This document shows positions 1 through 60,083 of a stretch of DNA of 60,083 bases, in pieces. The position numbers and the translations under genes are program-made. This stretch comes from a virus. Numbering within the stretch: position 1 is the first letter of the stretch; each line of letters starts with the position of its first letter. The notes under the pieces were generated by a model. That model had not been told where the DNA came from. It ran no database searches and saw only the letters and a list, made by a program, of their open reading frames with translations. The stretch lies in the IMG/VR virus record IMGVR_UViG_3300044630_003239, positions 1-60,083 of that record. One strand, given 5' to 3'.

Positions 1-2
1 AT

Positions 3-950
3 CAGTTTGAAATTTCTTGGGATGAGGACAATATTCTTCAATACAAAATTCCAAGGGTATATGCATTCAAAAGACCTACATGGGAAGTAAACCCAACCCG
101 TAAGATAGAAGACTTTAAACTAGCATTTTATACTGACCTAGGTGATGCCATGATGCGTTTTGCATGTATGCCAACATATTCATCTGATGCTTTCTTTAAG
201 CAGATTGACAAGGTTGAGAAGTGTATGAACACTAGAAACCCACTAGATTCATTTAGAAGGTTTGATGAAACTTTTGTACCAGATCCAGATAAAACATACT
301 ATATTCATGCTGACCTTGCACAAAAACACGATAAGTGTGCGGTAGCAATTGCTCACGTAGATAAATGGGTAAATATCCAGGTAATTAAAGACTACGAACA
401 AGTAGCACCAATTGTAGTGGTAGATGCAGTTGCTTGGTGGGAACCAAGAGCAGAAGGTCCTGTTAATCTATCTGAAGTTAAGCAGTGGATTATGAACCTA
501 CGCAGACAAGGTTTTAATATCGGAATGGTTTCATTTGACCGTTGGCAGTCTTTTGATATTCAAAATGAGTTGCAGGCAGTTGGAATTAGAACTGAGACAG
601 TCTCTGTTGCCAAGAAGCACTACGAAGATCTTGCTATGATGATTTATGAAGAGCGTGTTTCTATTCCAAGAATCCCTATCCTATTAGAAGAAATGTCAGA
701 ACTTAAAATCATGAAGGGTAATCGTGTAGATCACCCACGCAAGAAATCTAAGGACTTGGCTGATGCTGTAACTGGAGCGGTATTTGGAGCAATATCACAT
801 ACACCAAAGAATAATAATACTGAGATAGATGTCCATACTTGGTCTTCTTCTGCACGATTTGCAGAGAAAGACAAGGGTATGGTAGAATTAGATAATCGGA
901 AAATGCCTGACGATGTTAGGGATTTTTTAGATGGCTTTAATTTAATTTAA
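3..950 (+). CDS. terL: Terminase large subunit, C-terminal part (cut by window start)
   Basis: The frame is open from the first bases of the window, so the N-terminal ATPase domain lies upstream. What remains looks like the RNase H-fold nuclease domain that cuts concatemeric DNA during head filling. Visible marks are the strand YYIHADLAQKHDKC with the first acidic residue, a second block SFDRWQSFDIQNEL, and the late acidic helix DLADAVTGAVFGAI. These three blocks in this order are typical of phage TerL nuclease domains. It is the first gene of a rightward series; a hairpin follows its stop codon. Confidence 0.9.
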   Translation, partial: QFEISWDEDNILQYKIPRVYAFKRPTWEVNPTRKIEDFKLAFYTDLGDAMMRFACMPTYSSDAFFKQIDKVEKCMNTRNPLDSFRRFDETFVPDPDKTYYIHADLAQKHDKCAVAIAHVDKWVNIQVIKDYEQVAPIVVVDAVAWWEPRAEGPVNLSEVKQWIMNLRRQGFNIGMVSFDRWQSFDIQNELQAVGIRTETVSVAKKHYEDLAMMIYEERVSIPRIPILLEEMSELKIMKGNRVDHPRKKSKDLADAVTGAVFGAISHTPKNNNTEIDVHTWSSSARFAEKDKGMVELDNRKMPDDVRDFLDGFNLI

Positions 951-953
951 CTT

Positions 954-971
954 TCTGGTCATTGGACCAGA
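954..971 (+). terminator. Hairpin after the terminase gene
   Basis: Perfect 7-bp inverted repeat (TCTGGTC / GACCAGA) with a four-base loop, 4 bases after the terminase stop. There is no T-run behind it, so it may be a weak terminator or a processing or stability site. Confidence 0.4.
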
Positions 972-996
972 CAAAACTAACAAGGAGAAATAACGA

Positions 997-2157
997 ATGA
1001 ATTCATTCAAGAAGATCGCACTAGCCGTGGTTGCAGCCATGACTTTGGGCATGGTCGCAGTAGCACCTGCAAATGCTACAGTAATGACAGTAGCGGTAAC
1101 GCTAGATGGAACAGCGAACACTACTAACGGTGTAATCGCTACACCTGCGTCATTGCCAGTCCCAGCAGATAATACAATCGATGCAGCAGATGCACTACGC
1201 TTTGTAGCAACAGTGGCAGCAGGAACATCAGTAACTGCAACTGCAACTAACGCAACAATTGTATCAGCACTACACACATCAGCAGCACCAGTCGGAGCAT
1301 CGTCAGGATCATCATCTTTGACAATTGCAACAGGCACTGGAACAACTGCAACATTCTTTGTCTACACAAAGACAACAGCAATTGGAACCGTTGTAATTAA
1401 CAATGGTGGAACAACTCTTACATACTATGTACAGGGTACTGCTGGCAAGATCAACAACCTAACAGTTTCAGCACCTTCAGCAGGTGCAGCAGGAACTAAG
1501 CAGGATATCGTTGTAACTGCAACAGATGCATTTGGTAACAAGGTATCTGGCAAGTCAATTACAGCAACAGTCTTTGCTGCAACAGCAGTACTAGACACAG
1601 CAACAGTAACAACTGGTGCTACACTAACAGATTTTGGAACAGCAACCTTCAAGGCTACTCTTCCAACAACTGGAACACGCTCACTTATTACATTTGCTCC
1701 AACAACATCTTCTGATGCAGTTGCTGCAGCAGTAGTAGGTTTGACTGCTCCAACACTTGCACCATTCGCAGAGATTGCAGTTCGTGATCTAGTATCAGAA
1801 CTTGCTGCTGAGAAGGCTGCAAAGGATGCAGCAGTTGCTGCTAAGGCTGTAGCAGATGCTGCAGTTGTAAAGGCTGCTGCAGATGCAGTTGCTGCTAAGG
1901 CTGCTTCAGACAAGGCACTTGCTGATGCAAAGGTTGCTGCAGATGCAGCACTTGCTGCAGCAGTTAAGGTAGAGACAGATAAGGCTGCTGCTGCTAAGGT
2001 AGCATCAGATGCTGCTCTACTTGCTAAGGATGCACAGATTGCTAAGTTGACTGCAGATAACGCTGCAGCAATTAAGTCTATGAAGGCTGCATTTAACAAG
2101 TTGGCTCTTCAGTGGAACAAGAAGAATCCAAAGGCTAAGGTTGCTCTAGTAAAGTAA
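997..2157 (+). CDS. Exported alanine-rich coiled-coil protein
   Basis: Function not recognised. Residues 1-28 form a signal peptide (basic N-terminus, hydrophobic core, cleavage near APANA). Residues about 30-260 are Thr/Ala/Val-rich and beta-prone, like Ig-type surface domains. Residues about 265-350 are an Ala/Lys/Asp heptad-like coiled coil made of repeated AADAAVAAKA-type units. The C-terminus is basic. The start has a GGAG Shine-Dalgarno (SD) sequence. A strong terminator follows the stop, making this a single-gene unit. A phage gene with a host-type signal peptide suggests a protein displayed on the infected cell or in its wall. It could also be a structural decoration protein; that is less likely given the signal peptide. 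Confidence 0.8.
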   Translation: MNSFKKIALAVVAAMTLGMVAVAPANATVMTVAVTLDGTANTTNGVIATPASLPVPADNTIDAADALRFVATVAAGTSVTATATNATIVSALHTSAAPVGASSGSSSLTIATGTGTTATFFVYTKTTAIGTVVINNGGTTLTYYVQGTAGKINNLTVSAPSAGAAGTKQDIVVTATDAFGNKVSGKSITATVFAATAVLDTATVTTGATLTDFGTATFKATLPTTGTRSLITFAPTTSSDAVAAAVVGLTAPTLAPFAEIAVRDLVSELAAEKAAKDAAVAAKAVADAAVVKAAADAVAAKAASDKALADAKVAADAALAAAVKVETDKAAAAKVASDAALLAKDAQIAKLTADNAAAIKSMKAAFNKLALQWNKKNPKAKVALVK

Positions 2158-2174
2158 CAATAACTTAAAAGTTT

Positions 2175-2205
2175 GGGAGTCAGGAAACTGGCTCCCTTTC
2201 TTTTT
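2175..2205 (+). terminator. Intrinsic terminator
   Basis: GGGAGTCAG-GAAA-CTGGCTCCC stem with a GAAA loop and one G-T pair, followed by TTTCTTTTT. It ends transcription of the secreted-protein gene. Confidence 0.85.
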
Positions 2206-2229
2206 GCCTGCATGTCTAATTGAATAATT

Positions 2230-2238
2230 TGATATAAT
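2230..2238 (+). promoter_or_regulatory. Extended -10 promoter
   Basis: TGATATAAT, an extended -10 box, directly before the SD of the PA14 gene. No -35 match at 17 bases. Confidence 0.6.
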
Positions 2239-2261
2239 AGGCAAGAGGAGAGTCCACCACT

Positions 2262-4373
2262 TTGAAAAAACTCTTGCGTATATTTACAGTTTCTACCCTT
2301 GCCTTTGCTTGGCTTTTAATAGCCCCTACAGAGGCTAATTCTGACGACCCTATAACAGTAGGTGCACAGAGGATAGAAGCCCTTAATGAGAAGGTCTCAG
2401 ACCTTAATGATAGTGCTGAATTAGTCTCACTTATTGGCGTGGCACAAGATAAGTATGACGCTGCCGTAATTTCCAGGGACAACAAAATTTCAGCAGAAGA
2501 AACATATGTCCAAGCGGTAGATACAGAAGCAGAATCCCTATCAACCCTCAATACAAAAATATCAAACCTTTCTTCAGCCCAGTCCTCAGTAGATGGACAA
2601 ACATCTACAGTTGCTTTAGCATTAACACATAAAGATGATGCTCAGGAAGCATTGGCAATAGCCAACCTTAATCTTCAAACCACACAATCTAATATGCAGG
2701 CTGCTGGGGGAACAGGTTTGGCATACACTGTTTATACTCTTGTTAGACAGGGTAATGTTGCTACCCCAGGATCTGTGCTTTGTTCTGGCACCTGGAACTC
2801 AAACTCTATGCAACTTCCAGTTTGTGGCAATAGATATGAAAATTTTGTTGTTAAGTTTACTGGAACAATTACTGTTCCAGCATGGTTTACAACAACATAT
2901 TTTGCAGGCTCTACAGACGATGGATTTAGAATGTACGTAGACGGAAATCTTGCAATAGATCAATGGATAGAGCAAGGGACTACTTGGAGCGACTATTCAC
3001 CAGTATATGATGTTAGCGAAGACAAAACATTGGGTGTAGAGATTTGGTGGTATAACGGCGGAGGACCTGGAAATTATCATCTTGGATGGGCAATTCCTGG
3101 AGGCTGGACTGGAGCAGGATGCGACTATTCTGGAAATCCAAGAGTATGGGGACAAAACTTTAGTTGTAATCTTGGAACATTTTCTTCTGGCCCAGGTGCA
3201 ACACAGGAACAGATAGATGACTACAACGAAGCACTTGCAGCAAGAACATCTGCTTTGGCAGTATATAACGATAAGTTATCTGTTTACAATCAGGAGGTTG
3301 CAACACTAAATGAATTACAAGATGACTTAGAATTAGCGCAGGAAGAAAAAGATGCTGCAGAAACCACATATGAAATTGCAGAACTAAACACTGCTTTAGC
3401 ATTAGCAGCAAAAGATTTAGCAATTGAAAACTACAATAGTGCTATTGAAAATATGAATGATGCTATCACTGCTGCTGAAGAAGAGTATGATGCTCAATGG
3501 GATTTTGAAGAGAAGCAGAGAATTAATGCTGCTATTGCTACTGCCCTTGCAAACATGCCACAGCCAGAACCAACACCAGAGGTTACAGTTGAGCCTAGCC
3601 CAGAGCCTTCTCCAGAACCATCAACTGAGCCAACAGAAGAACCTACTGAAGAACCTACCACAGAGCCTTCTGCAGAGCCTACAGAAGAGCCTACAGAAGA
3701 GCCTAAGCCAGAGCCAACTGATGAGCCAACCCCAGATCCAGAAACAACAGAGGAGCCAGTGGTAGAGCCAACTGAAGAACCAACTCCAGAACCTACACCA
3801 GAACCAACTCCTGAACCAGAACCAACAACTAATCCTGAAATAGAAGATGAAGAGTTGGCTGAACTTATTCCTGAAAAAGGTACAGGAACAGCAGAAGATT
3901 TATCTGGAGTTATTGCTAACCTTACAAGCAAGGATAATAAGTTAGTTACACTTTCACCTGAGCAAGTAGAAGCAGTTAGCCAAACCCTAAAGTCTTTGAC
4001 ACAAGAAGCAAAGGCAGAGATTGCTGGAGACCTTGGTATCAAGGCATCAGAAGTTGCACAGATTGCTGAGCAGATGAAAGATAACCCAGCACTTGCCTCA
4101 GCATTTGTTGAGTTCGCAGAAAGAGCAGGGGATGCAGGAGAAACCCCAATGCCATTTACATTAGCAGATGCAGTAACAGAAGTACAAACAGAAGCATTCT
4201 TGGCAGATCCATTGGGAGCAATTACAAACATAGATTTTGAAAAAATTCTAAACCCAGCGGAATGGGGAAAGGATATGACTGACGACCAAAGAGAAAAGGT
4301 TCAGGAAGTCATAATTCCAGTAATTATAGTATCAAACATTGTTAGTTCTGTTATGTCAATAAGGAGGTTATAA
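2262..4373 (+). CDS. Exported PA14-domain surface protein with Pro-Glu-Thr stalk
   Basis: TTG start chosen because an AGAGGAG SD lies 11 bases upstream and a signal peptide begins there (LLRIFTVSTLAFAWLLIAP, cleavage near EAN). Residues about 40-150 are coiled coil. Residues about 155-310 fit a PA14-type carbohydrate-binding beta barrel (key stretch FAGSTDDGFRMYVDG, then WYNGGGPGNYHLGW). A second coiled coil follows, then about 90 residues of Pro-Glu-Thr repeats, a typical wall-spanning stalk. The end has a hydrophobic stretch followed by RRL, a possible membrane anchor. Likely a surface-anchored lectin-like protein made by the infected cell, for example to block competing phages or alter adhesion; that role is inferred. 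Confidence 0.8.
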   Translation: MKKLLRIFTVSTLAFAWLLIAPTEANSDDPITVGAQRIEALNEKVSDLNDSAELVSLIGVAQDKYDAAVISRDNKISAEETYVQAVDTEAESLSTLNTKISNLSSAQSSVDGQTSTVALALTHKDDAQEALAIANLNLQTTQSNMQAAGGTGLAYTVYTLVRQGNVATPGSVLCSGTWNSNSMQLPVCGNRYENFVVKFTGTITVPAWFTTTYFAGSTDDGFRMYVDGNLAIDQWIEQGTTWSDYSPVYDVSEDKTLGVEIWWYNGGGPGNYHLGWAIPGGWTGAGCDYSGNPRVWGQNFSCNLGTFSSGPGATQEQIDDYNEALAARTSALAVYNDKLSVYNQEVATLNELQDDLELAQEEKDAAETTYEIAELNTALALAAKDLAIENYNSAIENMNDAITAAEEEYDAQWDFEEKQRINAAIATALANMPQPEPTPEVTVEPSPEPSPEPSTEPTEEPTEEPTTEPSAEPTEEPTEEPKPEPTDEPTPDPETTEEPVVEPTEEPTPEPTPEPTPEPEPTTNPEIEDEELAELIPEKGTGTAEDLSGVIANLTSKDNKLVTLSPEQVEAVSQTLKSLTQEAKAEIAGDLGIKASEVAQIAEQMKDNPALASAFVEFAERAGDAGETPMPFTLADAVTEVQTEAFLADPLGAITNIDFEKILNPAEWGKDMTDDQREKVQEVIIPVIIVSNIVSSVMSIRRL

Positions 4374-4377
4374 TAGG

Positions 4378-4833
4378 ATGGTTATGAATAAAGTTAAAGA
4401 AAGTATAAAGGTGATTTTAGGCAAAATAAAGATGCCTAAAATTACAATGCCTAAAATAAAAATACCAAGCATTAAAATCCCAAGCATCAAAATGCCAAAG
4501 TTTAAGATGCCAAAGGTAAATATTCCAAAAATATCTATTCCAAAGATTAAAATACCAACAATAGATATGGAAAAACTAAAAGCATATGGTGCAAAGTATT
4601 TTCCTATTATTAAAAAAGTATTTGAAATTTTGGTAAAGATTGTCAAAGGATTTATTTCATGGCTTTGGAAAGCAGTTAAAGAAAGTATTGCTCAGGTTTG
4701 GACACTACTTGGATTCTTTATTGCATGGCTTACCCTTACAGGGACAGCACAGCAGGTAGTTGGAATGGCAACATTAATTGCTACTGCTATCTGGCTTGTA
4801 ACAATTCCATTGCGTGAAGAAAAAGAAGATTAG
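4378..4833 (+). CDS. Membrane protein with five-residue K-x-[IM]-P-K repeats
   Basis: Function unknown. Residues about 15-65 are a repeat of period about five residues with Pro at the same phase and Lys/Ile alternating (KMPKI, TMPKI, KIPSI and so on), which would form an extended basic beta-like rod. Then follow an amphipathic or membrane helix (about 75-105) and one or two membrane helices (about 107-145), with an acidic C-terminus. The start is fixed by AGGAGG ten bases upstream. It sits between the PA14 gene and a lipoprotein gene, so it may link envelope components. Confidence 0.75.
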   Translation: MVMNKVKESIKVILGKIKMPKITMPKIKIPSIKIPSIKMPKFKMPKVNIPKISIPKIKIPTIDMEKLKAYGAKYFPIIKKVFEILVKIVKGFISWLWKAVKESIAQVWTLLGFFIAWLTLTGTAQQVVGMATLIATAIWLVTIPLREEKED

Positions 4834-4846
4834 GATAGTTGTTGAT

Positions 4847-5056
4847 ATGAAAAAAATCGCAGCCCTTTTATCAGCAACAGTATTATCACTAATGTTAACA
4901 TCTTGCGGAATGCTAGAAAATAGATATCGCTATGACTGCCATGATCCTGAAAACTGGTATAATAAAGAGTGTAATCCACCAATCTGCCAAGCAGATGGAT
5001 TATGTACTAAAGATATACTTGGTTTTGATCCTACGGAGGGTAGCGTAAATGAGTAA
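4847..5056 (+). CDS. Small lipoprotein
   Basis: 69 residues. The N-terminus MKKIAALLSATVLSLMLTSC is a lipoprotein signal with an LTSC lipobox, so the mature protein would begin at Cys20 and be lipid-anchored. The mature part has six further Cys. An upstream GTG at 4814 is in frame but would bury the signal, so the ATG at 4847 is preferred. It overlaps the next gene by 8 bases. Phage lipoproteins often act in superinfection exclusion; that role is inferred. Confidence 0.8.
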   Translation: MKKIAALLSATVLSLMLTSCGMLENRYRYDCHDPENWYNKECNPPICQADGLCTKDILGFDPTEGSVNE

Positions 5057-5381
5057 AAAAAGATATACATCAGATGAACTAGATGCACGACTAAAGTTTT
5101 TTCTTGGTATGACACTAGGAACAATCTTATTGTTTACTACAATGGGAATTTTGTATGCCCTTGTTTTTGTAACACAACCAATTGGAGAGCAATCAGAAAA
5201 TGATAAGATGTTCTTCAATGTATTGTCATCTGTTGCAACATTTATTACTGGCACACTTGCTGGTATTTTAATTGGCAAAAATGGCGGGGGTTCAGATAAC
5301 TCACAGCCTAATCAAGTATCTGAGCCTATGACTAATAGCGTTGTAGATGATCTTGATGAAATTGATGATTTTATTGAATAA
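5049..5381 (+). CDS. Small two-helix membrane protein
   Basis: 110 residues; hydrophobic segments at about 16-42 and 55-77, then a polar, acidic C-terminal tail. The ATG follows an ACGGAGG SD. The topology would fit a holin-like protein, but the endolysin lies 2.3 kb away and the neighbours are exported proteins, so envelope modification is equally likely. Confidence 0.7.
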   Translation: MSKKRYTSDELDARLKFFLGMTLGTILLFTTMGILYALVFVTQPIGEQSENDKMFFNVLSSVATFITGTLAGILIGKNGGGSDNSQPNQVSEPMTNSVVDDLDEIDDFIE

Positions 5382-5393
5382 ATAATACATTAC

Positions 5394-5422
5394 TTGACAC
5401 CCCTTCTAGGAACTGGTATACT
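5394..5422 (+). promoter_or_regulatory. Consensus promoter TTGACA-N17-TATACT
   Basis: Perfect -35 box at 5394-5399, 17-base spacer, TATACT at 5417-5422, upstream of the proteasome-like gene. Confidence 0.85.
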
Positions 5423-5452
5423 TAAATATACCTAATCTGGGAGGGGTTTGTC

Positions 5453-5977
5453 GTGACTTGCATTGTTGCTCTACGCCATGAAGAAAAAGTTTATATGGCA
5501 GGAGATCGTGGAGCATCAGATGACGGAGTTATTCTCTCACTTGAATCACCAAAGGTTTGGAAAGTTGGACCATACTTAATTGGTTATGCTGGGTCAATGG
5601 ACGGCGATAGAATCAGACACAACTTCAGACCATCAGCACCTAACATTAAAGATACAGACAAGTTTATGCACACAAAGTTTATCAAAGAACTTCGTGAATT
5701 TTATAATGAATTTTGGATTGATACATCTAAAGAAGGTGAACTTAGTTTAATCATTGGTATTCGTGGAGAAATTTACGAACATAGTTCTGGAGATATGTCT
5801 TTATCTAAATACTCTTTGCCATATATGTCTATTGGTTCTGGGTCAGAATATGCATATGGGGTTTTGTATGCAACAGATAAACAAAAAAATGCAAGGAACA
5901 GAGTAATTCAAGCAGTCAGTGCTGCAATTAAATTTAATCCATCGTGTATGGGTCCAGTTGACATCATAAGTGCCTAG
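5453..5977 (+). CDS. Proteasome beta-type / HslV-like Ntn hydrolase
   Basis: Begins MTCIVALRHEEKVYMAGDRG. After removal of Met the N-terminal Thr1 is followed by Asp17 and Lys33, the spacing of the catalytic triad of proteasome beta subunits and HslV. Residues about 128-135 (GSGSEYAYG) match the conserved GSG region. At 174 residues it is the size of HslV and has no propeptide, so only Met removal is needed for activity. GTG start with a GGGAGGGG SD. It could be a self-assembling protease or a peptidase acting on the host Pup-proteasome; no partner ATPase is seen. The fold is well supported, the substrate unknown. Confidence 0.85.
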   Translation: MTCIVALRHEEKVYMAGDRGASDDGVILSLESPKVWKVGPYLIGYAGSMDGDRIRHNFRPSAPNIKDTDKFMHTKFIKELREFYNEFWIDTSKEGELSLIIGIRGEIYEHSSGDMSLSKYSLPYMSIGSGSEYAYGVLYATDKQKNARNRVIQAVSAAIKFNPSCMGPVDIISA

Positions 5978-5986
5978 GAGTATACT
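5958..5986 (+). promoter_or_regulatory. Consensus promoter for a leaderless mRNA
   Basis: TTGACA at 5958-5963, 17-base spacer, TATACT at 5981-5986, then six bases to the ATG at 5993. It lies inside the end of the preceding gene. Confidence 0.85.
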
Positions 5987-5992
5987 TAATAT

Positions 5993-6214
5993 ATGAACGA
6001 AGAATTTGAAGAGATCCTAAAGGATATTCAGAATATAGAGTCAAACTTTGATGAGTTTGAAATCTGGCTTGAAAACGGAATTGAGCGGGGATGGGTAACT
6101 GAACCGTTCTGTAATACTCATGAGGGTGATCCCTATATGAATGAAGAAGAACAGAAAGAGTGGGAAGAGGGCGGAGACCCTTGCCAAGTAGTAATTAAAA
6201 TCAAAGAAAACTAA
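5993..6214 (+). CDS. Small acidic protein
   Basis: 73 residues, strongly acidic, with CNTHEGDPYMNEEEQKEW in the middle and a GGDPC motif near the end. Not recognised. No SD is present; the start codon lies six bases after a consensus -10 box, so translation is probably leaderless. It is followed at 13 bases by an exported protein gene. Confidence 0.7.
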   Translation: MNEEFEEILKDIQNIESNFDEFEIWLENGIERGWVTEPFCNTHEGDPYMNEEEQKEWEEGGDPCQVVIKIKEN

Positions 6215-6226
6215 CAGGGAGCAAAA

Positions 6227-6940
6227 ATGAAAAAAGTAAAAAATATTTTTATGGGAATTTTGTTGGTTGCTGGAATTGTAACAGGATTTTCTGCAAGTCC
6301 TGCTAATGCAGATCCATGCAGTGCATCAGATCCTTGCATGACATTTGCTGAGGTAGATTCTTCTAATGTTGTAGTTAATATTATAGTATGCCAACCATCT
6401 GTATGTGGAGCGTCTGGTAGTTGGGCTGGAGTTCATCCAGGTAATGGAAATAGATTAGTGCCACAAGTTGCTGCAAATCCAGTAACACATGAAAATATGG
6501 GTGGATATCTAAATGGTCCAGGAAATTCTCAAGTCACTGAATCAAATGGAACATTTACTTTAAACGGTGATGCAGGACCAATCGTAAGAACAAAGGTAAT
6601 TGAAACTAATGAAGAAACTACGATAGTAAATACAGTAGTTAATTCAACTGGGCCAAAAGGATTTTCTTATGAAGATACTGTTTCTGATCCAAGTTCTATC
6701 AATATGCGTCCAGTAAATGAATTGCCAAACAACACTGGAGCGCAAGTCAATATTACCAATATCAATAAAGAAGATAATTCTCAAATTTCTATTAATGAAA
6801 GTTTTGAAGAAAGAGTTAGTGAGTCTAATTTTGAAAATACAATAAACTATAAGTATTCTTCTGATATTGATTTAATGACTTTAATAAATATTAATTGGGA
6901 TTTAATTCTTGAGTTTTTAGATATTTGGTTCTTAAAGTAA
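6227..6940 (+). CDS. Exported protein of unknown function
   Basis: 237 residues. Signal peptide at residues 1-28 (MGILLVAGIVTGFSASPANA). The mature part starts with Cys-rich DPCSASDPC and carries polar, Asn/Ser/Glu-rich, beta-prone sequence. The C-terminal 25 residues are hydrophobic and may be a membrane anchor. SD CAGGGAG is well placed. It is the last of the exported-protein cassette before the tRNA genes. Confidence 0.75.
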   Translation: MKKVKNIFMGILLVAGIVTGFSASPANADPCSASDPCMTFAEVDSSNVVVNIIVCQPSVCGASGSWAGVHPGNGNRLVPQVAANPVTHENMGGYLNGPGNSQVTESNGTFTLNGDAGPIVRTKVIETNEETTIVNTVVNSTGPKGFSYEDTVSDPSSINMRPVNELPNNTGAQVNITNINKEDNSQISINESFEERVSESNFENTINYKYSSDIDLMTLININWDLILEFLDIWFLK

Positions 6941-6956
6941 TTTTTAATAAAGGTTT

Positions 6957-7029
6957 TGGTCTGTAACTCAGATGGTAGAGTGCCGAACTGTTAATTCGGA
7001 AGTCGCAGGATCGTGACCTGCCAGACCAG
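6957..7029 (+). tRNA. tRNA-Asn (GTT)
   Basis: 7-bp acceptor TGGTCTG/CAGACCA, anticodon loop CTGTTAA with GTT at 6990-6992 between CCGAA/TTCGG, T-stem GCAGG/CCTGC. The CCA end is not encoded. Confidence 0.9.
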
Positions 7030-7033
7030 CAAA

Positions 7034-7109
7034 GCGAAAGTAACTCAATTGGTAGAGTTTCTGCCTTCCAAGCAGAATGTTGCGAGTTCAAGTCTCGTCT
7101 TTCGCTCCA
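7034..7109 (+). tRNA. tRNA-Gly (TCC)
   Basis: Acceptor GCGAAAG/CTTTCGC, anticodon loop CTTCCAA with TCC at 7067-7069, T-loop TTCAAGT. CCA at 7107-7109 appears to be encoded. Four bases after tRNA-Asn. Confidence 0.9.
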
Positions 7110-7115
7110 AATATT

Positions 7116-7124
7116 TGATATAAT
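7116..7124 (+). promoter_or_regulatory. Extended -10 promoter
   Basis: TGATATAAT just behind tRNA-Gly, driving the Hsp20 gene through a 50-base leader. Confidence 0.6.
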
Positions 7125-7179
7125 AGTATTAGGTCGCCTTATGGGGCCTATTAACTTATTCGCTTGAAAGGGGAATAAA

Positions 7180-7608
7180 ATGGTAGTAACACATGCAATG
7201 GATCTATTCAATGATCCTTTTTTTATTGGCTTTAACAGAGAGTTAAGCCGTTTGAATACAGCACATAAAACAAATTCACAATCATATCCTCCGTATGATC
7301 TTCTTAAACTAGATGAAGATACATACAGATTATCCATAGCAGTTGCTGGATTTTCTAATGAAAATATTAATGTTTCAGTAGACAATGGAACATTAATTAT
7401 TAAGGGTGAAATGGTGGAAGTAACAGATGCAGAAGTTGTTCATAAGGGTATTGCTGGTCGTAAATTTGTACGATCATTTGCTCTTGGAGAATATATGGAA
7501 GTAACTGGTGCAGAAATGAAGGACGGTATGCTACATATTAATGTAGATCGTATTATTCCTGAAGACAAAAAGCCAAAGACTATTGAAATCAAACTTGCTA
7601 AAAAGTAG
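7180..7608 (+). CDS. Small heat-shock protein (Hsp20 / alpha-crystallin)
   Basis: 142 residues. An alpha-crystallin domain spans about residues 36-138: YDLLKLDEDTYRLSIAVAGF, then the loop with NGTLIIKGE and the RKFVRSFALGEYMEV segment leading to MLHINVDRIIPE. The phage version keeps the IPE motif near the C-terminus. Such ATP-independent chaperones hold unfolded proteins and are also found in cyanophages. SD AAAGGGG. Confidence 0.92.
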   Translation: MVVTHAMDLFNDPFFIGFNRELSRLNTAHKTNSQSYPPYDLLKLDEDTYRLSIAVAGFSNENINVSVDNGTLIIKGEMVEVTDAEVVHKGIAGRKFVRSFALGEYMEVTGAEMKDGMLHINVDRIIPEDKKPKTIEIKLAKK

Positions 7609-7623
7609 TATATAGGCTATAAT
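7595..7623 (+). promoter_or_regulatory. Promoter TTGCTA-N17-TATAAT
   Basis: -35-like TTGCTA at 7595-7600, TATAAT at 7618-7623; leader of about 50 bases to the endolysin start with an AGGAGA SD. Confidence 0.6.
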
Positions 7624-7681
7624 TGTATAAGAGACCTAGGCATGTCTTTATAAACTGCCCCTTAATATTAGGAGATAAAAA

Positions 7682-8485
7682 ATGGCAGCAAAAGGTAGTC
7701 TAGAAGCAATCGTTGAGGTTGCAAAAAAAGAAGTTGGAACCATTGAAGGTCCAAAAGATAACGAAACAAAGTATGGTAAATGGACTGGAATGAACTTCCA
7801 ACCATGGTGCCAATCATTTGTTTCATGGTGTGCATTTACATCTGGCTTAGATGCAAAGAAGTATCCAAAGACTGCTTCAACAGTAGCAGCAGCAGATTGG
7901 TTTAAGAAGAATAATCGTTGGGCAGATGCTCGTAATGATGATCCAACTCCAGGAGACTGGATCTATTTTGATTTCCCAGAAGATGGTGTAAATCGTATTT
8001 CACATGTTGGTCTTTGCATTAAGAACAACGGAAACGGAACTATCCAAGTTATTGAAGGCAACACTTCAGGAACTGCAAAGGGAGACCAAAGAAATGGTGG
8101 AATGTGCGTAGAAAAGACTCGTGCATACGTTAAAGAAAATAAGTTAAAACTTATCAATGGAATTGTTGGTTGGGGTCGTCCAGTTTATGCTGGTGAAGAA
8201 AACCTTCCCCTTCTTTCTAAGGTTGGATCATCTGATGCTCCAGTTAAAAAATCTGCTCCAGCCTCTTCAACACCTGCAGCACCTGCAGTTAAGAAAGAGT
8301 TTAAGCAGTTTAAAGAAGGAGCAAAAGGTTCACCTGTTAAAAAGATTCAAGAAGCACTTGGCTTAAAGGCTGATGGAGTTTTTGGTCCAGGAACATCTAA
8401 AGCAGTTAAAGATTTTCAATCTAAGTCTAAACTTCCAGTAACTGGAATTGTAGATTTAAAAACATATAAGGCTATTTTGAAGTAA
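7682..8485 (+). CDS. Endolysin: CHAP-type amidase/peptidase plus peptidoglycan-binding domain
   Basis: 267 residues. Residues about 5-160 fit a CHAP-like cysteine peptidase: Cys43 in QPWCQSFVSWC, His108 in RISHVGLC, and the acid/amide pair in VIEGNTSG (Glu125, Asn127). A Pro/Ala/Ser linker (about 185-200) joins a peptidoglycan-binding domain (residues about 205-267, FKEGAKGSPVKKIQEALG and GVFGPGTSKAVKDFQ). No signal peptide, so release needs a holin; holin-like genes are at 14662-15541. The stop overlaps the start of the next gene by one base. Confidence 0.92.
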   Translation: MAAKGSLEAIVEVAKKEVGTIEGPKDNETKYGKWTGMNFQPWCQSFVSWCAFTSGLDAKKYPKTASTVAAADWFKKNNRWADARNDDPTPGDWIYFDFPEDGVNRISHVGLCIKNNGNGTIQVIEGNTSGTAKGDQRNGGMCVEKTRAYVKENKLKLINGIVGWGRPVYAGEENLPLLSKVGSSDAPVKKSAPASSTPAAPAVKKEFKQFKEGAKGSPVKKIQEALGLKADGVFGPGTSKAVKDFQSKSKLPVTGIVDLKTYKAILK

Positions 8486-8670
8486 TGCCAGTATATGAAT
8501 ACAAATGTACAGGACAATGTTCTGAAATTGTAATCAAACAAAGATCTATTAAGGATGCCGATCCAGGGTATGAGTGTGAAACTTGCACTCTACCACTGGA
8601 ACGTGTATACTCTAATGTAACAGCAGTATTCAACGGTAGTGGATTTTATTCCACTGATAACAGAAAGTAG
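8485..8670 (+). CDS. FmdB-like zinc-ribbon protein
   Basis: 61 residues beginning MPVYEYKCTGQCSE, with a second pair CETC: the two Cys pairs form a zinc ribbon as in FmdB-family regulators. The FNGSGFYSTD end is also typical of the family. TAATG coupling to the endolysin gene. Confidence 0.8.
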   Translation: MPVYEYKCTGQCSEIVIKQRSIKDADPGYECETCTLPLERVYSNVTAVFNGSGFYSTDNRK

Positions 8671-8673
8671 CGG

Positions 8674-8679
8674 TATAAT
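8674..8679 (+). promoter_or_regulatory. -10 box for a leaderless gene
   Basis: TATAAT seven bases before the ATG at 8687; no clear -35. Confidence 0.5.
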
Positions 8680-8686
8680 GTTTACA

Positions 8687-8929
8687 ATGATTAAGGATGA
8701 AGTAAAAGAAGAATGGCAACTATCACCTCATGATCGATGTGACAGATGCAGTGCAGAAGCGCTTGTAAAAGTTACTGGATTAAGCGGAGAGTTACTATTT
8801 TGTGGTCATCACTATAACAAGGTTATGGACAATCCTGAAGGATATAAGAAGATGATTTCTTTTGCAATAACCATCCTTGATGAAAGACATAAACTTATTG
8901 AAAATAAATCAAAGGGGGAAGACTACTAA
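8687..8929 (+). CDS. Zinc protein of the actinobacterial DUF7455 type
   Basis: 80 residues. WQLSPHDRCDRCSAEALVKV followed by ELLFCGHHY gives a C-x2-C...C-x2-H zinc site and matches a short protein widely found in actinobacteria and their phages. The ATG at 8687 lies seven bases behind a TATAAT; an in-frame ATG at 8678 overlaps the -10 box and is unlikely. Confidence 0.75.
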   Translation: MIKDEVKEEWQLSPHDRCDRCSAEALVKVTGLSGELLFCGHHYNKVMDNPEGYKKMISFAITILDERHKLIENKSKGEDY

Positions 8930-9336
8930 TGTTTGAATATTATGTAAAGAAAGTAGAAAACGTAGTAGATGGAGATACCATTGACGTTGTTATTGATTTA
9001 GGGTTTGATATTATGTTTGCATCTCGTGTACGACTTGCTGGCATTGATACACCTGAGTCTCGCACAAAGGACACGGCTGAGAAGGCTCTTGGACTTGAAT
9101 CTAAAGAGTATTTAAAGAAGCACCTTAAAGATGCTAAGTCTGTTGTAATTAAGACTGAAAAGATTAACTCATCTGAAAAGTTTGGACGTATTCTTGGTTG
9201 GATTTATGTTAATGGAGATACAGTATCTCTAAATGATATGATGATCAATGACGGTTACGCATGGGGTTATCTAGGTGATACCAAGGTTAAAGACTTTGAG
9301 GCACTTAAAAAGGCTAGACTAAAATCAGGTAAGTAA
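8929..9336 (+). CDS. Staphylococcal-nuclease-like (thermonuclease) enzyme
   Basis: 135 residues. VVDGDTIDV starts the OB-fold; the catalytic set Arg35, Asp40, Glu43 (RVRLAGIDTPES) and Arg87 (EKFGRILGW) falls at the same residue numbers as Arg35, Asp40, Glu43 and Arg87 of mature Staphylococcus nuclease. Calcium-dependent cleavage of DNA and RNA is therefore likely. No signal peptide, so it acts in the cytoplasm, for example in host DNA breakdown. Start/stop overlaps on both sides show an operon. Confidence 0.92.
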   Translation: MFEYYVKKVENVVDGDTIDVVIDLGFDIMFASRVRLAGIDTPESRTKDTAEKALGLESKEYLKKHLKDAKSVVIKTEKINSSEKFGRILGWIYVNGDTVSLNDMMINDGYAWGYLGDTKVKDFEALKKARLKSGK

Positions 9337-9560
9337 TGGACATAAAAAGTCAAGCGTTATTAGAGCATTTAATAATGCAAGGTGCAATTGAAATGTCTGG
9401 GATTGATCAAGCAGGCGAAATGACATACTCAATTACTGATAAATTACAAGAAGTTCATCCAGAACTATATATGCAACTTAGAGATGAGTTTGAATACAAT
9501 ATGTTTGAAATGATAGATCAAGGACCAAAAGTTATGACATGGAGAATTAGGTTAAAATAA
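9336..9560 (+). CDS. Small protein, paralogue of 10430-10759
   Basis: 74 residues, no known family. ALLEHLIMQGAIEMSGID and TYSITDKLQEVHPELY align with the N-terminal half of the protein at 10430 (LIKNLILEGALEVAGVD, YTITPKMQEVMPDMY). It looks like a winged-helix or tail-assembly adaptor-size module. Direct overlap with the nuclease gene. Confidence 0.7.
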   Translation: MDIKSQALLEHLIMQGAIEMSGIDQAGEMTYSITDKLQEVHPELYMQLRDEFEYNMFEMIDQGPKVMTWRIRLK

Positions 9561-10145
9561 ATGAATAATAAAAATGACTTTTTAATTGATGATGATTTTT
9601 TAACGATAGAAGAACAAAATCAAATAAAAAATTTTATGGTGTCTAAATCATACCCATGGTTTTTTATTCCTTCTACAGCCTCACATAATTTAGAAAATTA
9701 TGCATCTTTTGCAACCAACGAAACTAAAGAAACCTTTATGTTTGAATCAATATTATTTGATGGAACTAACCAACTATCTCCATATGCTGAATTATTTATA
9801 GAAAATATTTTTAAAAAATTTGTTCAAAAAAATAATATTACTGTTAATAATATCTTGCGTGCTAAAACAAATCTAGTTACTAGGCAAACAAAAACATCAA
9901 GTCAGTCAGTACACGTTGATCTTGATAGTCCTCATAATGTTTTTCTTTATTATGTTAATGATAGTGATGGAGATACAGTTTTTTATAATGAAAAGTTTAA
10001 TGGTAAGAAGCAAAACTTAAGCATAAGAAAAAGTGTTTCTCCTAAAATGGGTAGGGGTGTATTTTTTGATGGCCATATATATCATGCACCATCTACACCA
10101 ACACAAAATGATTATAGATGTGTTATTAATATTGATTTTAATTAA
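9561..10145 (+). CDS. 2-oxoglutarate/Fe(II) dioxygenase
   Basis: 194 residues with the double-stranded beta-helix signature: His118-x-Asp120 (SVHVDLD), distal His175 (GHIYHAPS) and Arg186 (DYRCVINID) for 2-oxoglutarate binding, with PKMGRGVFFDG before the distal His. This is the prolyl-4-hydroxylase-like subgroup common in large phages. It lies between two paralogous small genes and next to thioredoxin. The substrate is unknown; proteins or nucleic acid bases are both possible. Confidence 0.85.
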   Translation: MNNKNDFLIDDDFLTIEEQNQIKNFMVSKSYPWFFIPSTASHNLENYASFATNETKETFMFESILFDGTNQLSPYAELFIENIFKKFVQKNNITVNNILRAKTNLVTRQTKTSSQSVHVDLDSPHNVFLYYVNDSDGDTVFYNEKFNGKKQNLSIRKSVSPKMGRGVFFDGHIYHAPSTPTQNDYRCVINIDFN

Positions 10146-10155
10146 AGGATAATAT

Positions 10156-10443
10156 ATGGAAAATAATAACTTAACTAGAAATAAAATCATTCTTTACTTT
10201 ACTGCTGATTGGTGTAACCCTTGTAAAAAAACAAAGCCAATTGTTGAAGAATTAAATCGTGAACAGATTATGGCTAAATTTTTTATAGTTGATGTTGATT
10301 CTGATATTGAAATGACTAAAGATTTTGAGATTAGGTCTGTTCCTACTTTTGTAGTAATGAAAGATAATACTGAAATCCATCGTGTGACTGGTGCACAAAC
10401 AAGGCAGCAGTTAGAGGAGTTAATTAGATATGAACAACAATGA
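10156..10443 (+). CDS. Thioredoxin-like protein
   Basis: 95 residues, full thioredoxin size. Active site WCNPC at residues 19-23 (Asn-Pro in place of Gly-Pro) and the cis-proline motif SVPTF. It could reduce the phage ribonucleotide reductase encoded at the right end of the window. AAGGAT SD; overlaps the next gene. Confidence 0.9.
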   Translation: MENNNLTRNKIILYFTADWCNPCKKTKPIVEELNREQIMAKFFIVDVDSDIEMTKDFEIRSVPTFVVMKDNTEIHRVTGAQTRQQLEELIRYEQQ

Positions 10444-10759
10444 AGATGAACTAATCAAAAATTTAATACTTGAAGGTGCTTTAGAAGTTGCTGGAGTAGA
10501 TTCAGAGACTAATGAACTTTTATACACTATTACTCCAAAGATGCAAGAAGTCATGCCAGATATGTATGAAGATCACCTAACTCAAGTAAATAGAGATCTT
10601 TTAAACCTATGGGAAAAAGGGTATGTTAATATTGATTTTTTATTGGCAGAGCCATTAGTCACTATATCTGAAAAAGGTCTTAATAAGGCTGAGGTTGCTA
10701 AACTAACCAAGCATGAAATTTGGGCACTAGAAGAGGTCAAGAGACTATTAAAAAGGTAA
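10430..10759 (+). CDS. Small protein, longer paralogue of 9336-9560
   Basis: 109 residues. The N-terminal 50 residues match the 74-residue protein upstream; the C-terminal 55 add ISEKGLNKAEVAKLTKHEIWALEEV, helical and charged. Function unknown. Confidence 0.7.
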   Translation: MNNNEDELIKNLILEGALEVAGVDSETNELLYTITPKMQEVMPDMYEDHLTQVNRDLLNLWEKGYVNIDFLLAEPLVTISEKGLNKAEVAKLTKHEIWALEEVKRLLKR

Positions 10760-10763
10760 AGTC

Positions 10764-10772
10764 TGATATAAT
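10764..10772 (+). promoter_or_regulatory. Extended -10 promoter
   Basis: TGATATAAT 26 bases before the ATG of the next gene, which has a TAGGAGG SD. Confidence 0.6.
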
Positions 10773-10797
10773 CAGTATATAAACTAGGAGGACTGCC

Positions 10798-11547
10798 ATG
10801 CCATACAGAGTTGGAGCCAAAGGCTCTTTTGGGTGTTCTGGATACCCTGCACTAAAAGAAGGCACAAATGAAGTTATGGGTTGCCACACAACCCGTGCTG
10901 AGGCTGCTGCACAGATTTATGCAATCAATCGCTCTGAAGGCAACATAGGGAAAAGTATGAATGAAATTAAAGAGGGTGATTTCGTTATGGGAATAACCTC
11001 TGAAGGAATGGTTCACGGAATTGTTGAGCACATTATGATAGAAGGCGGAGTCTATGGGGTTCCTGGAACAGAATATGCAATTCAGTCTATGCCACCAGAA
11101 AATCCAGCAATGGCTGTTAGAATTTATGAAGAAGAAGATGGTAAGTGGGAGCCAACCGCATATAGTATTGGAATGATGTACAAGGATGCACAGGTTGTAG
11201 ATATAAACAACCACACTATGGAAGATGATAAAGAAGAAATGGATTCAGAAGTTGCAATGGCAATGTATGATTCATCAATTGGAAAATCACAAGAAAAGGA
11301 AGATGAAATGGAAAAAGCAAAAAAGCCTAACTATGGTGAAATGATTCAACCACGTCGTGGTGGATCAACACCTTCTAATCCAAGACTTTATGCAAGAGTT
11401 GTGCAGGCAGCAAAAGATAAATTTGATGTGTATCCATCTGCAGTTGCAAACTCTTGGGTTGTTCAAGAATACAAGCGTCGTGGTGGAACATATAAGTCTG
11501 AAAAATCAGCAGAGTTGGATAATTTTTGGAATGGATTTTTAAAATAA
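10798..11547 (+). CDS. Multidomain phage protein with conserved C-terminal DNA/structural module
   Basis: 249 residues. The N-terminus has GCSGYPALKEG...GCHTTRAEAAAQIYAIN, a Cys/His motif seen in head-protease or portal fusions of actinophages. The middle is acidic. The C-terminus (about 185-249: NPRLYARVVQAAKDKFDVYPSAVANSWVVQEYKRRGGTY) is a module found in several phage and giant-virus proteins of unknown role (DUF5872-like, from memory). Likely virion-related; not certain. Confidence 0.65.
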   Translation: MPYRVGAKGSFGCSGYPALKEGTNEVMGCHTTRAEAAAQIYAINRSEGNIGKSMNEIKEGDFVMGITSEGMVHGIVEHIMIEGGVYGVPGTEYAIQSMPPENPAMAVRIYEEEDGKWEPTAYSIGMMYKDAQVVDINNHTMEDDKEEMDSEVAMAMYDSSIGKSQEKEDEMEKAKKPNYGEMIQPRRGGSTPSNPRLYARVVQAAKDKFDVYPSAVANSWVVQEYKRRGGTYKSEKSAELDNFWNGFLK

Positions 11548-11681
11548 TGCCAAAGAAAAAAGCAAAATCATTTAATGCAACACAAATCAAGGACGGAAAA
11601 ATTGTACGCATGAATAAAAACGGTACAGTTAAATCTATTATTGGTCCTTATGAAGTGAAGCATCCAAAGAAGGTTAAGTAA
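11547..11681 (+). CDS. Small basic protein
   Basis: 44 residues, lysine-rich (MPKKKAKSFNATQIKDGKIV...). Start and stop overlap both neighbours by one base (TAATG), so it is translationally coupled. Unknown; nucleic-acid binding is possible from the charge. Confidence 0.65.
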   Translation: MPKKKAKSFNATQIKDGKIVRMNKNGTVKSIIGPYEVKHPKKVK

Positions 11682-12052
11682 TGGCAGATACATATTCACC
11701 TAATGCAGGAATGAAGGCTGCAGCACGACGTGCATTGAAGTGGAAAGAAGATGGCAAAGCAACAGGGGCTGGAACTCCAGTAGGCTGGGGTAGAGCAACA
11801 GATATTGTTAATGGTGCCTCTATGTCTCTTGATACTGTTAAGAGAATGTACTCTTTCTTTTCACGTCATGAAGTAGATAAAAAAGGTAAAGGTTTTTACG
11901 ATGGCCCAGAGTTTCCTTCTAATGGAAGAATTATGTGGGAAGCATGGGGCGGAGACGCAGGGTTTGCGTGGAGTCGTGCCATTGTTGAACGTGAAAAAAG
12001 TAAGACAGAAAAGGTTTGGCAAGGAAGTCCATTTAGTTTAAGGGGGGAATAA
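11681..12052 (+). CDS. Conserved phage protein (DNA-handling or head-associated)
   Basis: 123 residues. PNAGMKAAARRALKW, GRATDIVNG, MYSFFSRHEVDKKGKGF and GRIMWEAWGGDAGFAWSR are conserved blocks of a protein found in many phage head regions, often fused to structural proteins. Exact role unknown. Confidence 0.7.
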   Translation: MADTYSPNAGMKAAARRALKWKEDGKATGAGTPVGWGRATDIVNGASMSLDTVKRMYSFFSRHEVDKKGKGFYDGPEFPSNGRIMWEAWGGDAGFAWSRAIVEREKSKTEKVWQGSPFSLRGE

Positions 12053-12054
12053 GT

Positions 12055-12234
12055 ATGGAAGATTTAACTATTGATGAATTAAGACAACTCTTGGCATTCT
12101 ATAAACAAAGAGCGTCAGACGTAGAATTTTCATTATTACAAACGCAGATAAAATTAAATAAGTTTATGTCTGCTCAATTAGTTTCAGATCAAAATGTTTC
12201 AAAAAAAGAAACACCAGAAAAAACAACTAAATAA
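12055..12234 (+). CDS. Small helical protein
   Basis: 59 residues; MEDLTIDELRQLLAFYKQRASDV followed by an amphipathic helix and a Lys/Thr tail. Coiled-coil-like; unknown. The SD GGGGGA lies just upstream. Confidence 0.65.
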   Translation: MEDLTIDELRQLLAFYKQRASDVEFSLLQTQIKLNKFMSAQLVSDQNVSKKETPEKTTK

Positions 12235-12246
12235 TTAGGAGAAAAA

Positions 12247-12663
12247 ATGCAGGCTATCTTAATTATCGGCTTGACATTGATCTCTTTTTCATCTATAATT
12301 ATAGTAATGAACAAAAAAAGAAAAAAATCTTTTAATAAAGTCTTGTATCGTCAAAGTGATATGCACAACATATTAAAAGATTTTTTCTTTAAAGACATTT
12401 TTGATGACAAAGTTGTTACATCTCAATCCAAGATTTGGAAAGAAAAACAAACAACTAAGGTTGTCATAATAGATCAAAAGGCATATTGGGTATCAAATAA
12501 CATGTTTTATGTTGGTGATACAGTAGATGGAAAGGTCAGACCAGAAACTGGAAGACCTTTAGATACAACCAAAATGTCAAAAAAAGAAGTAGATAAAATG
12601 TTGTTCATCCTGGATAACTTAAAGAATGGGAAAATAAATGATAGTGGCAGTGCAGGGAACTAA
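12247..12663 (+). CDS. Single-pass membrane protein
   Basis: 138 residues. Residues 1-20 are a membrane anchor followed by the positive cluster NKKRKK, so the C-terminal domain is cytoplasmic. The domain contains VVIIDQKAYWVSNNMFYVGDTVDGKV. Similar small membrane proteins occur in actinophages; function unknown. Overlaps the next gene by 26 bases. Confidence 0.7.
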   Translation: MQAILIIGLTLISFSSIIIVMNKKRKKSFNKVLYRQSDMHNILKDFFFKDIFDDKVVTSQSKIWKEKQTTKVVIIDQKAYWVSNNMFYVGDTVDGKVRPETGRPLDTTKMSKKEVDKMLFILDNLKNGKINDSGSAGN

Positions 12664-12988
12664 TGAGTTTAACGATTACAACCTATTCCTTCGTGCTATA
12701 AGCGTTGCTTTATCTGGAATGAAAGAAGAAGAAAAAGATTTTATAATCTATTCTGTTGGACCAACAAAAGTCAACTCTTTTGTTTCAGAGTTTTCAAACC
12801 TATCAGAAAGAGGAATGAAGGCAAGAGGTCGTAAGATAAAGTTTTACAAAGTTCCAGAGAGTTGGCTATATCAAAATATGGATCAAGTAAACTATTTTGC
12901 ATTTCTTAGCAAGCCAAAAGAGTCAGTATCAAAATTAACAACTTTTGCAGAATCAAAAAATGTAGAAGTAGGAATCTTCCGTTACTAA
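12638..12988 (+). CDS. Rossmann-like protein, possibly SLOG (DUF2493) type
   Basis: 116 residues. MIVAVQGTNEFNDYNLFLRAI resembles the nucleotide-binding start of SLOG/DUF2493 proteins (beta strand, G-T-R/N turn, helix), and the KIKFYKVPESW segment fits the fold. Nucleotide sensing is possible; assignment is from pattern only. Confidence 0.6.
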   Translation: MIVAVQGTNEFNDYNLFLRAISVALSGMKEEEKDFIIYSVGPTKVNSFVSEFSNLSERGMKARGRKIKFYKVPESWLYQNMDQVNYFAFLSKPKESVSKLTTFAESKNVEVGIFRY

Positions 12989-13002
12989 AAGAAAGTAAAA
13001 AT

Positions 13003-13212
13003 ATGATAATTAATTCGTTAGCACATATGGAAAAGATTGTTTCAAAGAATAAAGAACTTGAGTGGGTTGGTTGGGACGTTGTAGAACGTAAAAGATCAGA
13101 CCTTGCAAGAACATCTCCAAGCGGAGTACGTGTAAGAAATGCTTGGTATTTACAAAAAACCTTTAACCTTAATCGTAATGGTTGGGATATTCCAAACAAA
13201 TACGGTCAGTAA
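13003..13212 (+). CDS. Conserved small phage protein
   Basis: 69 residues: MEKIVSKNKELEWVGWDVVERKRSDLARTSPSGVRVRNAWYLQKTF. The W-x-GWDVV and NGW blocks look strongly conserved. Unknown function, next to the WhiB gene. Confidence 0.65.
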   Translation: MIINSLAHMEKIVSKNKELEWVGWDVVERKRSDLARTSPSGVRVRNAWYLQKTFNLNRNGWDIPNKYGQ

Positions 13213-13497
13213 ATGAAGCAACATTTATGGAAAGATCAAGCAGCATGTCTTGGTCTTGATACTAATATATTTTTTGATAAGTATGAAGACAGTGTAGATG
13301 TACGTCCAATCGTAGACTCAATGTGCCAAAGGTGCCCAGTTTCAAAGACTTGCTTTGCTAATGGAGTTTCAGGTAAAGAGTATGGTGTTTGGGGTGGAGT
13401 GTTCCTTGAACTTGGAAATATATCTAGAGAGTTTAACAAACATAAAACTAAGCAAGACTGGGCTAATACTTGGCAAGCATTGACAATGGAAAAGTAA
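13213..13497 (+). CDS. whiB: WhiB-family iron-sulfur transcription factor
   Basis: 94 residues. The four cluster ligands are Cys12, Cys38, Cys41 and Cys47 (CQRCPVSKTC), followed by the beta-turn GVWGG (58-62) that contacts the primary sigma factor in WhiB proteins. Phage WhiB proteins can reprogramme the host or block superinfection. It starts directly after the previous stop codon. Strong support for an actinobacterial host. It is also a candidate activator for the unusual promoter class seen at 31-40 kb. Confidence 0.92.
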   Translation: MKQHLWKDQAACLGLDTNIFFDKYEDSVDVRPIVDSMCQRCPVSKTCFANGVSGKEYGVWGGVFLELGNISREFNKHKTKQDWANTWQALTMEK

Positions 13498-13499
13498 TT

Positions 13500-13730
13500 G
13501 TGTATACAGATCAAATGCGTAGAGCCTTTCACTCAGTAACCCCTCCAAAAGGATTTACAATAGAGTTAATTGATAATGAACACTTCTTAACTATTAAGTT
13601 AAATGAACTTAAGTTTGCAAAAATGGTTCATGATGATAAGATTCAGGCTCTTCAATATGTTTTAAATTTAAAAAAAGCATTAGAGATGGAAGGCGCAATC
13701 GTATTGGTTACAAGAGAGGCAATAAAATGA
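13500..13730 (+). CDS. Small conserved protein
   Basis: About 76 residues from the GTG at 13500 (a TTG at 13470 is also possible). YTDQMRRAFHSVTPPKGFTIELIDNEHFLTIKL and a later helix with LQYVLNLKKALEMEGAIVLVTREA. Unknown. Overlaps the glycosyltransferase start by four bases (ATGA). Confidence 0.6.
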   Translation: MYTDQMRRAFHSVTPPKGFTIELIDNEHFLTIKLNELKFAKMVHDDKIQALQYVLNLKKALEMEGAIVLVTREAIK

Positions 13731-14641
13731 GAATTTTTGTATCTATTGCCTCTTATCGTGATCCAGAACTTCAATGGACAATTAAAAGTGCTATTGAAAA
13801 TGCAAATAGTCCAGACAATTTGTATTTTGGTGTTGTTCATCAAGGAGTTGATTCAGAACTATTTGATATTCAGAAAATAAAAAATATATCTATAACTAAA
13901 ATGCATCCAAAAGAAGCAAAAGGTGCAGGATTTGCAAGATCAAAAGCAATGGAACTATACTCTGGAGAAGAGTATTTTCTTCAGATTGACTCACATACAA
14001 GGTTTGCTCCTGGTTGGGACTCAATTTGCATTGATCAGTTAAACAGGGCTAAAAATATATCTGGGCATAGTCGTGTATTGTTGTCATATTTCCCAGCCCC
14101 ATATGAGCCAGAAAGAAATGGCGGTATGTATTTAATTACAAATAATCCAAAGGTAAAGGCATATCCAACTAGACAAAAGATATTATTAAATAAAAGAAAG
14201 CAATGGACAGCAGAAAGATTTGAGTTTGAAGATAGAGCAAAAGAAAATCCAGAATTATCTCAAACAGTTCTTGGTGGCTTTATGTTTTCAGATGGCTCAA
14301 TAGTAGAGGAAGTTCCATACGATCCAGATATTAGTTTCTTTGGTGAAGAGGTTTGTTTTGCTATGAGATCATGGACTAGAGGATGGGACATATATTCTCC
14401 TTCAAAGAATATCGTTTATCATTTTTATTCTCGTGGCGGGTACAGCAAAATATGGAAAGATAGAAATCTGCGTGGTATCTCTTGGAAAGAACTAGAAGAA
14501 ATATCATACAAGAAACAAAAAAGAGTTCTTTGCGGTGAAGAGTCTGGAGTATTTGGTGCTGGTGATGTAAGAACACTTGAAGAATACGAGATATTTACTA
14601 ATACTAACTTTAAAGATTTTTATAATTTGACAAACCAATAG
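13727..14641 (+). CDS. Glycosyltransferase, GlcNAc-transferase type (GT2-like)
   Basis: 304 residues. RIFVSIASYRDPELQWTIKSAI and GAGFARSKAMELYSGEEYFLQIDSHTRFAPGWD match the UDP-GlcNAc-transferase family that includes Skp1 GlcNAc-transferases; QIDSHTRF carries the metal-binding D-x-H. The later GEEVCFAMRSWTRGWDIYSP is also typical. It would glycosylate a phage or host protein or a wall glycan. It is separate from the large glycan operon on the other strand. Confidence 0.88.
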   Translation: MRIFVSIASYRDPELQWTIKSAIENANSPDNLYFGVVHQGVDSELFDIQKIKNISITKMHPKEAKGAGFARSKAMELYSGEEYFLQIDSHTRFAPGWDSICIDQLNRAKNISGHSRVLLSYFPAPYEPERNGGMYLITNNPKVKAYPTRQKILLNKRKQWTAERFEFEDRAKENPELSQTVLGGFMFSDGSIVEEVPYDPDISFFGEEVCFAMRSWTRGWDIYSPSKNIVYHFYSRGGYSKIWKDRNLRGISWKELEEISYKKQKRVLCGEESGVFGAGDVRTLEEYEIFTNTNFKDFYNLTNQ

Positions 14642-14655
14642 CGTTAGGATATAAT
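14627..14655 (+). promoter_or_regulatory. Consensus promoter TTGACA-N17-TATAAT, leaderless spacing
   Basis: -35 at 14627-14632, -10 at 14650-14655, then six bases to an ATG at 14662. Confidence 0.85.
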
Positions 14656-14661
14656 TAAAAC

Positions 14662-15105
14662 ATGTGGAGTGGTGATATGAAAGATATTTTTATTGTTGTT
14701 TTTGCAACCCTGTCAGTTTGCTTTGCAGCCTCATACATATTAGTTTTAAGACAATTAATTAAACTTAAAAAAGATGTTTCAAAACTCTTTATTGAAAAGA
14801 CTTTGCTTCAAGAATATGTTGATCTAACTAAGTCTACAAAAATAAAAGAAAATTCAGATGAATCAATACATAAAGAAAACTTTATTAAGTTTCTTTCTGA
14901 TTCTAGACTATGGGCATTTGAATATATTGAAAACGTGCAAAAAGGTTTAACTAAGTTTGTTAATGATGTTGATGCAGACATCTCATACTTTGATGAATAT
15001 GGAGATGCTCTATCTATGTCAAGACCAGATTATCCATCTATGAAGAATATTTCAAAAGCATATAAAGAATTAAAAACACTATTGCCAGAGGATGAAATAA
15101 AATAA
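14662..15105 (+). CDS. Membrane-anchored coiled-coil protein
   Basis: 147 residues from the leaderless ATG at 14662; an in-frame ATG at 14677 has a GGAG SD, so two starts are possible. A membrane anchor (IFIVVFATLSVCFAASYILVL) is followed by a helical cytoplasmic domain. The first of three membrane-linked genes that could form the lysis set with the endolysin, or spanin-like or holin-accessory proteins. Confidence 0.65.
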   Translation: MWSGDMKDIFIVVFATLSVCFAASYILVLRQLIKLKKDVSKLFIEKTLLQEYVDLTKSTKIKENSDESIHKENFIKFLSDSRLWAFEYIENVQKGLTKFVNDVDADISYFDEYGDALSMSRPDYPSMKNISKAYKELKTLLPEDEIK

Positions 15106-15263
15106 TGAGAGATATATTGTTATCAACACTAACAGGTTTTGGATGTGGTGTAGTATTTGCTGCATTCAAATTGCCAGTTCCAGCACCGCCAGTTTTTGCG
15201 GGAGTCGCAGGAATTGTAGGTCTATGGGCTGGATATGCTATACTAATAAAGGTTCTATCCTAG
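15105..15263 (+). CDS. XapX-domain-like membrane protein
   Basis: 52 residues: two short hydrophobic helices with the LPVPAPPVFAGVAGIVGLWAG block characteristic of XapX proteins. TAATG overlap with the upstream gene. A holin or antiholin role is possible from size and position. Confidence 0.7.
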   Translation: MRDILLSTLTGFGCGVVFAAFKLPVPAPPVFAGVAGIVGLWAGYAILIKVLS

Positions 15264-15271
15264 GAGGAAAA

Positions 15272-15541
15272 ATGAACACAGAACAACTAAAGGCAGTACT
15301 TGCATCATACGGACGTTCAGTCCTTGCATCAGGTCTTGCACTATACATGGCAGGCGTAACAGATCCAAAAGATCTATGGACTGCACTTGTAGCAGCAGTA
15401 GCGCCAGTGGCGATTAGAGCAATTAACCCTAACGACAAGGCTTTTGGTGTACTACCAGATGCTAAAGAGGTAGAGAAGGCTCTGAAGGCTGCTAAGGCAC
15501 CTGTAAAGAAGGCTGCTAAGAAGGCAGCGCCAAAGAAGTAA
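15272..15541 (+). CDS. Holin-like membrane protein
   Basis: 89 residues. SYGRSVLASGLALYMAG and LWTALVAAVAPVAIRAINPNDKAFG resemble a protein often annotated as holin in actinophages; the C-terminus is a Lys/Ala tail (AAKAPVKKAAKK), typical of holins. AGGAGG SD. A terminator follows. Confidence 0.7.
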   Translation: MNTEQLKAVLASYGRSVLASGLALYMAGVTDPKDLWTALVAAVAPVAIRAINPNDKAFGVLPDAKEVEKALKAAKAPVKKAAKKAAPKK

Positions 15542-15558
15542 CATTTACTTACAGAATT

Positions 15559-15586
15559 GCCAGTCTAGAGATAGGCTGGCTTTTTT
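15559..15586 (+). terminator. Intrinsic terminator
   Basis: GCCAGTCT-AGAGAT-AGGCTGGC followed by TTTTTTG, between convergent transcription units. Confidence 0.88.
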
Positions 15587-15589
15587 GTT

Positions 15590-16624
15590 TTATGAATTAA
15601 TTAAGTTTATATATTTATCTTTTAGTGACTCTGTTGAAAAATTAATAAACCCAAGATCAAATGCTTCTTGCTTAATTAAACTATCTTTCTTTGCCATATA
15701 ATCATCAACTGTTTTTGCAAGTGTTTTTGGATCAACATCATAGACATCAATAATAGCCTTAGCCTTAAACTCATCAATCTTCTTTGCCTCTACCGTCCAT
15801 TTATCTGGAAGAATAACATTGTTTGGAGAAATGCGGGGCATAAAAACAGGTAGCCCACTAAGAAGAGCCTCATTCATAGGTAGACACAATCCAGCATACC
15901 TCCTAGGCAATACCATTGCATCATACCCAGAATATAGATCTTCTGGTTCTTTTGTTGTTTTAGTCTCAATAGTTAATCTTTCATTAGCACCTTTAATACC
16001 TAGATCGCTTTGAGTTTTAACTACAACTTCGTAATCTCCCTCAGAATACTTAAGCATTTCTATTACAGTGTTAGTCCCATTTCTGTCTTTAACTGCAGCC
16101 TTTCCTCCAACATGAAGTATACGGTTATGAAATTTTGACATATTCTTTTCTTTTGCATTCTTAAAGTTTTCATGGTTTGTAGGTGGCGGTAAGTAAACAA
16201 CCTTACATTTATCACCAAAGAGTTCAACTATCTTATCCATATTCCATAGGCTAGGAGCAACAAGGACATCTGGAAGTGACCATTCTGTATGTACAAGGTT
16301 TCCAAAGAACTCATAGTTATATTGTAGTATTGTCTTAACTCCACGAGATCTTGCTATATCAATAAATTTTGGACTATAAAATGTTTCACAACTAATAACT
16401 ACGTCAACATCTGTAATAAAATTTGCTATTTCAGCACTTGTTGGAAACCCTTTTAGTGTAGCAGTATAGTTATATCCATCATACCAGTCAAAATGTTGCT
16501 TATTTTGATTAAAGAACCTTGAATTAATAACCATAATCTTATCAGGGTTTAGCATCTTAACCAATTCTCTGGTTTGATTACCAAGACCAGTATCATCACA
16601 TCTTGCAATTATTCCAATTCTCAT
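15590..16624 (-). CDS. Glycosyltransferase, GT4/GT-B type
   Basis: 344 residues; RIGIIARCDDTGLGNQTRELVKML at the N-terminus (G-L-G-N-Q donor/acceptor loop), VAPSLWNMDKIVELFG, then HNRILHVGGKAAVKDRNGTNTVIE and YAGLCLPMNEALLSGLPVFMP, the C-terminal nucleotide-sugar site with its conserved Glu. Last gene of the seven-gene glycan operon; overlaps the upstream gene by four bases. Confidence 0.88.
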   Translation of the reverse strand: MRIGIIARCDDTGLGNQTRELVKMLNPDKIMVINSRFFNQNKQHFDWYDGYNYTATLKGFPTSAEIANFITDVDVVISCETFYSPKFIDIARSRGVKTILQYNYEFFGNLVHTEWSLPDVLVAPSLWNMDKIVELFGDKCKVVYLPPPTNHENFKNAKEKNMSKFHNRILHVGGKAAVKDRNGTNTVIEMLKYSEGDYEVVVKTQSDLGIKGANERLTIETKTTKEPEDLYSGYDAMVLPRRYAGLCLPMNEALLSGLPVFMPRISPNNVILPDKWTVEAKKIDEFKAKAIIDVYDVDPKTLAKTVDDYMAKKDSLIKQEAFDLGFINFSTESLKDKYINLINS

Positions 16625-17382
16625 TCAGAATACCCCCAAATAAGATCATCGCTAGTATACTTTCTTGTGCCCTGACGACCATCTAAATGATATGATCTTT
16701 TTATGCTTCCTTCTGGATGATATATCCATAACTTATGTTTGTTCCATCCATCTTCAGAAAACACACTATATGGAGAAATATCATCTTGAACCCTTCCATG
16801 TGTTGTATCTTCAATGAAACACAGTTCGTCTAATGGTGGAAGAATAATTTTTCTGTAATACTCAACCGTAGAAAGGTGTGGTCTTTGACTCCATTGAGAT
16901 GTTTTCATAAATCCATTTTCCAAACCAAACATTAAATGATTGTGTGCTTCAGGAATTGACGATTCAAAATGAAATCTTATTGTATTTGCTTTGCCATACT
17001 CAATCATATCTAAACACTTGTCCCAATCTATTTCAACGTCAGGAGTAAGTGGAGCATCACCCTCAACATAAAGAAGGCAAGATGTATTTATAAGGTTAAT
17101 AGTTTGCTTTAACATTGTGCTTTGATGGCTATGTTTATCAAATATAATTGGCAAAACATTTTTATATTCATGAAGACATTTCCATAGAATTCTATTTTTG
17201 TACTCATCGTAATCTTCTTTACGATGTAACTGCTCTGATCTTAATCCATCAATTTGCATTATAATTTCATTGTTAGGAAAGTGATGCCTAATAGATTTAA
17301 TAGTCTCATCAATCATATCAGTGCTTGGGTGTGCTGGAATTATTGATGTTGCAAGTACAATAGTTACATCTCTTTTATGCAT
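16621..17382 (-). CDS. Glycosyltransferase-like protein (GT-A type)
   Basis: 253 residues. DVTIVLATSIIPAHPSTDMIDETIKSI...NEIIMQIDGLRSE resembles a GT2 start, and LLYVEGDAPLTPDVEIDW carries the acidic metal site. HxxDGR near the end. It overlaps both neighbours. Donor and acceptor unknown. Confidence 0.75.
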   Translation of the reverse strand: MHKRDVTIVLATSIIPAHPSTDMIDETIKSIRHHFPNNEIIMQIDGLRSEQLHRKEDYDEYKNRILWKCLHEYKNVLPIIFDKHSHQSTMLKQTINLINTSCLLYVEGDAPLTPDVEIDWDKCLDMIEYGKANTIRFHFESSIPEAHNHLMFGLENGFMKTSQWSQRPHLSTVEYYRKIILPPLDELCFIEDTTHGRVQDDISPYSVFSEDGWNKHKLWIYHPEGSIKRSYHLDGRQGTRKYTSDDLIWGYSE

Positions 17383-18229
17383 TTATTTGCCTCATAATCT
17401 TAATTCCTATGTTTCTTTTTTCTTTGATCCACCAACATACGACTTGATGCATATTGTTTGGATATTGATCTAATAGCCTTGGAACTAACTTATCAAGTTC
17501 ATTCCAATTTGATACATTTTTAAATGGAACATTAATTCCAAACACATCCTTATAAAAATCTGTTTGTATTCCTTTTGGATCTAGTGTATCTGCTACTGGT
17601 AATGTCAATAGTTCTATTGACTCAAAAAACCTAAAAGTATCTATTACCGCAGCACCAGATGGGCAGGGAGCAATCTTCGCACTTGCAAGTTTGGCATAGT
17701 AATCTTTTGGTTTGTCTCCTTGAGAAAAACCTTTTGTTGGTCCATACAAAGAGTTCTTTAATCTTGGCATAACATGAGATAACTCAACTCTTCTTTGATG
17801 TGTAATCTGACCACCAAAATAGACATCATAATCTTTTTCTTTATATTCTGGAAGATTATCTTTTAAGTGCTGTGGAACACCGATTGGCATCTTATTATAT
17901 TCTGAATGTTTTTTATGTGGGTATTGAATCCATATTTCAATATTTGGATGAATTATTTTATCTACATTAAACCTAGCATTCTCATCTCCATTAATAAATA
18001 AAACAACTCTAGAGAGTTTGCTTAATTCATCAGAGAGTGTATCTTCATTCCCAGCAGTTTGAGGTCCAGGTATTACAACAAAGGCTTTCTCACCTTCTGG
18101 AATACTTGTAACTTTTATTTGATTAACTTCGTACTTATCAAATATTTCTTTTATTAATCCATAGTCCCATTTGTCACTTGCATAATCTTTTCCATCATGA
18201 GAATATAAGTAGGCATTAATTTGATTCAT
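17375..18229 (-). CDS. Exostosin-like glycosyltransferase
   Basis: 284 residues. GPQTAGNED, DVYFGGQITHQRRVELS and IAPCPSGAAVIDTFRFFESIELLTLPVAD match the C-terminal donor-binding part of exostosin/GT47-like enzymes. The ATG at 18229 is preferred because a GAGGTG SD is ten bases upstream; an upstream ATG at 18247 overlaps the SD. Confidence 0.75.
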   Translation of the reverse strand: MNQINAYLYSHDGKDYASDKWDYGLIKEIFDKYEVNQIKVTSIPEGEKAFVVIPGPQTAGNEDTLSDELSKLSRVVLFINGDENARFNVDKIIHPNIEIWIQYPHKKHSEYNKMPIGVPQHLKDNLPEYKEKDYDVYFGGQITHQRRVELSHVMPRLKNSLYGPTKGFSQGDKPKDYYAKLASAKIAPCPSGAAVIDTFRFFESIELLTLPVADTLDPKGIQTDFYKDVFGINVPFKNVSNWNELDKLVPRLLDQYPNNMHQVVCWWIKEKRNIGIKIMRQINA

Positions 18230-18929
18230 AATATAAATGCACCTCATGCTGATAGTCTAAAATTATTTCAGTATATCCTAATTCCTTAATCCATTGTCTA
18301 AGATTATATAAAGATTCATCCCATTGCTGCAACATAAACTCTGGGTGTCCAGATAACCAAATCTTTGGTTTGTGCTCTCTAAGCACCTTCTCAGCCCCTC
18401 CTAGGACCCTCCACTCGCTACCCTCAACGTCTAAAGAAATGGCGGTAGGTGGCTTAATCCCGTGATCATACACACAAGAATCTATAGTAATTTGACCATA
18501 GGTTTCTCCTTCAAGGTATAGTTCTTTAAATCCATGTGCTGCCTCAATCACATCATTAACTTCTGGTGGCCATTCATTATGATATATTCTTGAAAGATTA
18601 TTTATCTTATCAGATGCGAACCCAGGAATACATGCGAGTGGCAATTCTAAATTATTTGCACTCCAGAGTAAAGGAAAGTGTGACCAAACTTTTGGGTTTG
18701 GCTCAAATACAACTACTTCGGCACCCCACATTTGACATAGAGCAGCAAATTCACCTTCTTCTGCACCAACATAATAGATTACATCGCCAGGTCCAAGATT
18801 GCTATGCATTGATTGCAATCTTTTTCTTTCCCATCCTTTTTCTGTGTACCACTCAGGTCTGTTGGCACGATGTTCTGGAAGAAAGATTTCAAACTCTCCA
18901 TTGATTACTGACTTTATCATTTCTGTCAT
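18216..18929 (-). CDS. FkbM-type SAM-dependent methyltransferase
   Basis: 237 residues. LGPGDVIYYVGAEEGEFAALCQMWGAEVVVFEPNP is the SAM-binding motif I-II region and ISLDVEGSEWRVLGGAEKVL the FkbM signature (D-V-E-G-x-E). Likely O-methylates a sugar built by the neighbouring enzymes. Confidence 0.9.
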   Translation of the reverse strand: MTEMIKSVINGEFEIFLPEHRANRPEWYTEKGWERKRLQSMHSNLGPGDVIYYVGAEEGEFAALCQMWGAEVVVFEPNPKVWSHFPLLWSANNLELPLACIPGFASDKINNLSRIYHNEWPPEVNDVIEAAHGFKELYLEGETYGQITIDSCVYDHGIKPPTAISLDVEGSEWRVLGGAEKVLREHKPKIWLSGHPEFMLQQWDESLYNLRQWIKELGYTEIILDYQHEVHLYYESN

Positions 18930-18941
18930 TTTATAAACATC

Positions 18942-19607
18942 CTATTTTTGGTATCTAACTTTTTTAATAAAACTAACATGGTTCTTATCATCTTCTTTTG
19001 GGCAGTATTTAAAATCTACATCTGGTAAGTTAAATGGAGTTGGATAAAGTTCCTCAACACTGTGCCCACCTCCAGGATATTGGCCCCACTTATTGTAGAA
19101 ATATTGATGCAATAGGTTGTCATTTGACCTTACTCCACCTAGTTTAATGCTATGACCCATAATAGTATCTGAAACATCAAATAAAATCTTTTCCCATTTA
19201 ACATTAGGCATTGCTTTTTTAATTCTAATACTATAATCTAAATCATCATATCCATATGGTGTAAAGTTTTCATCCCATCCTCCAACAGTATCAATAACAT
19301 CTTTTTTAAAAGCCATTAAATGCCAACCATAAAGTTGGAAGCCTTCAACAATTTGAGCATCAGTTTTTTCTAAATGCTCAATGATATCTAAGCCACCCTT
19401 ATCACCAAACCTTATTGCTGCACTCATTATAATCAGCCAATCAGCATTATCTTTATAAAGTTTTTTAATGCCAAGATTATGACTAGCCATTATGCCAATA
19501 TTATTAACTGTATTGTCAATCTCTAAAATATTGCTTAATTTACAATTAAGCATAAACTCATCACGAAACTCTTGAACACGAAATGGTAAACAGACTACAT
19601 ATTTCAT
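18942..19607 (-). CDS. Glycosyltransferase, GT2 type with galactosyltransferase-like C-terminus
   Basis: 221 residues from the ATG at 19607, which overlaps the upstream stop (ATGA). NNIGIMASHNLGIKKLYKDNADWLIIMSAA is the donor site and FKKDVIDTVGGWDENFTPYGYDDLDYSIR the acceptor/catalytic ED-like block of GT2 enzymes. Confidence 0.85.
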   Translation of the reverse strand: MKYVVCLPFRVQEFRDEFMLNCKLSNILEIDNTVNNIGIMASHNLGIKKLYKDNADWLIIMSAAIRFGDKGGLDIIEHLEKTDAQIVEGFQLYGWHLMAFKKDVIDTVGGWDENFTPYGYDDLDYSIRIKKAMPNVKWEKILFDVSDTIMGHSIKLGGVRSNDNLLHQYFYNKWGQYPGGGHSVEELYPTPFNLPDVDFKYCPKEDDKNHVSFIKKVRYQK

Positions 19608-20488
19608 TTCTGCAACCATTTCATTAGTGATACTTTAGGTATCCATCCAGTTAAATCTTTAAACTTAGAATTAGATGCAAGAGTTTCTTGCACTTCCCCA
19701 ATTCTTGACGGGATAAACTTAACATCATTTGAAATCATATTAGCAATATCAATTATAGAATAGTTACTTCCATACCCAATGTTATATACTTCACCAAAGC
19801 CATGACTTACCTCAGATGCAAGTATGTTTGCTTCTACCACATCAGATATATGTGTGAAGTCTCTGCGTTGAGATCCATCACCAACCACTGTAAGTGGCTT
19901 ACCTTCTTTATGCTGTTTTAAAAATAAACCTATAACTGGTGCATACTGACCCTTCAGTGGCTGTCTATCTCCATAAACATTAAAATATCTAAGAGATATA
20001 GTCTCAAGTCCATAAAGATTATAGTAAACTCTTGCAAGGTTTTCACCAAACACCTTTGCTGTAGAGTATGGAGTTAGTGGGTCAGATGCTTGTGTCTCTA
20101 TGTTTGGAAGGATTGCTTTCTTTCCATATGCAGATGATGTGCTTGAATAAATAAATCTTTTTACTTTATTAATTCTTGCAAGTTCAATAACATTTGCAGT
20201 ACCTACAGCGTTTGATTCAATAGATTTTCTTGGATTTAATATTGCAGGCTGTATTCTTGCATCTGATGCAACGTGAAATACATAGTCAATCCCATTAAAT
20301 AAATGTGCAATTTTTTCATAATCACATATGTCATATTTGTAATTATTTGCTTTTGGATTCCAATAAAACTGTTCATGACATTCTGCCGACTCATTGTCTA
20401 TACAGATAACTTTGTGACCAAGTTCTATTAGTTTATCAACAAGGTTTGAACCAATAAATCCAGCACCACCTGTGACTAAGCAGTTCAT
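19604..20488 (-). CDS. NAD-dependent sugar-nucleotide epimerase/dehydratase (GalE/WbpP-like)
   Basis: 294 residues, extended SDR fold. Cofactor motif GGAGFIG (7-13), substrate Ser-Ser-Thr at 115-117, catalytic Tyr141-x3-Lys145 (PYSTAK), and SLRYFNVYGDRQP, typical of UDP-hexose 4-epimerases. It would supply an activated sugar for the operon. Confidence 0.92.
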   Translation of the reverse strand: MNCLVTGGAGFIGSNLVDKLIELGHKVICIDNESAECHEQFYWNPKANNYKYDICDYEKIAHLFNGIDYVFHVASDARIQPAILNPRKSIESNAVGTANVIELARINKVKRFIYSSTSSAYGKKAILPNIETQASDPLTPYSTAKVFGENLARVYYNLYGLETISLRYFNVYGDRQPLKGQYAPVIGLFLKQHKEGKPLTVVGDGSQRRDFTHISDVVEANILASEVSHGFGEVYNIGYGSNYSIIDIANMISNDVKFIPSRIGEVQETLASNSKFKDLTGWIPKVSLMKWLQK

Positions 20489-21441
20489 TTAATTCCAAGT
20501 TCTTCTAGAATTGCAGTCCATCTATGAACATATGTATGTTCTTTTTTTGTACGATTGTGTCCGTTTAACCTAATTCTTTCTCTTACTAAAGAGTTTTCAA
20601 GATACTGATCTATCTTATTTGTTAGATCACTAAAGTTTCCATGCTTATAAAATACAACTTCATCAGGCATAAAGTATTCATCTAAGCCCTTAATTTCTGG
20701 GTAGATAGTAAAGCCTCCACGACCAGTAGACTCAAACAATCTATCACTAGTGTAATAAGGATATTCAAACCCTATGTTAAGGCTATCTCCAACCGCAATC
20801 TTGCTTTTAGCATAGATACGGTTTAATTCATCGCCACGAACAGTTCCAGTATCGCCATCCCCACCAACGTGAAGGAATCTTTTACCATATGTCTTTCTTA
20901 AGAAATCAATTAGTTCTGGACGATACTTGTATTCGTGGTGATATCTTTTGCTGCCAACAAAAATAACATCGTACTCAAAGTTTTGTGTGTCATAATCTGG
21001 GTGGATATAGCATTCTTTATCGTATACCCCTGCAGGCATAAAGTGTCCTTTAACCGATGTATTTTCATTAAACCAATCAGCCATAAGTTTATCTACAGTA
21101 AAGAAGTGACCAATAGTTCTGTAAAAACTGTCATGCTTAAGATCTTTTTGTCTGTCAAGGCCAAACCATAAGTCTAAATGATATGTCATTGTAGGCACAC
21201 CAGCAGCATTTAATTGCTTGAGAACTTCATCCATTGTAATGTTACCAACTGTTTCCCAGCCATGTGTATGTACCCAGATAAATAGATCAGATTCTGAGGC
21301 TTTTTCTAGAATGGTTTGTGTTTTGGCCTTACGCTCCTGCAATTTTGTCACGGTATGGCCTAAAGACTCTAGACTACTAGCATGATGATTTTCACTACTA
21401 TAAGATACTTCAAAATTACCAAGAAAAACTATGTTAGCCAA
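20485..21441 (-). CDS. CgeB-like glycosyltransferase
   Basis: 318 residues. MANIVFLGNFEVSYSSENHHASSLESLGHTV and the C-terminal RLFESTGRGGFTIYPEIKGLDEYF plus DEVVFYKHGNFSDL are the pattern of CgeB/GT1_2 proteins. TTG start with an AAAGGGG SD. First gene of the glycan operon, directly downstream of tRNA-Arg. Confidence 0.85.
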   Translation of the reverse strand: MANIVFLGNFEVSYSSENHHASSLESLGHTVTKLQERKAKTQTILEKASESDLFIWVHTHGWETVGNITMDEVLKQLNAAGVPTMTYHLDLWFGLDRQKDLKHDSFYRTIGHFFTVDKLMADWFNENTSVKGHFMPAGVYDKECYIHPDYDTQNFEYDVIFVGSKRYHHEYKYRPELIDFLRKTYGKRFLHVGGDGDTGTVRGDELNRIYAKSKIAVGDSLNIGFEYPYYTSDRLFESTGRGGFTIYPEIKGLDEYFMPDEVVFYKHGNFSDLTNKIDQYLENSLVRERIRLNGHNRTKKEHTYVHRWTAILEELGIK

Positions 21442-21463
21442 GATTACCCCTTTGTTTTAATCT

Positions 21464-21469
21464 ATTATA
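21464..21469 (-). promoter_or_regulatory. -10 box of the glycan operon
   Basis: TATAAT (minus strand) between tRNA-Arg and the first glycosyltransferase gene. Confidence 0.55.
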
Positions 21470-21470
21470 G

Positions 21471-21542
21471 CATCTCTGGTAGGATTTGAACCTACGACCT
21501 ACACCTTAGAAGGGTGTCACTCTTCCGCTGAGTTACAGAGAT
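21471..21542 (-). tRNA. tRNA-Arg (TCT)
   Basis: Acceptor ATCTCTG/CAGAGAT, anticodon loop CTTCTAA (TCT) between ACACC/GGTGT, T-loop TTCAAAT. Confidence 0.9.
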
Positions 21543-21545
21543 TTA

Positions 21546-21618
21546 GTAGACCTAGAAGGTAATGCTCCTTCTTCTCAGGATTAAAAGTCCTGAGCATCAC
21601 TTTAATGCTTTAGGTCCA
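21546..21618 (-). tRNA. tRNA-Lys (TTT)-like, non-canonical
   Basis: Acceptor TGGACCT/AGGTCTA (one G-T pair), anticodon stem CAGGA/TCCTG with loop CTTTTAA (TTT, Lys). The D-loop (TTAAAGTGA) has no GG pair and the T-arm loop reads AGCATTA rather than TTCRA-type. It sits with the correct spacing in a four-tRNA cluster. It may be an aberrant functional tRNA or a decaying one. Confidence 0.6.
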
Positions 21619-21621
21619 CAG

Positions 21622-21695
21622 TACATCTGGAAGGACTTGAACCTTCGGCTCTCTGCATATAAGGCAGGTACTCTAACCAACTGAGTTACAGATGT
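21622..21695 (-). tRNA. tRNA-Ile (TAT)
   Basis: Acceptor ACATCTG/CAGATGT, anticodon loop CTTATAT (TAT), T-loop TTCAAGT. Reads ATA, a codon frequent in this AT-rich genome. Confidence 0.85.
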
Positions 21696-21699
21696 CTAG

Positions 21700-21774
21700 T
21701 ACACCAGGTAGGACTTGAACCTACGAATAGCCGAATTATGAGTTCGGTGCCTTAACCAACTTGGCTACTGGTGC
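21700..21774 (-). tRNA. tRNA with CAT anticodon (Met or modified Ile)
   Basis: Acceptor GCACCAG/CTGGTGT, anticodon loop CTCATAA (CAT) between CCGAA/TTCGG, T-loop TTCAAGT. Elongator Met is most likely; a lysidine-modified Ile2 cannot be excluded. Confidence 0.88.
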
Positions 21775-21790
21775 TTACTTTATAAGTATA

Positions 21791-22231
21791 TTAGAATTCT
21801 TTATCAAAGTCAAGCCAGTATTGTTTAAAATTATCTTTTGGTTCAAGATATCTAACCTCATCAATAATTTTATTTTTTAATGCAATCTTAATCATATTAT
21901 CTGAATAACTTCCTGGCTCTGGTTTAGCAGAAAAATATACAACATAGTATAGTGTGTTGTAGGTTTTTATTAATGCTCCATTAGCAATTGCTTTTTTAAC
22001 ATTATCAGTTCTTTGTGCCCCTGGTCTCTTACCTTCACCAGCAACGCCACCCTTAGCCTCAACATATTCAAAGCCATTGTCAGAGTGAGCACGAAAATCT
22101 ACTTCACAACCAGCATCCTCAAAGCAATAATTTCTATCAATATTAAGAAACCCCCTACTAACCAAATCTGCATATACAAGTTCTTCAAAAGCGTCTCCAG
22201 ACCTTTTAGATTGTGATTGAAAGTTTGTCAT
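21791..22231 (-). CDS. PD-(D/E)XK nuclease-like protein
   Basis: 146 residues. GDAFEELVYADLVSRGF, GCEVDFRAH and FEYVEAKGG give the E...D...E-x-K set of the PD-(D/E)XK fold. Similar to restriction-endonuclease-like or Mrr/HJ-resolvase-size phage proteins. A TACAAT box lies six bases before the ATG, so leaderless translation is likely. Confidence 0.75.
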   Translation of the reverse strand: MTNFQSQSKRSGDAFEELVYADLVSRGFLNIDRNYCFEDAGCEVDFRAHSDNGFEYVEAKGGVAGEGKRPGAQRTDNVKKAIANGALIKTYNTLYYVVYFSAKPEPGSYSDNMIKIALKNKIIDEVRYLEPKDNFKQYWLDFDKEF

Positions 22232-22248
22232 ATCTTTATTGTATCAGT

Positions 22249-22482
22249 TTACAAATGGATCTTATTTACTGGCTCTTTAGACCAGTGTACGTAAGATCTA
22301 ATGTAGACAATGCCATAGGCAACCGCTGCAAAAATAAAGCCATACTGCTCAGTTGTTACAGCATAGATAATCCATAAGCACTCATTAAATAACAACAGCA
22401 GCCAAGCCCATATAACTTTACGTCCTACAAAAAATATTCCTGTTACACCAATTGCTGCTAATATCCACGACCAGTACTGCAT
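22249..22482 (-). CDS. Small three-helix membrane protein
   Basis: 77 residues with hydrophobic helices at about 3-20, 24-42 and 46-66, ending in a basic tail. Resembles a fragment of PnuC-like or other small phage membrane proteins. One base separates it from the upstream stop. Confidence 0.7.
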   Translation of the reverse strand: MQYWSWILAAIGVTGIFFVGRKVIWAWLLLLFNECLWIIYAVTTEQYGFIFAAVAYGIVYIRSYVHWSKEPVNKIHL

Positions 22483-22483
22483 A

Positions 22484-22573
22484 TTAGTCCTGCTTTACTT
22501 TGTAGGTCATAACAAAATAACATACTAAATACCCAGCAATCAGCGCAGGGATCAAAAATAAAGCATTAATCAT
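22484..22573 (-). CDS. 29-residue membrane peptide
   Basis: MINALFLIPALIAGYLVCYFV followed by a short basic tail: one membrane helix. Start overlaps the end of the upstream gene by eight bases. Confidence 0.6.
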   Translation of the reverse strand: MINALFLIPALIAGYLVCYFVMTYKVKQD

Positions 22574-22670
22574 CTTCTTCCTCAAATTCTCTAAGGGCAT
22601 TGTTATTATCATTACAATAGTTACAATCGCCATATTCTAGTTTATTTCCACAATAGTTACAAAACATCAT
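22566..22670 (-). CDS. 34-residue zinc-ribbon peptide
   Basis: MFCNYCGNKLEYGDCNYC gives two C-x2-C knuckles, then an acidic tail. TTAGGGG SD. The start may be the ATG at 22670 or 22667. Confidence 0.65.
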   Translation of the reverse strand: MMFCNYCGNKLEYGDCNYCNDNNNALREFEEEDD

Positions 22671-22686
22671 TTCCCCTAACCTATCT

Positions 22687-22715
22687 ATTCTAGCAGGTTT
22701 GTCAAACTTTTGCAA
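22687..22715 (-). promoter_or_regulatory. Leftward promoter overlapping a divergent one
   Basis: TTGCAA (22710-22715), 17-base spacer, TAGAAT (22687-22692) with TG at the extended -10. Confidence 0.6.
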
Positions 22716-22727
22716 GTATGGTAGAAT
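22699..22727 (+). promoter_or_regulatory. Rightward leaderless promoter
   Basis: TTGTCA (22699-22704), 17-base spacer, TAGAAT (22722-22727), six bases to the ATG at 22734. It overlaps the leftward promoter. Confidence 0.7.
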
Positions 22728-22733
22728 TATATG

Positions 22734-22940
22734 ATGTGCACATTTTGTAAAGGAATTCTAACCCCCATTGTCTACACCAGAGTGGTAGATGATGTGCTAC
22801 TTGGTATGCATAAGTCTGGACAGATAATCCTTGCTGGTCAGACAGAAAGATATGCTGACCACCCTAGATCTTATTGCAGATCTTGCCAAGAACCAAGCAC
22901 TATTGAAGTATCTATTGACAATTCCCTTGTACTAGATTAA
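22734..22940 (+). CDS. Zinc-ribbon protein
   Basis: 68 residues, MCTFCKGILTPIVYTRVV...SYCRSCQEPSTIEV: two C-x2-C pairs. The ATG at 22734 is preferred over 22731 from the six-base leaderless rule. Its stop overlaps that of the convergent gene. Confidence 0.7.
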   Translation: MCTFCKGILTPIVYTRVVDDVLLGMHKSGQIILAGQTERYADHPRSYCRSCQEPSTIEVSIDNSLVLD

Positions 22941-23065
22941 TCTTTATCTGGTATTTCATCAAACTTACGATAACCTTTTCTAACCAATATTCTTGCTATT
23001 TGAAATGTAGCAAGTAGGTATCCAAACAAACTTCCCCATAAAAGTAATAATATATTATCTATCAT
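22937..23065 (-). CDS. 42-residue membrane peptide
   Basis: MIDNILLLLWGSLFGYLLATFQIARIL forms one membrane helix, followed by a basic/acidic tail. Overlaps the upstream stop. Confidence 0.6.
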   Translation of the reverse strand: MIDNILLLLWGSLFGYLLATFQIARILVRKGYRKFDEIPDKD

Positions 23066-23172
23066 TGTCTATGCCGTTTTTTATTGCCAAACTTAGACTT
23101 AACCTCAGCCTTAGCCTGATTAACTATAGCGTTCGTAATGTCTTCTAAATTAAAATCTTCTTCAGTATCCAT
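23062..23172 (-). CDS. 36-residue basic-tailed peptide
   Basis: MDTEEDFNLEDITNAIVNQAKAEVKSKF then GNKKRHRQ. The first ten residues resemble the start of the next gene upstream (DTEQEFDLE), suggesting a duplicated N-terminal box. Confidence 0.6.
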   Translation of the reverse strand: MDTEEDFNLEDITNAIVNQAKAEVKSKFGNKKRHRQ

Positions 23173-23270
23173 TAGTCAATCCTATCTAAATCTTCAAGGC
23201 TATTAATACCATAAAGATTAATCATTTCTTCAACAGTAAACTCTAAGTCAAACTCTTGTTCAGTATCCAC
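23172..23270 (-). CDS. 32-residue acidic peptide
   Basis: GTG start; DTEQEFDLEFTVEEMINLYGINSLEDLDRID. Its start overlaps the end of the zinc-finger gene upstream and its stop overlaps the next ATG. Confidence 0.55.
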   Translation of the reverse strand: MDTEQEFDLEFTVEEMINLYGINSLEDLDRID

Positions 23271-23469
23271 CTAAGCACTCATTTCTTGTATGAAACAATC
23301 TAATCTTTGTCATAATTTTGCGGGATGGAGCATAAAGATCATCCTTACAAGCACTACATTTATAAGACCATTCCCCAGTAAAGAAGTCATGTACATAACC
23401 TTTGGCATTAGCATACTTCTTGGCTACAAAGGTTTGGAATGGATCAGGAATCTCTAGTGACTGGATCAA
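23260..23469 (-). CDS. Small zinc-finger protein
   Basis: About 69 residues from a TTG at 23469 with GGGATAG upstream; the start is uncertain. SLEIPDPFQTFVAKKYANAKGYVHDFFTGEWSYKCSACKDDLYAP carries a C-x2-C pair and a late Cys/His pair (FHTRNEC). Confidence 0.55.
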   Translation of the reverse strand: MIQSLEIPDPFQTFVAKKYANAKGYVHDFFTGEWSYKCSACKDDLYAPSRKIMTKIRLFHTRNECLGGY

Positions 23470-23611
23470 GTCTATCCCAATGTCCCATAGTATTTCCAAC
23501 AAATACCTGACCAGTTTCTCTATCAACAAGAAGGTATTTTTCTGGTGATCTAGTTCTAACTATAAGTTTTAAAGGTTCTTCTAGTTCTTCAAAGTTTTTT
23601 GATTGTCTCAC
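23444..23611 (-). CDS. Small conserved phage protein
   Basis: 55 residues from a GTG that overlaps the upstream TGA. KYLLVDRETGQVFVGNTMGHWDRLDPV is a block seen in many actinophage small proteins. Unknown function. Confidence 0.65.
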   Translation of the reverse strand: MRQSKNFEELEEPLKLIVRTRSPEKYLLVDRETGQVFVGNTMGHWDRLDPVTRDS

Positions 23612-23829
23612 TTGTTCTCCTCTTTTAAATCCACTATATAGTATGTTCCCCATAAAGTATATGGTTTGTTTAGATACTTCCACATTTTTGCGTGGTATGT
23701 ATAACGCCATCCATAATTTTGATCTTCATCCATGCACATGGCCTTAAACAAATGATTACCAGCAAACTCACCACATATATTACTTATCCAGCGTAATGGA
23801 AGTATGTTAGTCTTTTGATGCTTTATCAT
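23608..23829 (-). CDS. Small conserved protein
   Basis: About 73 residues from the ATG at 23829 (GGGAAAAAG SD). The central part, WGTYYIVDL preceded by YHAKMWKYLNKPYTL, looks like a common phage small protein. An ATG at 23853 is in frame. Overlaps the 28-residue gene upstream. Confidence 0.55.
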   Translation of the reverse strand: MIKHQKTNILPLRWISNICGEFAGNHLFKAMCMDEDQNYGWRYTYHAKMWKYLNKPYTLWGTYYIVDLKEENK

Positions 23830-23893
23830 CTTTTTCCCAAACCTTTTTTCCATCTTTCCATACAGGCCAGTAGCCTAGTGAACGCCAGTCCAT
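23807..23893 (-). CDS. 28-residue peptide
   Basis: MDWRSLGYWPVWKDGKKVWE plus a charged tail; Trp-rich start. Short and unrecognised. Confidence 0.45.
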   Translation of the reverse strand: MDWRSLGYWPVWKDGKKVWEKDDKASKD

Positions 23894-23903
23894 CTTCGTA
23901 ATC

Positions 23904-24020
23904 TTAGGTTCTTTTGGCATATGCACACCAAATTCTACCATCTGTCATTGTTTGGTGTGTTTCCCAAAACAAAGGATCTTTGTGTGACATCTCACACTTT
24001 GCACACTCGTTTTTATTCAA
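23904..24020 (-). CDS. 38-residue Cys-containing peptide
   Basis: TTG start with AGG upstream; NKNECAKCEMSHKDPLFWETH...WCAYAK, a possible C-x2-C...H...C zinc site. Overlaps the upstream gene end. Confidence 0.5.
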   Translation of the reverse strand: MNKNECAKCEMSHKDPLFWETHQTMTDGRIWCAYAKRT

Positions 24021-24180
24021 AATCAACCTGATTTTCAAATATGCTGTTATCTCCTCTTGCAACCTTTGCAGCAAGCATACGCATACCAAATCCATTTAAT
24101 TGGGCATTATCTTCACCAAGAGGTATTGCCTCAATAGATCTTGCAATTTCTTCTCGTAATATTATATCGTCTAGGCTCAT
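24013..24180 (-). CDS. Small conserved helical protein
   Basis: 55 residues: MSLDDIILREEIARSIEAIPLGEDNAQLNGFGMRMLAAKVARGD. Looks conserved but unnamed. The ATG follows TATAAT at four bases, so near-leaderless. Confidence 0.65.
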   Translation of the reverse strand: MSLDDIILREEIARSIEAIPLGEDNAQLNGFGMRMLAAKVARGDNSIFENQVDFE

Positions 24181-24186
24181 ATATAT

Positions 24187-24215
24187 ATTATACACTTTAT
24201 GTGAAAATGTGTCAA
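24187..24215 (-). promoter_or_regulatory. Consensus promoter TTGACA-N17-TATAAT (leftward)
   Basis: Perfect -35 and -10 boxes with 17-base spacing, start of the leftward cluster of tiny genes. Confidence 0.88.
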
Positions 24216-24241
24216 GTTTGTAAAATTGTACATTTTATTTT

Positions 24242-24943
24242 TTATTCATATTCTTTACGTACCCAAAATGTTTTTTTATACCAGCCACTAAAAACAATTG
24301 ACGCTTTTTTTGAATGAGAATTTCCAATATCTACTAATCCATTTGTTTTTTTAGATTTCCAATTTTCTTGACGAAATGGAATTAGTTGTGCAATAGGCGT
24401 TCCTTGAGGAATCATACCTTCAAAGCCTTCTTTAATATAAAATGGAGGATTTCCATGAGCAGCCATAACTAATCCACCATCAATAATTCCAGTTATGGTT
24501 GTAAATGGCAAGTCATACCTATTAAGAGGGTGTGTAAATATAGCACTATATCCTTTTGGTAGGCTATATGCAACATTATAATCCCATGAAAATTCTTCTG
24601 GATAATGTCCTGCTGGAACTATATTTAGATCTGCTACATTTGTTCTTAATTTTGGAGGGTATTCAACACCAGGAGCCCAAATTAATTGTGGAGCACCGTT
24701 ATTATTTTTAATATAAACGTCATATGGCAATGTAATCATGTATCCAACCGTTAAAGAATCCATAAAAGGAATACATTGTTTAATTGTTGGATTAACTCCG
24801 TTTTGTATGTCAAAAAAAACACCATTTTTCCATCGTGGAATTTTTTTATACCAATCTGGTATAACTTTTTTTGATGGCACGATTGAGTCTTGATACTCTT
24901 TTATTGAAGATTCATATCTAAGTGTGGGAATTTTTTTAAACAT
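24242..24943 (-). CDS. Family A protein (paralogue 1), beta-rich, unknown
   Basis: 233 residues. Shares with the proteins at 41191, 50573 and 51316 the blocks IPDWYKK, IKQCIPFMDSLTVGYM, DVYIKNNNG, PKGYSAIFTHPLNRYDLPFTT, TGIID and FEGMIPQGTPIAQLIPFR. The order and the final G-T-P-x-A-Q strand suggest a cupin-like or DUF6065-like beta barrel. Function unknown. TACAAT six bases before the ATG points to a leaderless mRNA. It lies next to a tail-fibre cassette. Confidence 0.7.
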   Translation of the reverse strand: MFKKIPTLRYESSIKEYQDSIVPSKKVIPDWYKKIPRWKNGVFFDIQNGVNPTIKQCIPFMDSLTVGYMITLPYDVYIKNNNGAPQLIWAPGVEYPPKLRTNVADLNIVPAGHYPEEFSWDYNVAYSLPKGYSAIFTHPLNRYDLPFTTITGIIDGGLVMAAHGNPPFYIKEGFEGMIPQGTPIAQLIPFRQENWKSKKTNGLVDIGNSHSKKASIVFSGWYKKTFWVRKEYE

Positions 24944-25000
24944 ACTTTTATTGTATCATGAACTATCTTGTATGCAAAGTTCGGTCTACTAAGCCTAAAA

Positions 25001-25447
25001 TCATTTTATTCCGTCCCAAGTTCCTATCTTTGTTGTAGGAATATTATTGTCTTCCCATAATCTTATCACATTTGGGTTATCATCTACAGCATGTGTTACA
25101 TCCCAGAGTTTAGCAATCTTATCAAGCATGTCTTTCTTTGCTTCATAGTCTGGTCGGTTATCTTCATCTGCCCTCATAAATAATCCGTGTGATCTAATAT
25201 TATTCTTTGCAAGCCACATAGATGTAAGGCCACGGTACTTTTCTTTGCGGGATGTAACAATTAGGATGGAGTGCCCATCACTAACAGAATTATTTAACAT
25301 CTCTAATACTTCAATATTTGGCAGGGCATCAATAGAAGCCTCATGAAAGGAATCGTAATCTCTTTCCTGACCAAGAACAAAGTGTAGATAAGGATCAACA
25401 TTAGCAAGGGTGCCATCTACATCATATATATGTGCTGTTGGTTTCAT
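25001..25447 (-). CDS. HAD-superfamily phosphatase (polynucleotide 3-phosphatase-like)
   Basis: 148 residues. HIYDVDGTLANV (nucleophile Asp9, acid Asp11), ILIVTSRKEKYRG (motif II), and HAVDDNPNVI (motif IV acidic pair). This is the size and pattern of the phosphatase half of T4-like polynucleotide kinase. Leaderless from a perfect TTGACA-N17-TATACT promoter. Confidence 0.85.
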   Translation of the reverse strand: MKPTAHIYDVDGTLANVDPYLHFVLGQERDYDSFHEASIDALPNIEVLEMLNNSVSDGHSILIVTSRKEKYRGLTSMWLAKNNIRSHGLFMRADEDNRPDYEAKKDMLDKIAKLWDVTHAVDDNPNVIRLWEDNNIPTTKIGTWDGIK

Positions 25448-25453
25448 ATATCA

Positions 25454-25482
25454 AGTATACCGTTTTCCCCACGGGATGTCAA
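25454..25482 (-). promoter_or_regulatory. Consensus leftward promoter, leaderless
   Basis: TTGACA (25477-25482), 17-base spacer, TATACT (25454-25459), six bases to the HAD gene ATG. Confidence 0.88.
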
Positions 25483-25491
25483 GAAGTTTGC

Positions 25492-25497
25492 TATAAT
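25492..25497 (+). promoter_or_regulatory. Rightward -10 box, leaderless
   Basis: TATAAT seven bases before the ATG at 25505; divergent from the HAD promoter. Confidence 0.6.
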
Positions 25498-25504
25498 TGA
25501 GGAT

Positions 25505-26836
25505 ATGGCCATAGTAGAATTATCAGCGTTAAAAACAAAATTTGAACCAGGAGACTCTCCTAAGAGTTCTGATTTTATTAATCTAATTGATACCCTTGCA
25601 GCATTGCCAGAAGCAGATGTTGCAGCCAATGGAATACCCTCTGGTGGAACTACAGGACAGGTTCTTGTTAAGGTTGACGGAACAAATTATAATACACAAT
25701 GGTCAACACCAGATTTATCTGGAAAACAGGATGTGGTTGCAAATGTATCATCAACAGAAATAGGATATTTAGATGGTGTTACTTCTGCTATCCAGACTCA
25801 AATAAATACTAAGGCACCAACTGCAGATCCTACTTTTACGGGTACAGTATCAGGAGTAACAAAAACACATGTAGGTCTAGGAAATGTTGATAATACATCA
25901 GACGCTAGTAAGCCAGTTTCAACAGCAACTCAGACAGCCCTTGACCTTAAACTTGCCTCTGCAACAGCAGCAACAACATATGCCCCTATTTCTTCTCCAA
26001 CATTTACAGGAACACCTGCTGCACCGTTAGCAGTAACTGGTACTAACACAACACAGATTGCAACAACAAGTTTCGTACAGCAAGAACTTAGTGTCCTAAC
26101 TAGTGGAGCACCTGCAGCATTAAATACTCTTGATGAACTTGCTGCTGCACTTGGTGATGATTCTAATTATGCAGCAACAATCACAACTGCTTTAGGTTTA
26201 AAGGCACCACTTAATTCTCCAACATTTACTGGAACACCAACACTTCCAACAGGAACAATTGCAACAACTCAAGCAGCAGCAGACAGTACAACCGCAATTG
26301 CTACAACAGCATTTGTTACTACAGCAGATAATCTTAAGGCTAATCTTGCAGGCCCTACCTTTACAGGAAACGTAACGCTTCCAAGTACAACATCTATTGG
26401 AAATGTTACATCTACAGAAATTGGATATGTTGATGGAGTAACTTCAGCAATTCAAACACAACTAGATACAAAAATAACAGCATCAAGTACAAATACTTTA
26501 ACAAATAAAAGAATTACAAGCAGAGTTACTACAGTTACAGATGCGTCTACTCCTTCTCCTAGTGCAGATAACGATGACATGTATATACTTACTGCGTTAA
26601 CACAAACTGCAACCTTTGCAGCACCAAGTGGAACACCAACGCAGGGTCAAAAATTAATTGTTAGAGTAAAAGATAATGGAACCGCTAGAACATTAGCATG
26701 GAATGCCATATATCGTGCATCTTCTGATCTATCTTTGCCAACTATTACTATTGCAAGTAAAACTTTATATCTTGGTTTTATTTATAATTCTACTGATACA
26801 AAATGGGACCTAGTATCAAGGATTAATAACTTCTAA
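25505..26836 (+). CDS. Tail-fibre protein with shuffled repeat modules
   Basis: 443 residues. N-terminus MAIVELSALKTKFEPGDSPKSSDFINLIDTL is the same attachment-type start as the protein at 53954. The body repeats SPTFTGTP, TTQ-A...TTAFV, and EIGYLDGVTSAIQTQ, the last also in 57054-58337. C-terminal part beta-rich. Such mosaic trimeric fibres carry receptor tips. ATG at 25505 taken from the -10 spacing; the frame is open further upstream but lacks a promoter-consistent start. Confidence 0.88.
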   Translation: MAIVELSALKTKFEPGDSPKSSDFINLIDTLAALPEADVAANGIPSGGTTGQVLVKVDGTNYNTQWSTPDLSGKQDVVANVSSTEIGYLDGVTSAIQTQINTKAPTADPTFTGTVSGVTKTHVGLGNVDNTSDASKPVSTATQTALDLKLASATAATTYAPISSPTFTGTPAAPLAVTGTNTTQIATTSFVQQELSVLTSGAPAALNTLDELAAALGDDSNYAATITTALGLKAPLNSPTFTGTPTLPTGTIATTQAAADSTTAIATTAFVTTADNLKANLAGPTFTGNVTLPSTTSIGNVTSTEIGYVDGVTSAIQTQLDTKITASSTNTLTNKRITSRVTTVTDASTPSPSADNDDMYILTALTQTATFAAPSGTPTQGQKLIVRVKDNGTARTLAWNAIYRASSDLSLPTITIASKTLYLGFIYNSTDTKWDLVSRINNF

Positions 26837-26837
26837 A

Positions 26838-27389
26838 ATGGCAGTAAGACGAAAAATTTGGATGTACCCAGATGCCAATCCAACAATTGGAAAGCATTTT
26901 GATTCAAATGGAACAGCATCGGCATCGTCTGTAGCAATTAGTGATTACATTAAAGTAACATACACCATGACGCAAACTGGTGGAAATGGTTACTTATATG
27001 CTTTTATACCAACAGAATCATACACAGTTCAAACTGGTGACTTTTTAGAGTACGATATATTTTTAGAAAGTAATCAGCCACAAATTGGAACAGATGTTCA
27101 TTTTGCAAATGGTGCTCTTAGAGATGCTGGAGTCACAGATCAAAATGGGATAAACGTTCACCCATCAACAGACTTAAGACCTTATGCCAATAATCAATGG
27201 TATAGAAGAAGAATGCCAATTACAAATAGTACTGGTGGTAGTACTATAGGTGTAGCCCTGTCCTATATTAATCTAGTGTGCGAGATAGACACTGCAGGAA
27301 CATATGTTGCATATTACAAAAATTTAGCAATTACTGACGGTAATGGCGTTGGCGTGGATAATCAAACTTCTTTTAATCTATTCTTGTGA
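26838..27389 (+). CDS. Fibre-associated beta-sandwich protein (carbohydrate-binding-like)
   Basis: 183 residues. DYIKVTYTMTQTGGNGYLYAFIPTESYTVQTGDFLEYDIFLES and AGTYVAYYKNLAITDGNG resemble a jelly-roll carbohydrate-binding module. One base separates it from the fibre gene. Likely a receptor-binding tip or fibre cap; inferred. Confidence 0.65.
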   Translation: MAVRRKIWMYPDANPTIGKHFDSNGTASASSVAISDYIKVTYTMTQTGGNGYLYAFIPTESYTVQTGDFLEYDIFLESNQPQIGTDVHFANGALRDAGVTDQNGINVHPSTDLRPYANNQWYRRRMPITNSTGGSTIGVALSYINLVCEIDTAGTYVAYYKNLAITDGNGVGVDNQTSFNLFL

Positions 27390-27422
27390 GTTCGGCGCAA
27401 AATAGAGTAGTAAACCTTCCCT

Positions 27423-27443
27423 TGAGTCTAACGACTCACTTTT
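27423..27443. terminator. Hairpin between convergent genes
   Basis: TGAGTC-TAAC-GACTCA (6 bp) followed by CTTTTGG; could serve either strand. Confidence 0.45.
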
Positions 27444-28008
27444 GGTTAGCAGACTTCAACTTGCTCAAATAATATTTATACTCTGAAACCAATCTAGATT
27501 TCTTACTTGAATTACATCTCCTACACAAAGGTTGTAGATTTCCAATTGAATGGTTTCCTGACCTAGATATGGGAATAATATGATCCATCGTAATCTTTTC
27601 TGTAGCCCCGCAGAAAGCGCAGGGAGAGTTGTAGAGCCGTCTATATTCTTTATCTAATATCTTATAACTCTTAGCATCTTTAGATATCTTACGTTTGATG
27701 TGAGAGTTTGCTACATGAAGGGTAAATCTTTCACGGTTTGCTTGATTCCAAGCCTTAGCAGTTGCTACACGCCTTGCACTATTTTCTTGACGATAAATGG
27801 CCTTCTTAGTCATATAGGCTTGGTCTTGCTTTTGTTGCACCCAACGCTCTTTATTTTTCTTTTGCCATTGCTTCTTATACTTTTCTGGGTTAGCCTTTTG
27901 CCAAGCCTTAGAATACTCTTTGGCACATGGCTTACATTGTGACTGACCTTTATAAAAGTCTGTGACAAGGCAGGTCTTTTGACATTTTCTGCAAACCTTA
28001 GTATCCAT
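27436..28008 (-). CDS. HNH endonuclease with N-terminal zinc ribbon
   Basis: 190 residues. N-terminal CRKCQKTC...CKPC zinc ribbon and a long basic helix, then the HNH core: CAFCGATEKITMDHIIPISRSGNHSIGNLQPLCRRCNSSK (first DH pair, N, and C-x2-C). Free-standing homing-type nuclease. Leaderless from a TTGACA-N17-TAAAAT promoter. Confidence 0.92.
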   Translation of the reverse strand: MDTKVCRKCQKTCLVTDFYKGQSQCKPCAKEYSKAWQKANPEKYKKQWQKKNKERWVQQKQDQAYMTKKAIYRQENSARRVATAKAWNQANRERFTLHVANSHIKRKISKDAKSYKILDKEYRRLYNSPCAFCGATEKITMDHIIPISRSGNHSIGNLQPLCRRCNSSKKSRLVSEYKYYLSKLKSANQK

Positions 28009-28014
28009 ATACCC

Positions 28015-28043
28015 ATTTTACCAATTTTGGCAGGGTATGTCAA
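28015..28043 (-). promoter_or_regulatory. Promoter of the HNH gene, leaderless
   Basis: TTGACA (28038-28043), 17-base spacer, TAAAAT (28015-28020), six bases to the ATG. It overlaps the end of the upstream gene. Confidence 0.8.
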
Positions 28044-28204
28044 GAATGCTCTTTACACACAGGCATAGGTATATCCTCTACTGGTATAAAGATATGTCTA
28101 GGCTTATGGCATATATAGCACTGAGTCCACTGAGGGATAGCCTTAGATTTAATGTCAAGAAAGTATTGTTTTTGTAAAGCCTTTTTATCAGCCTTAGAGA
28201 GCAT
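28040..28204 (-). CDS. Small zinc-binding protein
   Basis: 54 residues, KAIPQWTQCYICHKPRHIFIP with C-x2-C-x4-H and a final Cys-x2-His. Unknown; one of many zinc knuckle genes here. Confidence 0.65.
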   Translation of the reverse strand: MLSKADKKALQKQYFLDIKSKAIPQWTQCYICHKPRHIFIPVEDIPMPVCKEHS

Positions 28205-28206
28205 AC

Positions 28207-28323
28207 TTATCGCTTACGGTTTTCGTAATAGCGTCCATAACAAGATACACAATAGGTTCCAGATGTTGTTACTTGAGTTGCATTTTCATTTCCACAAATA
28301 GTGCAGTTTAATCCAGTAGTCAT
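28207..28323 (-). CDS. 38-residue zinc-ribbon peptide
   Basis: LNCTICGNENATQVTTSGTYCVSCYGRYYENRKR: two C-x2-C pairs with GN knuckle. Leaderless (TATACT, six bases, ATG). Confidence 0.7.
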   Translation of the reverse strand: MTTGLNCTICGNENATQVTTSGTYCVSCYGRYYENRKR

Positions 28324-28329
28324 AAGGTA

Positions 28330-28344
28330 AGTATAGCCTATAAT
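28330..28344. promoter_or_regulatory. Mirrored divergent leaderless promoters
   Basis: Within the 27 bases between two start codons: minus-strand TATACT (28330-28335) and plus-strand TATAAT (28339-28344), each exactly six bases from its ATG and three bases apart. Confidence 0.75.
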
Positions 28345-28350
28345 AAGGAC

Positions 28351-28671
28351 ATGGAGCAAGCAATCTTATACCTACTCTACAGCCCAGAGCATAAGGCTAT
28401 TAAGATAGGCATATCAGATATCTCAGGTAAAAGGTTTGCAAGCCACAGGACCAAAGGCTGGATCTTGATTAAGTATTGGCATTTTTTTGAACGGTATAGG
28501 GCAAAAGAAGTAGAATCTATAGTACTAAAAACACTAAGGGATAGATACGGACACTATCTAACTAAAGAACAAATGCCTCATGGGGGATATACGGAGACAT
28601 TTGATGCATCTAAAGTAACCAGGAGGATGTTGATCCGTATGGTCAATAAGGCTATAAAGGACAGTTCGTAA
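28351..28671 (+). CDS. GIY-YIG-like (T5orf172/MUG113) protein
   Basis: 106 residues. AILYLLYSPEHKAIKIGISDISGKRFASHRTKGW matches the Y-L-x..KIGIS start of the GIY-YIG superfamily; GGYTETFDASKV supplies the late Glu. A probable small nuclease. No SD; leaderless ATG. Confidence 0.75.
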   Translation: MEQAILYLLYSPEHKAIKIGISDISGKRFASHRTKGWILIKYWHFFERYRAKEVESIVLKTLRDRYGHYLTKEQMPHGGYTETFDASKVTRRMLIRMVNKAIKDSS

Positions 28672-28687
28672 TGTTTATATACCCTGG

Positions 28688-28876
28688 TTAGTTACAGGCT
28701 AGACAGTAGTATGGAGCACGAAGGTTGTCTCTATGGGTGTAGATGGTTTGAGCACACTTAGCACAGTTGGCATGTACCATATTAGGATCTACAGTAGGCA
28801 TTGAGAGTTTAAAGGTTTTTGTATAGTAGTATTTAGTAACGTACCACGTTATTAGTATGAGAATTATTGTTAGCAT
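28688..28876 (-). CDS. Membrane-anchored zinc-ribbon protein
   Basis: 62 residues: N-terminal membrane helix (MLTIILILITWYVTKYYYT), then NCAKCAQTI...YYCLAC zinc ribbon. Leaderless behind TGATATGAT. Confidence 0.65.
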   Translation of the reverse strand: MLTIILILITWYVTKYYYTKTFKLSMPTVDPNMVHANCAKCAQTIYTHRDNLRAPYYCLACN

Positions 28877-28882
28877 AACCCC

Positions 28883-28891
28883 ATCATATCA
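28883..28891 (-). promoter_or_regulatory. Extended -10 promoter, leaderless
   Basis: TGATATGAT with six bases to the ATG at 28876. Confidence 0.6.
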
Positions 28892-28906
28892 CACCAAGAT
28901 GAACAG

Positions 28907-28959
28907 TTATACACAGGTTTTATGCTAGAAATGTCATAGTTATCCACAGGTTATCCACA
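28907..28959 (+). promoter_or_regulatory. DnaA-box cluster
   Basis: TTATACACA (28907-28915), TTATCCACA (28940-28948) and TTATCCACA (28951-28959), all in one orientation; the last two are perfect consensus boxes 11 bases apart. Confidence 0.75.
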
Positions 28960-29633
28960 ATTAAATGTTACTGATATTTTTTAGATTTATCCCAAAGTGG
29001 AGGAAAGTGGAGGATAGTGGTTTATGGAACACTTTTATAGATGGCGTTCGTAATGTCGCACAGCGCCAAACCTCCTACCATAAAACCTTTACATTGTCAA
29101 ACCTTCATATTTGGATAGCGGATTATACTGCCAAACCTTCATATTGTCAAGCATATTTGATAACAATTTGATAACAAAACCCTATATAAAACCTTGCAAA
29201 AATGTGAGAAAAATGTAGAAAAACCTCTATAAAAATATATAAAGGTTTGATAAATATTCTAAAAACCAGGGAAAAATATATGTCCTTCGTAATGTCTTTT
29301 ATACTATGGGGTTTGGTATATCTTTTGATCCCCCGCTGCAGAATGTCTGCTAGTCCTGGCAATCATTGCAGGGCGGGGGATAAATAAAGAGAGTTCGTAA
29401 TACCCCTATAGGAATAACAAACCATACATTCTGGTTTTTGGATATAGAGGTTTGACAGATATGAGTTTATATGATATAAGGTTTGACATGTAAGGTTTGA
29501 TATGCTAGAATCCTGGGAAATTTATAGGTCGTTCGTAATCTTTTTTATTGGGATATAAGGTTTGTCGAAACCCTGCGAATTTTTTTAGAGGGTTCGTAAT
29601 AAGGTTTGGTGTGTAAAAGGTTTTTCGAAAATC
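28960..29633. other. Non-coding AT-rich repeat region, candidate replication origin
   Basis: No convincing gene. It holds about ten copies of AAGGTTTG or its complement (for example 29095, 29129, 29243, 29447, 29480, 29491, 29560, 29602) and five copies of TTCGTAAT (29047, 29286, 29394, 29532, 29593). The middle (about 29160-29280) is very AT-rich and could unwind easily. It lies beside a DnaA-box cluster and where gene orientation switches to leftward. Confidence 0.6.
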
Positions 29634-29912
29634 TCAGTCTTCAGCAGCAGCGATTTCCAAAACCTCATCCAGTGTCATGCCCTCAATGATGTCGTCTTCA
29701 GTTAGTTTAATAGATTCAAGAAACATTTCAAATGTGTCAGCAATGTATCTGCGACCATCATCTGAAACCTCAACAACCAAACCCTGTGATGTTAGATATG
29801 CCAGGGGCAATCCTAGATCGTTGTATTCTATAAAGGCTCTGAAGTCTTTCTCTTCTTTATAGTTTTCATACAACTCCCCCAGGATTACACACTGAGTTAC
29901 AAAATCTGTCAT
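29634..29912 (-). CDS. Small acidic phage protein
   Basis: 92 residues; DDGRRYIADTFEMFLESIKL and EDDIIEGMTLDEVLEIAAAED. Helical, acidic, unknown. Four-base overlap with the next gene. Confidence 0.65.
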   Translation of the reverse strand: MTDFVTQCVILGELYENYKEEKDFRAFIEYNDLGLPLAYLTSQGLVVEVSDDGRRYIADTFEMFLESIKLTEDDIIEGMTLDEVLEIAAAED

Positions 29913-30181
29913 ACTTGCTGTGCCTTGAAAAAGTCTATAGCATTGTCATACATAACTTCTGGGTCAAGGTCACGCATGTCGCATAGTGTACGCCATACCA
30001 ACTCTAATTGTGACTTACCCATTTCTGTAGGCTCTGCCCAACCACCATTAACAAAAATAGCAAATGTTAAACCATCTTCAAAGTCTTTCCAAAAATCTGA
30101 GGGCAGATACTCAACTTCTTCTAGGTCTAAAGCATCTAAGTTAATCTGCGTTAGAATGCTTGCTATCTTGTTATAGTCCAT
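29909..30181 (-). CDS. Small acidic phage protein
   Basis: 90 residues; ALDLEEVEYLPSDFWKDFEDGLTFAIFVNGG then WRTLCDMRDLD. Unknown. Overlaps both neighbours. Confidence 0.65.
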   Translation of the reverse strand: MDYNKIASILTQINLDALDLEEVEYLPSDFWKDFEDGLTFAIFVNGGWAEPTEMGKSQLELVWRTLCDMRDLDPEVMYDNAIDFFKAQQV

Positions 30182-30398
30182 GTCTCCACCGTTCCATTTG
30201 TAGTTTAGGGTCTAGAATACCTTCTTTTTCATACTCTGCACTTTCAATTATAGCAATCAAACGAGTGTATGTCAAGTGTGGCAATACCCTAGCAAGCATT
30301 ATGCCTGTCTGTTCAAGGTCTAGATTTAAGTCCTCAATGATAGGTTTAATCCTCATAGCCACACGCTCTTCTGGCGTGATACCTCTGCTAATTCTCAA
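30171..30398 (-). CDS. Small helical phage protein
   Basis: 75 residues from a TTG with an AGAAGGGGG SD. RISRGITPEERVAMRIKPIIEDLNLDLEQTGIML. Unknown. Confidence 0.6.
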   Translation of the reverse strand: MRISRGITPEERVAMRIKPIIEDLNLDLEQTGIMLARVLPHLTYTRLIAIIESAEYEKEGILDPKLQMERWRHGL

Positions 30399-30416
30399 AG
30401 CGTCCCCCTTCTATCC

Positions 30417-30425
30417 ATTATACCA
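30417..30425 (-). promoter_or_regulatory. Extended -10 promoter
   Basis: TGGTATAAT on the minus strand, ahead of the three-gene operon 30398-29634. Confidence 0.6.
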
Positions 30426-30451
30426 AAAAGAAAGGTGGAGGGCAACCCACC
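30425..30451 (-). terminator. Intrinsic terminator
   Basis: GGTGGG-loop-CCACC hairpin followed by TTTCTTTTT on the minus strand, ending the ten-gene operon that starts at 32586; it abuts the next promoter. Confidence 0.7.
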
Positions 30452-30486
30452 ACAGTCTGCCCCCCACCGTAAGTGCGAGAGTGACC

Positions 30487-30843
30487 CTACTCCCCCACCA
30501 GCGCAGCCACAGGCAGATACGCCTGTACAAATAGGTCCCACTTAACAGGGACATTATCAATCACAGTTTTATTAACAAAGTCAATAACCACTGTCTGCTC
30601 ACCTAGGTCGTAATTATTAGAGTTGATTGAATAAATTCCATACCCGTGCTCATCTAAAATATTATCTTGAATAAGATGACTGATCATCATACGTGTTCCA
30701 TACGATGAGTCTGACCAGCGGGGTCTTGCATGGTTCAGCGCTAGGGCGATATCCTGCTGCCAGTTGTCTTGTCCCCAGTGACTGTAGAGGACAACGTTTG
30801 ATGTGGTACCGTCTTTAAAAACAAAATTAATACGGGCTCCCAT
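30487..30843 (-). CDS. Small conserved phage protein
   Basis: 118 residues from the ATG at 30843. INFVFKDGTTSNVVLYSHWGQDNWQQDIALALNHARPRW and later LGEQTVVIDF; similar to a host-takeover-type phage protein with a conserved SHWG motif. Unknown. Confidence 0.65.
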   Translation of the reverse strand: MGARINFVFKDGTTSNVVLYSHWGQDNWQQDIALALNHARPRWSDSSYGTRMMISHLIQDNILDEHGYGIYSINSNNYDLGEQTVVIDFVNKTVIDNVPVKWDLFVQAYLPVAALVGE

Positions 30844-30989
30844 TATTCTTCTTCCTTCCAAGATACAATTGATAGTTGGCTTAAGATTTCATTAACAAGG
30901 TCTGTTTCATTATCTGATTCAGCCTCGTATCTAAATGTCATGTAATCACCTGTGGGTTCAAAGATGATTTCTACTTTGTATTCGTTCAT
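30843..30989 (-). CDS. 48-residue acidic protein
   Basis: MNEYKVEIIFEPTGDYMTFRYEAESDN...; a beta-alpha small fold, Glu-rich end. TAATG overlap. Confidence 0.6.
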   Translation of the reverse strand: MNEYKVEIIFEPTGDYMTFRYEAESDNETDLVNEILSQLSIVSWKEEE

Positions 30990-31348
30990 AGGTCTATTCC
31001 TTCGCAGTCGTGGGTTTCTTCTTCAAGTGTATCACCGCAGAAATCACATGTCAAGTCTGGTTCTCCTACCATGATTTGAATAATAGTATTATCAGGCACA
31101 GGCTTCTCACTAAGGAAATAGCCAATGCGATTAACAAATCCCCAGCCGCTCCAGATATAGGTACCGCCATCGTCTCCGTCGCCATACATCCAGATGCGAT
31201 TTTGTGGCTGGGATTTAATGAACTCTACCTCATCACCATAGGTCTCATACATCAAACCATCAAAGGATGCATCTATGTCATATGAGTTAAGTATAAATCT
31301 AAACTGCTCATCTGCTTCTTCAAAGGTCATCTCAATAAGGTTATCCAT
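30986..31348 (-). CDS. Small acidic protein with C-terminal zinc motif
   Basis: 120 residues: FEEADEQFRFILNSYDID, WMYGDGDDGGTYIWSGWGFVNRIGYFL, and a C-terminal CDFCGDTL...HDC zinc knuckle. Unknown. Confidence 0.65.
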   Translation of the reverse strand: MDNLIEMTFEEADEQFRFILNSYDIDASFDGLMYETYGDEVEFIKSQPQNRIWMYGDGDDGGTYIWSGWGFVNRIGYFLSEKPVPDNTIIQIMVGEPDLTCDFCGDTLEEETHDCEGIDL

Positions 31349-31619
31349 TGGCCTTGGTCCTATCTGCTATAGCAAATGCTAGTTCGTAAGTTAGTTGATA
31401 TACAGTTGAGTAAGCGTCTAGCATACCCTCCCAATATTTGCGTTCCATAGATTGCATAGCGTCAGAGTAGTCATCCTCTTCTTCAATGCGTTTGGCCTCT
31501 AGGTATTCTGTTTCAGCCTCTAGCATTAGGCTCTTAAGTTCACCGTGTAGGATATCAGTTCCTGATACCCCCATATTAATTAGTTTCTGTAGTCTTGGGT
31601 CTAGTTGTAAGTTATTCAT
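31341..31619 (-). CDS. Small helical protein
   Basis: 92 residues: LQKLINMGVSGTDILHGELKSLMLEAETEYLEAKR, coiled-coil-like. It has its own TTGTCAG-type promoter, with the -10 box six bases before the ATG, inside the upstream gene. Confidence 0.65.
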   Translation of the reverse strand: MNNLQLDPRLQKLINMGVSGTDILHGELKSLMLEAETEYLEAKRIEEEDDYSDAMQSMERKYWEGMLDAYSTVYQLTYELAFAIADRTKANG

Positions 31620-31771
31620 TACTCTATCATACCCTCTGCCACTGACAAAAGATGACGGGTAGCATAGATTTGTCCCTCTATATCTACTACATGTAAAGAC
31701 ATAGGGTTTTCTTCAAGGTCCTGTTCAAGACTAATTAAATGAATCTTCATATACTCAATAAACTGGTTCAT
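31619..31771 (-). CDS. 50-residue protein
   Basis: MNQFIEYMKIHLISLEQDL...VVDIEGQIYATRHLLSVAEGM. Unknown. TAATG overlaps on both sides. Its last codons carry the next promoter. Confidence 0.6.
   Translation of the reverse strand: MNQFIEYMKIHLISLEQDLEENPMSLHVVDIEGQIYATRHLLSVAEGMIE
31626..31648 (-). promoter_or_regulatory. TTGTCAG-class promoter P1
   Basis: TTGTCA (31643-31648), 11 bases, TATGAT (31626-31631); six bases to the ATG at 31619. Confidence 0.65.
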
Positions 31772-31941
31772 TATCTGTCCTTTCGTAAAGAGGCTTCACG
31801 CAGGGTAGGGTCAAAGATTTCGCAGTAGCAGACATGGCATAGCATAAACTCATCAGCCTCATCAACATTAAGTTTATTTTTACATACTGTGCAGTCGTAT
31901 TCAGTGAAGGTGGCAAATCGGGTGTAAATTACATTGGTCAT
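31771..31941 (-). CDS. Small zinc-ribbon protein
   Basis: 56 residues; YDCTVCKNKLN...FMLCHVCYCEIFDPTLREASLR, two C-x2-C pairs. Leaderless: TATAAT, seven bases, ATG. Confidence 0.68.
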   Translation of the reverse strand: MTNVIYTRFATFTEYDCTVCKNKLNVDEADEFMLCHVCYCEIFDPTLREASLRKDR

Positions 31942-31945
31942 AATA

Positions 31946-32161
31946 CTAATTATACGGGTTTGAGTTGATTTTCACAAGCCCACGGGGTGTGACCTTGCTC
32001 ACATCTGTAATGATAGGGGCATTTCCATCTTCTTCTGATATTAGGACAACTATTCCATACCCTCCACAAATACAGGCAGGATCAAGAACCTTATCAGCGC
32101 AAGCAGTGATTTGAATCAGCGCATCACAATCAGTACATAAATAATCATACTTAGTCCACAT
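31946..32161 (-). CDS. Small zinc-ribbon protein
   Basis: 71 residues; YDYLCTDCDALIQI...DPACICGGYGIV, two Cys pairs, then a basic beta tail. Unknown. Contains a TGTGA-N6-TCACA site in its coding sequence. Confidence 0.65.
   Translation of the reverse strand: MWTKYDYLCTDCDALIQITACADKVLDPACICGGYGIVVLISEEDGNAPIITDVSKVTPRGLVKINSNPYN
31988..32003. promoter_or_regulatory. CRP/GlxR-like palindrome (inside a gene)
   Basis: TGTGA-CCTTGC-TCACA, centred about 54 bases upstream of the predicted mRNA start of the 31941 gene. Confidence 0.45.
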
Positions 32162-32267
32162 CTTCTGTTATCTCCCTAGTTAAACTATTAAAGTATCCTG
32201 TTTGTCCTTCTGCATGACACATGAAAATTCCAGGGGTATCAGTACATTCCCAATGATGTTTATGCAT
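32151..32267 (-). CDS. 38-residue His/Cys peptide
   Basis: MHKHHWECTDTPGIFMCHAEGQ, with Cys/His that could bind zinc. Unknown. Confidence 0.55.
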   Translation of the reverse strand: MHKHHWECTDTPGIFMCHAEGQTGYFNSLTREITEDVD

Positions 32268-32425
32268 TAGTCAAAGTACCCTTCTGCCCATAGACCTGAC
32301 AGGAAGTCTGAGGCTTGTGTAAGGTTTCTATGTAGCCAAGGGTCATCGTCAGGATTCACGGTAGTTAAAGCAGAATCAATAGCAAGAACCATGTTATCTA
32401 AATCGTCTCTCTCATAGCCTAGCAT
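32267..32425 (-). CDS. 52-residue protein
   Basis: MLGYERDDLDNMVLAIDSALTTV...LTQASDFLSGLWAEGYFD: two helices. Unknown. TAATG coupling. Confidence 0.6.
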   Translation of the reverse strand: MLGYERDDLDNMVLAIDSALTTVNPDDDPWLHRNLTQASDFLSGLWAEGYFD

Positions 32426-32586
32426 TATTCTCCCCAATACTTTATAATGGTTTCAAGAGTGTTACAGATATGACAATCACAAGGGTCTCCCCCCATGTTG
32501 TCCATAAAATCAATGTGTGAGAAGTTGTCCTCATAGATAGCCTCTACGAGTTCTGATATTGTGTAAGGTTTTGTAATGGTGGTCAT
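32425..32586 (-). CDS. 53-residue Cys protein
   Basis: MTTITKPYTISELVEAIYEDNFSHIDFMDNMGGDPCDCHICNTLETI: C-x-C-x2-C motif. First gene of a ten-gene leftward operon, leaderless. Confidence 0.65.
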   Translation of the reverse strand: MTTITKPYTISELVEAIYEDNFSHIDFMDNMGGDPCDCHICNTLETIIKYWGE

Positions 32587-32592
32587 ATATTA

Positions 32593-32621
32593 ATTGTAGC
32601 CTAAATCGTGGAAAAATGCAA
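32593..32621 (-). promoter_or_regulatory. Leaderless promoter TTGCAT-N17-TACAAT
   Basis: -35-like TTGCAT (32616-32621), TACAAT (32593-32598), six bases to the ATG at 32586. Confidence 0.65.
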
Positions 32622-32675
32622 CTTCTTACGTAATCGTAAAGTGTGTTTAATATCACATTGTCGAAAAATTTCTTG

Positions 32676-32749
32676 CGATCCGTACGGGACTTGAACCCGT
32701 GACCTCCACCGTGACAGGGTGGCGAACTAACCAACTATTCTAACGGACC
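32676..32749 (-). tRNA. tRNA-Asp (GTC)
   Basis: Acceptor GGTCCGT/ACGGATC (one G-T pair), anticodon loop CTGTCAC (GTC) between CCACC/GGTGG, T-loop TTCAAGT. Directly behind the DUF932 gene hairpin. Confidence 0.9.
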
Positions 32750-32752
32750 GTG

Positions 32753-32777
32753 TGAGCAGTTTTAATTCTTACTCAGG
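32753..32777 (-). terminator. Con-served 3-prime hairpin, copy 1
   Basis: Minus-strand CCTGAGTA...TGCTCA hairpin, three bases before tRNA-Asp and 11 bases after the DUF932 stop. One of five related hairpins (others at 33983, 34518, 35071, 37900). Confidence 0.6.
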
Positions 32778-32788
32778 AATTTTTTTAA

Positions 32789-33805
32789 TTATGCAATCTG
32801 CAAAGTGCTTTGCACAATCTTTAGCAAACGATTTTTTTCTGCGTTGATAGCAGGGTCAAAACCACTTGCAGATGCAAGGATAGATTCGTTAGAACCACCA
32901 CGAGCAGAACGGTACCAATCAAGGCGTTCAGTTAGTGCATTGAAAGCACCCCAAGCATTACCAGCAATCATGCCGTTAAACTCGCCTGTGTAGATGTCAT
33001 TGATAACATCAACCTTGTTTTCCCACTTCTTGAAAGCACCCTTAGAATCTTTTTCTGGCTTAGGGTATGCAGCAAGAATGATGTCGTTAAATTGCTTAGC
33101 ATTAACTTCTGTTTCAATCATTGCTTTTGCCATAAGGTCAAAAGAATCCATGTACTTATGAGCAAGACCAAGAGTCTCACGAGCAACGGCAACCTTACCA
33201 GAAGCGGTCTGAGTGTGACGAATCTTGAAAGATTGCTTAACGCCACCCTTGCGCTTAGTTGTGTTTAGTGCAAGGTTAAGAGTGTTAGCGCACACAACAC
33301 GAACAGGTGTGATGCTTGCTTGAATAGCGATTGAGCCGTCATGTGATGTGTTGATAAGTAAATAAGTCTTTACCTTATCTGCAACACCGTTAGGGTCTAG
33401 GATTGTTTCACGCTCTAGTGCTAACGCACCGAATACGACACGACCACCCTTGATTGAGCCAGCAGTTTCCCAACGACCTCCGCCATCAAGAATGTTATCA
33501 CCGAATGAGAATAAATCTTCATTCTGCATAACATGGTAACGCTCACCAACGACACCAAGAATGTCTGTCTGAGAGTTGTCAGTAGGATTGGTACGCAATA
33601 CATACTGATAGTTTTTATCGCTTGTTAAATGTGATGGGGTTTCCAAATCTTCCAGACGAACATTCCAATTATTTAGATTGGCAGCAGCAAGCATTTCGCT
33701 TGTTGTTTTTTCTTCTGTAAATACGGTACCCAATCCATGCCAAGCAGGTTCACGAAATGATGCAAATGATGCAACGCCATTTTGTGATTCTAGTTCATGT
33801 GCCAT
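32789..33805 (-). CDS. DUF932 (phage/plasmid-like, TIGR03299) protein
   Basis: 338 residues from the ATG at 33805 (AAAAGGAGAAA SD). MAHELESQNGVASFASFREPAWHGLGTVF, then LGVVGERYHVMQNEDLF, GSIKGGRVVFGALAL, RVVCANTLNLAL and KIRHTQTASGKVAVARE are the conserved blocks of this family, common on phages and plasmids and linked to DNA replication or modification; the biochemical role is not known. Confidence 0.9.
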   Translation of the reverse strand: MAHELESQNGVASFASFREPAWHGLGTVFTEEKTTSEMLAAANLNNWNVRLEDLETPSHLTSDKNYQYVLRTNPTDNSQTDILGVVGERYHVMQNEDLFSFGDNILDGGGRWETAGSIKGGRVVFGALALERETILDPNGVADKVKTYLLINTSHDGSIAIQASITPVRVVCANTLNLALNTTKRKGGVKQSFKIRHTQTASGKVAVARETLGLAHKYMDSFDLMAKAMIETEVNAKQFNDIILAAYPKPEKDSKGAFKKWENKVDVINDIYTGEFNGMIAGNAWGAFNALTERLDWYRSARGGSNESILASASGFDPAINAEKNRLLKIVQSTLQIA

Positions 33806-33836
33806 GAGTTTTCTCCTTTTTGTTGTTGTTAATTTA

Positions 33837-33859
33837 AGTATACACGGACGGTCTGACAA
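33837..33859 (-). promoter_or_regulatory. TTGTCAG-class promoter P2
   Basis: TTGTCA, 11 bases, TATACT (33837-33842); drives DUF932. Confidence 0.7.
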
Positions 33860-33952
33860 ATGCAAATCGGTATAGTTAAACATAGGGCAATTCGGACATT
33901 TTTCTTGTGATCTTAAACACATGCTCGTAACTTGACATTGACTGGTCAGCCG

Positions 33953-33967
33953 TGTCGAAAAATTTTT
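33953..33967. repeat. GTCGAAAAATTTTT spacer motif
   Basis: Preceded by GCCGT; the same motif recurs at 32660, 36424, 37888, 39093 and 40169, near ends of leftward units. Confidence 0.55.
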
Positions 33968-33982
33968 CAAGGGAATTGCAGG

Positions 33983-34006
33983 GAGCAGTTTTTAAACATG
34001 CTCAGG
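33983..34006 (-). terminator. Conserved 3-prime hairpin, copy 2
   Basis: CCTGAGCA...TGCTC type hairpin, 18 bases after the stop of the 34025-34441 gene. Confidence 0.6.
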
Positions 34007-34024
34007 TTTATTAGTAGCCCCCTA

Positions 34025-34441
34025 CTAAATATCTACTCTGTCAACGCTGGATGACAAATAAGTTACCTCTTCACCATATGAAACAGAATCAAAATCAATT
34101 TCATGAATTGCATTAATTGCTTCTTCTTCATTACGTGCATTGACTGTAATTGAATACTGAACTGAAACTTCCAATTCAAATTCTTTTGCTAATTCAAAAC
34201 CACAGATGTCTGCAATTTCTTGTGCAGTGCTTTCATCAATGGTACCGTTTTCCATTGTTTCCAAGGTCCACTCTTGCATTTCGTTACGCATACGTGAGCG
34301 CTCTGCAGCCTCGCCGTATGAACGTTGCGTTACTTCTTGAATGTGCTTTTCTAATTGCTCAATACGTGTTTTGTTTTGTACTAGTTGTGACTCAAGAAAC
34401 TCTCGTGTCATGTAGTGATTGTCTATTACTGGTTGGTCCAT
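34025..34441 (-). CDS. Coiled-coil protein, unknown
   Basis: 138 residues. Helical N-terminal half (TREFLESQLVQNKTRIEQLEKHIQEV) and a beta-like C-terminal half (LEVSVQYSITVNARNEEEAINAI). Unknown. SD AGAGGGCCCC. Confidence 0.65.
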   Translation of the reverse strand: MDQPVIDNHYMTREFLESQLVQNKTRIEQLEKHIQEVTQRSYGEAAERSRMRNEMQEWTLETMENGTIDESTAQEIADICGFELAKEFELEVSVQYSITVNARNEEEAINAIHEIDFDSVSYGEEVTYLSSSVDRVDI

Positions 34442-34473
34442 GGGGGCCCTCTTTCTGTTAGTTGTTTAATTTA

Positions 34474-34503
34474 ATTATACTGGGCACCACTGACAAATGT
34501 CAA
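34474..34503 (-). promoter_or_regulatory. TTGTCAG-class promoter P3, also with a -35 box
   Basis: TTGACA (34498-34503), 18 bases, TATAAT (34474-34479), with TTGTCA in the usual position. The only member with a clear -35. Confidence 0.75.
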
Positions 34504-34517
34504 GATCCCCTTACGGG

Positions 34518-34541
34518 GAGTAGTTTATACACATACTCAGG
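34518..34541 (-). terminator. Conserved 3-prime hairpin, copy 3 (compensated)
   Basis: GAGTA/TACTC instead of GAGCA/TGCTC: both arms changed. A second CCCC-TTAC-GGGG hairpin adjoins. Confidence 0.6.
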
Positions 34542-34599
34542 TGTCTTGTCTCAGGCATACCTACGCATCATGGCATAGGGCTTAGCAGAAACAAATTAT

Positions 34600-35025
34600 T
34601 TAGAGATAACGAGCAATAGCGTTGTATGTAGAAGTATTAACTACTTCCTCATCTGTCATCTTGAGAATACGAATTGCGTTCTCAATTTCCTGCTTCTGCT
34701 CTAGGTATGAGTGACGACCCATTTGCTCAAAGTCACGCTCAGGCTCTTTTGGTAGGTCTGCCTCTGATGTTGTTAAATCAAAGTCAATGTTGAGTTGGTT
34801 GTTCCAAGAACGATAGTTTGTTCTAACATTTTCTGCCTTCTTGATGTTAGCAATAGCATAAGCAAAGATTTCCTTACGCCACTTTTCCATAGCCTTGTTG
34901 TATTTGCCTTCGTTTGTTTCTTGATTAGCGTAGTTCTTTTCTAGTTCTGCTAGACGAGTTTCTAGTGCCTTGATTACCTTTGGTGTTGCGATTTTAACTG
35001 AGATAGATTTTGTGTTTCTTGCCAT
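34600..35025 (-). CDS. Helical phage protein
   Basis: 141 residues: long charged helices, KVIKALETRLAELEKNYANQE, FEQMGRHSYLEQKQEIENAIRIL. Unknown. GAAAAGAGAAA SD; no separate promoter seen, probably read from P4. Confidence 0.65.
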   Translation of the reverse strand: MARNTKSISVKIATPKVIKALETRLAELEKNYANQETNEGKYNKAMEKWRKEIFAYAIANIKKAENVRTNYRSWNNQLNIDFDLTTSEADLPKEPERDFEQMGRHSYLEQKQEIENAIRILKMTDEEVVNTSTYNAIARYL

Positions 35026-35070
35026 GTGTTTTCTCTTTTCTTTGGTGGTTTAATTGTTAGGGGGTTGTGT

Positions 35071-35095
35071 TGAGCAGTTTGTATTCATGCTCAGG
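35071..35095 (-). terminator. Conserved 3-prime hairpin, copy 4
   Basis: CCTGAGCA...TGCTCA hairpin, 14 bases after the stop of 35110-35274. Confidence 0.6.
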
Positions 35096-35109
35096 AATAA
35101 GCAATTAGA

Positions 35110-35274
35110 TTACTTAGCCGTCCAAGTTGTGTATCGGTGTGAGCCATTGACATCTAACTTTACACGAACATTACCATTTGGTTGTGGGTTAATCTCTACG
35201 ATTGTTCCTGTGACCTTTGACTTCTGTGTTGTGTATGTGTCGCCTACCTTGTAGGTTGCTGTTGCTACTGACAT
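35110..35274 (-). CDS. Small beta-barrel-like protein
   Basis: 54 residues from the ATG at 35274 (AAAAGGAG SD). VATATYKVGDTYTTQKSKVTGTIVEI...VKLDVNGSHRYTTW resembles a KOW/SH3-like small barrel. Unknown. Confidence 0.65.
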   Translation of the reverse strand: MSVATATYKVGDTYTTQKSKVTGTIVEINPQPNGNVRVKLDVNGSHRYTTWTAK

Positions 35275-35315
35275 TGTGTTTCTCCTTTTGTTTAGTGTGT
35301 TTTGCTTATGTATTA

Positions 35316-35338
35316 AGTGTAACATTTCCTACTGACAT
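35316..35338 (-). promoter_or_regulatory. TTGTCAG-class promoter P4
   Basis: ATGTCA, 11 bases, TACACT (35316-35321); CRP-like palindrome upstream. Confidence 0.7.
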
Positions 35339-35369
35339 TATCAACATTTTTCTGAGATTTCTCACTATT

Positions 35370-35401
35370 TGAGACGCTCAGGGGGTGTGAGTTGAGTCAC
35401 A
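35370..35401. promoter_or_regulatory. TGAGACGCTCA box plus CRP/GlxR-like palindrome
   Basis: TGAGACGCTCA (35370-35380), five bases, TGTGA-GTTGAG-TCACA (35386-35401). The same pair with the same spacing is at 37808-37839. Confidence 0.65.
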
Positions 35402-35417
35402 TTAGACAGATTGAGGG

Positions 35418-35483
35418 TTATTGTCCACCTGCCACGATTAGCATGATTAGTAACCCTATTACTGTTGCTATTACCATTTCCAT
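35418..35483 (-). CDS. 21-residue membrane peptide
   Basis: MEMVIATVIGLLIMLIVAGG, one hydrophobic helix; GAGGAAAA SD. Short, so cautious. Confidence 0.45.
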   Translation of the reverse strand: MEMVIATVIGLLIMLIVAGGQ

Positions 35484-35489
35484 TTTTCC

Positions 35490-36212
35490 TCATTTCTTAG
35501 TTGCAGAAAAAATTATGTCACTCTTAGAGTATACACACAATGAGCAAGAAACGCAAGCCGAGCCTTTTGTGCTTATGAGTGGTATCTGCTTATTGTTTTC
35601 AGGACACTTAGCACCAGGCCTGTTGGTCAATGCCTTTAAGTCTGCCTGTCCTATTAGAAAGTTTTTAGCAAGGTATGCTAATTTAATTCCATGATCTGTT
35701 TTTAATTCCACACCTGTATCTTTATTCTCGCTATCTGTGGAATAGTATAGTGAGAGATTATCAATACCCTTTAACATTAGGGCGGCACTCTTGACTCTTG
35801 TGTATACCCAGAATTGAATATCAGGATTATTAAGGATGACATGCTTCCATGCGAATGTATAAGTATCGTTAAAGAAATCGCCGTCCCAGTGAATACGAAA
35901 TAGCATAGGCGCTTTACGCTTTACGCAGTCAGCCTTGAAATCTTTTATCATATCTTCAAGCAATGCTTCAATTGTATCGTGATCAGCGTCTTTAACTAAT
36001 TCCCAATTGTGTAATAAGTTTTTCTTTACTGTTGGGAATACTTTTTCAAGTTTCCCAGCATAACAAACACTCTCGCATACGCTAGTCGCTCCAGGACATG
36101 AATAAGCCTTTCCTGCGGGTAATCCGAAAGTGTTAGCGATACTTGCTTGTTTTCCATTTGGTGTAACGGCATTTGCTACTTTCCTATCTTTGCTTCTTAG
36201 TAGTTTAGTCAT
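35490..36212 (-). CDS. GP88-family (phage gene product 88) protein
   Basis: 240 residues from the ATG at 36212. NTFGLPAGKAYSCPGATSVCESVCYAGK with four Cys, FRIHWDGDFFNDTYTFAWKHVILNNPDIQFWVYTR, and a C-terminal CVSCSLCV cluster. Matches the actinophage GP88 family; the Cys pattern suggests a metal or iron-sulfur site, maybe radical-SAM-like. Role unknown. Confidence 0.85.
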   Translation of the reverse strand: MTKLLRSKDRKVANAVTPNGKQASIANTFGLPAGKAYSCPGATSVCESVCYAGKLEKVFPTVKKNLLHNWELVKDADHDTIEALLEDMIKDFKADCVKRKAPMLFRIHWDGDFFNDTYTFAWKHVILNNPDIQFWVYTRVKSAALMLKGIDNLSLYYSTDSENKDTGVELKTDHGIKLAYLAKNFLIGQADLKALTNRPGAKCPENNKQIPLISTKGSACVSCSLCVYSKSDIIFSATKK

Positions 36213-36217
36213 GGTGG

Positions 36218-36358
36218 CTACTCTCTTTCTTTCTTTAATTCTAACATAAGGGACTGACATTTTTTTCTATCGTATTTTTTCTTATTGGGTACGGCAGAGG
36301 CAGCGTTAGACCTACGTAATTCCATAAGCCTACGTAATTCCTCTTTGGTTTTCTTCAT
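36218..36358 (-). CDS. 46-residue basic protein
   Basis: MKKTKEELRRLMELRRSNAASAVPNKKKYDRKKC..., with a repeated ELRR. Leaderless: TTGACA-N17-TAAGAT and five bases to the ATG. Its end carries promoter P5. Confidence 0.6.
   Translation of the reverse strand: MKKTKEELRRLMELRRSNAASAVPNKKKYDRKKCQSLMLELKKERE
36238..36260 (-). promoter_or_regulatory. TTGTCAG-class promoter P5
   Basis: ATGTCA, 11 bases, TAGAAT (36238-36243); drives GP88. Confidence 0.65.
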
Positions 36359-36363
36359 ACTTA

Positions 36364-36392
36364 ATCTTAGCAGAATCGTGGGAAAATGTCAA
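36364..36392 (-). promoter_or_regulatory. Consensus leaderless promoter
   Basis: TTGACA, 17 bases, TAAGAT, five bases to the ATG at 36358. Confidence 0.75.
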
Positions 36393-36423
36393 ATCTTACG
36401 TAAACACGACACGCCCGACTGCG

Positions 36424-36456
36424 TTCGAAAATTTTGTGCGGGGAAGCACACAAAAT
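36424..36456 (-). terminator. Terminator with TTTTCGA tail
   Basis: ATTTTGTG...GCACAAAAT hairpin followed by TTTTCGAA on the minus strand, after the 36466 gene. Confidence 0.6.
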
Positions 36457-36465
36457 CTTTTTTAG

Positions 36466-36708
36466 TTAATCAGCATCCTCAGTAAAAACATACAACGGAA
36501 TTAAATCAGTGTAAGCATACTGAGTAACTTCCTTTTCACCAAATTCGTTTTCGGTTTGGATGTCATAGTTATCTCCTGTTGAATCACTCTCAATAAAAAT
36601 AACTTCAACAATGTCTTCACCGATCTTGATTAAATCACCAAGCATAACCTGGTCTGGTGTTAAGTTATCAGCGTGTAATAATTCCATAGAATTCATTGTA
36701 ACAGTCAT
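36466..36708 (-). CDS. Small beta-rich protein
   Basis: 80 residues from the ATG at 36708: LTPDQVMLGDLIKIGEDIVEVIFIESDS... looks like a small barrel. Unknown. Confidence 0.6.
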   Translation of the reverse strand: MTVTMNSMELLHADNLTPDQVMLGDLIKIGEDIVEVIFIESDSTGDNYDIQTENEFGEKEVTQYAYTDLIPLYVFTEDAD

Positions 36709-36709
36709 T

Positions 36710-36775
36710 TTAACGGGTCCCCGCAAGCGCTATAAAAAACAAAAGAAATCCTGCAACGATAAAGAATTCCACCAT
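36710..36775 (-). CDS. 21-residue membrane peptide
   Basis: MVEFFIVAGFLLFFIALAGTR: one membrane helix. Overlaps its upstream neighbour. Confidence 0.55.
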   Translation of the reverse strand: MVEFFIVAGFLLFFIALAGTR

Positions 36776-37098
36776 TATTCAAGCCCCAATCCTAATTCAT
36801 AGCCTGCATCTTCATTGTAGTAGTCCTCTTCATCTTGTGGCAACCAAAAGTCCAAGTGGTGTTGTTCAATGATAGCCCAAGCGGGTGCAGTGGTCTTGCC
36901 TTTATAGAATACGCCTTCAGGCATTTCAATCTGACGCATAGCATCTAATTCACGAGCCGCATCTAGCGCTTCAATGCAAGGCTTAACCATGCTTAGTGGA
37001 ACGGGTGGATAGTGATTACCTTGTAAGTGATAACCAATAGCCTGTTCAAGTGATAGGTCTAAGTTTGTTGCTAATTCAATTCCTGTCATGCTTCCCAT
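36775..37098 (-). CDS. Conserved small phage protein
   Basis: 107 residues: LSLEQAIGYHLQGNHYPPVPLSMVKPCIEALDAARE then VFYKGKTTAPAWAIIEQHHLDFWL. Frequent in actinophages; unknown. Confidence 0.7.
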   Translation of the reverse strand: MGSMTGIELATNLDLSLEQAIGYHLQGNHYPPVPLSMVKPCIEALDAARELDAMRQIEMPEGVFYKGKTTAPAWAIIEQHHLDFWLPQDEEDYYNEDAGYELGLGLE

Positions 37099-37319
37099 TA
37101 TCTTGTTGTTACCTTTCCCATGCGGTCAATAATTTTTGTGTGCATTTTGCCTGACGGCTCTGATAAATTAATTGTTGTGTATTCGTTAGCAAAACCGACA
37201 TCAACAAAGCGTTGGTATGCTTCCACGGCAGTTAAAGCATCTGAGTAACGACCAACCCAATTAGGCTTAGTGCCTGAGTCATAGGTTACTGTTATTGAGT
37301 ATAGGTATTCATTATTCAT
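37098..37319 (-). CDS. Conserved small phage protein
   Basis: 73 residues: YSITVTYDSGTKPNWVGRYSDALTAVEAYQRFVDVG and a beta end. Ferredoxin-like size; unknown. Confidence 0.65.
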   Translation of the reverse strand: MNNEYLYSITVTYDSGTKPNWVGRYSDALTAVEAYQRFVDVGFANEYTTINLSEPSGKMHTKIIDRMGKVTTR

Positions 37320-37495
37320 TATGCGTTCTCCAATGTGTATTCGTTTAATTCATTACTAGCGTACCATGCGGTGTATTCGTTGTAAAGTGTAACGCCCTTG
37401 TTGCACTCACAAAAATCTGTATCGTATTCACCATGATTATTGCCCCAAAATAGAACACCCTCATCATAGCAATCCATGCAATCCCAATTATTCAT
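37319..37495 (-). CDS. Small zinc-binding protein
   Basis: 58 residues: MNNWDCMDCYDEGVLFWGNNHGEYDTDFCECN: C-x2-C and C-x-C. Unknown. Confidence 0.62.
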   Translation of the reverse strand: MNNWDCMDCYDEGVLFWGNNHGEYDTDFCECNKGVTLYNEYTAWYASNELNEYTLENA

Positions 37496-37498
37496 TTA

Positions 37499-37708
37499 TT
37501 AGTCTCCAATCTTTACTGCAAGTATGCGGTATGTATCTTTTAGGTTAAGTGGTGCTGAGTAGTGGGGGCGTACCTGAACACGATAAGACTCGCAATCTTG
37601 ATACCATACATCAGACTTTTCTGCTGAGATAATTTCTCCCGTAAGTGTGCGGGACTTATAAGTTTTTCCTACAAGTAGGTTTTCTATTGTATAGACATTT
37701 GCTGACAT
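37499..37708 (-). CDS. Small beta-barrel-like protein
   Basis: 69 residues from the ATG at 37708 (AGAGG SD). IENLLVGKTYKSRTLTGEIISAEKSDVWYQDCESYRVQV, similar in layout to the 35110 protein. Unknown. Confidence 0.62.
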   Translation of the reverse strand: MSANVYTIENLLVGKTYKSRTLTGEIISAEKSDVWYQDCESYRVQVRPHYSAPLNLKDTYRILAVKIGD

Positions 37709-37752
37709 TTGCCAACCTCTTTCTTTTTGTTTAATTACTTTATTACTCTGTA

Positions 37753-37775
37753 ATCCTATCATGGCAGGCTGACAA
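37753..37775 (-). promoter_or_regulatory. TTGTCAG-class promoter P6
   Basis: TTGTCA, 11 bases, TAGGAT (37753-37758) with TG extension. Confidence 0.72.
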
Positions 37776-37807
37776 ATGTATAGTTACTAGCGAGTAATCT
37801 TAAATAG

Positions 37808-37839
37808 TGAGACGCTCAACCTGTGTGATAAACCTCACA
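37808..37839. promoter_or_regulatory. TGAGACGCTCA box plus CRP/GlxR-like palindrome
   Basis: TGAGACGCTCA (37808-37818), then TGTGA-TAAACC-TCACA (37824-37839); about 85 bases upstream of the P6 start. Confidence 0.68.
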
Positions 37840-37851
37840 AAAAGTTTGACC

Positions 37852-37881
37852 TGTGGATAACTTGGTCTGACCTGTGGATAA
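37852..37881 (-). promoter_or_regulatory. DnaA-box pair
   Basis: TGTGGATAA at 37852-37860 and 37873-37881, 21 bases (two helical turns) apart. Confidence 0.7.
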
Positions 37882-37899
37882 CGGCGGGTCGAAAAATTT

Positions 37900-37924
37900 T
37901 GAGCAGTTTTAAATCATGCTCAGG
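37900..37924 (-). terminator. Conserved 3-prime hairpin, copy 5
   Basis: CCTGAGCA...TGCTCA hairpin followed by AAAATTTTTCGAC; eight bases after the stop of the 50-residue gene. Confidence 0.65.
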
Positions 37925-37932
37925 ATTTTGTT

Positions 37933-38085
37933 TTACTTTTTAAGTCGCTCAGTTCGCAAAGCAATTTGCAATCTGCGAATTTCTTTATGTTGCTCAGCGT
38001 TTTGTTTCCAAAATGCAATCATCATTCCAACAGATCCAGCAAGAGCAATTACAATTGCAATAAGTGTTCCAGTGTCTAGAATCAT
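37933..38085 (-). CDS. 50-residue membrane protein
   Basis: MILDTGTLIAIVIALAGSVGMMIAF membrane helix, then a basic helix with KEIRRLQIALRTERLKK. GAGGTG SD; overlaps the next gene. Confidence 0.65.
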   Translation of the reverse strand: MILDTGTLIAIVIALAGSVGMMIAFWKQNAEQHKEIRRLQIALRTERLKK

Positions 38086-38267
38086 GCTTTCACCTCAACA
38101 CCATCAACGCACGCATCATAGAATTTATTTTCATCAAATCTAGGATTGTCAGAAGCGAACCATTCGCTAAATTCAAAAACTAATTGGTCAAAATCATTTG
38201 AGTCAATGTCATCAACGAATTTGTTTAGAATTTTTGCAGTTTCTACATAGTCTTTACGTGTCATCAT
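38082..38267 (-). CDS. Conserved small phage protein
   Basis: 61 residues: MTRKDYVETAKILNKFVDDI...FEFSEWFASDNPRFDENKFYDAC. The DNPRFD block is widespread in actinophages; unknown. Confidence 0.72.
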   Translation of the reverse strand: MMTRKDYVETAKILNKFVDDIDSNDFDQLVFEFSEWFASDNPRFDENKFYDACVDGVEVKA

Positions 38268-38420
38268 TTAGTAAGTCTCCACTTTCTCTACATCTGCGAC
38301 ATTATCTAAACGCCATGTGTTGTTTACAATTTCAATAACTTTTTCAAATGAGTGGGCCTCATACGCAGGGTATGAGACCTCACCATTTACATTACGCACT
38401 GAAAGTTTTACGCCATTCAT
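38268..38420 (-). CDS. 50-residue protein
   Basis: MNGVKLSVRNVNGEVSYPAYEAHSFEKVIEIV...; beta-beta-alpha fold likely. Unknown. Confidence 0.6.
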   Translation of the reverse strand: MNGVKLSVRNVNGEVSYPAYEAHSFEKVIEIVNNTWRLDNVADVEKVETY

Positions 38421-38626
38421 TAGTCTGCCACCTTTAGAATTGCATAAGAGCCACCTTCATTTATGTGGTCCAAGATTGGTTGAAGTTTAGAACCGATTAG
38501 GTCCTTGAGCATTGACTCAAGCATTGCGATTTGCATTTCTTTTTCTAGTGCAAGAAGTTGCATTCCTACTGGATGAGTCTCGTCTACCTCTGTGACGAAC
38601 TTTAGATTGTGTTCAATTTTTACCAT
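38420..38626 (-). CDS. Small helical protein
   Basis: 68 residues: THPVGMQLLALEKEMQIAMLESMLKDLI, amphipathic helix. Unknown. Confidence 0.6.
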   Translation of the reverse strand: MVKIEHNLKFVTEVDETHPVGMQLLALEKEMQIAMLESMLKDLIGSKLQPILDHINEGGSYAILKVAD

Positions 38627-38643
38627 GTTAGTTTTCCTATTCT

Positions 38644-38841
38644 TTAGTTTGAGTTAGTAAGTGTACGAGTGCCACGAAGTGTGCCACTAATTCCAAGAGA
38701 GTCGCAAGCGACTTTGACAGATACGCCAACAGGTAAAGTGTTAGGGTATTGTGATACGAATTGAGCAACCTGACCTCGTGATGAGAAGTTGATTTTTTTG
38801 GTAGAACCTGAAAAGGTTTCTAGTGTAACAGTGTAAGTCAT
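38644..38841 (-). CDS. Small beta-rich protein
   Basis: 65 residues: MTYTVTLETFSGSTKKINFSSRGQVAQFVSQYPNTLPVGVSVKVACDSLG. Unknown. AGGAAG SD. First gene behind P7. Confidence 0.6.
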   Translation of the reverse strand: MTYTVTLETFSGSTKKINFSSRGQVAQFVSQYPNTLPVGVSVKVACDSLGISGTLRGTRTLTNSN

Positions 38842-38874
38842 TGAGTGACTTCCTTTCTTTAAGTTGATAAGACT

Positions 38875-38897
38875 ATCCTATCATGGGGCACTGACAA
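38875..38897 (-). promoter_or_regulatory. TTGTCAG-class promoter P7
   Basis: TTGTCA, 11 bases, TAGGAT (38875-38880), TG extension. Confidence 0.72.
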
Positions 38898-38907
38898 ATT
38901 GGGGCAC

Positions 38908-38957
38908 TTATTCGCTAGGCTCACTGTGATTTAGGTCACATTTATTTGCTAGGCTCA
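38908..38957. promoter_or_regulatory. CRP/GlxR-like palindrome between direct repeats
   Basis: Repeat TTATTCGCTAGGCTCA (38908-38923), TGTGA-TTTAGG-TCACA (38925-38940), repeat TTATTTGCTAGGCTCA (38942-38957), one base on each side. Confidence 0.7.
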
Positions 38958-38993
38958 TTGCCTTGTCTGTCCTTATTTAATTGTTATACTAGA

Positions 38994-39022
38994 AGTATAG
39001 CAAGGAAATGTCAAAAAGTCAA
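38994..39022 (-). promoter_or_regulatory. Second leftward promoter
   Basis: TTGACT, 17 bases, TATACT with TG extension, reading through the CRP-like site toward 38841. Confidence 0.55.
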
Positions 39023-39028
39023 ATCCTG

Positions 39029-39041
39029 ACACGGCGTGTCG
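39029..39041. repeat. GACACG-G-CGTGTC inverted repeat
   Basis: Perfect 6-bp arms with a one-base centre. GGCGTGTC-type half sites recur at 33944, 36406, 40143 and 40243. Confidence 0.55.
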
Positions 39042-39066
39042 CATGTGAGTTACACCACACCTACCC

Positions 39067-39087
39067 TGTGGATAAGCCTGTGGATAA
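39067..39087 (-). promoter_or_regulatory. DnaA-box pair
   Basis: TGTGGATAA at 39067-39075 and 39079-39087. Confidence 0.7.
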
Positions 39088-39092
39088 CTTTT

Positions 39093-39126
39093 GTCGAAAA
39101 TTTTTCAGGGGATCAATCCTGAAAAA
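39093..39126 (-). terminator. Terminator with TTTTCGAC tail
   Basis: TTTTTCAGG...CCTGAAAAA hairpin (39101-39126); minus-strand tail AATTTTCGAC. Ends the operon from P8. Confidence 0.72.
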
Positions 39127-39134
39127 CTTTTTTA

Positions 39135-39194
39135 TTAACTATGAATTGCAATAACAAAAGCAAAACAAGTAATTGCGATTAGTATAACTAACAT
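39135..39194 (-). CDS. 19-residue membrane peptide
   Basis: MLVILIAITCFAFVIAIHS; AAGG SD. Very short, cautious. Confidence 0.45.
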   Translation of the reverse strand: MLVILIAITCFAFVIAIHS

Positions 39195-39310
39195 TACTTA
39201 CCTTCATTCTTTCTAATTATTGCAATGCATTCTCTAATTGCAGTAACGCCATTCTGGTCGCCACGATACTCAATGATTAGGTTTTCTAATTCACGAATTG
39301 TTTTTTCCAT
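39194..39310 (-). CDS. 38-residue helical protein
   Basis: MEKTIRELENLIIEYRGDQNGVTAIRECIAIIRKNEGK. Unknown. Confidence 0.58.
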   Translation of the reverse strand: MEKTIRELENLIIEYRGDQNGVTAIRECIAIIRKNEGK

Positions 39311-39448
39311 TTATGCAATCTCCAATTCGTTATAGTCAATAACCTCAAAGTCATGTCGTTCTAGTGGCATAGCCTTTAGCCATGATAGTGCAGACTCAAA
39401 GTCCTCAGCCTCAATAGTAACCATTAGGTCAAAGTTAAATAGGGTCAT
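39311..39448 (-). CDS. 45-residue acidic protein
   Basis: MTLFNFDLMVTIEAEDFESALSWLKAMPLERHDFEV; likely ferredoxin-like half fold. AAGGAGG SD. Unknown. Confidence 0.6.
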   Translation of the reverse strand: MTLFNFDLMVTIEAEDFESALSWLKAMPLERHDFEVIDYNELEIA

Positions 39449-39612
39449 TACTTTACCTCCTTGTATAAAAAGTCCCAAGCCTTACGGCATAACACAATTG
39501 ATTTGCAATTGTCACAACAGATAACCCCATGAGGGTTAAGGTCTAGGTCATAGACATCTACGCTGGCAGATGTCGCCCCACATACTGAGGGGAGATTAAC
39601 AAAGGTACTCAT
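39448..39612 (-). CDS. 54-residue Cys protein
   Basis: VNLPSVCGATSASVDVYD...VICCDNCKSIVLCRKAWDFL; zinc knuckle. Unknown. Confidence 0.6.
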   Translation of the reverse strand: MSTFVNLPSVCGATSASVDVYDLDLNPHGVICCDNCKSIVLCRKAWDFLYKEVK

Positions 39613-39791
39613 CTTGTAAGTCCTTCCTTTCCATAAGTGTTAATAAAATCAGGGAGAGCCATAACGCCCTTGTAGTCTTTACATCTAGGGCAAAATCTAT
39701 TCCACCCGTCAAATAGTGTTATGCAGAAAGCGCAGATGTTATCCATAGCGCATAAGCCTTGCTCATCTATAAATTGCATAGTGTCGTTCAT
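39609..39791 (-). CDS. 60-residue zinc-ribbon protein
   Basis: DNICAFCITLFDGWNRFCPRCKDYKGVMALPDF: two C-x2-C pairs. Unknown. Confidence 0.65.
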   Translation of the reverse strand: MNDTMQFIDEQGLCAMDNICAFCITLFDGWNRFCPRCKDYKGVMALPDFINTYGKEGLTR

Positions 39792-39964
39792 TTAGATACA
39801 TACCAATCTGTCCATGTAGGGAATTGTTCTGGGTCACTATCATAGTAGTAACGCTCAATGTTATTTTCACAATCCATGCAGAAAGTGTATTGGTTATCTC
39901 CAATTTCTGAGATAGCGGAAACCATAGGGTTATGGTCTTTACATAGTGTGTTTAGTGTAGTCAT
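39788..39964 (-). CDS. 58-residue zinc-binding protein
   Basis: LNTLCKDHNPMVSAISEIGDNQYTFCMDCENNIERYYYDSD. C...H...C-x2-C site. First gene behind P8. Confidence 0.65.
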   Translation of the reverse strand: MTTLNTLCKDHNPMVSAISEIGDNQYTFCMDCENNIERYYYDSDPEQFPTWTDWYVSK

Positions 39965-40020
39965 TTTGACCTACCTTTCATTAGCGGATTTCTTTACCGC
40001 TTGTTTTTCTTTATACTGTA

Positions 40021-40043
40021 AGTGTAGCATGGGGGTCTGACAA
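40021..40043 (-). promoter_or_regulatory. TTGTCAG-class promoter P8
   Basis: TTGTCA, 11 bases, TACACT (40021-40026), TG extension. Confidence 0.72.
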
Positions 40044-40076
40044 ATTGCAAACCCAAAATGGTATCAAAACGGACAT

Positions 40077-40092
40077 TGTGAGGCGTATCACA
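40077..40092. promoter_or_regulatory. CRP/GlxR-like palindrome
   Basis: TGTGA-GGCGTA-TCACA, about 70 bases upstream of the P8 start. Confidence 0.7.
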
Positions 40093-40180
40093 TGAGACAT
40101 AGGTCACATCTGAATGGTCAAAGATAACAATGACCATTTGCTACGGCGTGTCGCCTTGACAAAATCGGGTCGAAAAAAAG

Positions 40181-40204
40181 TTATCCACAGCCCCCTGTGT
40201 ATAA
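40181..40204. promoter_or_regulatory. DnaA-box pair, opposed
   Basis: TTATCCACA (40181-40189) and TGTGTATAA (40196-40204, one change), facing each other. Confidence 0.65.
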
Positions 40205-40208
40205 CCTA

Positions 40209-40224
40209 TGTGACGGACATCACA
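40209..40224. promoter_or_regulatory. CRP/GlxR-like palindrome
   Basis: TGTGA-CGGACA-TCACA, about 74 bases upstream of the P9 start. Confidence 0.7.
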
Positions 40225-40261
40225 AAAATACTTTGCAGACACGCCCGAAAAACAGGCTAAT

Positions 40262-40284
40262 TTGTCAGTGGTAGGTGCTAGAAT
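40262..40284 (+). promoter_or_regulatory. TTGTCAG-class promoter P9 (rightward)
   Basis: TTGTCA, 11 bases, TAGAAT (40279-40284), TG extension. Divergent from P8 across a 350-base spacer. Confidence 0.72.
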
Positions 40285-40320
40285 ACTATGTATAAAGATT
40301 AACAAAGAAAGGTGTTCCCA

Positions 40321-40467
40321 ATGAATACACTAGAAAGACTAAGAGCAGAACAACAGGCTCGTTACGCTATTGAGCGTGAAAAGAATAAGGCTAAGATTGA
40401 GGCTATGTTTGCTAATCACTCTCGCCCACTAAACAATGCCCACCTATTAGAAAAAGAGGAAAACTAA
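40321..40467 (+). CDS. 48-residue basic helical protein
   Basis: MNTLERLRAEQQARYAIEREKNKAKIEAMFANHSRP... GAAAGG SD. First of four coupled tiny genes. Confidence 0.65.
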   Translation: MNTLERLRAEQQARYAIEREKNKAKIEAMFANHSRPLNNAHLLEKEEN

Positions 40468-40580
40468 TGAACCCATTTACAATGTTTATTGATTGGATTG
40501 AGGACTATCCAGAAGCAGGTATGATTTGCGCTATTGCAACAGTTATTGCTTGCACTATCGCAGGAATTGTTTGGGGGTGA
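40467..40580 (+). CDS. 37-residue membrane peptide
   Basis: MNPFTMFIDWIEDYPEAGMICAIATVIACTIAGIVWG; one membrane helix. TAATG overlap. Confidence 0.6.
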   Translation: MNPFTMFIDWIEDYPEAGMICAIATVIACTIAGIVWG

Positions 40581-40584
40581 ATAA

Positions 40585-40746
40585 ATGAAAACCAATTTTG
40601 AGATTACACAAGAGATTAACACTCTTGCTAAGAAACACTATGGTGAGCAAGACCTTGCCTATGTATGGGGTTGCGCTCAAGCGTTGCTTTCAGTAAGTCA
40701 ATTAGATTTGATTCTAGGAATACTAAAAGAAAAGGAAACTAACTAA
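40585..40746 (+). CDS. 53-residue helical protein
   Basis: MKTNFEITQEINTLAKKHYGEQDLAYVWGCAQALLSVSQLDLILGIL. Unknown. Confidence 0.62.
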   Translation: MKTNFEITQEINTLAKKHYGEQDLAYVWGCAQALLSVSQLDLILGILKEKETN

Positions 40747-40844
40747 TGAACGCTATGTATGCACACACTTGCGAGTTCTGCGGTGATACGGGTATCATCA
40801 TTTTCTCTGAAAAAGAGACACGCATAGACCCTTGCAAATGTTAG
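40746..40844 (+). CDS. 32-residue zinc peptide
   Basis: MNAMYAHTCEFCGDTGIIIFSEKETRIDPCKC: CEFC...CKC. TAATG overlap. Confidence 0.6.
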   Translation: MNAMYAHTCEFCGDTGIIIFSEKETRIDPCKC

Positions 40845-40857
40845 AATAAATCGGTGG

Positions 40858-40918
40858 CACTAGTGTTAGAATTATTGACGGCACTAGTGCTAAGATCTTT
40901 GCACGCACCACACTAGTG
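40858..40918. repeat. Three CACTAGTG palindromes
   Basis: 40858-40865, 40882-40889, 40911-40918, the first two inside GGCACTAGTG; just behind the tiny-gene operon. Confidence 0.55.
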
Positions 40919-40950
40919 TGCTCACTAATTAAATTATTTATTCTACACAA

Positions 40951-40967
40951 ATGTATGTATCATACAT
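40951..40967. repeat. Inverted repeat ATGTATG-TAT-CATACAT
   Basis: Perfect 7-bp arms; AT-rich spacer ahead of the halogenase region. Confidence 0.5.
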
Positions 40968-41035
40968 CTATACAAAATATTCAGATTTTGGGCAAACCCC
41001 ATTTATAAAATTTTTCAGATTTTGACGGGATAGGG

Positions 41036-41041
41036 TATAAT
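41036..41041 (+). promoter_or_regulatory. -10 box, leaderless
   Basis: TATAAT, six bases to the ATG at 41048. Confidence 0.6.
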
Positions 41042-41047
41042 AATCAT

Positions 41048-41185
41048 ATGGCTATACTAGATAACGTAGACAACGATACATATCCACTATTTGAGACAGA
41101 ATCATCTTCTCTGGCTATAAAGGTTTTTTCAGAAACCTGTTGCAATGGATGTTCTTGTCAATCTGAATCAGATCATAAAATATAA
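41048..41185 (+). CDS. 45-residue Cys-cluster peptide
   Basis: Acidic start (AILDNVDNDTYPLFETE), then VFSETCCNGCSCQSE. Cys pattern CC-x2-C-x-C near the C-terminus. Could bind a metal or be a modified peptide; not recognised. Lies next to a family A gene and near the halogenase. Confidence 0.6.
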   Translation: MAILDNVDNDTYPLFETESSSLAIKVFSETCCNGCSCQSESDHKI

Positions 41186-41190
41186 AATAG

Positions 41191-41916
41191 GTGGGGTATA
41201 TGAATAAAAAAATTGAGTTTTGGGCAACTAGCAAAATGATGTATGATATTGCACCAAAGCCAGAACCTGCCTCTAAACATATTCCTGAGTGGTGGAAAGA
41301 TGCAGATCCATATATGCGTAGTCTTAAAAATCCTGACGGAAAAACTTTAGTTATAGAAAATAATAACTCAAATGCATCATTTAAAAAATGTAGACCAATG
41401 CTAGATACATTAACCTTTGGATACATTCTTCCACTATGGTCTGACGTTCTTGTTACAAATAATGATGGTCAAATATCTATTGACTGGAGAGTTTCTTATC
41501 CAGTATTTGAAGATCATAATGGACAAGAGGTTGAGGTTCCAGATGGGTATAGTAAAAACCTACAACTAAAATATAGAAACCCATGGGTTCCAAAATTACC
41601 AAAGGGTTATTCACTTCTTGTTATTCCACCAGCGGGGTATCCAAATCCAGTATTTAAACCAATTTGGGGAATTATTGATTATGACAACTCTAAGCATCCA
41701 CTGCTTCCACCAGTCTTTGTAAAAGAAGGCTTTAGTGGTATCGTAGAAAAAGGGACTCCAATTGCACAGATAGTTCCTTTTAAAAGAGATAACTGGCAAT
41801 CTTCTTTTAATTATTATGATCAAGAAGAGTTTTTTGCAATATTAAATAAAGAAAGTTTTTCAACAATTGCAAATAATTATGTTAAAAATATATGGACAAA
41901 CAAAAGTTTTAAATAA
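41191..41916 (+). CDS. Family A protein (paralogue 2)
   Basis: 241 residues. HIPEWWKDAD, FKKCRPMLDTLTFGYI, DVLVTNNDG, PKGYSLLVIPPAGYP, WGIIDYDN and FSGIVEKGTPIAQIVPFKRDNW align with the other three family A members. Beta-rich; predicted single-domain barrel. Unknown function. Ends one base before the convergent family B gene. Confidence 0.7.
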   Translation: MGYMNKKIEFWATSKMMYDIAPKPEPASKHIPEWWKDADPYMRSLKNPDGKTLVIENNNSNASFKKCRPMLDTLTFGYILPLWSDVLVTNNDGQISIDWRVSYPVFEDHNGQEVEVPDGYSKNLQLKYRNPWVPKLPKGYSLLVIPPAGYPNPVFKPIWGIIDYDNSKHPLLPPVFVKEGFSGIVEKGTPIAQIVPFKRDNWQSSFNYYDQEEFFAILNKESFSTIANNYVKNIWTNKSFK

Positions 41917-42669
41917 TTAATCTTTAATTAAATTTTTATTTATTTCTGTAAGAATTTTATCTTTAAGTCTAACATTTTTGAACTGACTATATCTTGATTT
42001 CAAGGTTTGACCAAGACCATAAATTTCTGTTGAGTTAATACAAGAGTTCATATAAGAGTAAAGCAATGGTGTAACCTCAAACTCTTTAAATGTTATTTTT
42101 TTGTCTGTTAAAAATTCAACATAAAATAATGGCTCATCTTTTTCTAGATAAAAATCTCCGCTGTTGTTCCACATTTGAACTTCAAAATTATATGGTCTAA
42201 ACCATTGACCAATGTCAAAATTTCCAGGGATTACAGATCCATAGTTCATATATTTTGCTTTATGAAAATATGGAGCGGTAAAAGAAGCCTCTACTGGCTC
42301 ATCTGCAAAAAATATATACCCAAGAGTCAAGCAAAGAGTTGGTCCAAAATCAAACATAGGATCTCTTACATAGTCAATACCCATCTTATCGCCACTCTGG
42401 TCATATATTTCTTTTTTGTCATTTTCTATGTCCACATCATACTTAAATGACATACTTACTGGGCTATTGTATACAAGGGTTCTTTTTAGTTTTGCAGCAG
42501 ATGCAGGACATGAAAACATGCTAGAAAAAGGACCACGACCTTTAATTATCTTTTTAGCGTATTCATTTGATAATAGGTGTGGTGTTTGATAATGCAAATA
42601 TTCTAAATAGCCAGTACTTCTTGGTACTGCAGCATAATATATAGTTACGTTATCTTTGTTCACTACCAT
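41917..42669 (-). CDS. Family B protein (paralogue 1)
   Basis: 250 residues, sister of 45235-45981: FSCPASAAKLKRTLVYNSPVSMSFKYDVD, GYIFFADEPVEASFTAPYFHK, GNFDIGQWFRPYNFEVQMW, DEPLFYVEFLTDKKITFKEFEVTP. The Cys start block and the late E-P-x-x-Y-V strand resemble family A, so A and B may be one superfamily. Unknown function. Four genes here sit around the halogenase. Confidence 0.68.
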   Translation of the reverse strand: MVVNKDNVTIYYAAVPRSTGYLEYLHYQTPHLLSNEYAKKIIKGRGPFSSMFSCPASAAKLKRTLVYNSPVSMSFKYDVDIENDKKEIYDQSGDKMGIDYVRDPMFDFGPTLCLTLGYIFFADEPVEASFTAPYFHKAKYMNYGSVIPGNFDIGQWFRPYNFEVQMWNNSGDFYLEKDEPLFYVEFLTDKKITFKEFEVTPLLYSYMNSCINSTEIYGLGQTLKSRYSQFKNVRLKDKILTEINKNLIKD

Positions 42670-42869
42670 TTACCTACTGGACATTTAGCATTTGCAAGCA
42701 TTGACTTAGCAGCCATAAAACAACCACACTTCTTGCAAGTTTGTGTCTTTGGTCTAAAGAAGTCGCAGGCTTTGCATATTTCTAACCTATGCTCTGCTAC
42801 CTCTTCAGGGCTTCTAGGAGATCCATTAAATAGGTCCCAAGGCCTAACATCTTTTTCTTTATCGCTCAT
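42663..42869 (-). CDS. DUF6171-type zinc protein
   Basis: 68 residues: HRLEICKACDFFRPKTQTCKKCGCFMAAKSMLANAKCPVGKW, three Cys pairs/knuckles ending CPVGKW. Frequent beside dioxygenase or halogenase-type phage genes. Leaderless: TATAAT, seven bases, ATG. Overlaps the family B start. Confidence 0.78.
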   Translation of the reverse strand: MSDKEKDVRPWDLFNGSPRSPEEVAEHRLEICKACDFFRPKTQTCKKCGCFMAAKSMLANAKCPVGKW

Positions 42870-42876
42870 ATATTCT

Positions 42877-42882
42877 ATTATA
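42877..42882 (-). promoter_or_regulatory. -10 box, leaderless
   Basis: TATAAT on the minus strand, seven bases before the DUF6171 ATG. Confidence 0.6.
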
Positions 42883-42969
42883 GCCTATGTGGATATATAA
42901 ATCCATTATTGACATTCTTAGGCATTATATGCCTTATGTTGTCAGGGTGAGGTTTGTATACTCTATTTT

Positions 42970-42997
42970 CGGCTTAACTCGTATCCCGCCGAAATTT
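42970..42997 (-). terminator. Hairpin after the halogenase gene
   Basis: TTTCGGC...GCCGAAA 7-bp stem; probable terminator for the halogenase mRNA. Confidence 0.5.
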
Positions 42998-43002
42998 AAA
43001 GA

Positions 43003-44589
43003 TTATTTATTATGTATATTTTCTTTAAGCCATTGATACATTGTTGGAGAAGCATCTGCCTCTTCCTGCCAAATTTTTCTATTAATTTCCCACTGTTTCA
43101 ATGTTGGCTCAACAAAATAATAGTAATCAATTCCATCTCTATGAATCCATCTTTCAATATCTATAGAATTTACTGGCATATAATTCATTCCAGTTGCAAT
43201 ACAGTGAATTCCAGAGTAACCATTATGTTTTTGTGTATTAAATTGAATATCTGCTAGATCTTGAAATCCTGGAACCATTGATGGCTCTAATAAAGGAACA
43301 TTAGGCTGATAAGTTTTTTTTGTTATATCACGCCAATATTCTGTATCGGTTCTATTAGAAAGTGCATAATGCTGTGCAACAAATTCCCTAAATGTAAAAT
43401 ACTGTCTACTTGTATTCATGTTATAAGCATCTCTATCCCACTGAGTTACTGTTTTACGCTGTAAAGTTTTTACTAGTTTATCTAAAAATTCATGAACCGT
43501 AAATAAACCATTAGATTCTAAAGGCTCAATAAATCCAGCCGCAAATCCAATAGCAACAACATTTTTTACAAATGTGCGTTCATGGATTCCTACCCTAAAC
43601 TTAATATACTTATAATCAAAAGATTCTACATCACGATCTGGATTATGAATAGTCATCTTATCTGAGCGAAGGTGATCCTTAAACTCTTTTAGTGCATCTT
43701 CTTTAGAAATATATTTATCGCTAAATACGTATCCTGTTCCAATTCGTTCCCAAGATGGAATATTCCATACCCATCCATGCCCAATGGCAGTACAGTTAGT
43801 ATAAGGTTCCATTTCTTTTTCTTTGTCTGTGTAAGGTATACGTGTAGCCCATGCGCTATTGTTTGGAAGCATATGACTTTGGTCATTCCAAGGCTCTTTC
43901 AATGCTCCTTCAAGTAGCATAGATTTAAATCCAGTACAGTCAATAAATAGATCTGATGTAATAACTGTTCCATCTGTCAAGACTAGAGATTCAATACCTT
44001 CATCATTTGTATTTACTGTTTCTACTGTTTGAGGAATTACTATTACTCCACGAGGAATACAGTAGTTATTTTTTAGCCATTGTCCAAACTTTGTGGCATC
44101 GAAATGATAGGCTACATCTTTTTTAAAATTAAAGTTGCCCAATTTCCCAGATTTATTCCAAGATAGTTTATTTTGTTCTGCTAAAGTTAAAGCAGGGAAA
44201 AAGGTTCTAGCATAATCTGCAACATCCAGATCTGGTGATTTAACTTTTTTAAAATACCAGTCAGTTAATCCATTAAGAGTTCCTTCTAAAAAGGGATTTC
44301 CAAATGGATAATGAAAACCTCCAGAATCTTTTTTATAAAAATCTGTAAACTTAATAGACATCTTGTATATAGCATCTGTTGCTGGCATAAAGTCTTTTTC
44401 GTCAATGCCAATCCAATTAGCCCATCCAGTGATCCCTCCAAGAGTTGATTCACCAACACCCACAATAGGGTAATCTGGAGACTCAATTACAATAATTTCT
44501 TTATCTGGAAAGGCTTTTATCATTGTTGCTGCAGACATCCAGCCAGCAGATCCACCACCTACTATAACAATTTTGTTTACATTTATCAT
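43003..44589 (-). CDS. Flavin-dependent tryptophan-halogenase-type enzyme
   Basis: 528 residues, full length for the family. FAD motif GGGSAGW (11-17), catalytic Lys80 (SIKFTDF; Lys79 in PrnA/RebH), W-V-W-N-I-P at 273-278 (the W-x-W-x-I-P halogenase signature that blocks monooxygenation) and Glu358 in EPLESNG, matching the second catalytic residue. It should make hypohalous acid from FADH2, O2 and chloride or bromide, with Lys80 positioning the halogen. A viral enzyme of this class (VirX1) is known from a cyanophage. Substrate unknown; no reductase is seen here, so FADH2 must come from the host. An overlapping four-codon leader peptide precedes it. Confidence 0.93.
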   Translation of the reverse strand: MINVNKIVIVGGGSAGWMSAATMIKAFPDKEIIVIESPDYPIVGVGESTLGGITGWANWIGIDEKDFMPATDAIYKMSIKFTDFYKKDSGGFHYPFGNPFLEGTLNGLTDWYFKKVKSPDLDVADYARTFFPALTLAEQNKLSWNKSGKLGNFNFKKDVAYHFDATKFGQWLKNNYCIPRGVIVIPQTVETVNTNDEGIESLVLTDGTVITSDLFIDCTGFKSMLLEGALKEPWNDQSHMLPNNSAWATRIPYTDKEKEMEPYTNCTAIGHGWVWNIPSWERIGTGYVFSDKYISKEDALKEFKDHLRSDKMTIHNPDRDVESFDYKYIKFRVGIHERTFVKNVVAIGFAAGFIEPLESNGLFTVHEFLDKLVKTLQRKTVTQWDRDAYNMNTSRQYFTFREFVAQHYALSNRTDTEYWRDITKKTYQPNVPLLEPSMVPGFQDLADIQFNTQKHNGYSGIHCIATGMNYMPVNSIDIERWIHRDGIDYYYFVEPTLKQWEINRKIWQEEADASPTMYQWLKENIHNK

Positions 44590-44597
44590 AATCCCAC

Positions 44598-44612
44598 CAT
44601 GTATCTATTATA
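44598..44612 (-). promoter_or_regulatory. Leaderless mini-leader before the halogenase
   Basis: TATAAT (44607-44612), six bases, ATG GTG GGA TTA TGA; the TGA overlaps the halogenase ATG. Confidence 0.6.
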
Positions 44613-44640
44613 GCCTATGGTTTTTTAAATAAAAATAATG

Positions 44641-44646
44641 TATAAT
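44641..44646 (+). promoter_or_regulatory. -10 box
   Basis: TATAAT nine bases before the ATG at 44656. Confidence 0.5.
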
Positions 44647-44655
44647 AGTGTTATT

Positions 44656-44943
44656 ATGACAACAACCGATTGGGCTCAATTTATTCTTGCATTGCTTTCA
44701 ATCGGAGCAATAATAGTTAGTTCAATTCGCTGGTATATAAAAGTTCAAATTAAGCCTATAGCAGAAGCCGTAGAAGATATCAGAAAAGAAACTAAGACAA
44801 ACGGCGGAACCTCAATGCGTGATGAAATTAAACAAATTAAAATTGAGCAAGAAAATGCTAGAGATAAAAGAAAAGCAACTAGTGATAAACTAGATCATAT
44901 GTACGATATTCTTTTAGAGTATGTTTCTAAAAATTCTAAATAA
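44656..44943 (+). CDS. Membrane protein with cytoplasmic coiled coil
   Basis: 95 residues: AQFILALLSIGAIIVSSIRWYI membrane helix, then VEDIRKETKTNGG...DEIKQIKIEQENARDKRKATSDKL coiled coil. Such small phage proteins often resemble tail-chaperone-size or holin-accessory proteins. Unknown. Confidence 0.65.
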   Translation: MTTTDWAQFILALLSIGAIIVSSIRWYIKVQIKPIAEAVEDIRKETKTNGGTSMRDEIKQIKIEQENARDKRKATSDKLDHMYDILLEYVSKNSK

Positions 44944-45234
44944 CTACTATATATAATATATAAGATATCTTTTAAAAACTTAACTATAGTATATTCTTTC
45001 TTATATATATTTAAGTATACACCAAAAGTTTTTTGTTTTAACCTTTAATACCCTGGCTAATTATAACTTTTTATAACAATTTAATATATAACTTTTTGTT
45101 ACCATATAAATAACGTTTTGTTATATTTATATGTATACTGGTATAAATTAATGTTATAATGTGAGGGCTGGCACTCTAAGTTCTACCCCCACCCCACTGC
45201 GCTTAGAGTGTCCAGTTTATGTTATACTTATTAT
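44944..45234. other. AT-rich spacer with repeats and a C-loop hairpin
   Basis: No gene. Three copies of TTATAACTTTTT-like inverted repeats (about 45060, 45085, 45110), a TATAAT at 45154, and a 9-bp hairpin CACTCTAAG/CTTAGAGTG (45172-45210) with a C-rich 21-base loop. Confidence 0.5.
45223..45228 (+). promoter_or_regulatory. -10 box, leaderless GTG
   Basis: TATACT, six bases to the GTG at 45235. Confidence 0.6.
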
Positions 45235-45981
45235 GTGAGTAAAAAAGATACTATAACAATATACTGGTGTCCCTGGACTTTACCTGATAAGCAATATGAT
45301 ATGATGCTATTTGATTTAGTTCCAGTATCGCTAATGGGTGATTTGCAAAAAAGAAGAGCAAAAAATCCCATAATTCCAAAATCAAATTTTTTACAACCAG
45401 GAGACTATCAGTCCTGTTCTGCACTTCATACTCTTTCAAATAATATGTTTATAATTAAAACTCAACTAGATGCAGAAATATTCTTAAACGATGATGGAAG
45501 CATTATTCCAAATAATTCAAATTCTATTTTTTTTACAGAAAGAGTTTCTTCATTAGAAGATGCGTTCAGCGTGGATTTTGACTTAAACTATATCTTTTTT
45601 TCAGAAGAATCGGTAGACATGACTATAAGTCCAGCATATATGCATAACACGACACATAACGAGTATGGCTTTGTAGCGCCAGCAAAATTTAATATTTCAT
45701 CTTGGATTAGACCAACCCCAACTATCTTTCAATTATGGAAAGATGTTAGAACTTTAAAATTTAAAAAAAATGAGCCTGTATCGTATATCACTTTTGATAC
45801 AGAAAAAAAAATACAATTTGTAAAATTTGAATTAACACCAGAATTATTTAACATGATAAAAGCCTGTGGAACTTATAAATTCATTAATCCTTATCAAAAA
45901 ATGGTACAACTTTATGATATTTTTAATAAAAATGGACTAAGGTCACGAGTTTTAAAAGAAATAAAGAAAAATCTAATATAG
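45235..45981 (+). CDS. Family B protein (paralogue 2)
   Basis: 248 residues, GTG start: SKKDTITIYWCPW. Shares with 41917-42669 CSALHTLSNNMFIIKTQLDAEIFLNDDG, YIFFSEESVDMTISPAYMH, FNISSWIRPTPTIFQLW and EPVSYITFDTEKKIQFVKFELTPEL. Unknown. Confidence 0.68.
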   Translation: MSKKDTITIYWCPWTLPDKQYDMMLFDLVPVSLMGDLQKRRAKNPIIPKSNFLQPGDYQSCSALHTLSNNMFIIKTQLDAEIFLNDDGSIIPNNSNSIFFTERVSSLEDAFSVDFDLNYIFFSEESVDMTISPAYMHNTTHNEYGFVAPAKFNISSWIRPTPTIFQLWKDVRTLKFKKNEPVSYITFDTEKKIQFVKFELTPELFNMIKACGTYKFINPYQKMVQLYDIFNKNGLRSRVLKEIKKNLI

Positions 45982-45990
45982 TAATATTTA

Positions 45991-45999
45991 TGGTATAAT
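45991..45999 (+). promoter_or_regulatory. Extended -10 promoter
   Basis: TGGTATAAT eight bases before the ATG at 46008. Confidence 0.6.
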
Positions 46000-46007
46000 C
46001 TTATATT

Positions 46008-46424
46008 ATGTGCTCTCCTTCAATTGAAAAACTTGGTGCTTCACCAGCCAACATACAATGGACTGTGGTCCGTGGAGATAATGCAAACCTTAAAGTAGAA
46101 TTTTTTGAAGACGACGAAGTTACCCCATATGACACAGGCGCTTGGGTTTTTTCAGCAACAGCCTATGATCCTTCATCTGACGTTTTAGATGAACTAGTTG
46201 TTGAGACATATGAGGATGGGGTTGTATATATTCTTGCCGACAAAAATATTACTCAAAACTGGGGCGGTACAAAATATAAGCCTATTGTTGCAGAGTTAAG
46301 ATTTGACCTTACCGCCACAATTCCTGGAGATGGAGTATCTGGAGGAGGAGGAGACCTTGAAACTGTATGGACTCCTGTTGTTGGAACAATATGCGTTCTT
46401 GGAGATGTTAGTGGAACGCTATGA
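46008..46424 (+). CDS. Tail appendage protein (BppU-like)
   Basis: 138 residues. ANIQWTVVRGDNANLKVEFFEDDE...WVFSATAYDPSS resembles the baseplate/tail protein domain of the 53298 gene (VNWTIVKGDTASFMVYLTDD...WTIEAEFKRP). Receptor-binding appendage adaptor likely. Confidence 0.75.
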   Translation: MCSPSIEKLGASPANIQWTVVRGDNANLKVEFFEDDEVTPYDTGAWVFSATAYDPSSDVLDELVVETYEDGVVYILADKNITQNWGGTKYKPIVAELRFDLTATIPGDGVSGGGGDLETVWTPVVGTICVLGDVSGTL

Positions 46425-46501
46425 TAGTTAAAGTAACTTCAAATAAAGCAAATCTTCCATCTGCAGTTAAAGTTGGAACAAAGATCTATAAAGTAAAGTA
46501 A
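46421..46501 (+). CDS. 26-residue peptide
   Basis: MIVKVTSNKANLPSAVKVGTKIYKVK; ATGA overlap with the upstream gene, basic. Real because of the coupling, but unrecognised. Confidence 0.5.
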   Translation: MIVKVTSNKANLPSAVKVGTKIYKVK

Positions 46502-46510
46502 AATATATCC

Positions 46511-47248
46511 ATGGCAACTAACATGGAACCACCTCAACCATTAAAGAAAAAAAACTATTTAGACGCTGTAAAGTCTACTACTCCACAAGAACTAAATAAG
46601 CAGTATATTGCCGTACCTGGTCTTCAGGGTGAAACTGGCCTTCAAGGACCTAAAGGAGATAAGGGTGACAAGGGTGATCAGGGACCACAGGGACCAAAAG
46701 GTGATCAAGGTAAGACTGGTCCCCAGGGAGAGCGTGGAGAGCCTGGTAAGGGCGGAGAAGGCTATGACTCGCCATCTGGACAGTATCCAGGTTGGGCATA
46801 TTACCAAAACAAAATAGATAAGCCAACTCTTTTAGGACCCCAAAGAGGAGATGATGGATGGGTATCTCTTAATTTTTATGCAGATCTTGAGTCATCTAAT
46901 GAAGAGTATATTATAAAAAATACAAACCAACTTTGGTTATCCGATATGAACATTTTTAATTTTAAGGCATTAAGGCTAGGTGCTAAGGTTGATATAAGAT
47001 ATGATTTTACAATAACTACTGAGTCAAACTATACAGAGTTATGGCTTAGAACATTTAATGAAAAATATTTTAAGTCCCCAACATCTTATGTAGCAAACCT
47101 TAAATACCAGTATTCTTACGATATGTCATTTTTTCAAACATTGTATATTGATGACCAAAGAATTAAATCCTATGGGGCAAGACCTCAAGCAAGAACAGAC
47201 TCAGAAAGTAACTTGCTATTAAAAGGCATCTATATTTCAGTTTGTTAA
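46511..47248 (+). CDS. Collagen-like tail-fibre protein
   Basis: 245 residues. About residues 37-84 are 15-16 Gly-x-y triplets (GLQGETGLQGPKGDKGDKG and so on), a phage-type collagen helix that trimerises fibres; the C-terminal 150 residues form a beta-rich tip. Start chosen at the first ATG. Confidence 0.85.
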   Translation: MATNMEPPQPLKKKNYLDAVKSTTPQELNKQYIAVPGLQGETGLQGPKGDKGDKGDQGPQGPKGDQGKTGPQGERGEPGKGGEGYDSPSGQYPGWAYYQNKIDKPTLLGPQRGDDGWVSLNFYADLESSNEEYIIKNTNQLWLSDMNIFNFKALRLGAKVDIRYDFTITTESNYTELWLRTFNEKYFKSPTSYVANLKYQYSYDMSFFQTLYIDDQRIKSYGARPQARTDSESNLLLKGIYISVC

Positions 47249-47251
47249 TGG

Positions 47252-47259
47252 TATAATAA
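47252..47259 (+). promoter_or_regulatory. -10 box
   Basis: GGTATAAT ahead of the 47273 gene; AGGAGG SD follows. Confidence 0.5.
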
Positions 47260-47272
47260 AGCAGGAGGAATA

Positions 47273-47629
47273 ATGGCATTTCCAGGTACTTATAATTTTA
47301 GTTATTATCGTGGGGACACGTATCAATTTGTAATCCGTCCAAAAAATGCAAATGGAACAACCTTTTCACTAGATGCTTATGCAGGCAACGCAGACTTTAC
47401 AATATCAAATAGACGTGGTAGCACTGGAACTCAAATTTCAGCAACTGCAACAGTAGACACAGCAAACGATATTGTTACATGCACAATAACTGGAGCAACT
47501 GGAAGAGGCCTAGTTGGAGGAACAACATATGTTTATGACGTTCAAATTGATAATGGCGCTGGAGTTATTTTTACATTGCTTACTGGATCAATAACAGTTA
47601 CAGACGACATTACTGGGGCAGTGGTTTAA
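47273..47629 (+). CDS. Tail appendage protein
   Basis: 118 residues: YYRGDTYQFVIRPKNANGTTFSLDAYAGNADFTISNR and VYDVQIDNGAGVIFTLLTGSITV; same class as 46008 and 53298 (phage tail Ig-like domain). Confidence 0.72.
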   Translation: MAFPGTYNFSYYRGDTYQFVIRPKNANGTTFSLDAYAGNADFTISNRRGSTGTQISATATVDTANDIVTCTITGATGRGLVGGTTYVYDVQIDNGAGVIFTLLTGSITVTDDITGAVV

Positions 47630-48192
47630 TGGCAGATGTTGTTTTATCAAATGATGATTTAACTGTTTTGGCTGGCCCTTCAACCGTTGAACTTCTTGTT
47701 GATATTGGTCCAACTGGAACTCGTGGTAGTAAGTTTTTTGTTGGCATAGGAAATCCAAATTCCCTTTCTGGATTAGGTCAAATACTAAATGATATGTATA
47801 TTGATACAGCACCTGGTCCAAACTATGGATATCTATATCAATATATTTCAGCCCCTGGTGGTTCTTCATGGGTTGAGGTTTTACGTGTGAACCCAACAAT
47901 TTATTCTAAATTACACACAGTAACTTTTGCTTCAGGAACAAGCGCATATGCTGGAAATGGATCTGTAGTTATTCCAATAACAGATATATCTACTTCTGCT
48001 GGACTTACCGCCGAAAACTTTAATGTTCAATATTCAATCCAAAATACAAAACCACTAGCATCTTCTCTTTCATCTGTTCAGATATCTGGAACAGATTTAG
48101 TTATAAATCTTGAGGCTTCCGAATATGATGGAACTTGGGGTGCCTTTGATGCAGAGGTTTCAGTTCACATTTTTGTATCGGTTATGATATAA
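47629..48192 (+). CDS. Tail-fibre-like protein
   Basis: 187 residues; VELLVDIGPTGTRGSKFFVGIGNPNSLSG has a collagen-like G-P-T-G start followed by beta sequence. Overlaps the upstream stop. Confidence 0.7.
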   Translation: MADVVLSNDDLTVLAGPSTVELLVDIGPTGTRGSKFFVGIGNPNSLSGLGQILNDMYIDTAPGPNYGYLYQYISAPGGSSWVEVLRVNPTIYSKLHTVTFASGTSAYAGNGSVVIPITDISTSAGLTAENFNVQYSIQNTKPLASSLSSVQISGTDLVINLEASEYDGTWGAFDAEVSVHIFVSVMI

Positions 48193-48210
48193 TGAACGAG
48201 GTGAAATGAC

Positions 48211-48735
48211 ATGGCAGCAGAATCAATAGGAGCACTATACTCCACAAAAATTCCAGGGTATGCAGACAATGCTGATATTCAGGCTGCATTTAAGTTATAT
48301 CATTATGGCTCAACAGATTATAATACTGCAAATGCCAATACCGCAAATTTAGTAAATCCATCTATTGCATACACATTAAATGACCTACAGGGACAAATTA
48401 CTAGCCTTGATCCAACAGGATCTGTTTCAAAATCTACGATTGATGCAAAAGGAGATTTACTTGTAGGTTCTGCAAATGACACAGTAGATAATTTATCTAT
48501 TGGAAGCGATAACTATGTTTTAACAGCAGATTCAACTCAGACACTTGGATTAAAATGGGCAGCACTTCCAATAGCAAGCACAAGTGGAGCAGGAGTAGTT
48601 CAACTAACAGACTCAACTTCTTCAACATCAACATCAACTGCTGCAACTCCAGCATCGGTTAAGTCTGCATATGACTTAGCATCTGCAGCAGCAGAAGCAG
48701 GAATTCCAGTTACACTGATGATGATGGGTGGATAA
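48211..48735 (+). CDS. Tail-fibre protein
   Basis: 174 residues; the module KGDLLVGSANDTVDNLSIGSDN...TADS...LKWAA recurs in 54410. Ends in polar repeats. Fibre shaft component. Confidence 0.75.
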   Translation: MAAESIGALYSTKIPGYADNADIQAAFKLYHYGSTDYNTANANTANLVNPSIAYTLNDLQGQITSLDPTGSVSKSTIDAKGDLLVGSANDTVDNLSIGSDNYVLTADSTQTLGLKWAALPIASTSGAGVVQLTDSTSSTSTSTAATPASVKSAYDLASAAAEAGIPVTLMMMGG

Positions 48736-48796
48736 AATGTATGTTATAATTAGCATAGATTCAGTGCAAGCGCACAGAAAAAGAGGAGAAAAATAA

Positions 48797-49129
48797 ATGC
48801 CAACAACATATAAGGTGCTAGGACAATTAGCACCAGCAAATACATCGGAGGCAACACTTTATACTGTGCCTTCTTCAACACAAGCAGTAGTGTCAACAGT
48901 TTCTGTATCAAATCTAACTGGAACAGCAGCAAACGCAACAATTAACGTTTGTGTAAATGGTGCAGCCTCTGCAAACGCAAACACATTCTTAAAGACTGTT
49001 TCAATTCCAGGAACATCAACAGTTACATTTACTGTAGGACTAACTCTTGGAGCAGCAGATCTTATCAGAGTAACATCTGGTACAAATAACGCACTAGCAT
49101 TTCAAGCATTTGGAAGCGAGATTTCCTAA
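48797..49129 (+). CDS. Tail-fibre-like protein
   Basis: 110 residues: TYKVLGQLAPANTSEATLYTVPSSTQAVVSTVSVSNLTGT; a fibre head domain common in phage. AGGAGA SD. Confidence 0.72.
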   Translation: MPTTYKVLGQLAPANTSEATLYTVPSSTQAVVSTVSVSNLTGTAANATINVCVNGAASANANTFLKTVSIPGTSTVTFTVGLTLGAADLIRVTSGTNNALAFQAFGSEIS

Positions 49130-49131
49130 TC

Positions 49132-50172
49132 ATGGCAATACGTTCTAATGGATCAATACAAAGCACGGCGACAGGTGCATCTTTCCCAGCAAAGACAACT
49201 CCTGGACCAATATCTACCTTTAGTGCAACACCAGCATCTGGAACACAGATGAACCTTTCTTGGTCTGCACCAACAAGTAACGGAAATGATACAGTTACTG
49301 GCTATAAGGTTGAGCATGCTGTAACTTCTGTTGGAACGTATACAGTCTTTGCAGCAAATCAAGCAGAAACAACTGCTTCAATAACAGGACTAACAAATGG
49401 AACAAACTACACATTTCGTATTACTCCAATAAATGGTGTAGGTACTGGACAAGCAAATACATTTGCAGCAACTCTTAGGTTTGGTTTAGGAACACTTACT
49501 TTTCAAGAGTTTACTTCAACTGGAACATGGACGGCTCCAACAGGTGTTACAAAAGCAAATCTTATTTTAGTTGGCGGAGGTGGTGGTGGTAGTAGTAACC
49601 GTTCAGGAAATGCTGGCCATGGTGCAGATGTTAAAACATGGCTTGATGTAAGCGTTACTCCAGGAACAGGCTATGCTGTAACAATCGGTGCAAGAGGAAA
49701 TAACTCAGGTTCAAACGCAAATGGTGGAAGTACAACTGTTGTAATTGGTGGAACAACTTATACATCAGAAGGCGCACCTGGAGGAGTTCCAGCAGGTAGT
49801 GGAATGAGTTTTAGCAATGCAAATCTTCAAGCAGGAGCACTAGGTGGGGGACAGTCTCACACATTTGTTGGAAATCAACAAACACTTCAACCAGGATTTA
49901 ATAGATCAGAGTTTGGATTTGGAGCAGGTTGGGGAACCTCTGGAGGTGGTGGGGCAAGTCCCTTTAATGGTGCCTCTGATGCTCCTCAAGGAAACTACTG
50001 GTATCAACCACAAGGTGGATCAAACTACGGTGCAGGAGGCCAAACAGCAGTCTTTACTGGAATGAATCCTCCAGGTGGTGCAACTGGTGGTGCTGCCTCT
50101 GGACATGGTAACGGTGGTACTTGGAACAACTTCGGTTCAGCAGGAATTGCAAGAATTTATTGGTATGCATAG
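49132..50172 (+). CDS. Fibronectin III and glycine-rich tail protein
   Basis: 346 residues. Residues about 19-115 form a fibronectin type III domain (NLSWSAPTSNGNDTVTGYKVEH...GLTNGTNYTFRITPINGVG). Residues about 120-346 are Gly-rich (LILVGGGGGGSS and long Gly/Asn/Ser runs), like adhesive glycine-rich receptor-binding proteins. Confidence 0.85.
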   Translation: MAIRSNGSIQSTATGASFPAKTTPGPISTFSATPASGTQMNLSWSAPTSNGNDTVTGYKVEHAVTSVGTYTVFAANQAETTASITGLTNGTNYTFRITPINGVGTGQANTFAATLRFGLGTLTFQEFTSTGTWTAPTGVTKANLILVGGGGGGSSNRSGNAGHGADVKTWLDVSVTPGTGYAVTIGARGNNSGSNANGGSTTVVIGGTTYTSEGAPGGVPAGSGMSFSNANLQAGALGGGQSHTFVGNQQTLQPGFNRSEFGFGAGWGTSGGGGASPFNGASDAPQGNYWYQPQGGSNYGAGGQTAVFTGMNPPGGATGGAASGHGNGGTWNNFGSAGIARIYWYA

Positions 50173-50180
50173 GAGATATG

Positions 50181-50561
50181 ATGGCAACAGTTGATATAGC
50201 AGTAATAAAAGATAATGTTGTTGTAAATAACATTGTTGTTGAAGAAGAACTGGTTGATACACCAGAAGAAATGGAAACTTTTAGAATAGCCCTTGGTGCA
50301 GACATACTTGTTAATCCTGGATTTACGGCAACACCTGGTAGTCTTTATGATCCAGAAACAGGTAAAGTAGGAAAGCCACCAAAACCTTTTGAAGATTGGG
50401 TTTGGGGAGTAGAAAATAGATGGATTCCACCAATAGAGTATCCATCAGACGGAAAACTTTATGACTGGAATCAACTTTTCACCCGTTGGGATTTAGTAGA
50501 TCAAGAAGCCTTTGCTGAAATGCTTAGATCTCGTGGAATTCAAGTAAACCCTATTCTTTAA
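50181..50561 (+). CDS. Tail-associated protein
   Basis: 126 residues: VIKDNVVVNNIVVEEELVDTPEEMETFRIALGADILVNPGF...WVWGVENRWIPPIEYP. Fibre-attached or assembly protein. SD AGGAG five bases before 50181; ATG 50178 is also possible. Confidence 0.68.
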   Translation: MATVDIAVIKDNVVVNNIVVEEELVDTPEEMETFRIALGADILVNPGFTATPGSLYDPETGKVGKPPKPFEDWVWGVENRWIPPIEYPSDGKLYDWNQLFTRWDLVDQEAFAEMLRSRGIQVNPIL

Positions 50562-50572
50562 TATAGTATATA

Positions 50573-51316
50573 TTAATTAAAGGTTTTTTTGTTCCAAAAT
50601 TGATTTTTATATGATGCTATAATTTTTGATCTAAGTAAACTCATAGCCTCAACAGGATCAAAACCTTCTCCAGAATTATCTATTTCTGATAACCACTCAT
50701 CTCTTTTAAAAGGTATAACTTGAATCATTGGAGTTCCTTTTTCAATTATACCCTGAAAGTTCTTTTTCATTAAAAATGGAAAATGTACAACGCCAGGATA
50801 TGTATCTGTGTCTACGACCCCTGGAAGACAATAAAACGGAAGATCATGATGAAGTGGTGTTATAAATAAAGAACTATACCCTTTTGGTGTTTGTATAAAA
50901 TATGGATTAATCCATTTATAAGCAAATTTATGAAATTCATCAGCAATAGGTAAAATAGGCATTTGTTGTTCATGATGTGCAGTAACTAAATTTGCATCTT
51001 CAAGAACCCAATTTAAAAATTTTTCACCTGTTTCTTCAATATTTTTTACTTGAATATCAGATATAGTAGGAATGATATATCCCATAGACATTGAATCTCT
51101 TAGTGGTACACATTTTTTTATTGTAAGATTTATTTGTTTCGTTTTATAATGAGGATCATCATATGGTGTTAAGATTGGCATATTTGGTGTATTTCCATTC
51201 CAAGTAGATGGTGTATTTTTAAACCATTCAGGTAACATTTTTATTGCAGATACAGGTGTTGGAGCAATATATTTATATTTTTTTTCAGAAAGTGTAAATT
51301 TAATTTTTTTACTCAT
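50573..51316 (-). CDS. Family A protein (paralogue 3)
   Basis: 247 residues. MLPEWFKNTP, IKKCVPLRDSMSMGYI, PKGYSSLFITPLHHDLPFYCLPGVVDTD and FQGIIEKGTPMIQVIPFKRDEW. Tandem with paralogue 4. Unknown. Confidence 0.7.
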   Translation of the reverse strand: MSKKIKFTLSEKKYKYIAPTPVSAIKMLPEWFKNTPSTWNGNTPNMPILTPYDDPHYKTKQINLTIKKCVPLRDSMSMGYIIPTISDIQVKNIEETGEKFLNWVLEDANLVTAHHEQQMPILPIADEFHKFAYKWINPYFIQTPKGYSSLFITPLHHDLPFYCLPGVVDTDTYPGVVHFPFLMKKNFQGIIEKGTPMIQVIPFKRDEWLSEIDNSGEGFDPVEAMSLLRSKIIASYKNQFWNKKTFN

Positions 51317-52041
51317 TATTCAAAACTCTTTCTTTGCCAAAAGTTATTTTTATAAAATCCAGTATAAAAACTTCTTGCCTGCCATCTTATTTTTTTTGTA
51401 TTTTTTTCTAAATCTATATCCATTACTGATTTCCAATTATCTCTCTTAATCAATACTAGTTGAGCATAAGGAGTTCCAGCAGGAATAATACCTTCAAAAT
51501 TATTTTTTAAAAAAAATGGAACAAAACCACCAGATGAATATTTGTCAGTATCTATGATTCCAGATGTAGTTGTAAAAGGAAGATCAAATCTGTTTAAAGG
51601 ATGTGTTAGTAAACAACTATACCCATCTGGTGTTTTAAACCCAAATGGAATCTGCCAGGCAAAATGATTATTATGGTGTCCAGAAGGCCTTGGAATAAGA
51701 GAACCTACCTTGCCAAATCTTTCAGTAATTGGAGATGGCGTTCCACCCCAAGATATTGTTGGTAAACCATTTTCATTAATTTCAACAATTAAATCCATTG
51801 CAGTTTCAAACATATATCCATGAGTTAAACTATCTAAAAATGGAATGCATCTTTTTAAACCAACATTTGCAATTCCAAGTTCTCCATTAGAACGAAAATG
51901 CGGATAGTCTTTGTCATCAGAATACAATTCAGAATCTTTATACCATTTAGGGATATAAAATTTTGATGATTTTGGTTTATCTAAAAATTCAACATTTGTG
52001 AGTGCATCTTCTCTAAAAAATTTTATTGTCTTTTTTTTCAT
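51316..52041 (-). CDS. Family A protein (paralogue 4)
   Basis: 241 residues. IPKWYKDSE, LKRCIPFLDSLTHGYMF, PDGYSCLLTHPLNRFDLPFTTTSGIIDTD and FEGIIPAGTPYAQLVLIKRDNW; closest to paralogue 1. A five-codon leaderless mini-ORF overlaps its start. Confidence 0.7.
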   Translation of the reverse strand: MKKKTIKFFREDALTNVEFLDKPKSSKFYIPKWYKDSELYSDDKDYPHFRSNGELGIANVGLKRCIPFLDSLTHGYMFETAMDLIVEINENGLPTISWGGTPSPITERFGKVGSLIPRPSGHHNNHFAWQIPFGFKTPDGYSCLLTHPLNRFDLPFTTTSGIIDTDKYSSGGFVPFFLKNNFEGIIPAGTPYAQLVLIKRDNWKSVMDIDLEKNTKKIRWQARSFYTGFYKNNFWQRKSFE

Positions 52042-52051
52042 TTTTTGCCCC

Positions 52052-52067
52052 CCATGTATAAATTATA
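52052..52067 (-). promoter_or_regulatory. Leaderless mini-leader before family A paralogue 4
   Basis: TATAAT (52062-52067), six bases, ATG GGG GGC AAA AAA TGA; the TGA overlaps the gene ATG. Confidence 0.6.
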
Positions 52068-52078
52068 GCATATATACT

Positions 52079-52624
52079 TTATTTAGGAAATCTATTCATC
52101 CACATTCTAGTTTTAGGTGTTATGCCTTTCCAAGAAGACCAATCTTCTCCACCCCTAGACATATAGTATGCAATCTCAGCATTTTTAACGGGATTAAATA
52201 ATTCAGCGTTAGAGTTAAGATCAAACTTATCTCGTCTATCTGGACCCAAGTTGTCAATCATGTTAATTTGAAACACCCCGTAGGATGAGTCCCCAGTCTT
52301 ATGGTTTCCGTTAAATGCTAAAGGACGACCATTAGATTCTTTCTTGGCAATAGCCCAAGCCACCACTAAATCATTACCTCTAAACCCAACAAGGTAAAGA
52401 AGGTCTTTTAGTTCAACATCTGTAAGATGTGTTTTGTTTTCATAACTTTCTAACATTTTTGCTTTAGAAACAACAAAAGCCACCTTGTGGGTGGCAGCAG
52501 GGTTTTCAGCCTGTTTAGTTAGTAAGTTATTTTCCGTACTTGATGCATTGGCAAAATTGCTAAATGGTGCAACAACCCCTACCAATGCTAGGATTCCAAT
52601 CCAAGCCTTTAAATCTCTTCTCAT
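52079..52624 (-). CDS. Exported lytic transglycosylase (SLT-type)
   Basis: 181 residues. Signal peptide (WIGILALVGVVAPFSNFANA). VVAWAIAKKESNGRPLAFNGN carries the catalytic Glu; SSYGVFQINMIDN is the second conserved block. AGGAGG SD. It would cut wall peptidoglycan from outside the membrane, unlike the endolysin; a role in entry or in inserting surface proteins is inferred. Confidence 0.85.
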   Translation of the reverse strand: MRRDLKAWIGILALVGVVAPFSNFANASSTENNLLTKQAENPAATHKVAFVVSKAKMLESYENKTHLTDVELKDLLYLVGFRGNDLVVAWAIAKKESNGRPLAFNGNHKTGDSSYGVFQINMIDNLGPDRRDKFDLNSNAELFNPVKNAEIAYYMSRGGEDWSSWKGITPKTRMWMNRFPK

Positions 52625-52751
52625 AATAAAAACCTCCTAGAGACTAAAAATGCTACTTGTTAGTAGCATGTATTAATTATAACATGAATTTGAGTTTAAA
52701 GTCAAACTTTAGGTAACATTTCTATAACTTTTTAATTTTTTGTGCGGAAAG

Positions 52752-52760
52752 TGGTATAAT
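52752..52760 (+). promoter_or_regulatory. Extended -10 promoter
   Basis: TGGTATAAT ten bases before the ATG at 52771. Confidence 0.55.
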
Positions 52761-52770
52761 AATAAGTACT

Positions 52771-53298
52771 ATGGCTACTGGTGCAACTACTAATTATGAT
52801 CTTCCTTATCCCGTTTTAAGTGACCCTGTAAATGTTCACGAAGACATTCAATCACTTGCAGAACGATTAGAAGATATACTTTCTAATGTTGGTATTCCGT
52901 TTGTTTCTTTAGAAGTTAGAAATGTAACAGGTTCAACAATTGCAAAAGGAACTCCAGTATATATTTCTGGTTATTCAACAAAACCAACAATTGCAAAATG
53001 TGATTCAGACGATTTAACAACATTCCCAGTTGCTGGAATAACCCAGTCAGCAATTTCAACTGCAACAGATGGAGTTATTATTGTTTCTGGAGTATTTGAA
53101 GGAATTAATACTTCTTCATATACCGCTGGAGAAATACTATATGTTGCAAATGGTGGAGGACTTACAGATACAATTCCTGCAGGTGGATCAGGTGCCGTAG
53201 CAGTAGTTGCAAAGTCAAATGCTTCAACTGGAATCATTATTGTTGGACAGCCAAAAGGCAATGGAACATGGGGATCAATGAAAGCAGGTTTAGCATAA
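52771..53298 (+). CDS. Tail-fibre-type protein
   Basis: 175 residues: DLPYPVLSDPVNVHEDIQSLAERLED followed by VTGSTIAKGTPVYISGY and VIIVSGVFEGINTSSYTAGE; a capsid/tail adhesin fold common in cyanophage fibres. Confidence 0.75.
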   Translation: MATGATTNYDLPYPVLSDPVNVHEDIQSLAERLEDILSNVGIPFVSLEVRNVTGSTIAKGTPVYISGYSTKPTIAKCDSDDLTTFPVAGITQSAISTATDGVIIVSGVFEGINTSSYTAGEILYVANGGGLTDTIPAGGSGAVAVVAKSNASTGIIIVGQPKGNGTWGSMKAGLA

Positions 53299-53711
53299 TG
53301 GCAGTTTTTAGAGGTCAAGGCGCATCTACATACGATATTGGTGAAGCACCACCATTTGTTAATTGGACTATTGTAAAAGGAGATACGGCATCTTTTATGG
53401 TCTATTTAACAGATGATGCAAGACAGCCTTTAACTATTTCTGATTGGACAATAGAGGCAGAATTTAAAAGACCAACTACCCCCGTTGATCCTCAAACTAT
53501 TACAGACTCTGCAACAATACTTTTTACAATTAACCCAGCACAAGACTTAGATGATGAAGACGGGGAATTTAAGGTTAACCTAACTGCAGCACAAACTGCA
53601 CAGTTGCAAACAAACGACATCTTTGATATTGAACTGCGTCTTCCACAAAACACACTTGTATGGACAGTTGCTCAAGGAAAGATCACCCTACTTGAGGATG
53701 TTACAAACTAG
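53298..53711 (+). CDS. Tail appendage protein (BppU-like)
   Basis: 137 residues from the ATG at 53298 (TAATG overlap). PPFVNWTIVKGDTASFMVYLTDDARQPLTISDWTIEAEFKRP. Paralogue of 46008-46424. Confidence 0.75.
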   Translation: MAVFRGQGASTYDIGEAPPFVNWTIVKGDTASFMVYLTDDARQPLTISDWTIEAEFKRPTTPVDPQTITDSATILFTINPAQDLDDEDGEFKVNLTAAQTAQLQTNDIFDIELRLPQNTLVWTVAQGKITLLEDVTN

Positions 53712-53932
53712 TGGCAACTATTGCTATAAACAATAACAATCCTATTAATACAAAGGTTATTGAAAGAGTTTCTTTTCCAAAAGTAGAGATTGTTGATTTA
53801 AACCGTGGTATAAAGATAAACTCAGTACTACCATTTAGAGTAAGATTCACAGCAATACAAATACCAAGTGCTATTGGAAATGTCCCAGCAATTCCTTTAC
53901 AGGTAATTGGTTTCTCTAACTATATACTTTAA
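53711..53932 (+). CDS. Small tail protein
   Basis: 73 residues, GTG start overlapping the previous TAG. INTKVIERVSFPKVEIVDLNRGIKI; unknown. Confidence 0.6.
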   Translation: MATIAINNNNPINTKVIERVSFPKVEIVDLNRGIKINSVLPFRVRFTAIQIPSAIGNVPAIPLQVIGFSNYIL

Positions 53933-53941
53933 AATATATGA

Positions 53942-53947
53942 TATAAT
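53942..53947 (+). promoter_or_regulatory. Extended -10 promoter, leaderless
   Basis: TGATATAAT, six bases to the ATG at 53954. Confidence 0.65.
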
Positions 53948-53953
53948 TCAAGC

Positions 53954-54394
53954 ATGGCTAAAATATCAATTGCAAACGTAAAGGCCCTGTTTCAGACAGG
54001 CGATAGACCAACTCAAGCAAACTATGAGGACTTAATTGATACCTCTGCAGCACAGGCAACAGATCTGGGTACTGCTGGTAACAATGAAGTAACAATCACT
54101 GGTATTGAGAACAGCACAATCTTTGATAATTTTACAGCCTCAGAATGGAGATCCGTTAAATACGTGGTCACATTGAAAAAGAGTACTGGAGACAAGTTCT
54201 TCACAACAGAGTTAACCATAGTCCCTGATGGTACAAATGATAACGTCAGTGAATATGGAACAGTAGACAATGATGGGAATATTGGCACCATTAGCGTCTC
54301 TAGGGCAGGAGGCACAGTTAACCTAACTGTAGTTCCCGTGGTGGGTCAGACCCCGATTACCTTACGCTACATGCGTACTGGTTTGAAGGCTTAA
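53954..54394 (+). CDS. Tail-fibre protein
   Basis: 146 residues. N-terminus like 25505 (IANVKALFQTGDRPTQANYEDLID); the C-terminal part matches the end of 54410-56533 (WRSVKYVVTLKKSTGDKFFTTELTIV). Shared domain, separate gene. Confidence 0.78.
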   Translation: MAKISIANVKALFQTGDRPTQANYEDLIDTSAAQATDLGTAGNNEVTITGIENSTIFDNFTASEWRSVKYVVTLKKSTGDKFFTTELTIVPDGTNDNVSEYGTVDNDGNIGTISVSRAGGTVNLTVVPVVGQTPITLRYMRTGLKA

Positions 54395-54409
54395 CCAAGG
54401 AGATAAAAA

Positions 54410-56533
54410 ATGGCAACAATAACAAAAGATTTTAGAGTAAAGGCTGGATTAGTAGTTGAGGGAGCAACCGCAACCGTTGAAGGCCACGATATTCTTACAA
54501 AGAAGATCGTAGATGCAAAAGGTGATTTACTAGTTGGTACTGCAGATAATGCAGTATCTAAATTAAGCGTTGGAACAAACGGACACGTCCTTACAGCAGA
54601 TTCTGCTGAAACAGGCGGAGTTAAGTGGGCAGCACCAGCAGCAGTTGGTGTATTTGGAGAAAGCATCACTTTTGAAGGTGCTACAGCAGATGATTACGAA
54701 ACTACACTTACAGTAACAGACCCAACAGCAGACCGTACAATTACACTTCCTAACGTATCAGGTACTGTAGTTACATCTGGTGATACTGGTACAGTTACAG
54801 CAACAATGCTTGCTTCAGATTCAGTAACTACAGTAAAGATTACAGATGCAAACGTGACTGCAGCAAAACTTGCTACAGACTCTGTAGAAACAGCAAAGAT
54901 TAAAGATGCTAATGTGACTGCTGCTAAACTTGCTGCAGATTCTGTAGAAACAGCAAAGATTGTTGACTCAAATGTTACAGCAGCAAAGTTGGCTGCAGAC
55001 TCAGTTACAACTTCAAAAATTCTTGATGCAAATGTTACAGATGCAAAACTTGCTTCAAACTCAGTTACAAACGCTAAAATTGCAGATTCAGCAGTAAATA
55101 CAGCAGAAATTGCAGACAATGCAGTTACAGCAGCAAAACTTGCTACAGATGCAGTTGAAACATTAAAGATTAAAGATTCTAACGTAACTGCTGCTAAACT
55201 TGCTTCAGATTCTGTAGAAACAGGAAAGATTGTAAATTCAGCAGTAACAGAAGCAAAAATTGCAGACGGTGCAGTAACTTCAGCAAAAATTCTAGATGGA
55301 ACAATTGTTAATGGCGACATTAATGCTTCAGCAGCAATTGATCAATCTAAGATTTCAGGACTTACAACAGATCTTGGAAATAAATTAGCACTTGCTGGTG
55401 GAACAATGACTGGCGCAATTGCAATGGGCACAAACAAGATTACAGGTCTTGGAACACCAACTGATGGAACAGATGCAGCAACAAAGTCTTATGTAGACAC
55501 AACAGTTCAAGGAATTGACTGGAAAGCGTCTGTAAAGGCAGCAACAACTGCAAACCTAACACTAGCATCTGATCTTGAAAATGGAGACACACTTGACGGT
55601 GTAACTCTTGCTACTGGAGATCGTGTTCTTGTTAAGGATCAGTCAACTGGTTCACAAAACGGTATCTACGTAGTTAAGGCATCTGGTGCTCCAGATCGTT
55701 CTACAGATGCAGATGAGGGTGCAGAAGTAACTGCAAACTTTGCGGTATTCGTAGAGCAAGGAACAGTAAACGCTGACTCAGGATTTACATTAACAAATAA
55801 CGGTTCAGTTACAATTGGTACTACAGCACTTTCTTTCACACAGTTTACTGGTCTTGGACAGGTTATTGCTGGTACAGGATTAGACAAGACTGGAAACACT
55901 CTTGATATTGATTCAACTGTAACAACAAACGATGGAACTCAAACCCTTACTAACAAAACTATCAATGGTTCAAGTAATACTATTACAAATGTTTCTTTAA
56001 CTACTGGAGTTACAGGAACACTTCCTGTTGCTAATGGTGGTACTGGAATTACATCACTTGGAACAGGAGTTGCAACATTCCTTGAAACTCCAACTTCTGC
56101 AAATCTTGCAGCAGCATTAACCGATGAAGCAGGAACTGGAACAGTAGCATTTACTGATAGTCCAACCTTTACTACACCAACACTTGGTGCAGCAGCAGCG
56201 ACAAGCATTGCTTTTGCAGATGCTCTTGTTGGTTCTGCTCTAGCAACTGCTGGAACATCAGCAACTACAATTGACACATTTTCAGCAACAACATACTCTG
56301 CTGCTAAGTACATTGTTCAAATGAAAAAGGGCAATGACATTGAAGTAATCGAAGTTCTTGTTGCAGTCAACGGAAGCAATGATGTTTACTTAACAGAGTA
56401 CGCAAATGTACAAAGTAATACAGAACTTGGAACAACAAATGCTGTCTACTCAGGTGGTAATGTTCTTCTTCAGGTAACTGGTGCAGCAGCAGATACTGTT
56501 GTTAAGGTTCACAAGACTTATATCGAAGCATAA
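54410..56533 (+). CDS. Long tail fibre with 20-residue repeats
   Basis: 707 residues. About residues 142-300 are a repeat of about 20 residues (DANVTAAKLATDSVETAKIK and variants), likely a coiled or beta-helical shaft. The KGDLLVGTADNAV and ESITFEGATADDYETTLTVTDPTADRTIT modules also occur in 48211 and 57054. The C-terminal domain equals 53954. Biggest fibre gene in the window. Confidence 0.88.
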   Translation: MATITKDFRVKAGLVVEGATATVEGHDILTKKIVDAKGDLLVGTADNAVSKLSVGTNGHVLTADSAETGGVKWAAPAAVGVFGESITFEGATADDYETTLTVTDPTADRTITLPNVSGTVVTSGDTGTVTATMLASDSVTTVKITDANVTAAKLATDSVETAKIKDANVTAAKLAADSVETAKIVDSNVTAAKLAADSVTTSKILDANVTDAKLASNSVTNAKIADSAVNTAEIADNAVTAAKLATDAVETLKIKDSNVTAAKLASDSVETGKIVNSAVTEAKIADGAVTSAKILDGTIVNGDINASAAIDQSKISGLTTDLGNKLALAGGTMTGAIAMGTNKITGLGTPTDGTDAATKSYVDTTVQGIDWKASVKAATTANLTLASDLENGDTLDGVTLATGDRVLVKDQSTGSQNGIYVVKASGAPDRSTDADEGAEVTANFAVFVEQGTVNADSGFTLTNNGSVTIGTTALSFTQFTGLGQVIAGTGLDKTGNTLDIDSTVTTNDGTQTLTNKTINGSSNTITNVSLTTGVTGTLPVANGGTGITSLGTGVATFLETPTSANLAAALTDEAGTGTVAFTDSPTFTTPTLGAAAATSIAFADALVGSALATAGTSATTIDTFSATTYSAAKYIVQMKKGNDIEVIEVLVAVNGSNDVYLTEYANVQSNTELGTTNAVYSGGNVLLQVTGAAADTVVKVHKTYIEA

Positions 56534-56552
56534 TTAGGGACGGGAGTCAACT

Positions 56553-57011
56553 ATGGCAACAGTAAATAAAGACTTTAAGGTAAAGCATGGGCTCAATGTA
56601 GCCGAAGGCGGTACTTTTGGTCAAGCAGTCATAGTTGGCACCCCAACTGAAAATACACATGCTGCTACTAAAGCATATGTAGATAATAAAGAGGTTCTTG
56701 TTGCACAAGGAAGCGCTGCACCAAGTGCAGAAAATTCATCAAATGGTGAACTTTTTATTGATACCGCTGAAAATAGACTTATGTTTTATTACAATGGTCA
56801 ATGGAACACTCTTGCACTACTAAATGACACAGTTGAAATAGCACAACACATCCACGATACAGCAATTGATGGAACTGGTTTGATTGTTTCAACTTTTAAA
56901 GATGCAGGGTTTTATAATGAGGCTGGCGCTACAGAAGATGCTGGATTTTATAATACTAACAGTTGGTCTGTCACATATGATGGCGGAATTGCAACAGAAG
57001 TATTTAATTAA
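56553..57011 (+). CDS. Tail-fibre protein
   Basis: 152 residues: KDFKVKHGLNVAEGGTFGQAVIVG...ATKAYVDNKE then GELFIDTAENRLMFYYNGQWNTLAL, a fibre-head pattern. Attachment or tip component. Confidence 0.75.
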   Translation: MATVNKDFKVKHGLNVAEGGTFGQAVIVGTPTENTHAATKAYVDNKEVLVAQGSAAPSAENSSNGELFIDTAENRLMFYYNGQWNTLALLNDTVEIAQHIHDTAIDGTGLIVSTFKDAGFYNEAGATEDAGFYNTNSWSVTYDGGIATEVFN

Positions 57012-57015
57012 AAAC

Positions 57016-57024
57016 TGATATAAT
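57016..57024 (+). promoter_or_regulatory. Extended -10 promoter
   Basis: TGATATAAT about 30 bases before the AGGAGG SD of the next gene. Confidence 0.55.
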
Positions 57025-57053
57025 ATGATCATACACCACTGGAGGAGTAAATA

Positions 57054-58337
57054 ATGGCAACAAGAATGCAACAGCGTAGAGGTACCGCATCACAATGGGT
57101 CTCCTCTAATAGCGGTAATGGTCCAATCCTAAATGCTGGAGAAATCGGCTGGGAATCAGACACAAATAAATTTAAAGTTGGAGACGGAGTTTCTTACTGG
57201 GCAGACCTAGACTACTTTGCCGACATTAACTCAACAGTTAACCCAGCATTTGGTTCAAGCATTACATTTGAAGGTGCTACTGCAAATGCTTTTGAGACAA
57301 CTTTAGCGGTTACAGACCCTACTGCTGATCGCACAATCACTTTCCCTGACGCAACTGGAACAGTTGCTCTAACATCTGATATTTCAGAACTTTCACAAGA
57401 TGCTATTGATTCAGCACTTACTGCAGGTACAGGTATAACAAAGACCTACAATGATGGAGCAAACACTCTAACTTTAGCAGTAGACACAACAACAATCCAG
57501 GCTCGTGTAGCAGATGTTTCTGATACAGAAATTGGCTACTTAAATGGAGTTACTTCTGCAATTCAAACTCAGATGGATGCCAAGGCTCCTCTTGCTTCAC
57601 CAGCCCTAACTGGAGATGCAACAGCAGTTAACTTAACAGTATCAGGTAACTTAACCGTAAACGGAACAACAACAAACCTTAACTCAACAAACCTTGTAGT
57701 AGAAGACAAGAACATTGTTCTTGCAGATGTAGAAACACCTACAGACACAACTGCTGATGGTGGCGGTATCACATTAAAAGGTGCAACAGATAAGACACTT
57801 AACTGGGTAGATGCTACAGATGCCTGGACTTCATCAGAAGACTTTAATCTATTAACTGGTAAGTCTTATGAAATTGCAGGTACATCAGTTCTTTCTGCAA
57901 CAACACTTGGTTCTGGAGTTACAACATCTTCTCTTACATCTGTTGGCACAATTGCTACAGGTACATGGAATGGTACAACAATTGCAATTGCAAATGGTGG
58001 TACAGGCCAAACTACAGCAATGGCTGCAGCAACAGCACTTCTTCCATCACAAACATCTAACTCAGGAAAGTATCTGACAAACGATGGATCAGGAACACTT
58101 TCTTGGGGCACTGTAACAGGCTACTCAGCACCAACACTTGGTTCTACATCAATTGCTTCAGGTGCAACAGTAACAACAATTGCTGCTTTAACACTATCTG
58201 GAGCAACACTTACTGGAACACTAACTGCTGGAGGGTCAGCAGGTACAAATGGTCTATATCTTCAGTCAACTGGTTCTGGAGTTAAGTGGGCTTCTGGTGG
58301 AGCATCATTTAGTGAATTAATGTTAATTGGTGCATAA
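57054..58337 (+). CDS. Tail-fibre protein with hyaluronidase-like head
   Basis: 427 residues. MATRMQQRRGTASQWVSSNSG...GEIGWESDTNKFKVGDG is the standard fibre N-terminus of many phages. Then shared modules (SITFEGATANAFETT, DTEIGYLNGVTSAIQTQ) and Thr/Ser-rich repeats. Followed by two hairpins. Confidence 0.87.
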   Translation: MATRMQQRRGTASQWVSSNSGNGPILNAGEIGWESDTNKFKVGDGVSYWADLDYFADINSTVNPAFGSSITFEGATANAFETTLAVTDPTADRTITFPDATGTVALTSDISELSQDAIDSALTAGTGITKTYNDGANTLTLAVDTTTIQARVADVSDTEIGYLNGVTSAIQTQMDAKAPLASPALTGDATAVNLTVSGNLTVNGTTTNLNSTNLVVEDKNIVLADVETPTDTTADGGGITLKGATDKTLNWVDATDAWTSSEDFNLLTGKSYEIAGTSVLSATTLGSGVTTSSLTSVGTIATGTWNGTTIAIANGGTGQTTAMAAATALLPSQTSNSGKYLTNDGSGTLSWGTVTGYSAPTLGSTSIASGATVTTIAALTLSGATLTGTLTAGGSAGTNGLYLQSTGSGVKWASGGASFSELMLIGA

Positions 58338-58359
58338 CACTTTAATTAAATAAAAGTAC

Positions 58360-58420
58360 TCAACCTAAACTTAAGGTTGATAAGTTAAAAACTCCGCATA
58401 AAACGGAGTTTTTTTCTTTG
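58360..58420 (+). terminator. Double terminator
   Basis: CAACCTAAACTTAAGGTTG hairpin, then AAAAACTCCG...CGGAGTTTTTTT. Ends the fibre gene series. Confidence 0.85.
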
Positions 58421-58428
58421 TAAATTTA

Positions 58429-58437
58429 TGATATACT
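58429..58437 (+). promoter_or_regulatory. Extended -10 promoter
   Basis: TGATATACT upstream of the RNR gene; a 6-bp hairpin ACTTTG/CAAAGT follows in the leader. Confidence 0.6.
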
Positions 58438-58495
58438 TAAGACCACTTTGGAAAACTCAAAGTACTCATCTAGATTTGCTTAGAAAGGTAAATAA

Positions 58496-60083
58496 ATGTC
58501 AGAAGTTTTTTCGTTTCGTCTATCAGAAGAATTTGTAAATAAATATAATAATACTCCAGCGCCATTTGGATTTTCAGATGCTGGATCTAACTCATTAGGA
58601 GAGATTACATTTATTCGTACATATTCTCGTGTTAAGGAAGACGGTACAAAAGAACGATGGCATGAAGTTTGTCGTCGTGTAATTGAGGGTATGTACTCAG
58701 TACAAAAGAATCATGCTAAAGATAATCGTCTACCATGGAACGATAATAAGGCTCAGAAATCTGCTCAAGAAGCATTTCAAAGAATGTTTGAACTAAAGTG
58801 GACACCACCAGGTCGTGGCCTTTGGGCATTTGGAACTCCTATGACTATGGAGAAGCGTAACTCAGCATCACTACAAAACTGTGCAATGGTTTCAACAAGA
58901 GATATTGATCGTAATGATCCAGGCGCTTTATTTGCTTGGGTAATGGATGCTCTTATGCTGGGTATCGGAGTTGGGTTTGATACCCTTGGACAAGACAAGC
59001 AAATGTCTATTTATCCTCCTACTGAACCAGCATCTATTTATGAAATCCCAGATACTCGTGAAGGTTGGGTTGAATCGGTTCGCCTTTTAATTAACTCTTT
59101 CCTACGCCAGAATCAACCTATTCAAGAGTTTAACTATGACCTTATCCGTCCTCTAGGAGCCCCTATTAAGGGCTTTGGAGGCGTTGCAAGCGGTCCAGCA
59201 CCACTTATTGATCTACATACACGTATTCGTAATGTAATTGGCTCTAGGGCTGGAGAACTACTAGATAGCCGTGCCATTGTTGATATTGTTAACCTTATTG
59301 GAACATGTGTTGTTTCTGGAAATGTTCGTCGTTCTGCCACTCTTGCACTTGGAACACCAGAAGACGATGGTTTTATTAATCTTAAGAATCCAGAAGTATT
59401 TCCAGAAAGAAATTCATACGATCCAGAAAAACCAGGATGGGCTTGGATGTCAAACAATTCTATTTCAGCAACTGTTGGAACAAAGTATGAAGACTATGTA
59501 GATTTAATTGCAGATAATGGAGAACCAGGGTTTATCTGGCTAGATGTTGCTAGAGATTACGGTAGATTAAAAGATGCACCAGATTATAAAGATTCTAGAA
59601 TTATGGGATTCAATCCTTGTGCAGAGCAGCCATTAGAATCATACGAACTATGTACACTTGTAGAAGTGCACTTAAATCGTCATGAATCTAAGGAGGACTT
59701 CCTCAAGACATTGAAGTTTGCATATCTATATGGAAAGACTGTAACTCTTATGCCAACACACTGGCAACAGACAAATGGTATTATGCAGAGAAACCGTCGT
59801 ATTGGAACTTCTCTTACTGGAATTGCTTCCTTTGCTGACAACAGTGGACTTCCAGCCCTGCGTGAGTGGATGGATCAGGGGTATGAAAAGATTCGCCATT
59901 ATGATCATAAGTACTCTGAATGGCTATGTGTTCGTGAATCAGTTCGTGTAACTACTGTAAAACCATCAGGATCAGTATCTCTTCTTTCTGGTGCTACACC
60001 TGGAGTTCACTGGGGTCCTGGAGGAGAATTTTATCTTCGTGCTATTCGTTTTGGCAATACAGATCCAATGCTACATTTATTTA
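58496..60083 (+). CDS. nrdJ: Class II (B12-dependent) ribonucleotide reductase, partial at the right end
   Basis: 529 residues visible; no stop inside the window. SLGEITFIRTYSRVKEDG, LWTPPGRGLWAFG-type block, SASLQNCAMVST, GIGVGFD, VNLIGTCVVSGNVRRSATLALG, FNPCAEQPLE and VTTVKPSGSVSLLSG are conserved in monomeric adenosylcobalamin RNRs (Lactobacillus leichmannii RTPR type). The first Cys of QNCAM and NPCAEQ mark the active site. Makes dNTPs for replication; thioredoxin at 10156 may reduce it. Confidence 0.95.
   Translation, partial: MSEVFSFRLSEEFVNKYNNTPAPFGFSDAGSNSLGEITFIRTYSRVKEDGTKERWHEVCRRVIEGMYSVQKNHAKDNRLPWNDNKAQKSAQEAFQRMFELKWTPPGRGLWAFGTPMTMEKRNSASLQNCAMVSTRDIDRNDPGALFAWVMDALMLGIGVGFDTLGQDKQMSIYPPTEPASIYEIPDTREGWVESVRLLINSFLRQNQPIQEFNYDLIRPLGAPIKGFGGVASGPAPLIDLHTRIRNVIGSRAGELLDSRAIVDIVNLIGTCVVSGNVRRSATLALGTPEDDGFINLKNPEVFPERNSYDPEKPGWAWMSNNSISATVGTKYEDYVDLIADNGEPGFIWLDVARDYGRLKDAPDYKDSRIMGFNPCAEQPLESYELCTLVEVHLNRHESKEDFLKTLKFAYLYGKTVTLMPTHWQQTNGIMQRNRRIGTSLTGIASFADNSGLPALREWMDQGYEKIRHYDHKYSEWLCVRESVRVTTVKPSGSVSLLSGATPGVHWGPGGEFYLRAIRFGNTDPMLHLF

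Follow-up and report, generated by a model that had tools for sequence, protein, structure and literature searches.

The DNA analysed here, called the window, is a virus record of 60,083 bases and is a fragment. It carries a gene for a proteasome-like Ntn hydrolase (the Ntn gene), followed by the gene of a small acidic protein, and a candidate promoter is found for each of the two genes (Table 1). The promoter of the Ntn gene lies within an inverted repeat which, in RNA reading in from the upstream genes, is predicted to fold into a hairpin that includes the Shine-Dalgarno sequence.

Table 1. Features at the proteasome-like locus of the window
Feature	Position	Strand	Description and basis
Predicted promoter of the Ntn gene	5394..5422	+	Consensus sigma-70-like, TTGACA-N17-TATACT, with TG before the -10; pattern search
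Predicted hairpin of read-through RNA	5396..5452	+	Shine-Dalgarno paired with the -35/spacer; inner stem 5415-5420/5427-5432; RNA folding and co-variation
Shine-Dalgarno, GGGAGGGG	5439..5446	+	Within the hairpin's 3' arm; window sequence
Proteasome-like Ntn hydrolase gene	5453..5977	+	GTG start, TAG stop, 174 aa; ORF, profile and model evidence
Predicted second promoter	5958..5986	+	Consensus, overlapping the 3' end of the Ntn gene; pattern search
Small acidic protein gene	5993..6214	+	73 aa, next to the Ntn gene; ORF comparison

Once Met1 is removed, Thr1, Asp17 and Lys33 of the Ntn protein are encoded by 5456-5458, 5504-5506 and 5552-5554. An in-frame TAA at 5423-5425, nine codons before the start, with no ATG, GTG or TTG from there to 5453, excludes a propeptide in the window, and the earlier note was right to state that there is none. 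The opposite strand of the gene, read as the reverse complement in one frame, has many stops. A scan of IMG/VR found 433 stretches that encode relatives, and the best 80, which are 82-100% identical, were kept. These 80 loci encode 45 distinct proteins, each of 174 aa; an in-frame upstream alternative start is absent in 67 of the loci, and a possible one lies 13-24 codons upstream in 13. The Ntn gene is a real gene under strong purifying selection, with a median dN/dS of about 0.10 (1638 pairs, from 58 distinct coding sequences among the 81 taken, window included).

The Pfam Proteasome profile PF00227 matches the protein with 29.8 bits, above its curated cut-off of 22.4, and PHROG 1040, the ‘peptidase HslV family’, matches over the full length (E 9.7e-21). 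The scores against the NCBIfam models of bacterial PrcB, the 20S beta subunit (TIGR03690, 24.4 of 191.9 bits), and of HslV (TIGR03692, 21.6 of 157.75 bits) stay below their cut-offs. When the family profile is compared with PDB chains, BPH is the best match (E 4.3e-15), with HslV at 1.7e-12. Thr1, Asp17 and Lys33 are invariant in all 60 distinct mature family proteins, including those from loci selected by terminase, and in all 40 rows of an alignment (A2) made up of 19 rows from the window group, 11 from bacterial loci and 10 of the E7 type, in which the bacterial and other phage relatives have 26-31% identity. With positions matched through the alignment to BPH, the equivalent of Ser129 is Ser in 19 of 19 group rows, while the Asp166 position is occupied by Asn or Ser and the Ser169 position by Cys, so that the second proteasome network, Ser129/Asp166/Ser169, is kept only in part as judged from the alignment. 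The active site had been said to match that of proteasome beta subunits: this holds for Thr1, Asp17 and Lys33 and does not extend to Asp166 and Ser169. Since HslV in the same alignment of PDB chains likewise lacks the Asp, its loss does not exclude the protein from the wider proteasome-like family. In the available part of a study of the yeast enzyme, the D166N change lowers activity (PMC4792962).

The AlphaFold2 monomer model, computed on the same 40-row alignment, has a mean pLDDT of 92.1 and a pTM of 0.89, with helices at 50-57, 68-86, 131-140 and 147-161 and a final strand at 170-173. BPH is the top fold match, with a Z of 20.4 over 165 residues at 2.4 Å (Foldseek, VIA). HslV is tied with it at a Z of 20.3, and proteasome beta subunits come next, that of M. 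tuberculosis with a Z of 18.9. Among viral models other phage proteins match best, the one from Gordonia phage Daredevil with an E of 9e-11. The predicted fold is that of a proteasome beta-type Ntn hydrolase, nearest to BPH and HslV; a structure unlike Ntn hydrolases, the outcome named beforehand as speaking against the assignment, did not appear in the prediction. The modelled protein is well supported as a conserved Ntn hydrolase of the proteasome-like kind, encoded by an actinophage, and it is probably active.

In a midpoint-rooted tree, in which some long branches are flagged, the window group forms a clade of its own (100/100), which joins bacterial proteins of the MTCIVGL type and other phages (98/96). 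The 98/96 set does not include the proteins of the E7 type, of DSL-LC01 and of Pumpernickel, so that there seem to be at least two separate enzyme lines in actinophages. The nearest homologs in named phages are 25-36% identical to the window protein, and a scan with a Vibrio phage homolog gave no match. A scan of bacterial genome contigs for chromosomal relatives returned 16 loci, none of them titled Actinobacteria, and these bacterial relatives may be AAH.

The phage that carries the window can be placed by its other genes. WhiB scores over its cut-off in nine of nine group records, in comparison to 1 of 14 control genomes (Corynebacterium only), and the terminase of the window is nearest (45%) to those of large Streptomyces phages; because of WhiB and this terminase affinity, the host is taken to be an actinobacterium. 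The virus record, the terminase and WhiB together bear out the earlier description of the protease gene as phage-coded. Among 80 loci fetched by terminase, the Ntn gene is present in 18 of the 18 with at least 8 kb downstream (49-98% identical) and in 20 of the 21 with at least 6.5 kb downstream. With all 18 having it, the Ntn gene is a core gene of this WhiB-bearing actinophage group.

The position of the gene bears on the reading that the Ntn protein is the head-maturation protease of the phage. In G008, a relative of 118.8 kb, it lies between the terminase and endolysin genes, about 40 kb from the portal and capsid genes, and a separate S78 protease gene sits between portal and major capsid gene. 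An S78 protease is found over cut-off in all eight long relatives; the window itself, as a fragment, has no match. The support for the head-protease reading comes from the E7 type, freshwater actinophages of about 39 kb, where, in 71 of the 72 loci that extend 900 bp or more upstream, the homolog comes immediately after the portal gene, and where a search for an S78 protease found none in six genomes. In these phages the homolog sits in the usual slot of the head protease (in Planktophila phage E7 at 7500-8036 of locus L190, and also in loci L197-L276). The E7 capsid, however, matches Phage_capsid_3, and capsids of this type may need no protease. The head-maturation role was rejected for the window group on the distance and the S78 genes, and it is very improbable as an account of the protein.

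The second question raised by genome content is that of a partner ATPase. In the nine group records, which are the window and eight relatives of 98-119 kb and may be incomplete, the profiles AAA_2 (PF07724, which also serves to look for the partner HslU) and AAA give no match over cut-off (0/9). The same AAA+ search matched 14 of 14 control genomes, and weak matches to PF00004 below the cut-off, of at most 16.8 bits, occur in seven of the nine group records. The remark in the earlier note that the partner ATPase is unknown can thus be sharpened to the absence of AAA_2/AAA matches over cut-off in the window and its eight relatives. This absence would also suit a protein that works with an AAA+ unfoldase of the host (ClpX, ClpC or Mpa/ARC), or that inserts into or disturbs the proteasome ring of the host, and the fold match to the M. 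tuberculosis beta subunit points the same way. Scores so far below the PrcB and HslV cut-offs argue against such a host partnership, which is improbable. The competition with a Pup-proteasome that the earlier note considered gained no support here, the host being placed only as an actinobacterium. A search outside subscription journals found no literature on a proteasome in Nanopelagicales.

The small acidic gene follows the Ntn gene in 79 of the best 80 of the 433 loci (59-73 aa, some cut by contig ends), with a gap of 15 bp in 73 loci and of 602-860 bp in six; the single locus without it, L060, stops about 80 bp past the Ntn gene. There is one copy in the window and one in G008. A search for the gene found none in E7 or in those stretches of DSL-LC01 and Pumpernickel that were retrieved. 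The protein matches nothing in Pfam or PHROG, and its structure prediction gave no confident model (pLDDT 62.6). In phages, tblastn gave no match at 0.01; the only hits, in Mycobacterium phage Aminay (two records, E 9), are taken as chance. Pup, which ends in Gly-Gly-Gln/Glu, was considered for this small and acidic protein and rejected, the sequences from these loci being without that end.

This near-constant neighbour gives some weight to the idea that the Ntn protein is a peptidase with a single substrate, for example the acidic protein, or otherwise a specific amidase or ligase of the connectase kind. The altered positions of the second triad fit such a specialised activity, and the available text of PMC8665760 notes that being proteasome-like does not imply proteolysis. 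Against it, the acidic gene has its own predicted promoter and is not always adjacent, and the model includes both H1 and H2, while its strands 3 and 4 have no insertion of the connectase type between them. A role of this sort is rather improbable, and a general peptidase of the BPH/HslV type is preferred.

The predicted RNA start of the second promoter coincides with the ATG of the acidic gene, so that its message would be leaderless. Promoters of the form TTGACA-N16-18-TATAAT/TATACT end 6-7 nt before an ATG at 5958-5993, 12271, 14627, 24215 (-) and 25482 (-), an arrangement that suggests leaderless mRNAs. Elsewhere in the window, a small heat-shock protein, Hsp20, is encoded at 7180-7608 (+), 1.2 kb past the Ntn gene (PHROG 432, E 1.2e-37); such a gene is near the Ntn gene in only 17 of the 72 loci with room for it. 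Four ORFs of about 230-250 aa look by eye like copies of one another (24242-24943 (-), 41191-41916 (+), 50573-51316 (-) and 51316-52041 (-)), the last two side by side. The ORF at 46511-47248 (+), with tail-region genes around it, has what looks by eye like a collagen-like Gly-X-Y stretch. A 528-aa ORF at 43003-44589 (-) presumably resembles tryptophan halogenase. A homolog of tryptophan 7-halogenase has been reported for the lake actinophage DSL-LC01 in the available part of PMC10611076.

The distinctive feature of the locus is the leader of the Ntn gene. The exact promoter pattern occurs three times in the 60-kb window, where 0.05 are expected, and two of the three are at the Ntn gene and its neighbour. 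A looser pattern is present at 76 of the 77 loci that have 100 bp or more upstream (among the best 80 of 433), compared with 592 of 16,000 random control windows. The 71-nt leader RNA folds with -27.6 kcal/mol (z -4.33), and one of 200 shuffles is equally good, whereas RNA that begins at the predicted start, near 5429, has no such fold (z +1.36). Among 100 start regions compared in the window, and among 164 in G008, that of the Ntn gene folds most stably. The computed probability that the Shine-Dalgarno is unpaired is 0.02 in the read-through RNA and 0.45 in RNA from the predicted start, and it is greater from the promoter start in 45 of 45 leaders. Among the 46 distinct leaders of the best 80 of 433 loci, the Shine-Dalgarno pairs with the 5' arm in 44.

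The two arms of the hairpin differ among clades yet change together. When arms are swapped between leaders, the native combination pairs better in 1145 of 1392 cases and worse in 153, with 94 ties, although the swaps are not independent because many leaders are nearly identical. Double compensatory changes are found at six of 14 consensus pairs, together with G-U changes, in 17 leaders picked by hand for variety from the 46 distinct leaders and 21 distinct terminase-selected ones, a set that leaves out the armless L005, L067, L076, L345 and L352. The pairs were counted on this set and not on a MAFFT alignment of the 46 leaders (A3), because the arms are misplaced there, the spacers being 17 or 18 bp. 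The hairpin is not universal: its 5' arm is absent from the L005 type (three of the 80 leaders, best 80 of 433) and from L067, the folds of the 21 distinct terminase-selected leaders, read by eye, show no hairpin in three (L345, L352 and L324), and the leaders of L056, L069 and L076 fold weakly. The leaders of E7 and L209, when folded, gave no hairpin of the window type.

Based on folding and co-variation, the arrangement known from T4 gene e is found in the window leader, which looks like a translational lock. What is new, as far as sequence can tell, is a promoter inside a hairpin that would bury the Shine-Dalgarno in read-through RNA and not in RNA started at that promoter. The same inverted repeat might instead serve as an operator in the DNA or as a weak terminator, since it overlaps the promoter and TTT or TTTT follows the 3' arm. 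The T run is short, though, the G-U and double pair changes favour pairing in RNA, and the cover over the Shine-Dalgarno is kept in nearly all distinct leaders. An operator or terminator is unlikely, if well worth weighing, and the translational lock is the preferred reading of the repeat.

On balance we favour an account in which a BPH/HslV-type peptidase, with no unfoldase from the phage, is made in a set time window under the control of a hairpin-locked leader. The gene product would be a compact Ntn hydrolase of the proteasome-like group I. Judging by the sequence of its N-terminus, the methionine aminopeptidase of the host would expose Thr1, so that autoprocessing would be unnecessary. 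The subunits, by analogy with the fold of BPH and HslV, most likely form a single or double ring that encloses the active sites. Such a particle would cut peptides that are loose or unfolded and need no dedicated unfoldase from the phage, as the lack of an unfoldase gene suggests. A host-type promoter of its own would drive the Ntn gene. In transcripts that enter from the upstream genes the hairpin would fold and hide the Shine-Dalgarno from translation, while RNA started at the promoter, being without the 5' arm, should be translatable. With such a hairpin lock the enzyme would be made in a set window of infection and be absent from late read-through messages. As the promoter is sigma-70-like, the simplest timing would be early, with silence on late read-through, and the simplest guess for the target is the clearing of host or early phage proteins.

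The enzyme is of a known kind, represented by PHROG 1040 and by the group I homologs that Fuchs et al. described (2021; PMC8665760, available text), and two further actinophage records contain annotated homologs. Proteasome-like genes are also carried by Planktophila phages E7 and F5, Actinomycetia phage DSL-LC01 and Microbacterium phage Pumpernickel (gp135), and two of the homologs in named actinophages are annotated as protease or HslV. The novelty implied by the earlier note is reduced accordingly, as phage-encoded members of this kind had already been annotated and described. Within titles and abstracts outside subscription journals, no discussion of the window gene group was found beyond the cited papers. 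The enzyme alone is an ordinary further member of its family, and the window group adds a new branch to this known kind, one that has a lock-like leader. In the available text of Fuchs et al. (2021), phage proteasome homologs come without a context that suggests their function (PMC8665760). The proteasome-like gene of the window is a near-invariant core gene of one actinophage group, and the predicted control of its expression is its own, conserved and co-varying; the timing, the neighbour gene and a lock that a reporter could break are handles on a functionally open group.

Each of the known relatives has its own points of likeness and difference. Members of PHROG 1040 likewise have Thr1, Asp17 and Lys33 in a single compact domain with no propeptide. 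BPH (PDB 5ovs, 5ovt and 5ovu), a tetradecameric double ring, is the best match in both fold and profile; it binds epoxomicin covalently and has no known partner unfoldase, according to the part of PMC5777263 available. It shares 17-24% identity with the phage protein, and its residues 166/169 are Asp/Ser where the phage protein has Asn/Ser and Cys. HslV has the same compact fold without a C-terminal extension; the phage protein differs in lacking a propeptide, and no HslU-like gene was found in the group records (0/9), which may be incomplete. From 20S beta subunits (PrcB) it differs in having no propeptide and an incomplete second network, and individual 20S subunits are described in the accessible part of PMC8665760 as inactive unless assembled, so that the view of the earlier note, that the protease is ready to act, gains no support. 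Like AAH and PPH, which Fuchs, Alva and Lupas (2021) described, the window protein belongs to group I, is phage-borne and has neither a propeptide nor a linked AAA+ (PMC8665760, available text). PPH, as described there, has about 140 residues and no H2, whereas the window protein has 174 residues and H2 at 68-86; since H1 and H2 are both present, the description of PPH does not fit. AAH, in the same available text, was not found in phages specific to Actinobacteria.

For the leader, the closest parallel is T4 gene e, the lysozyme gene, where a promoter lies within the region of a hairpin and only the longer transcripts have their ribosome site hidden by it. As set out in the available part of PMC3014915, the inhibitory structure arises in the longer early transcripts and is missing from the promoter-proximal ones. 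One speculative way to join lock and enzyme is a mirror image of that switch, in which an early promoter of host type would let the protease be made early only, the hairpin would silence it on late read-through RNA, and a self-assembling, ATP-independent enzyme would remodel the proteome of the actinobacterial host as infection begins and spare the later virion proteins. The promoters of T4 gene e are T4 late promoters and it is early read-through that is silenced, whereas the promoter in the window is sigma-70-like and the gene that it precedes encodes a protease homolog.
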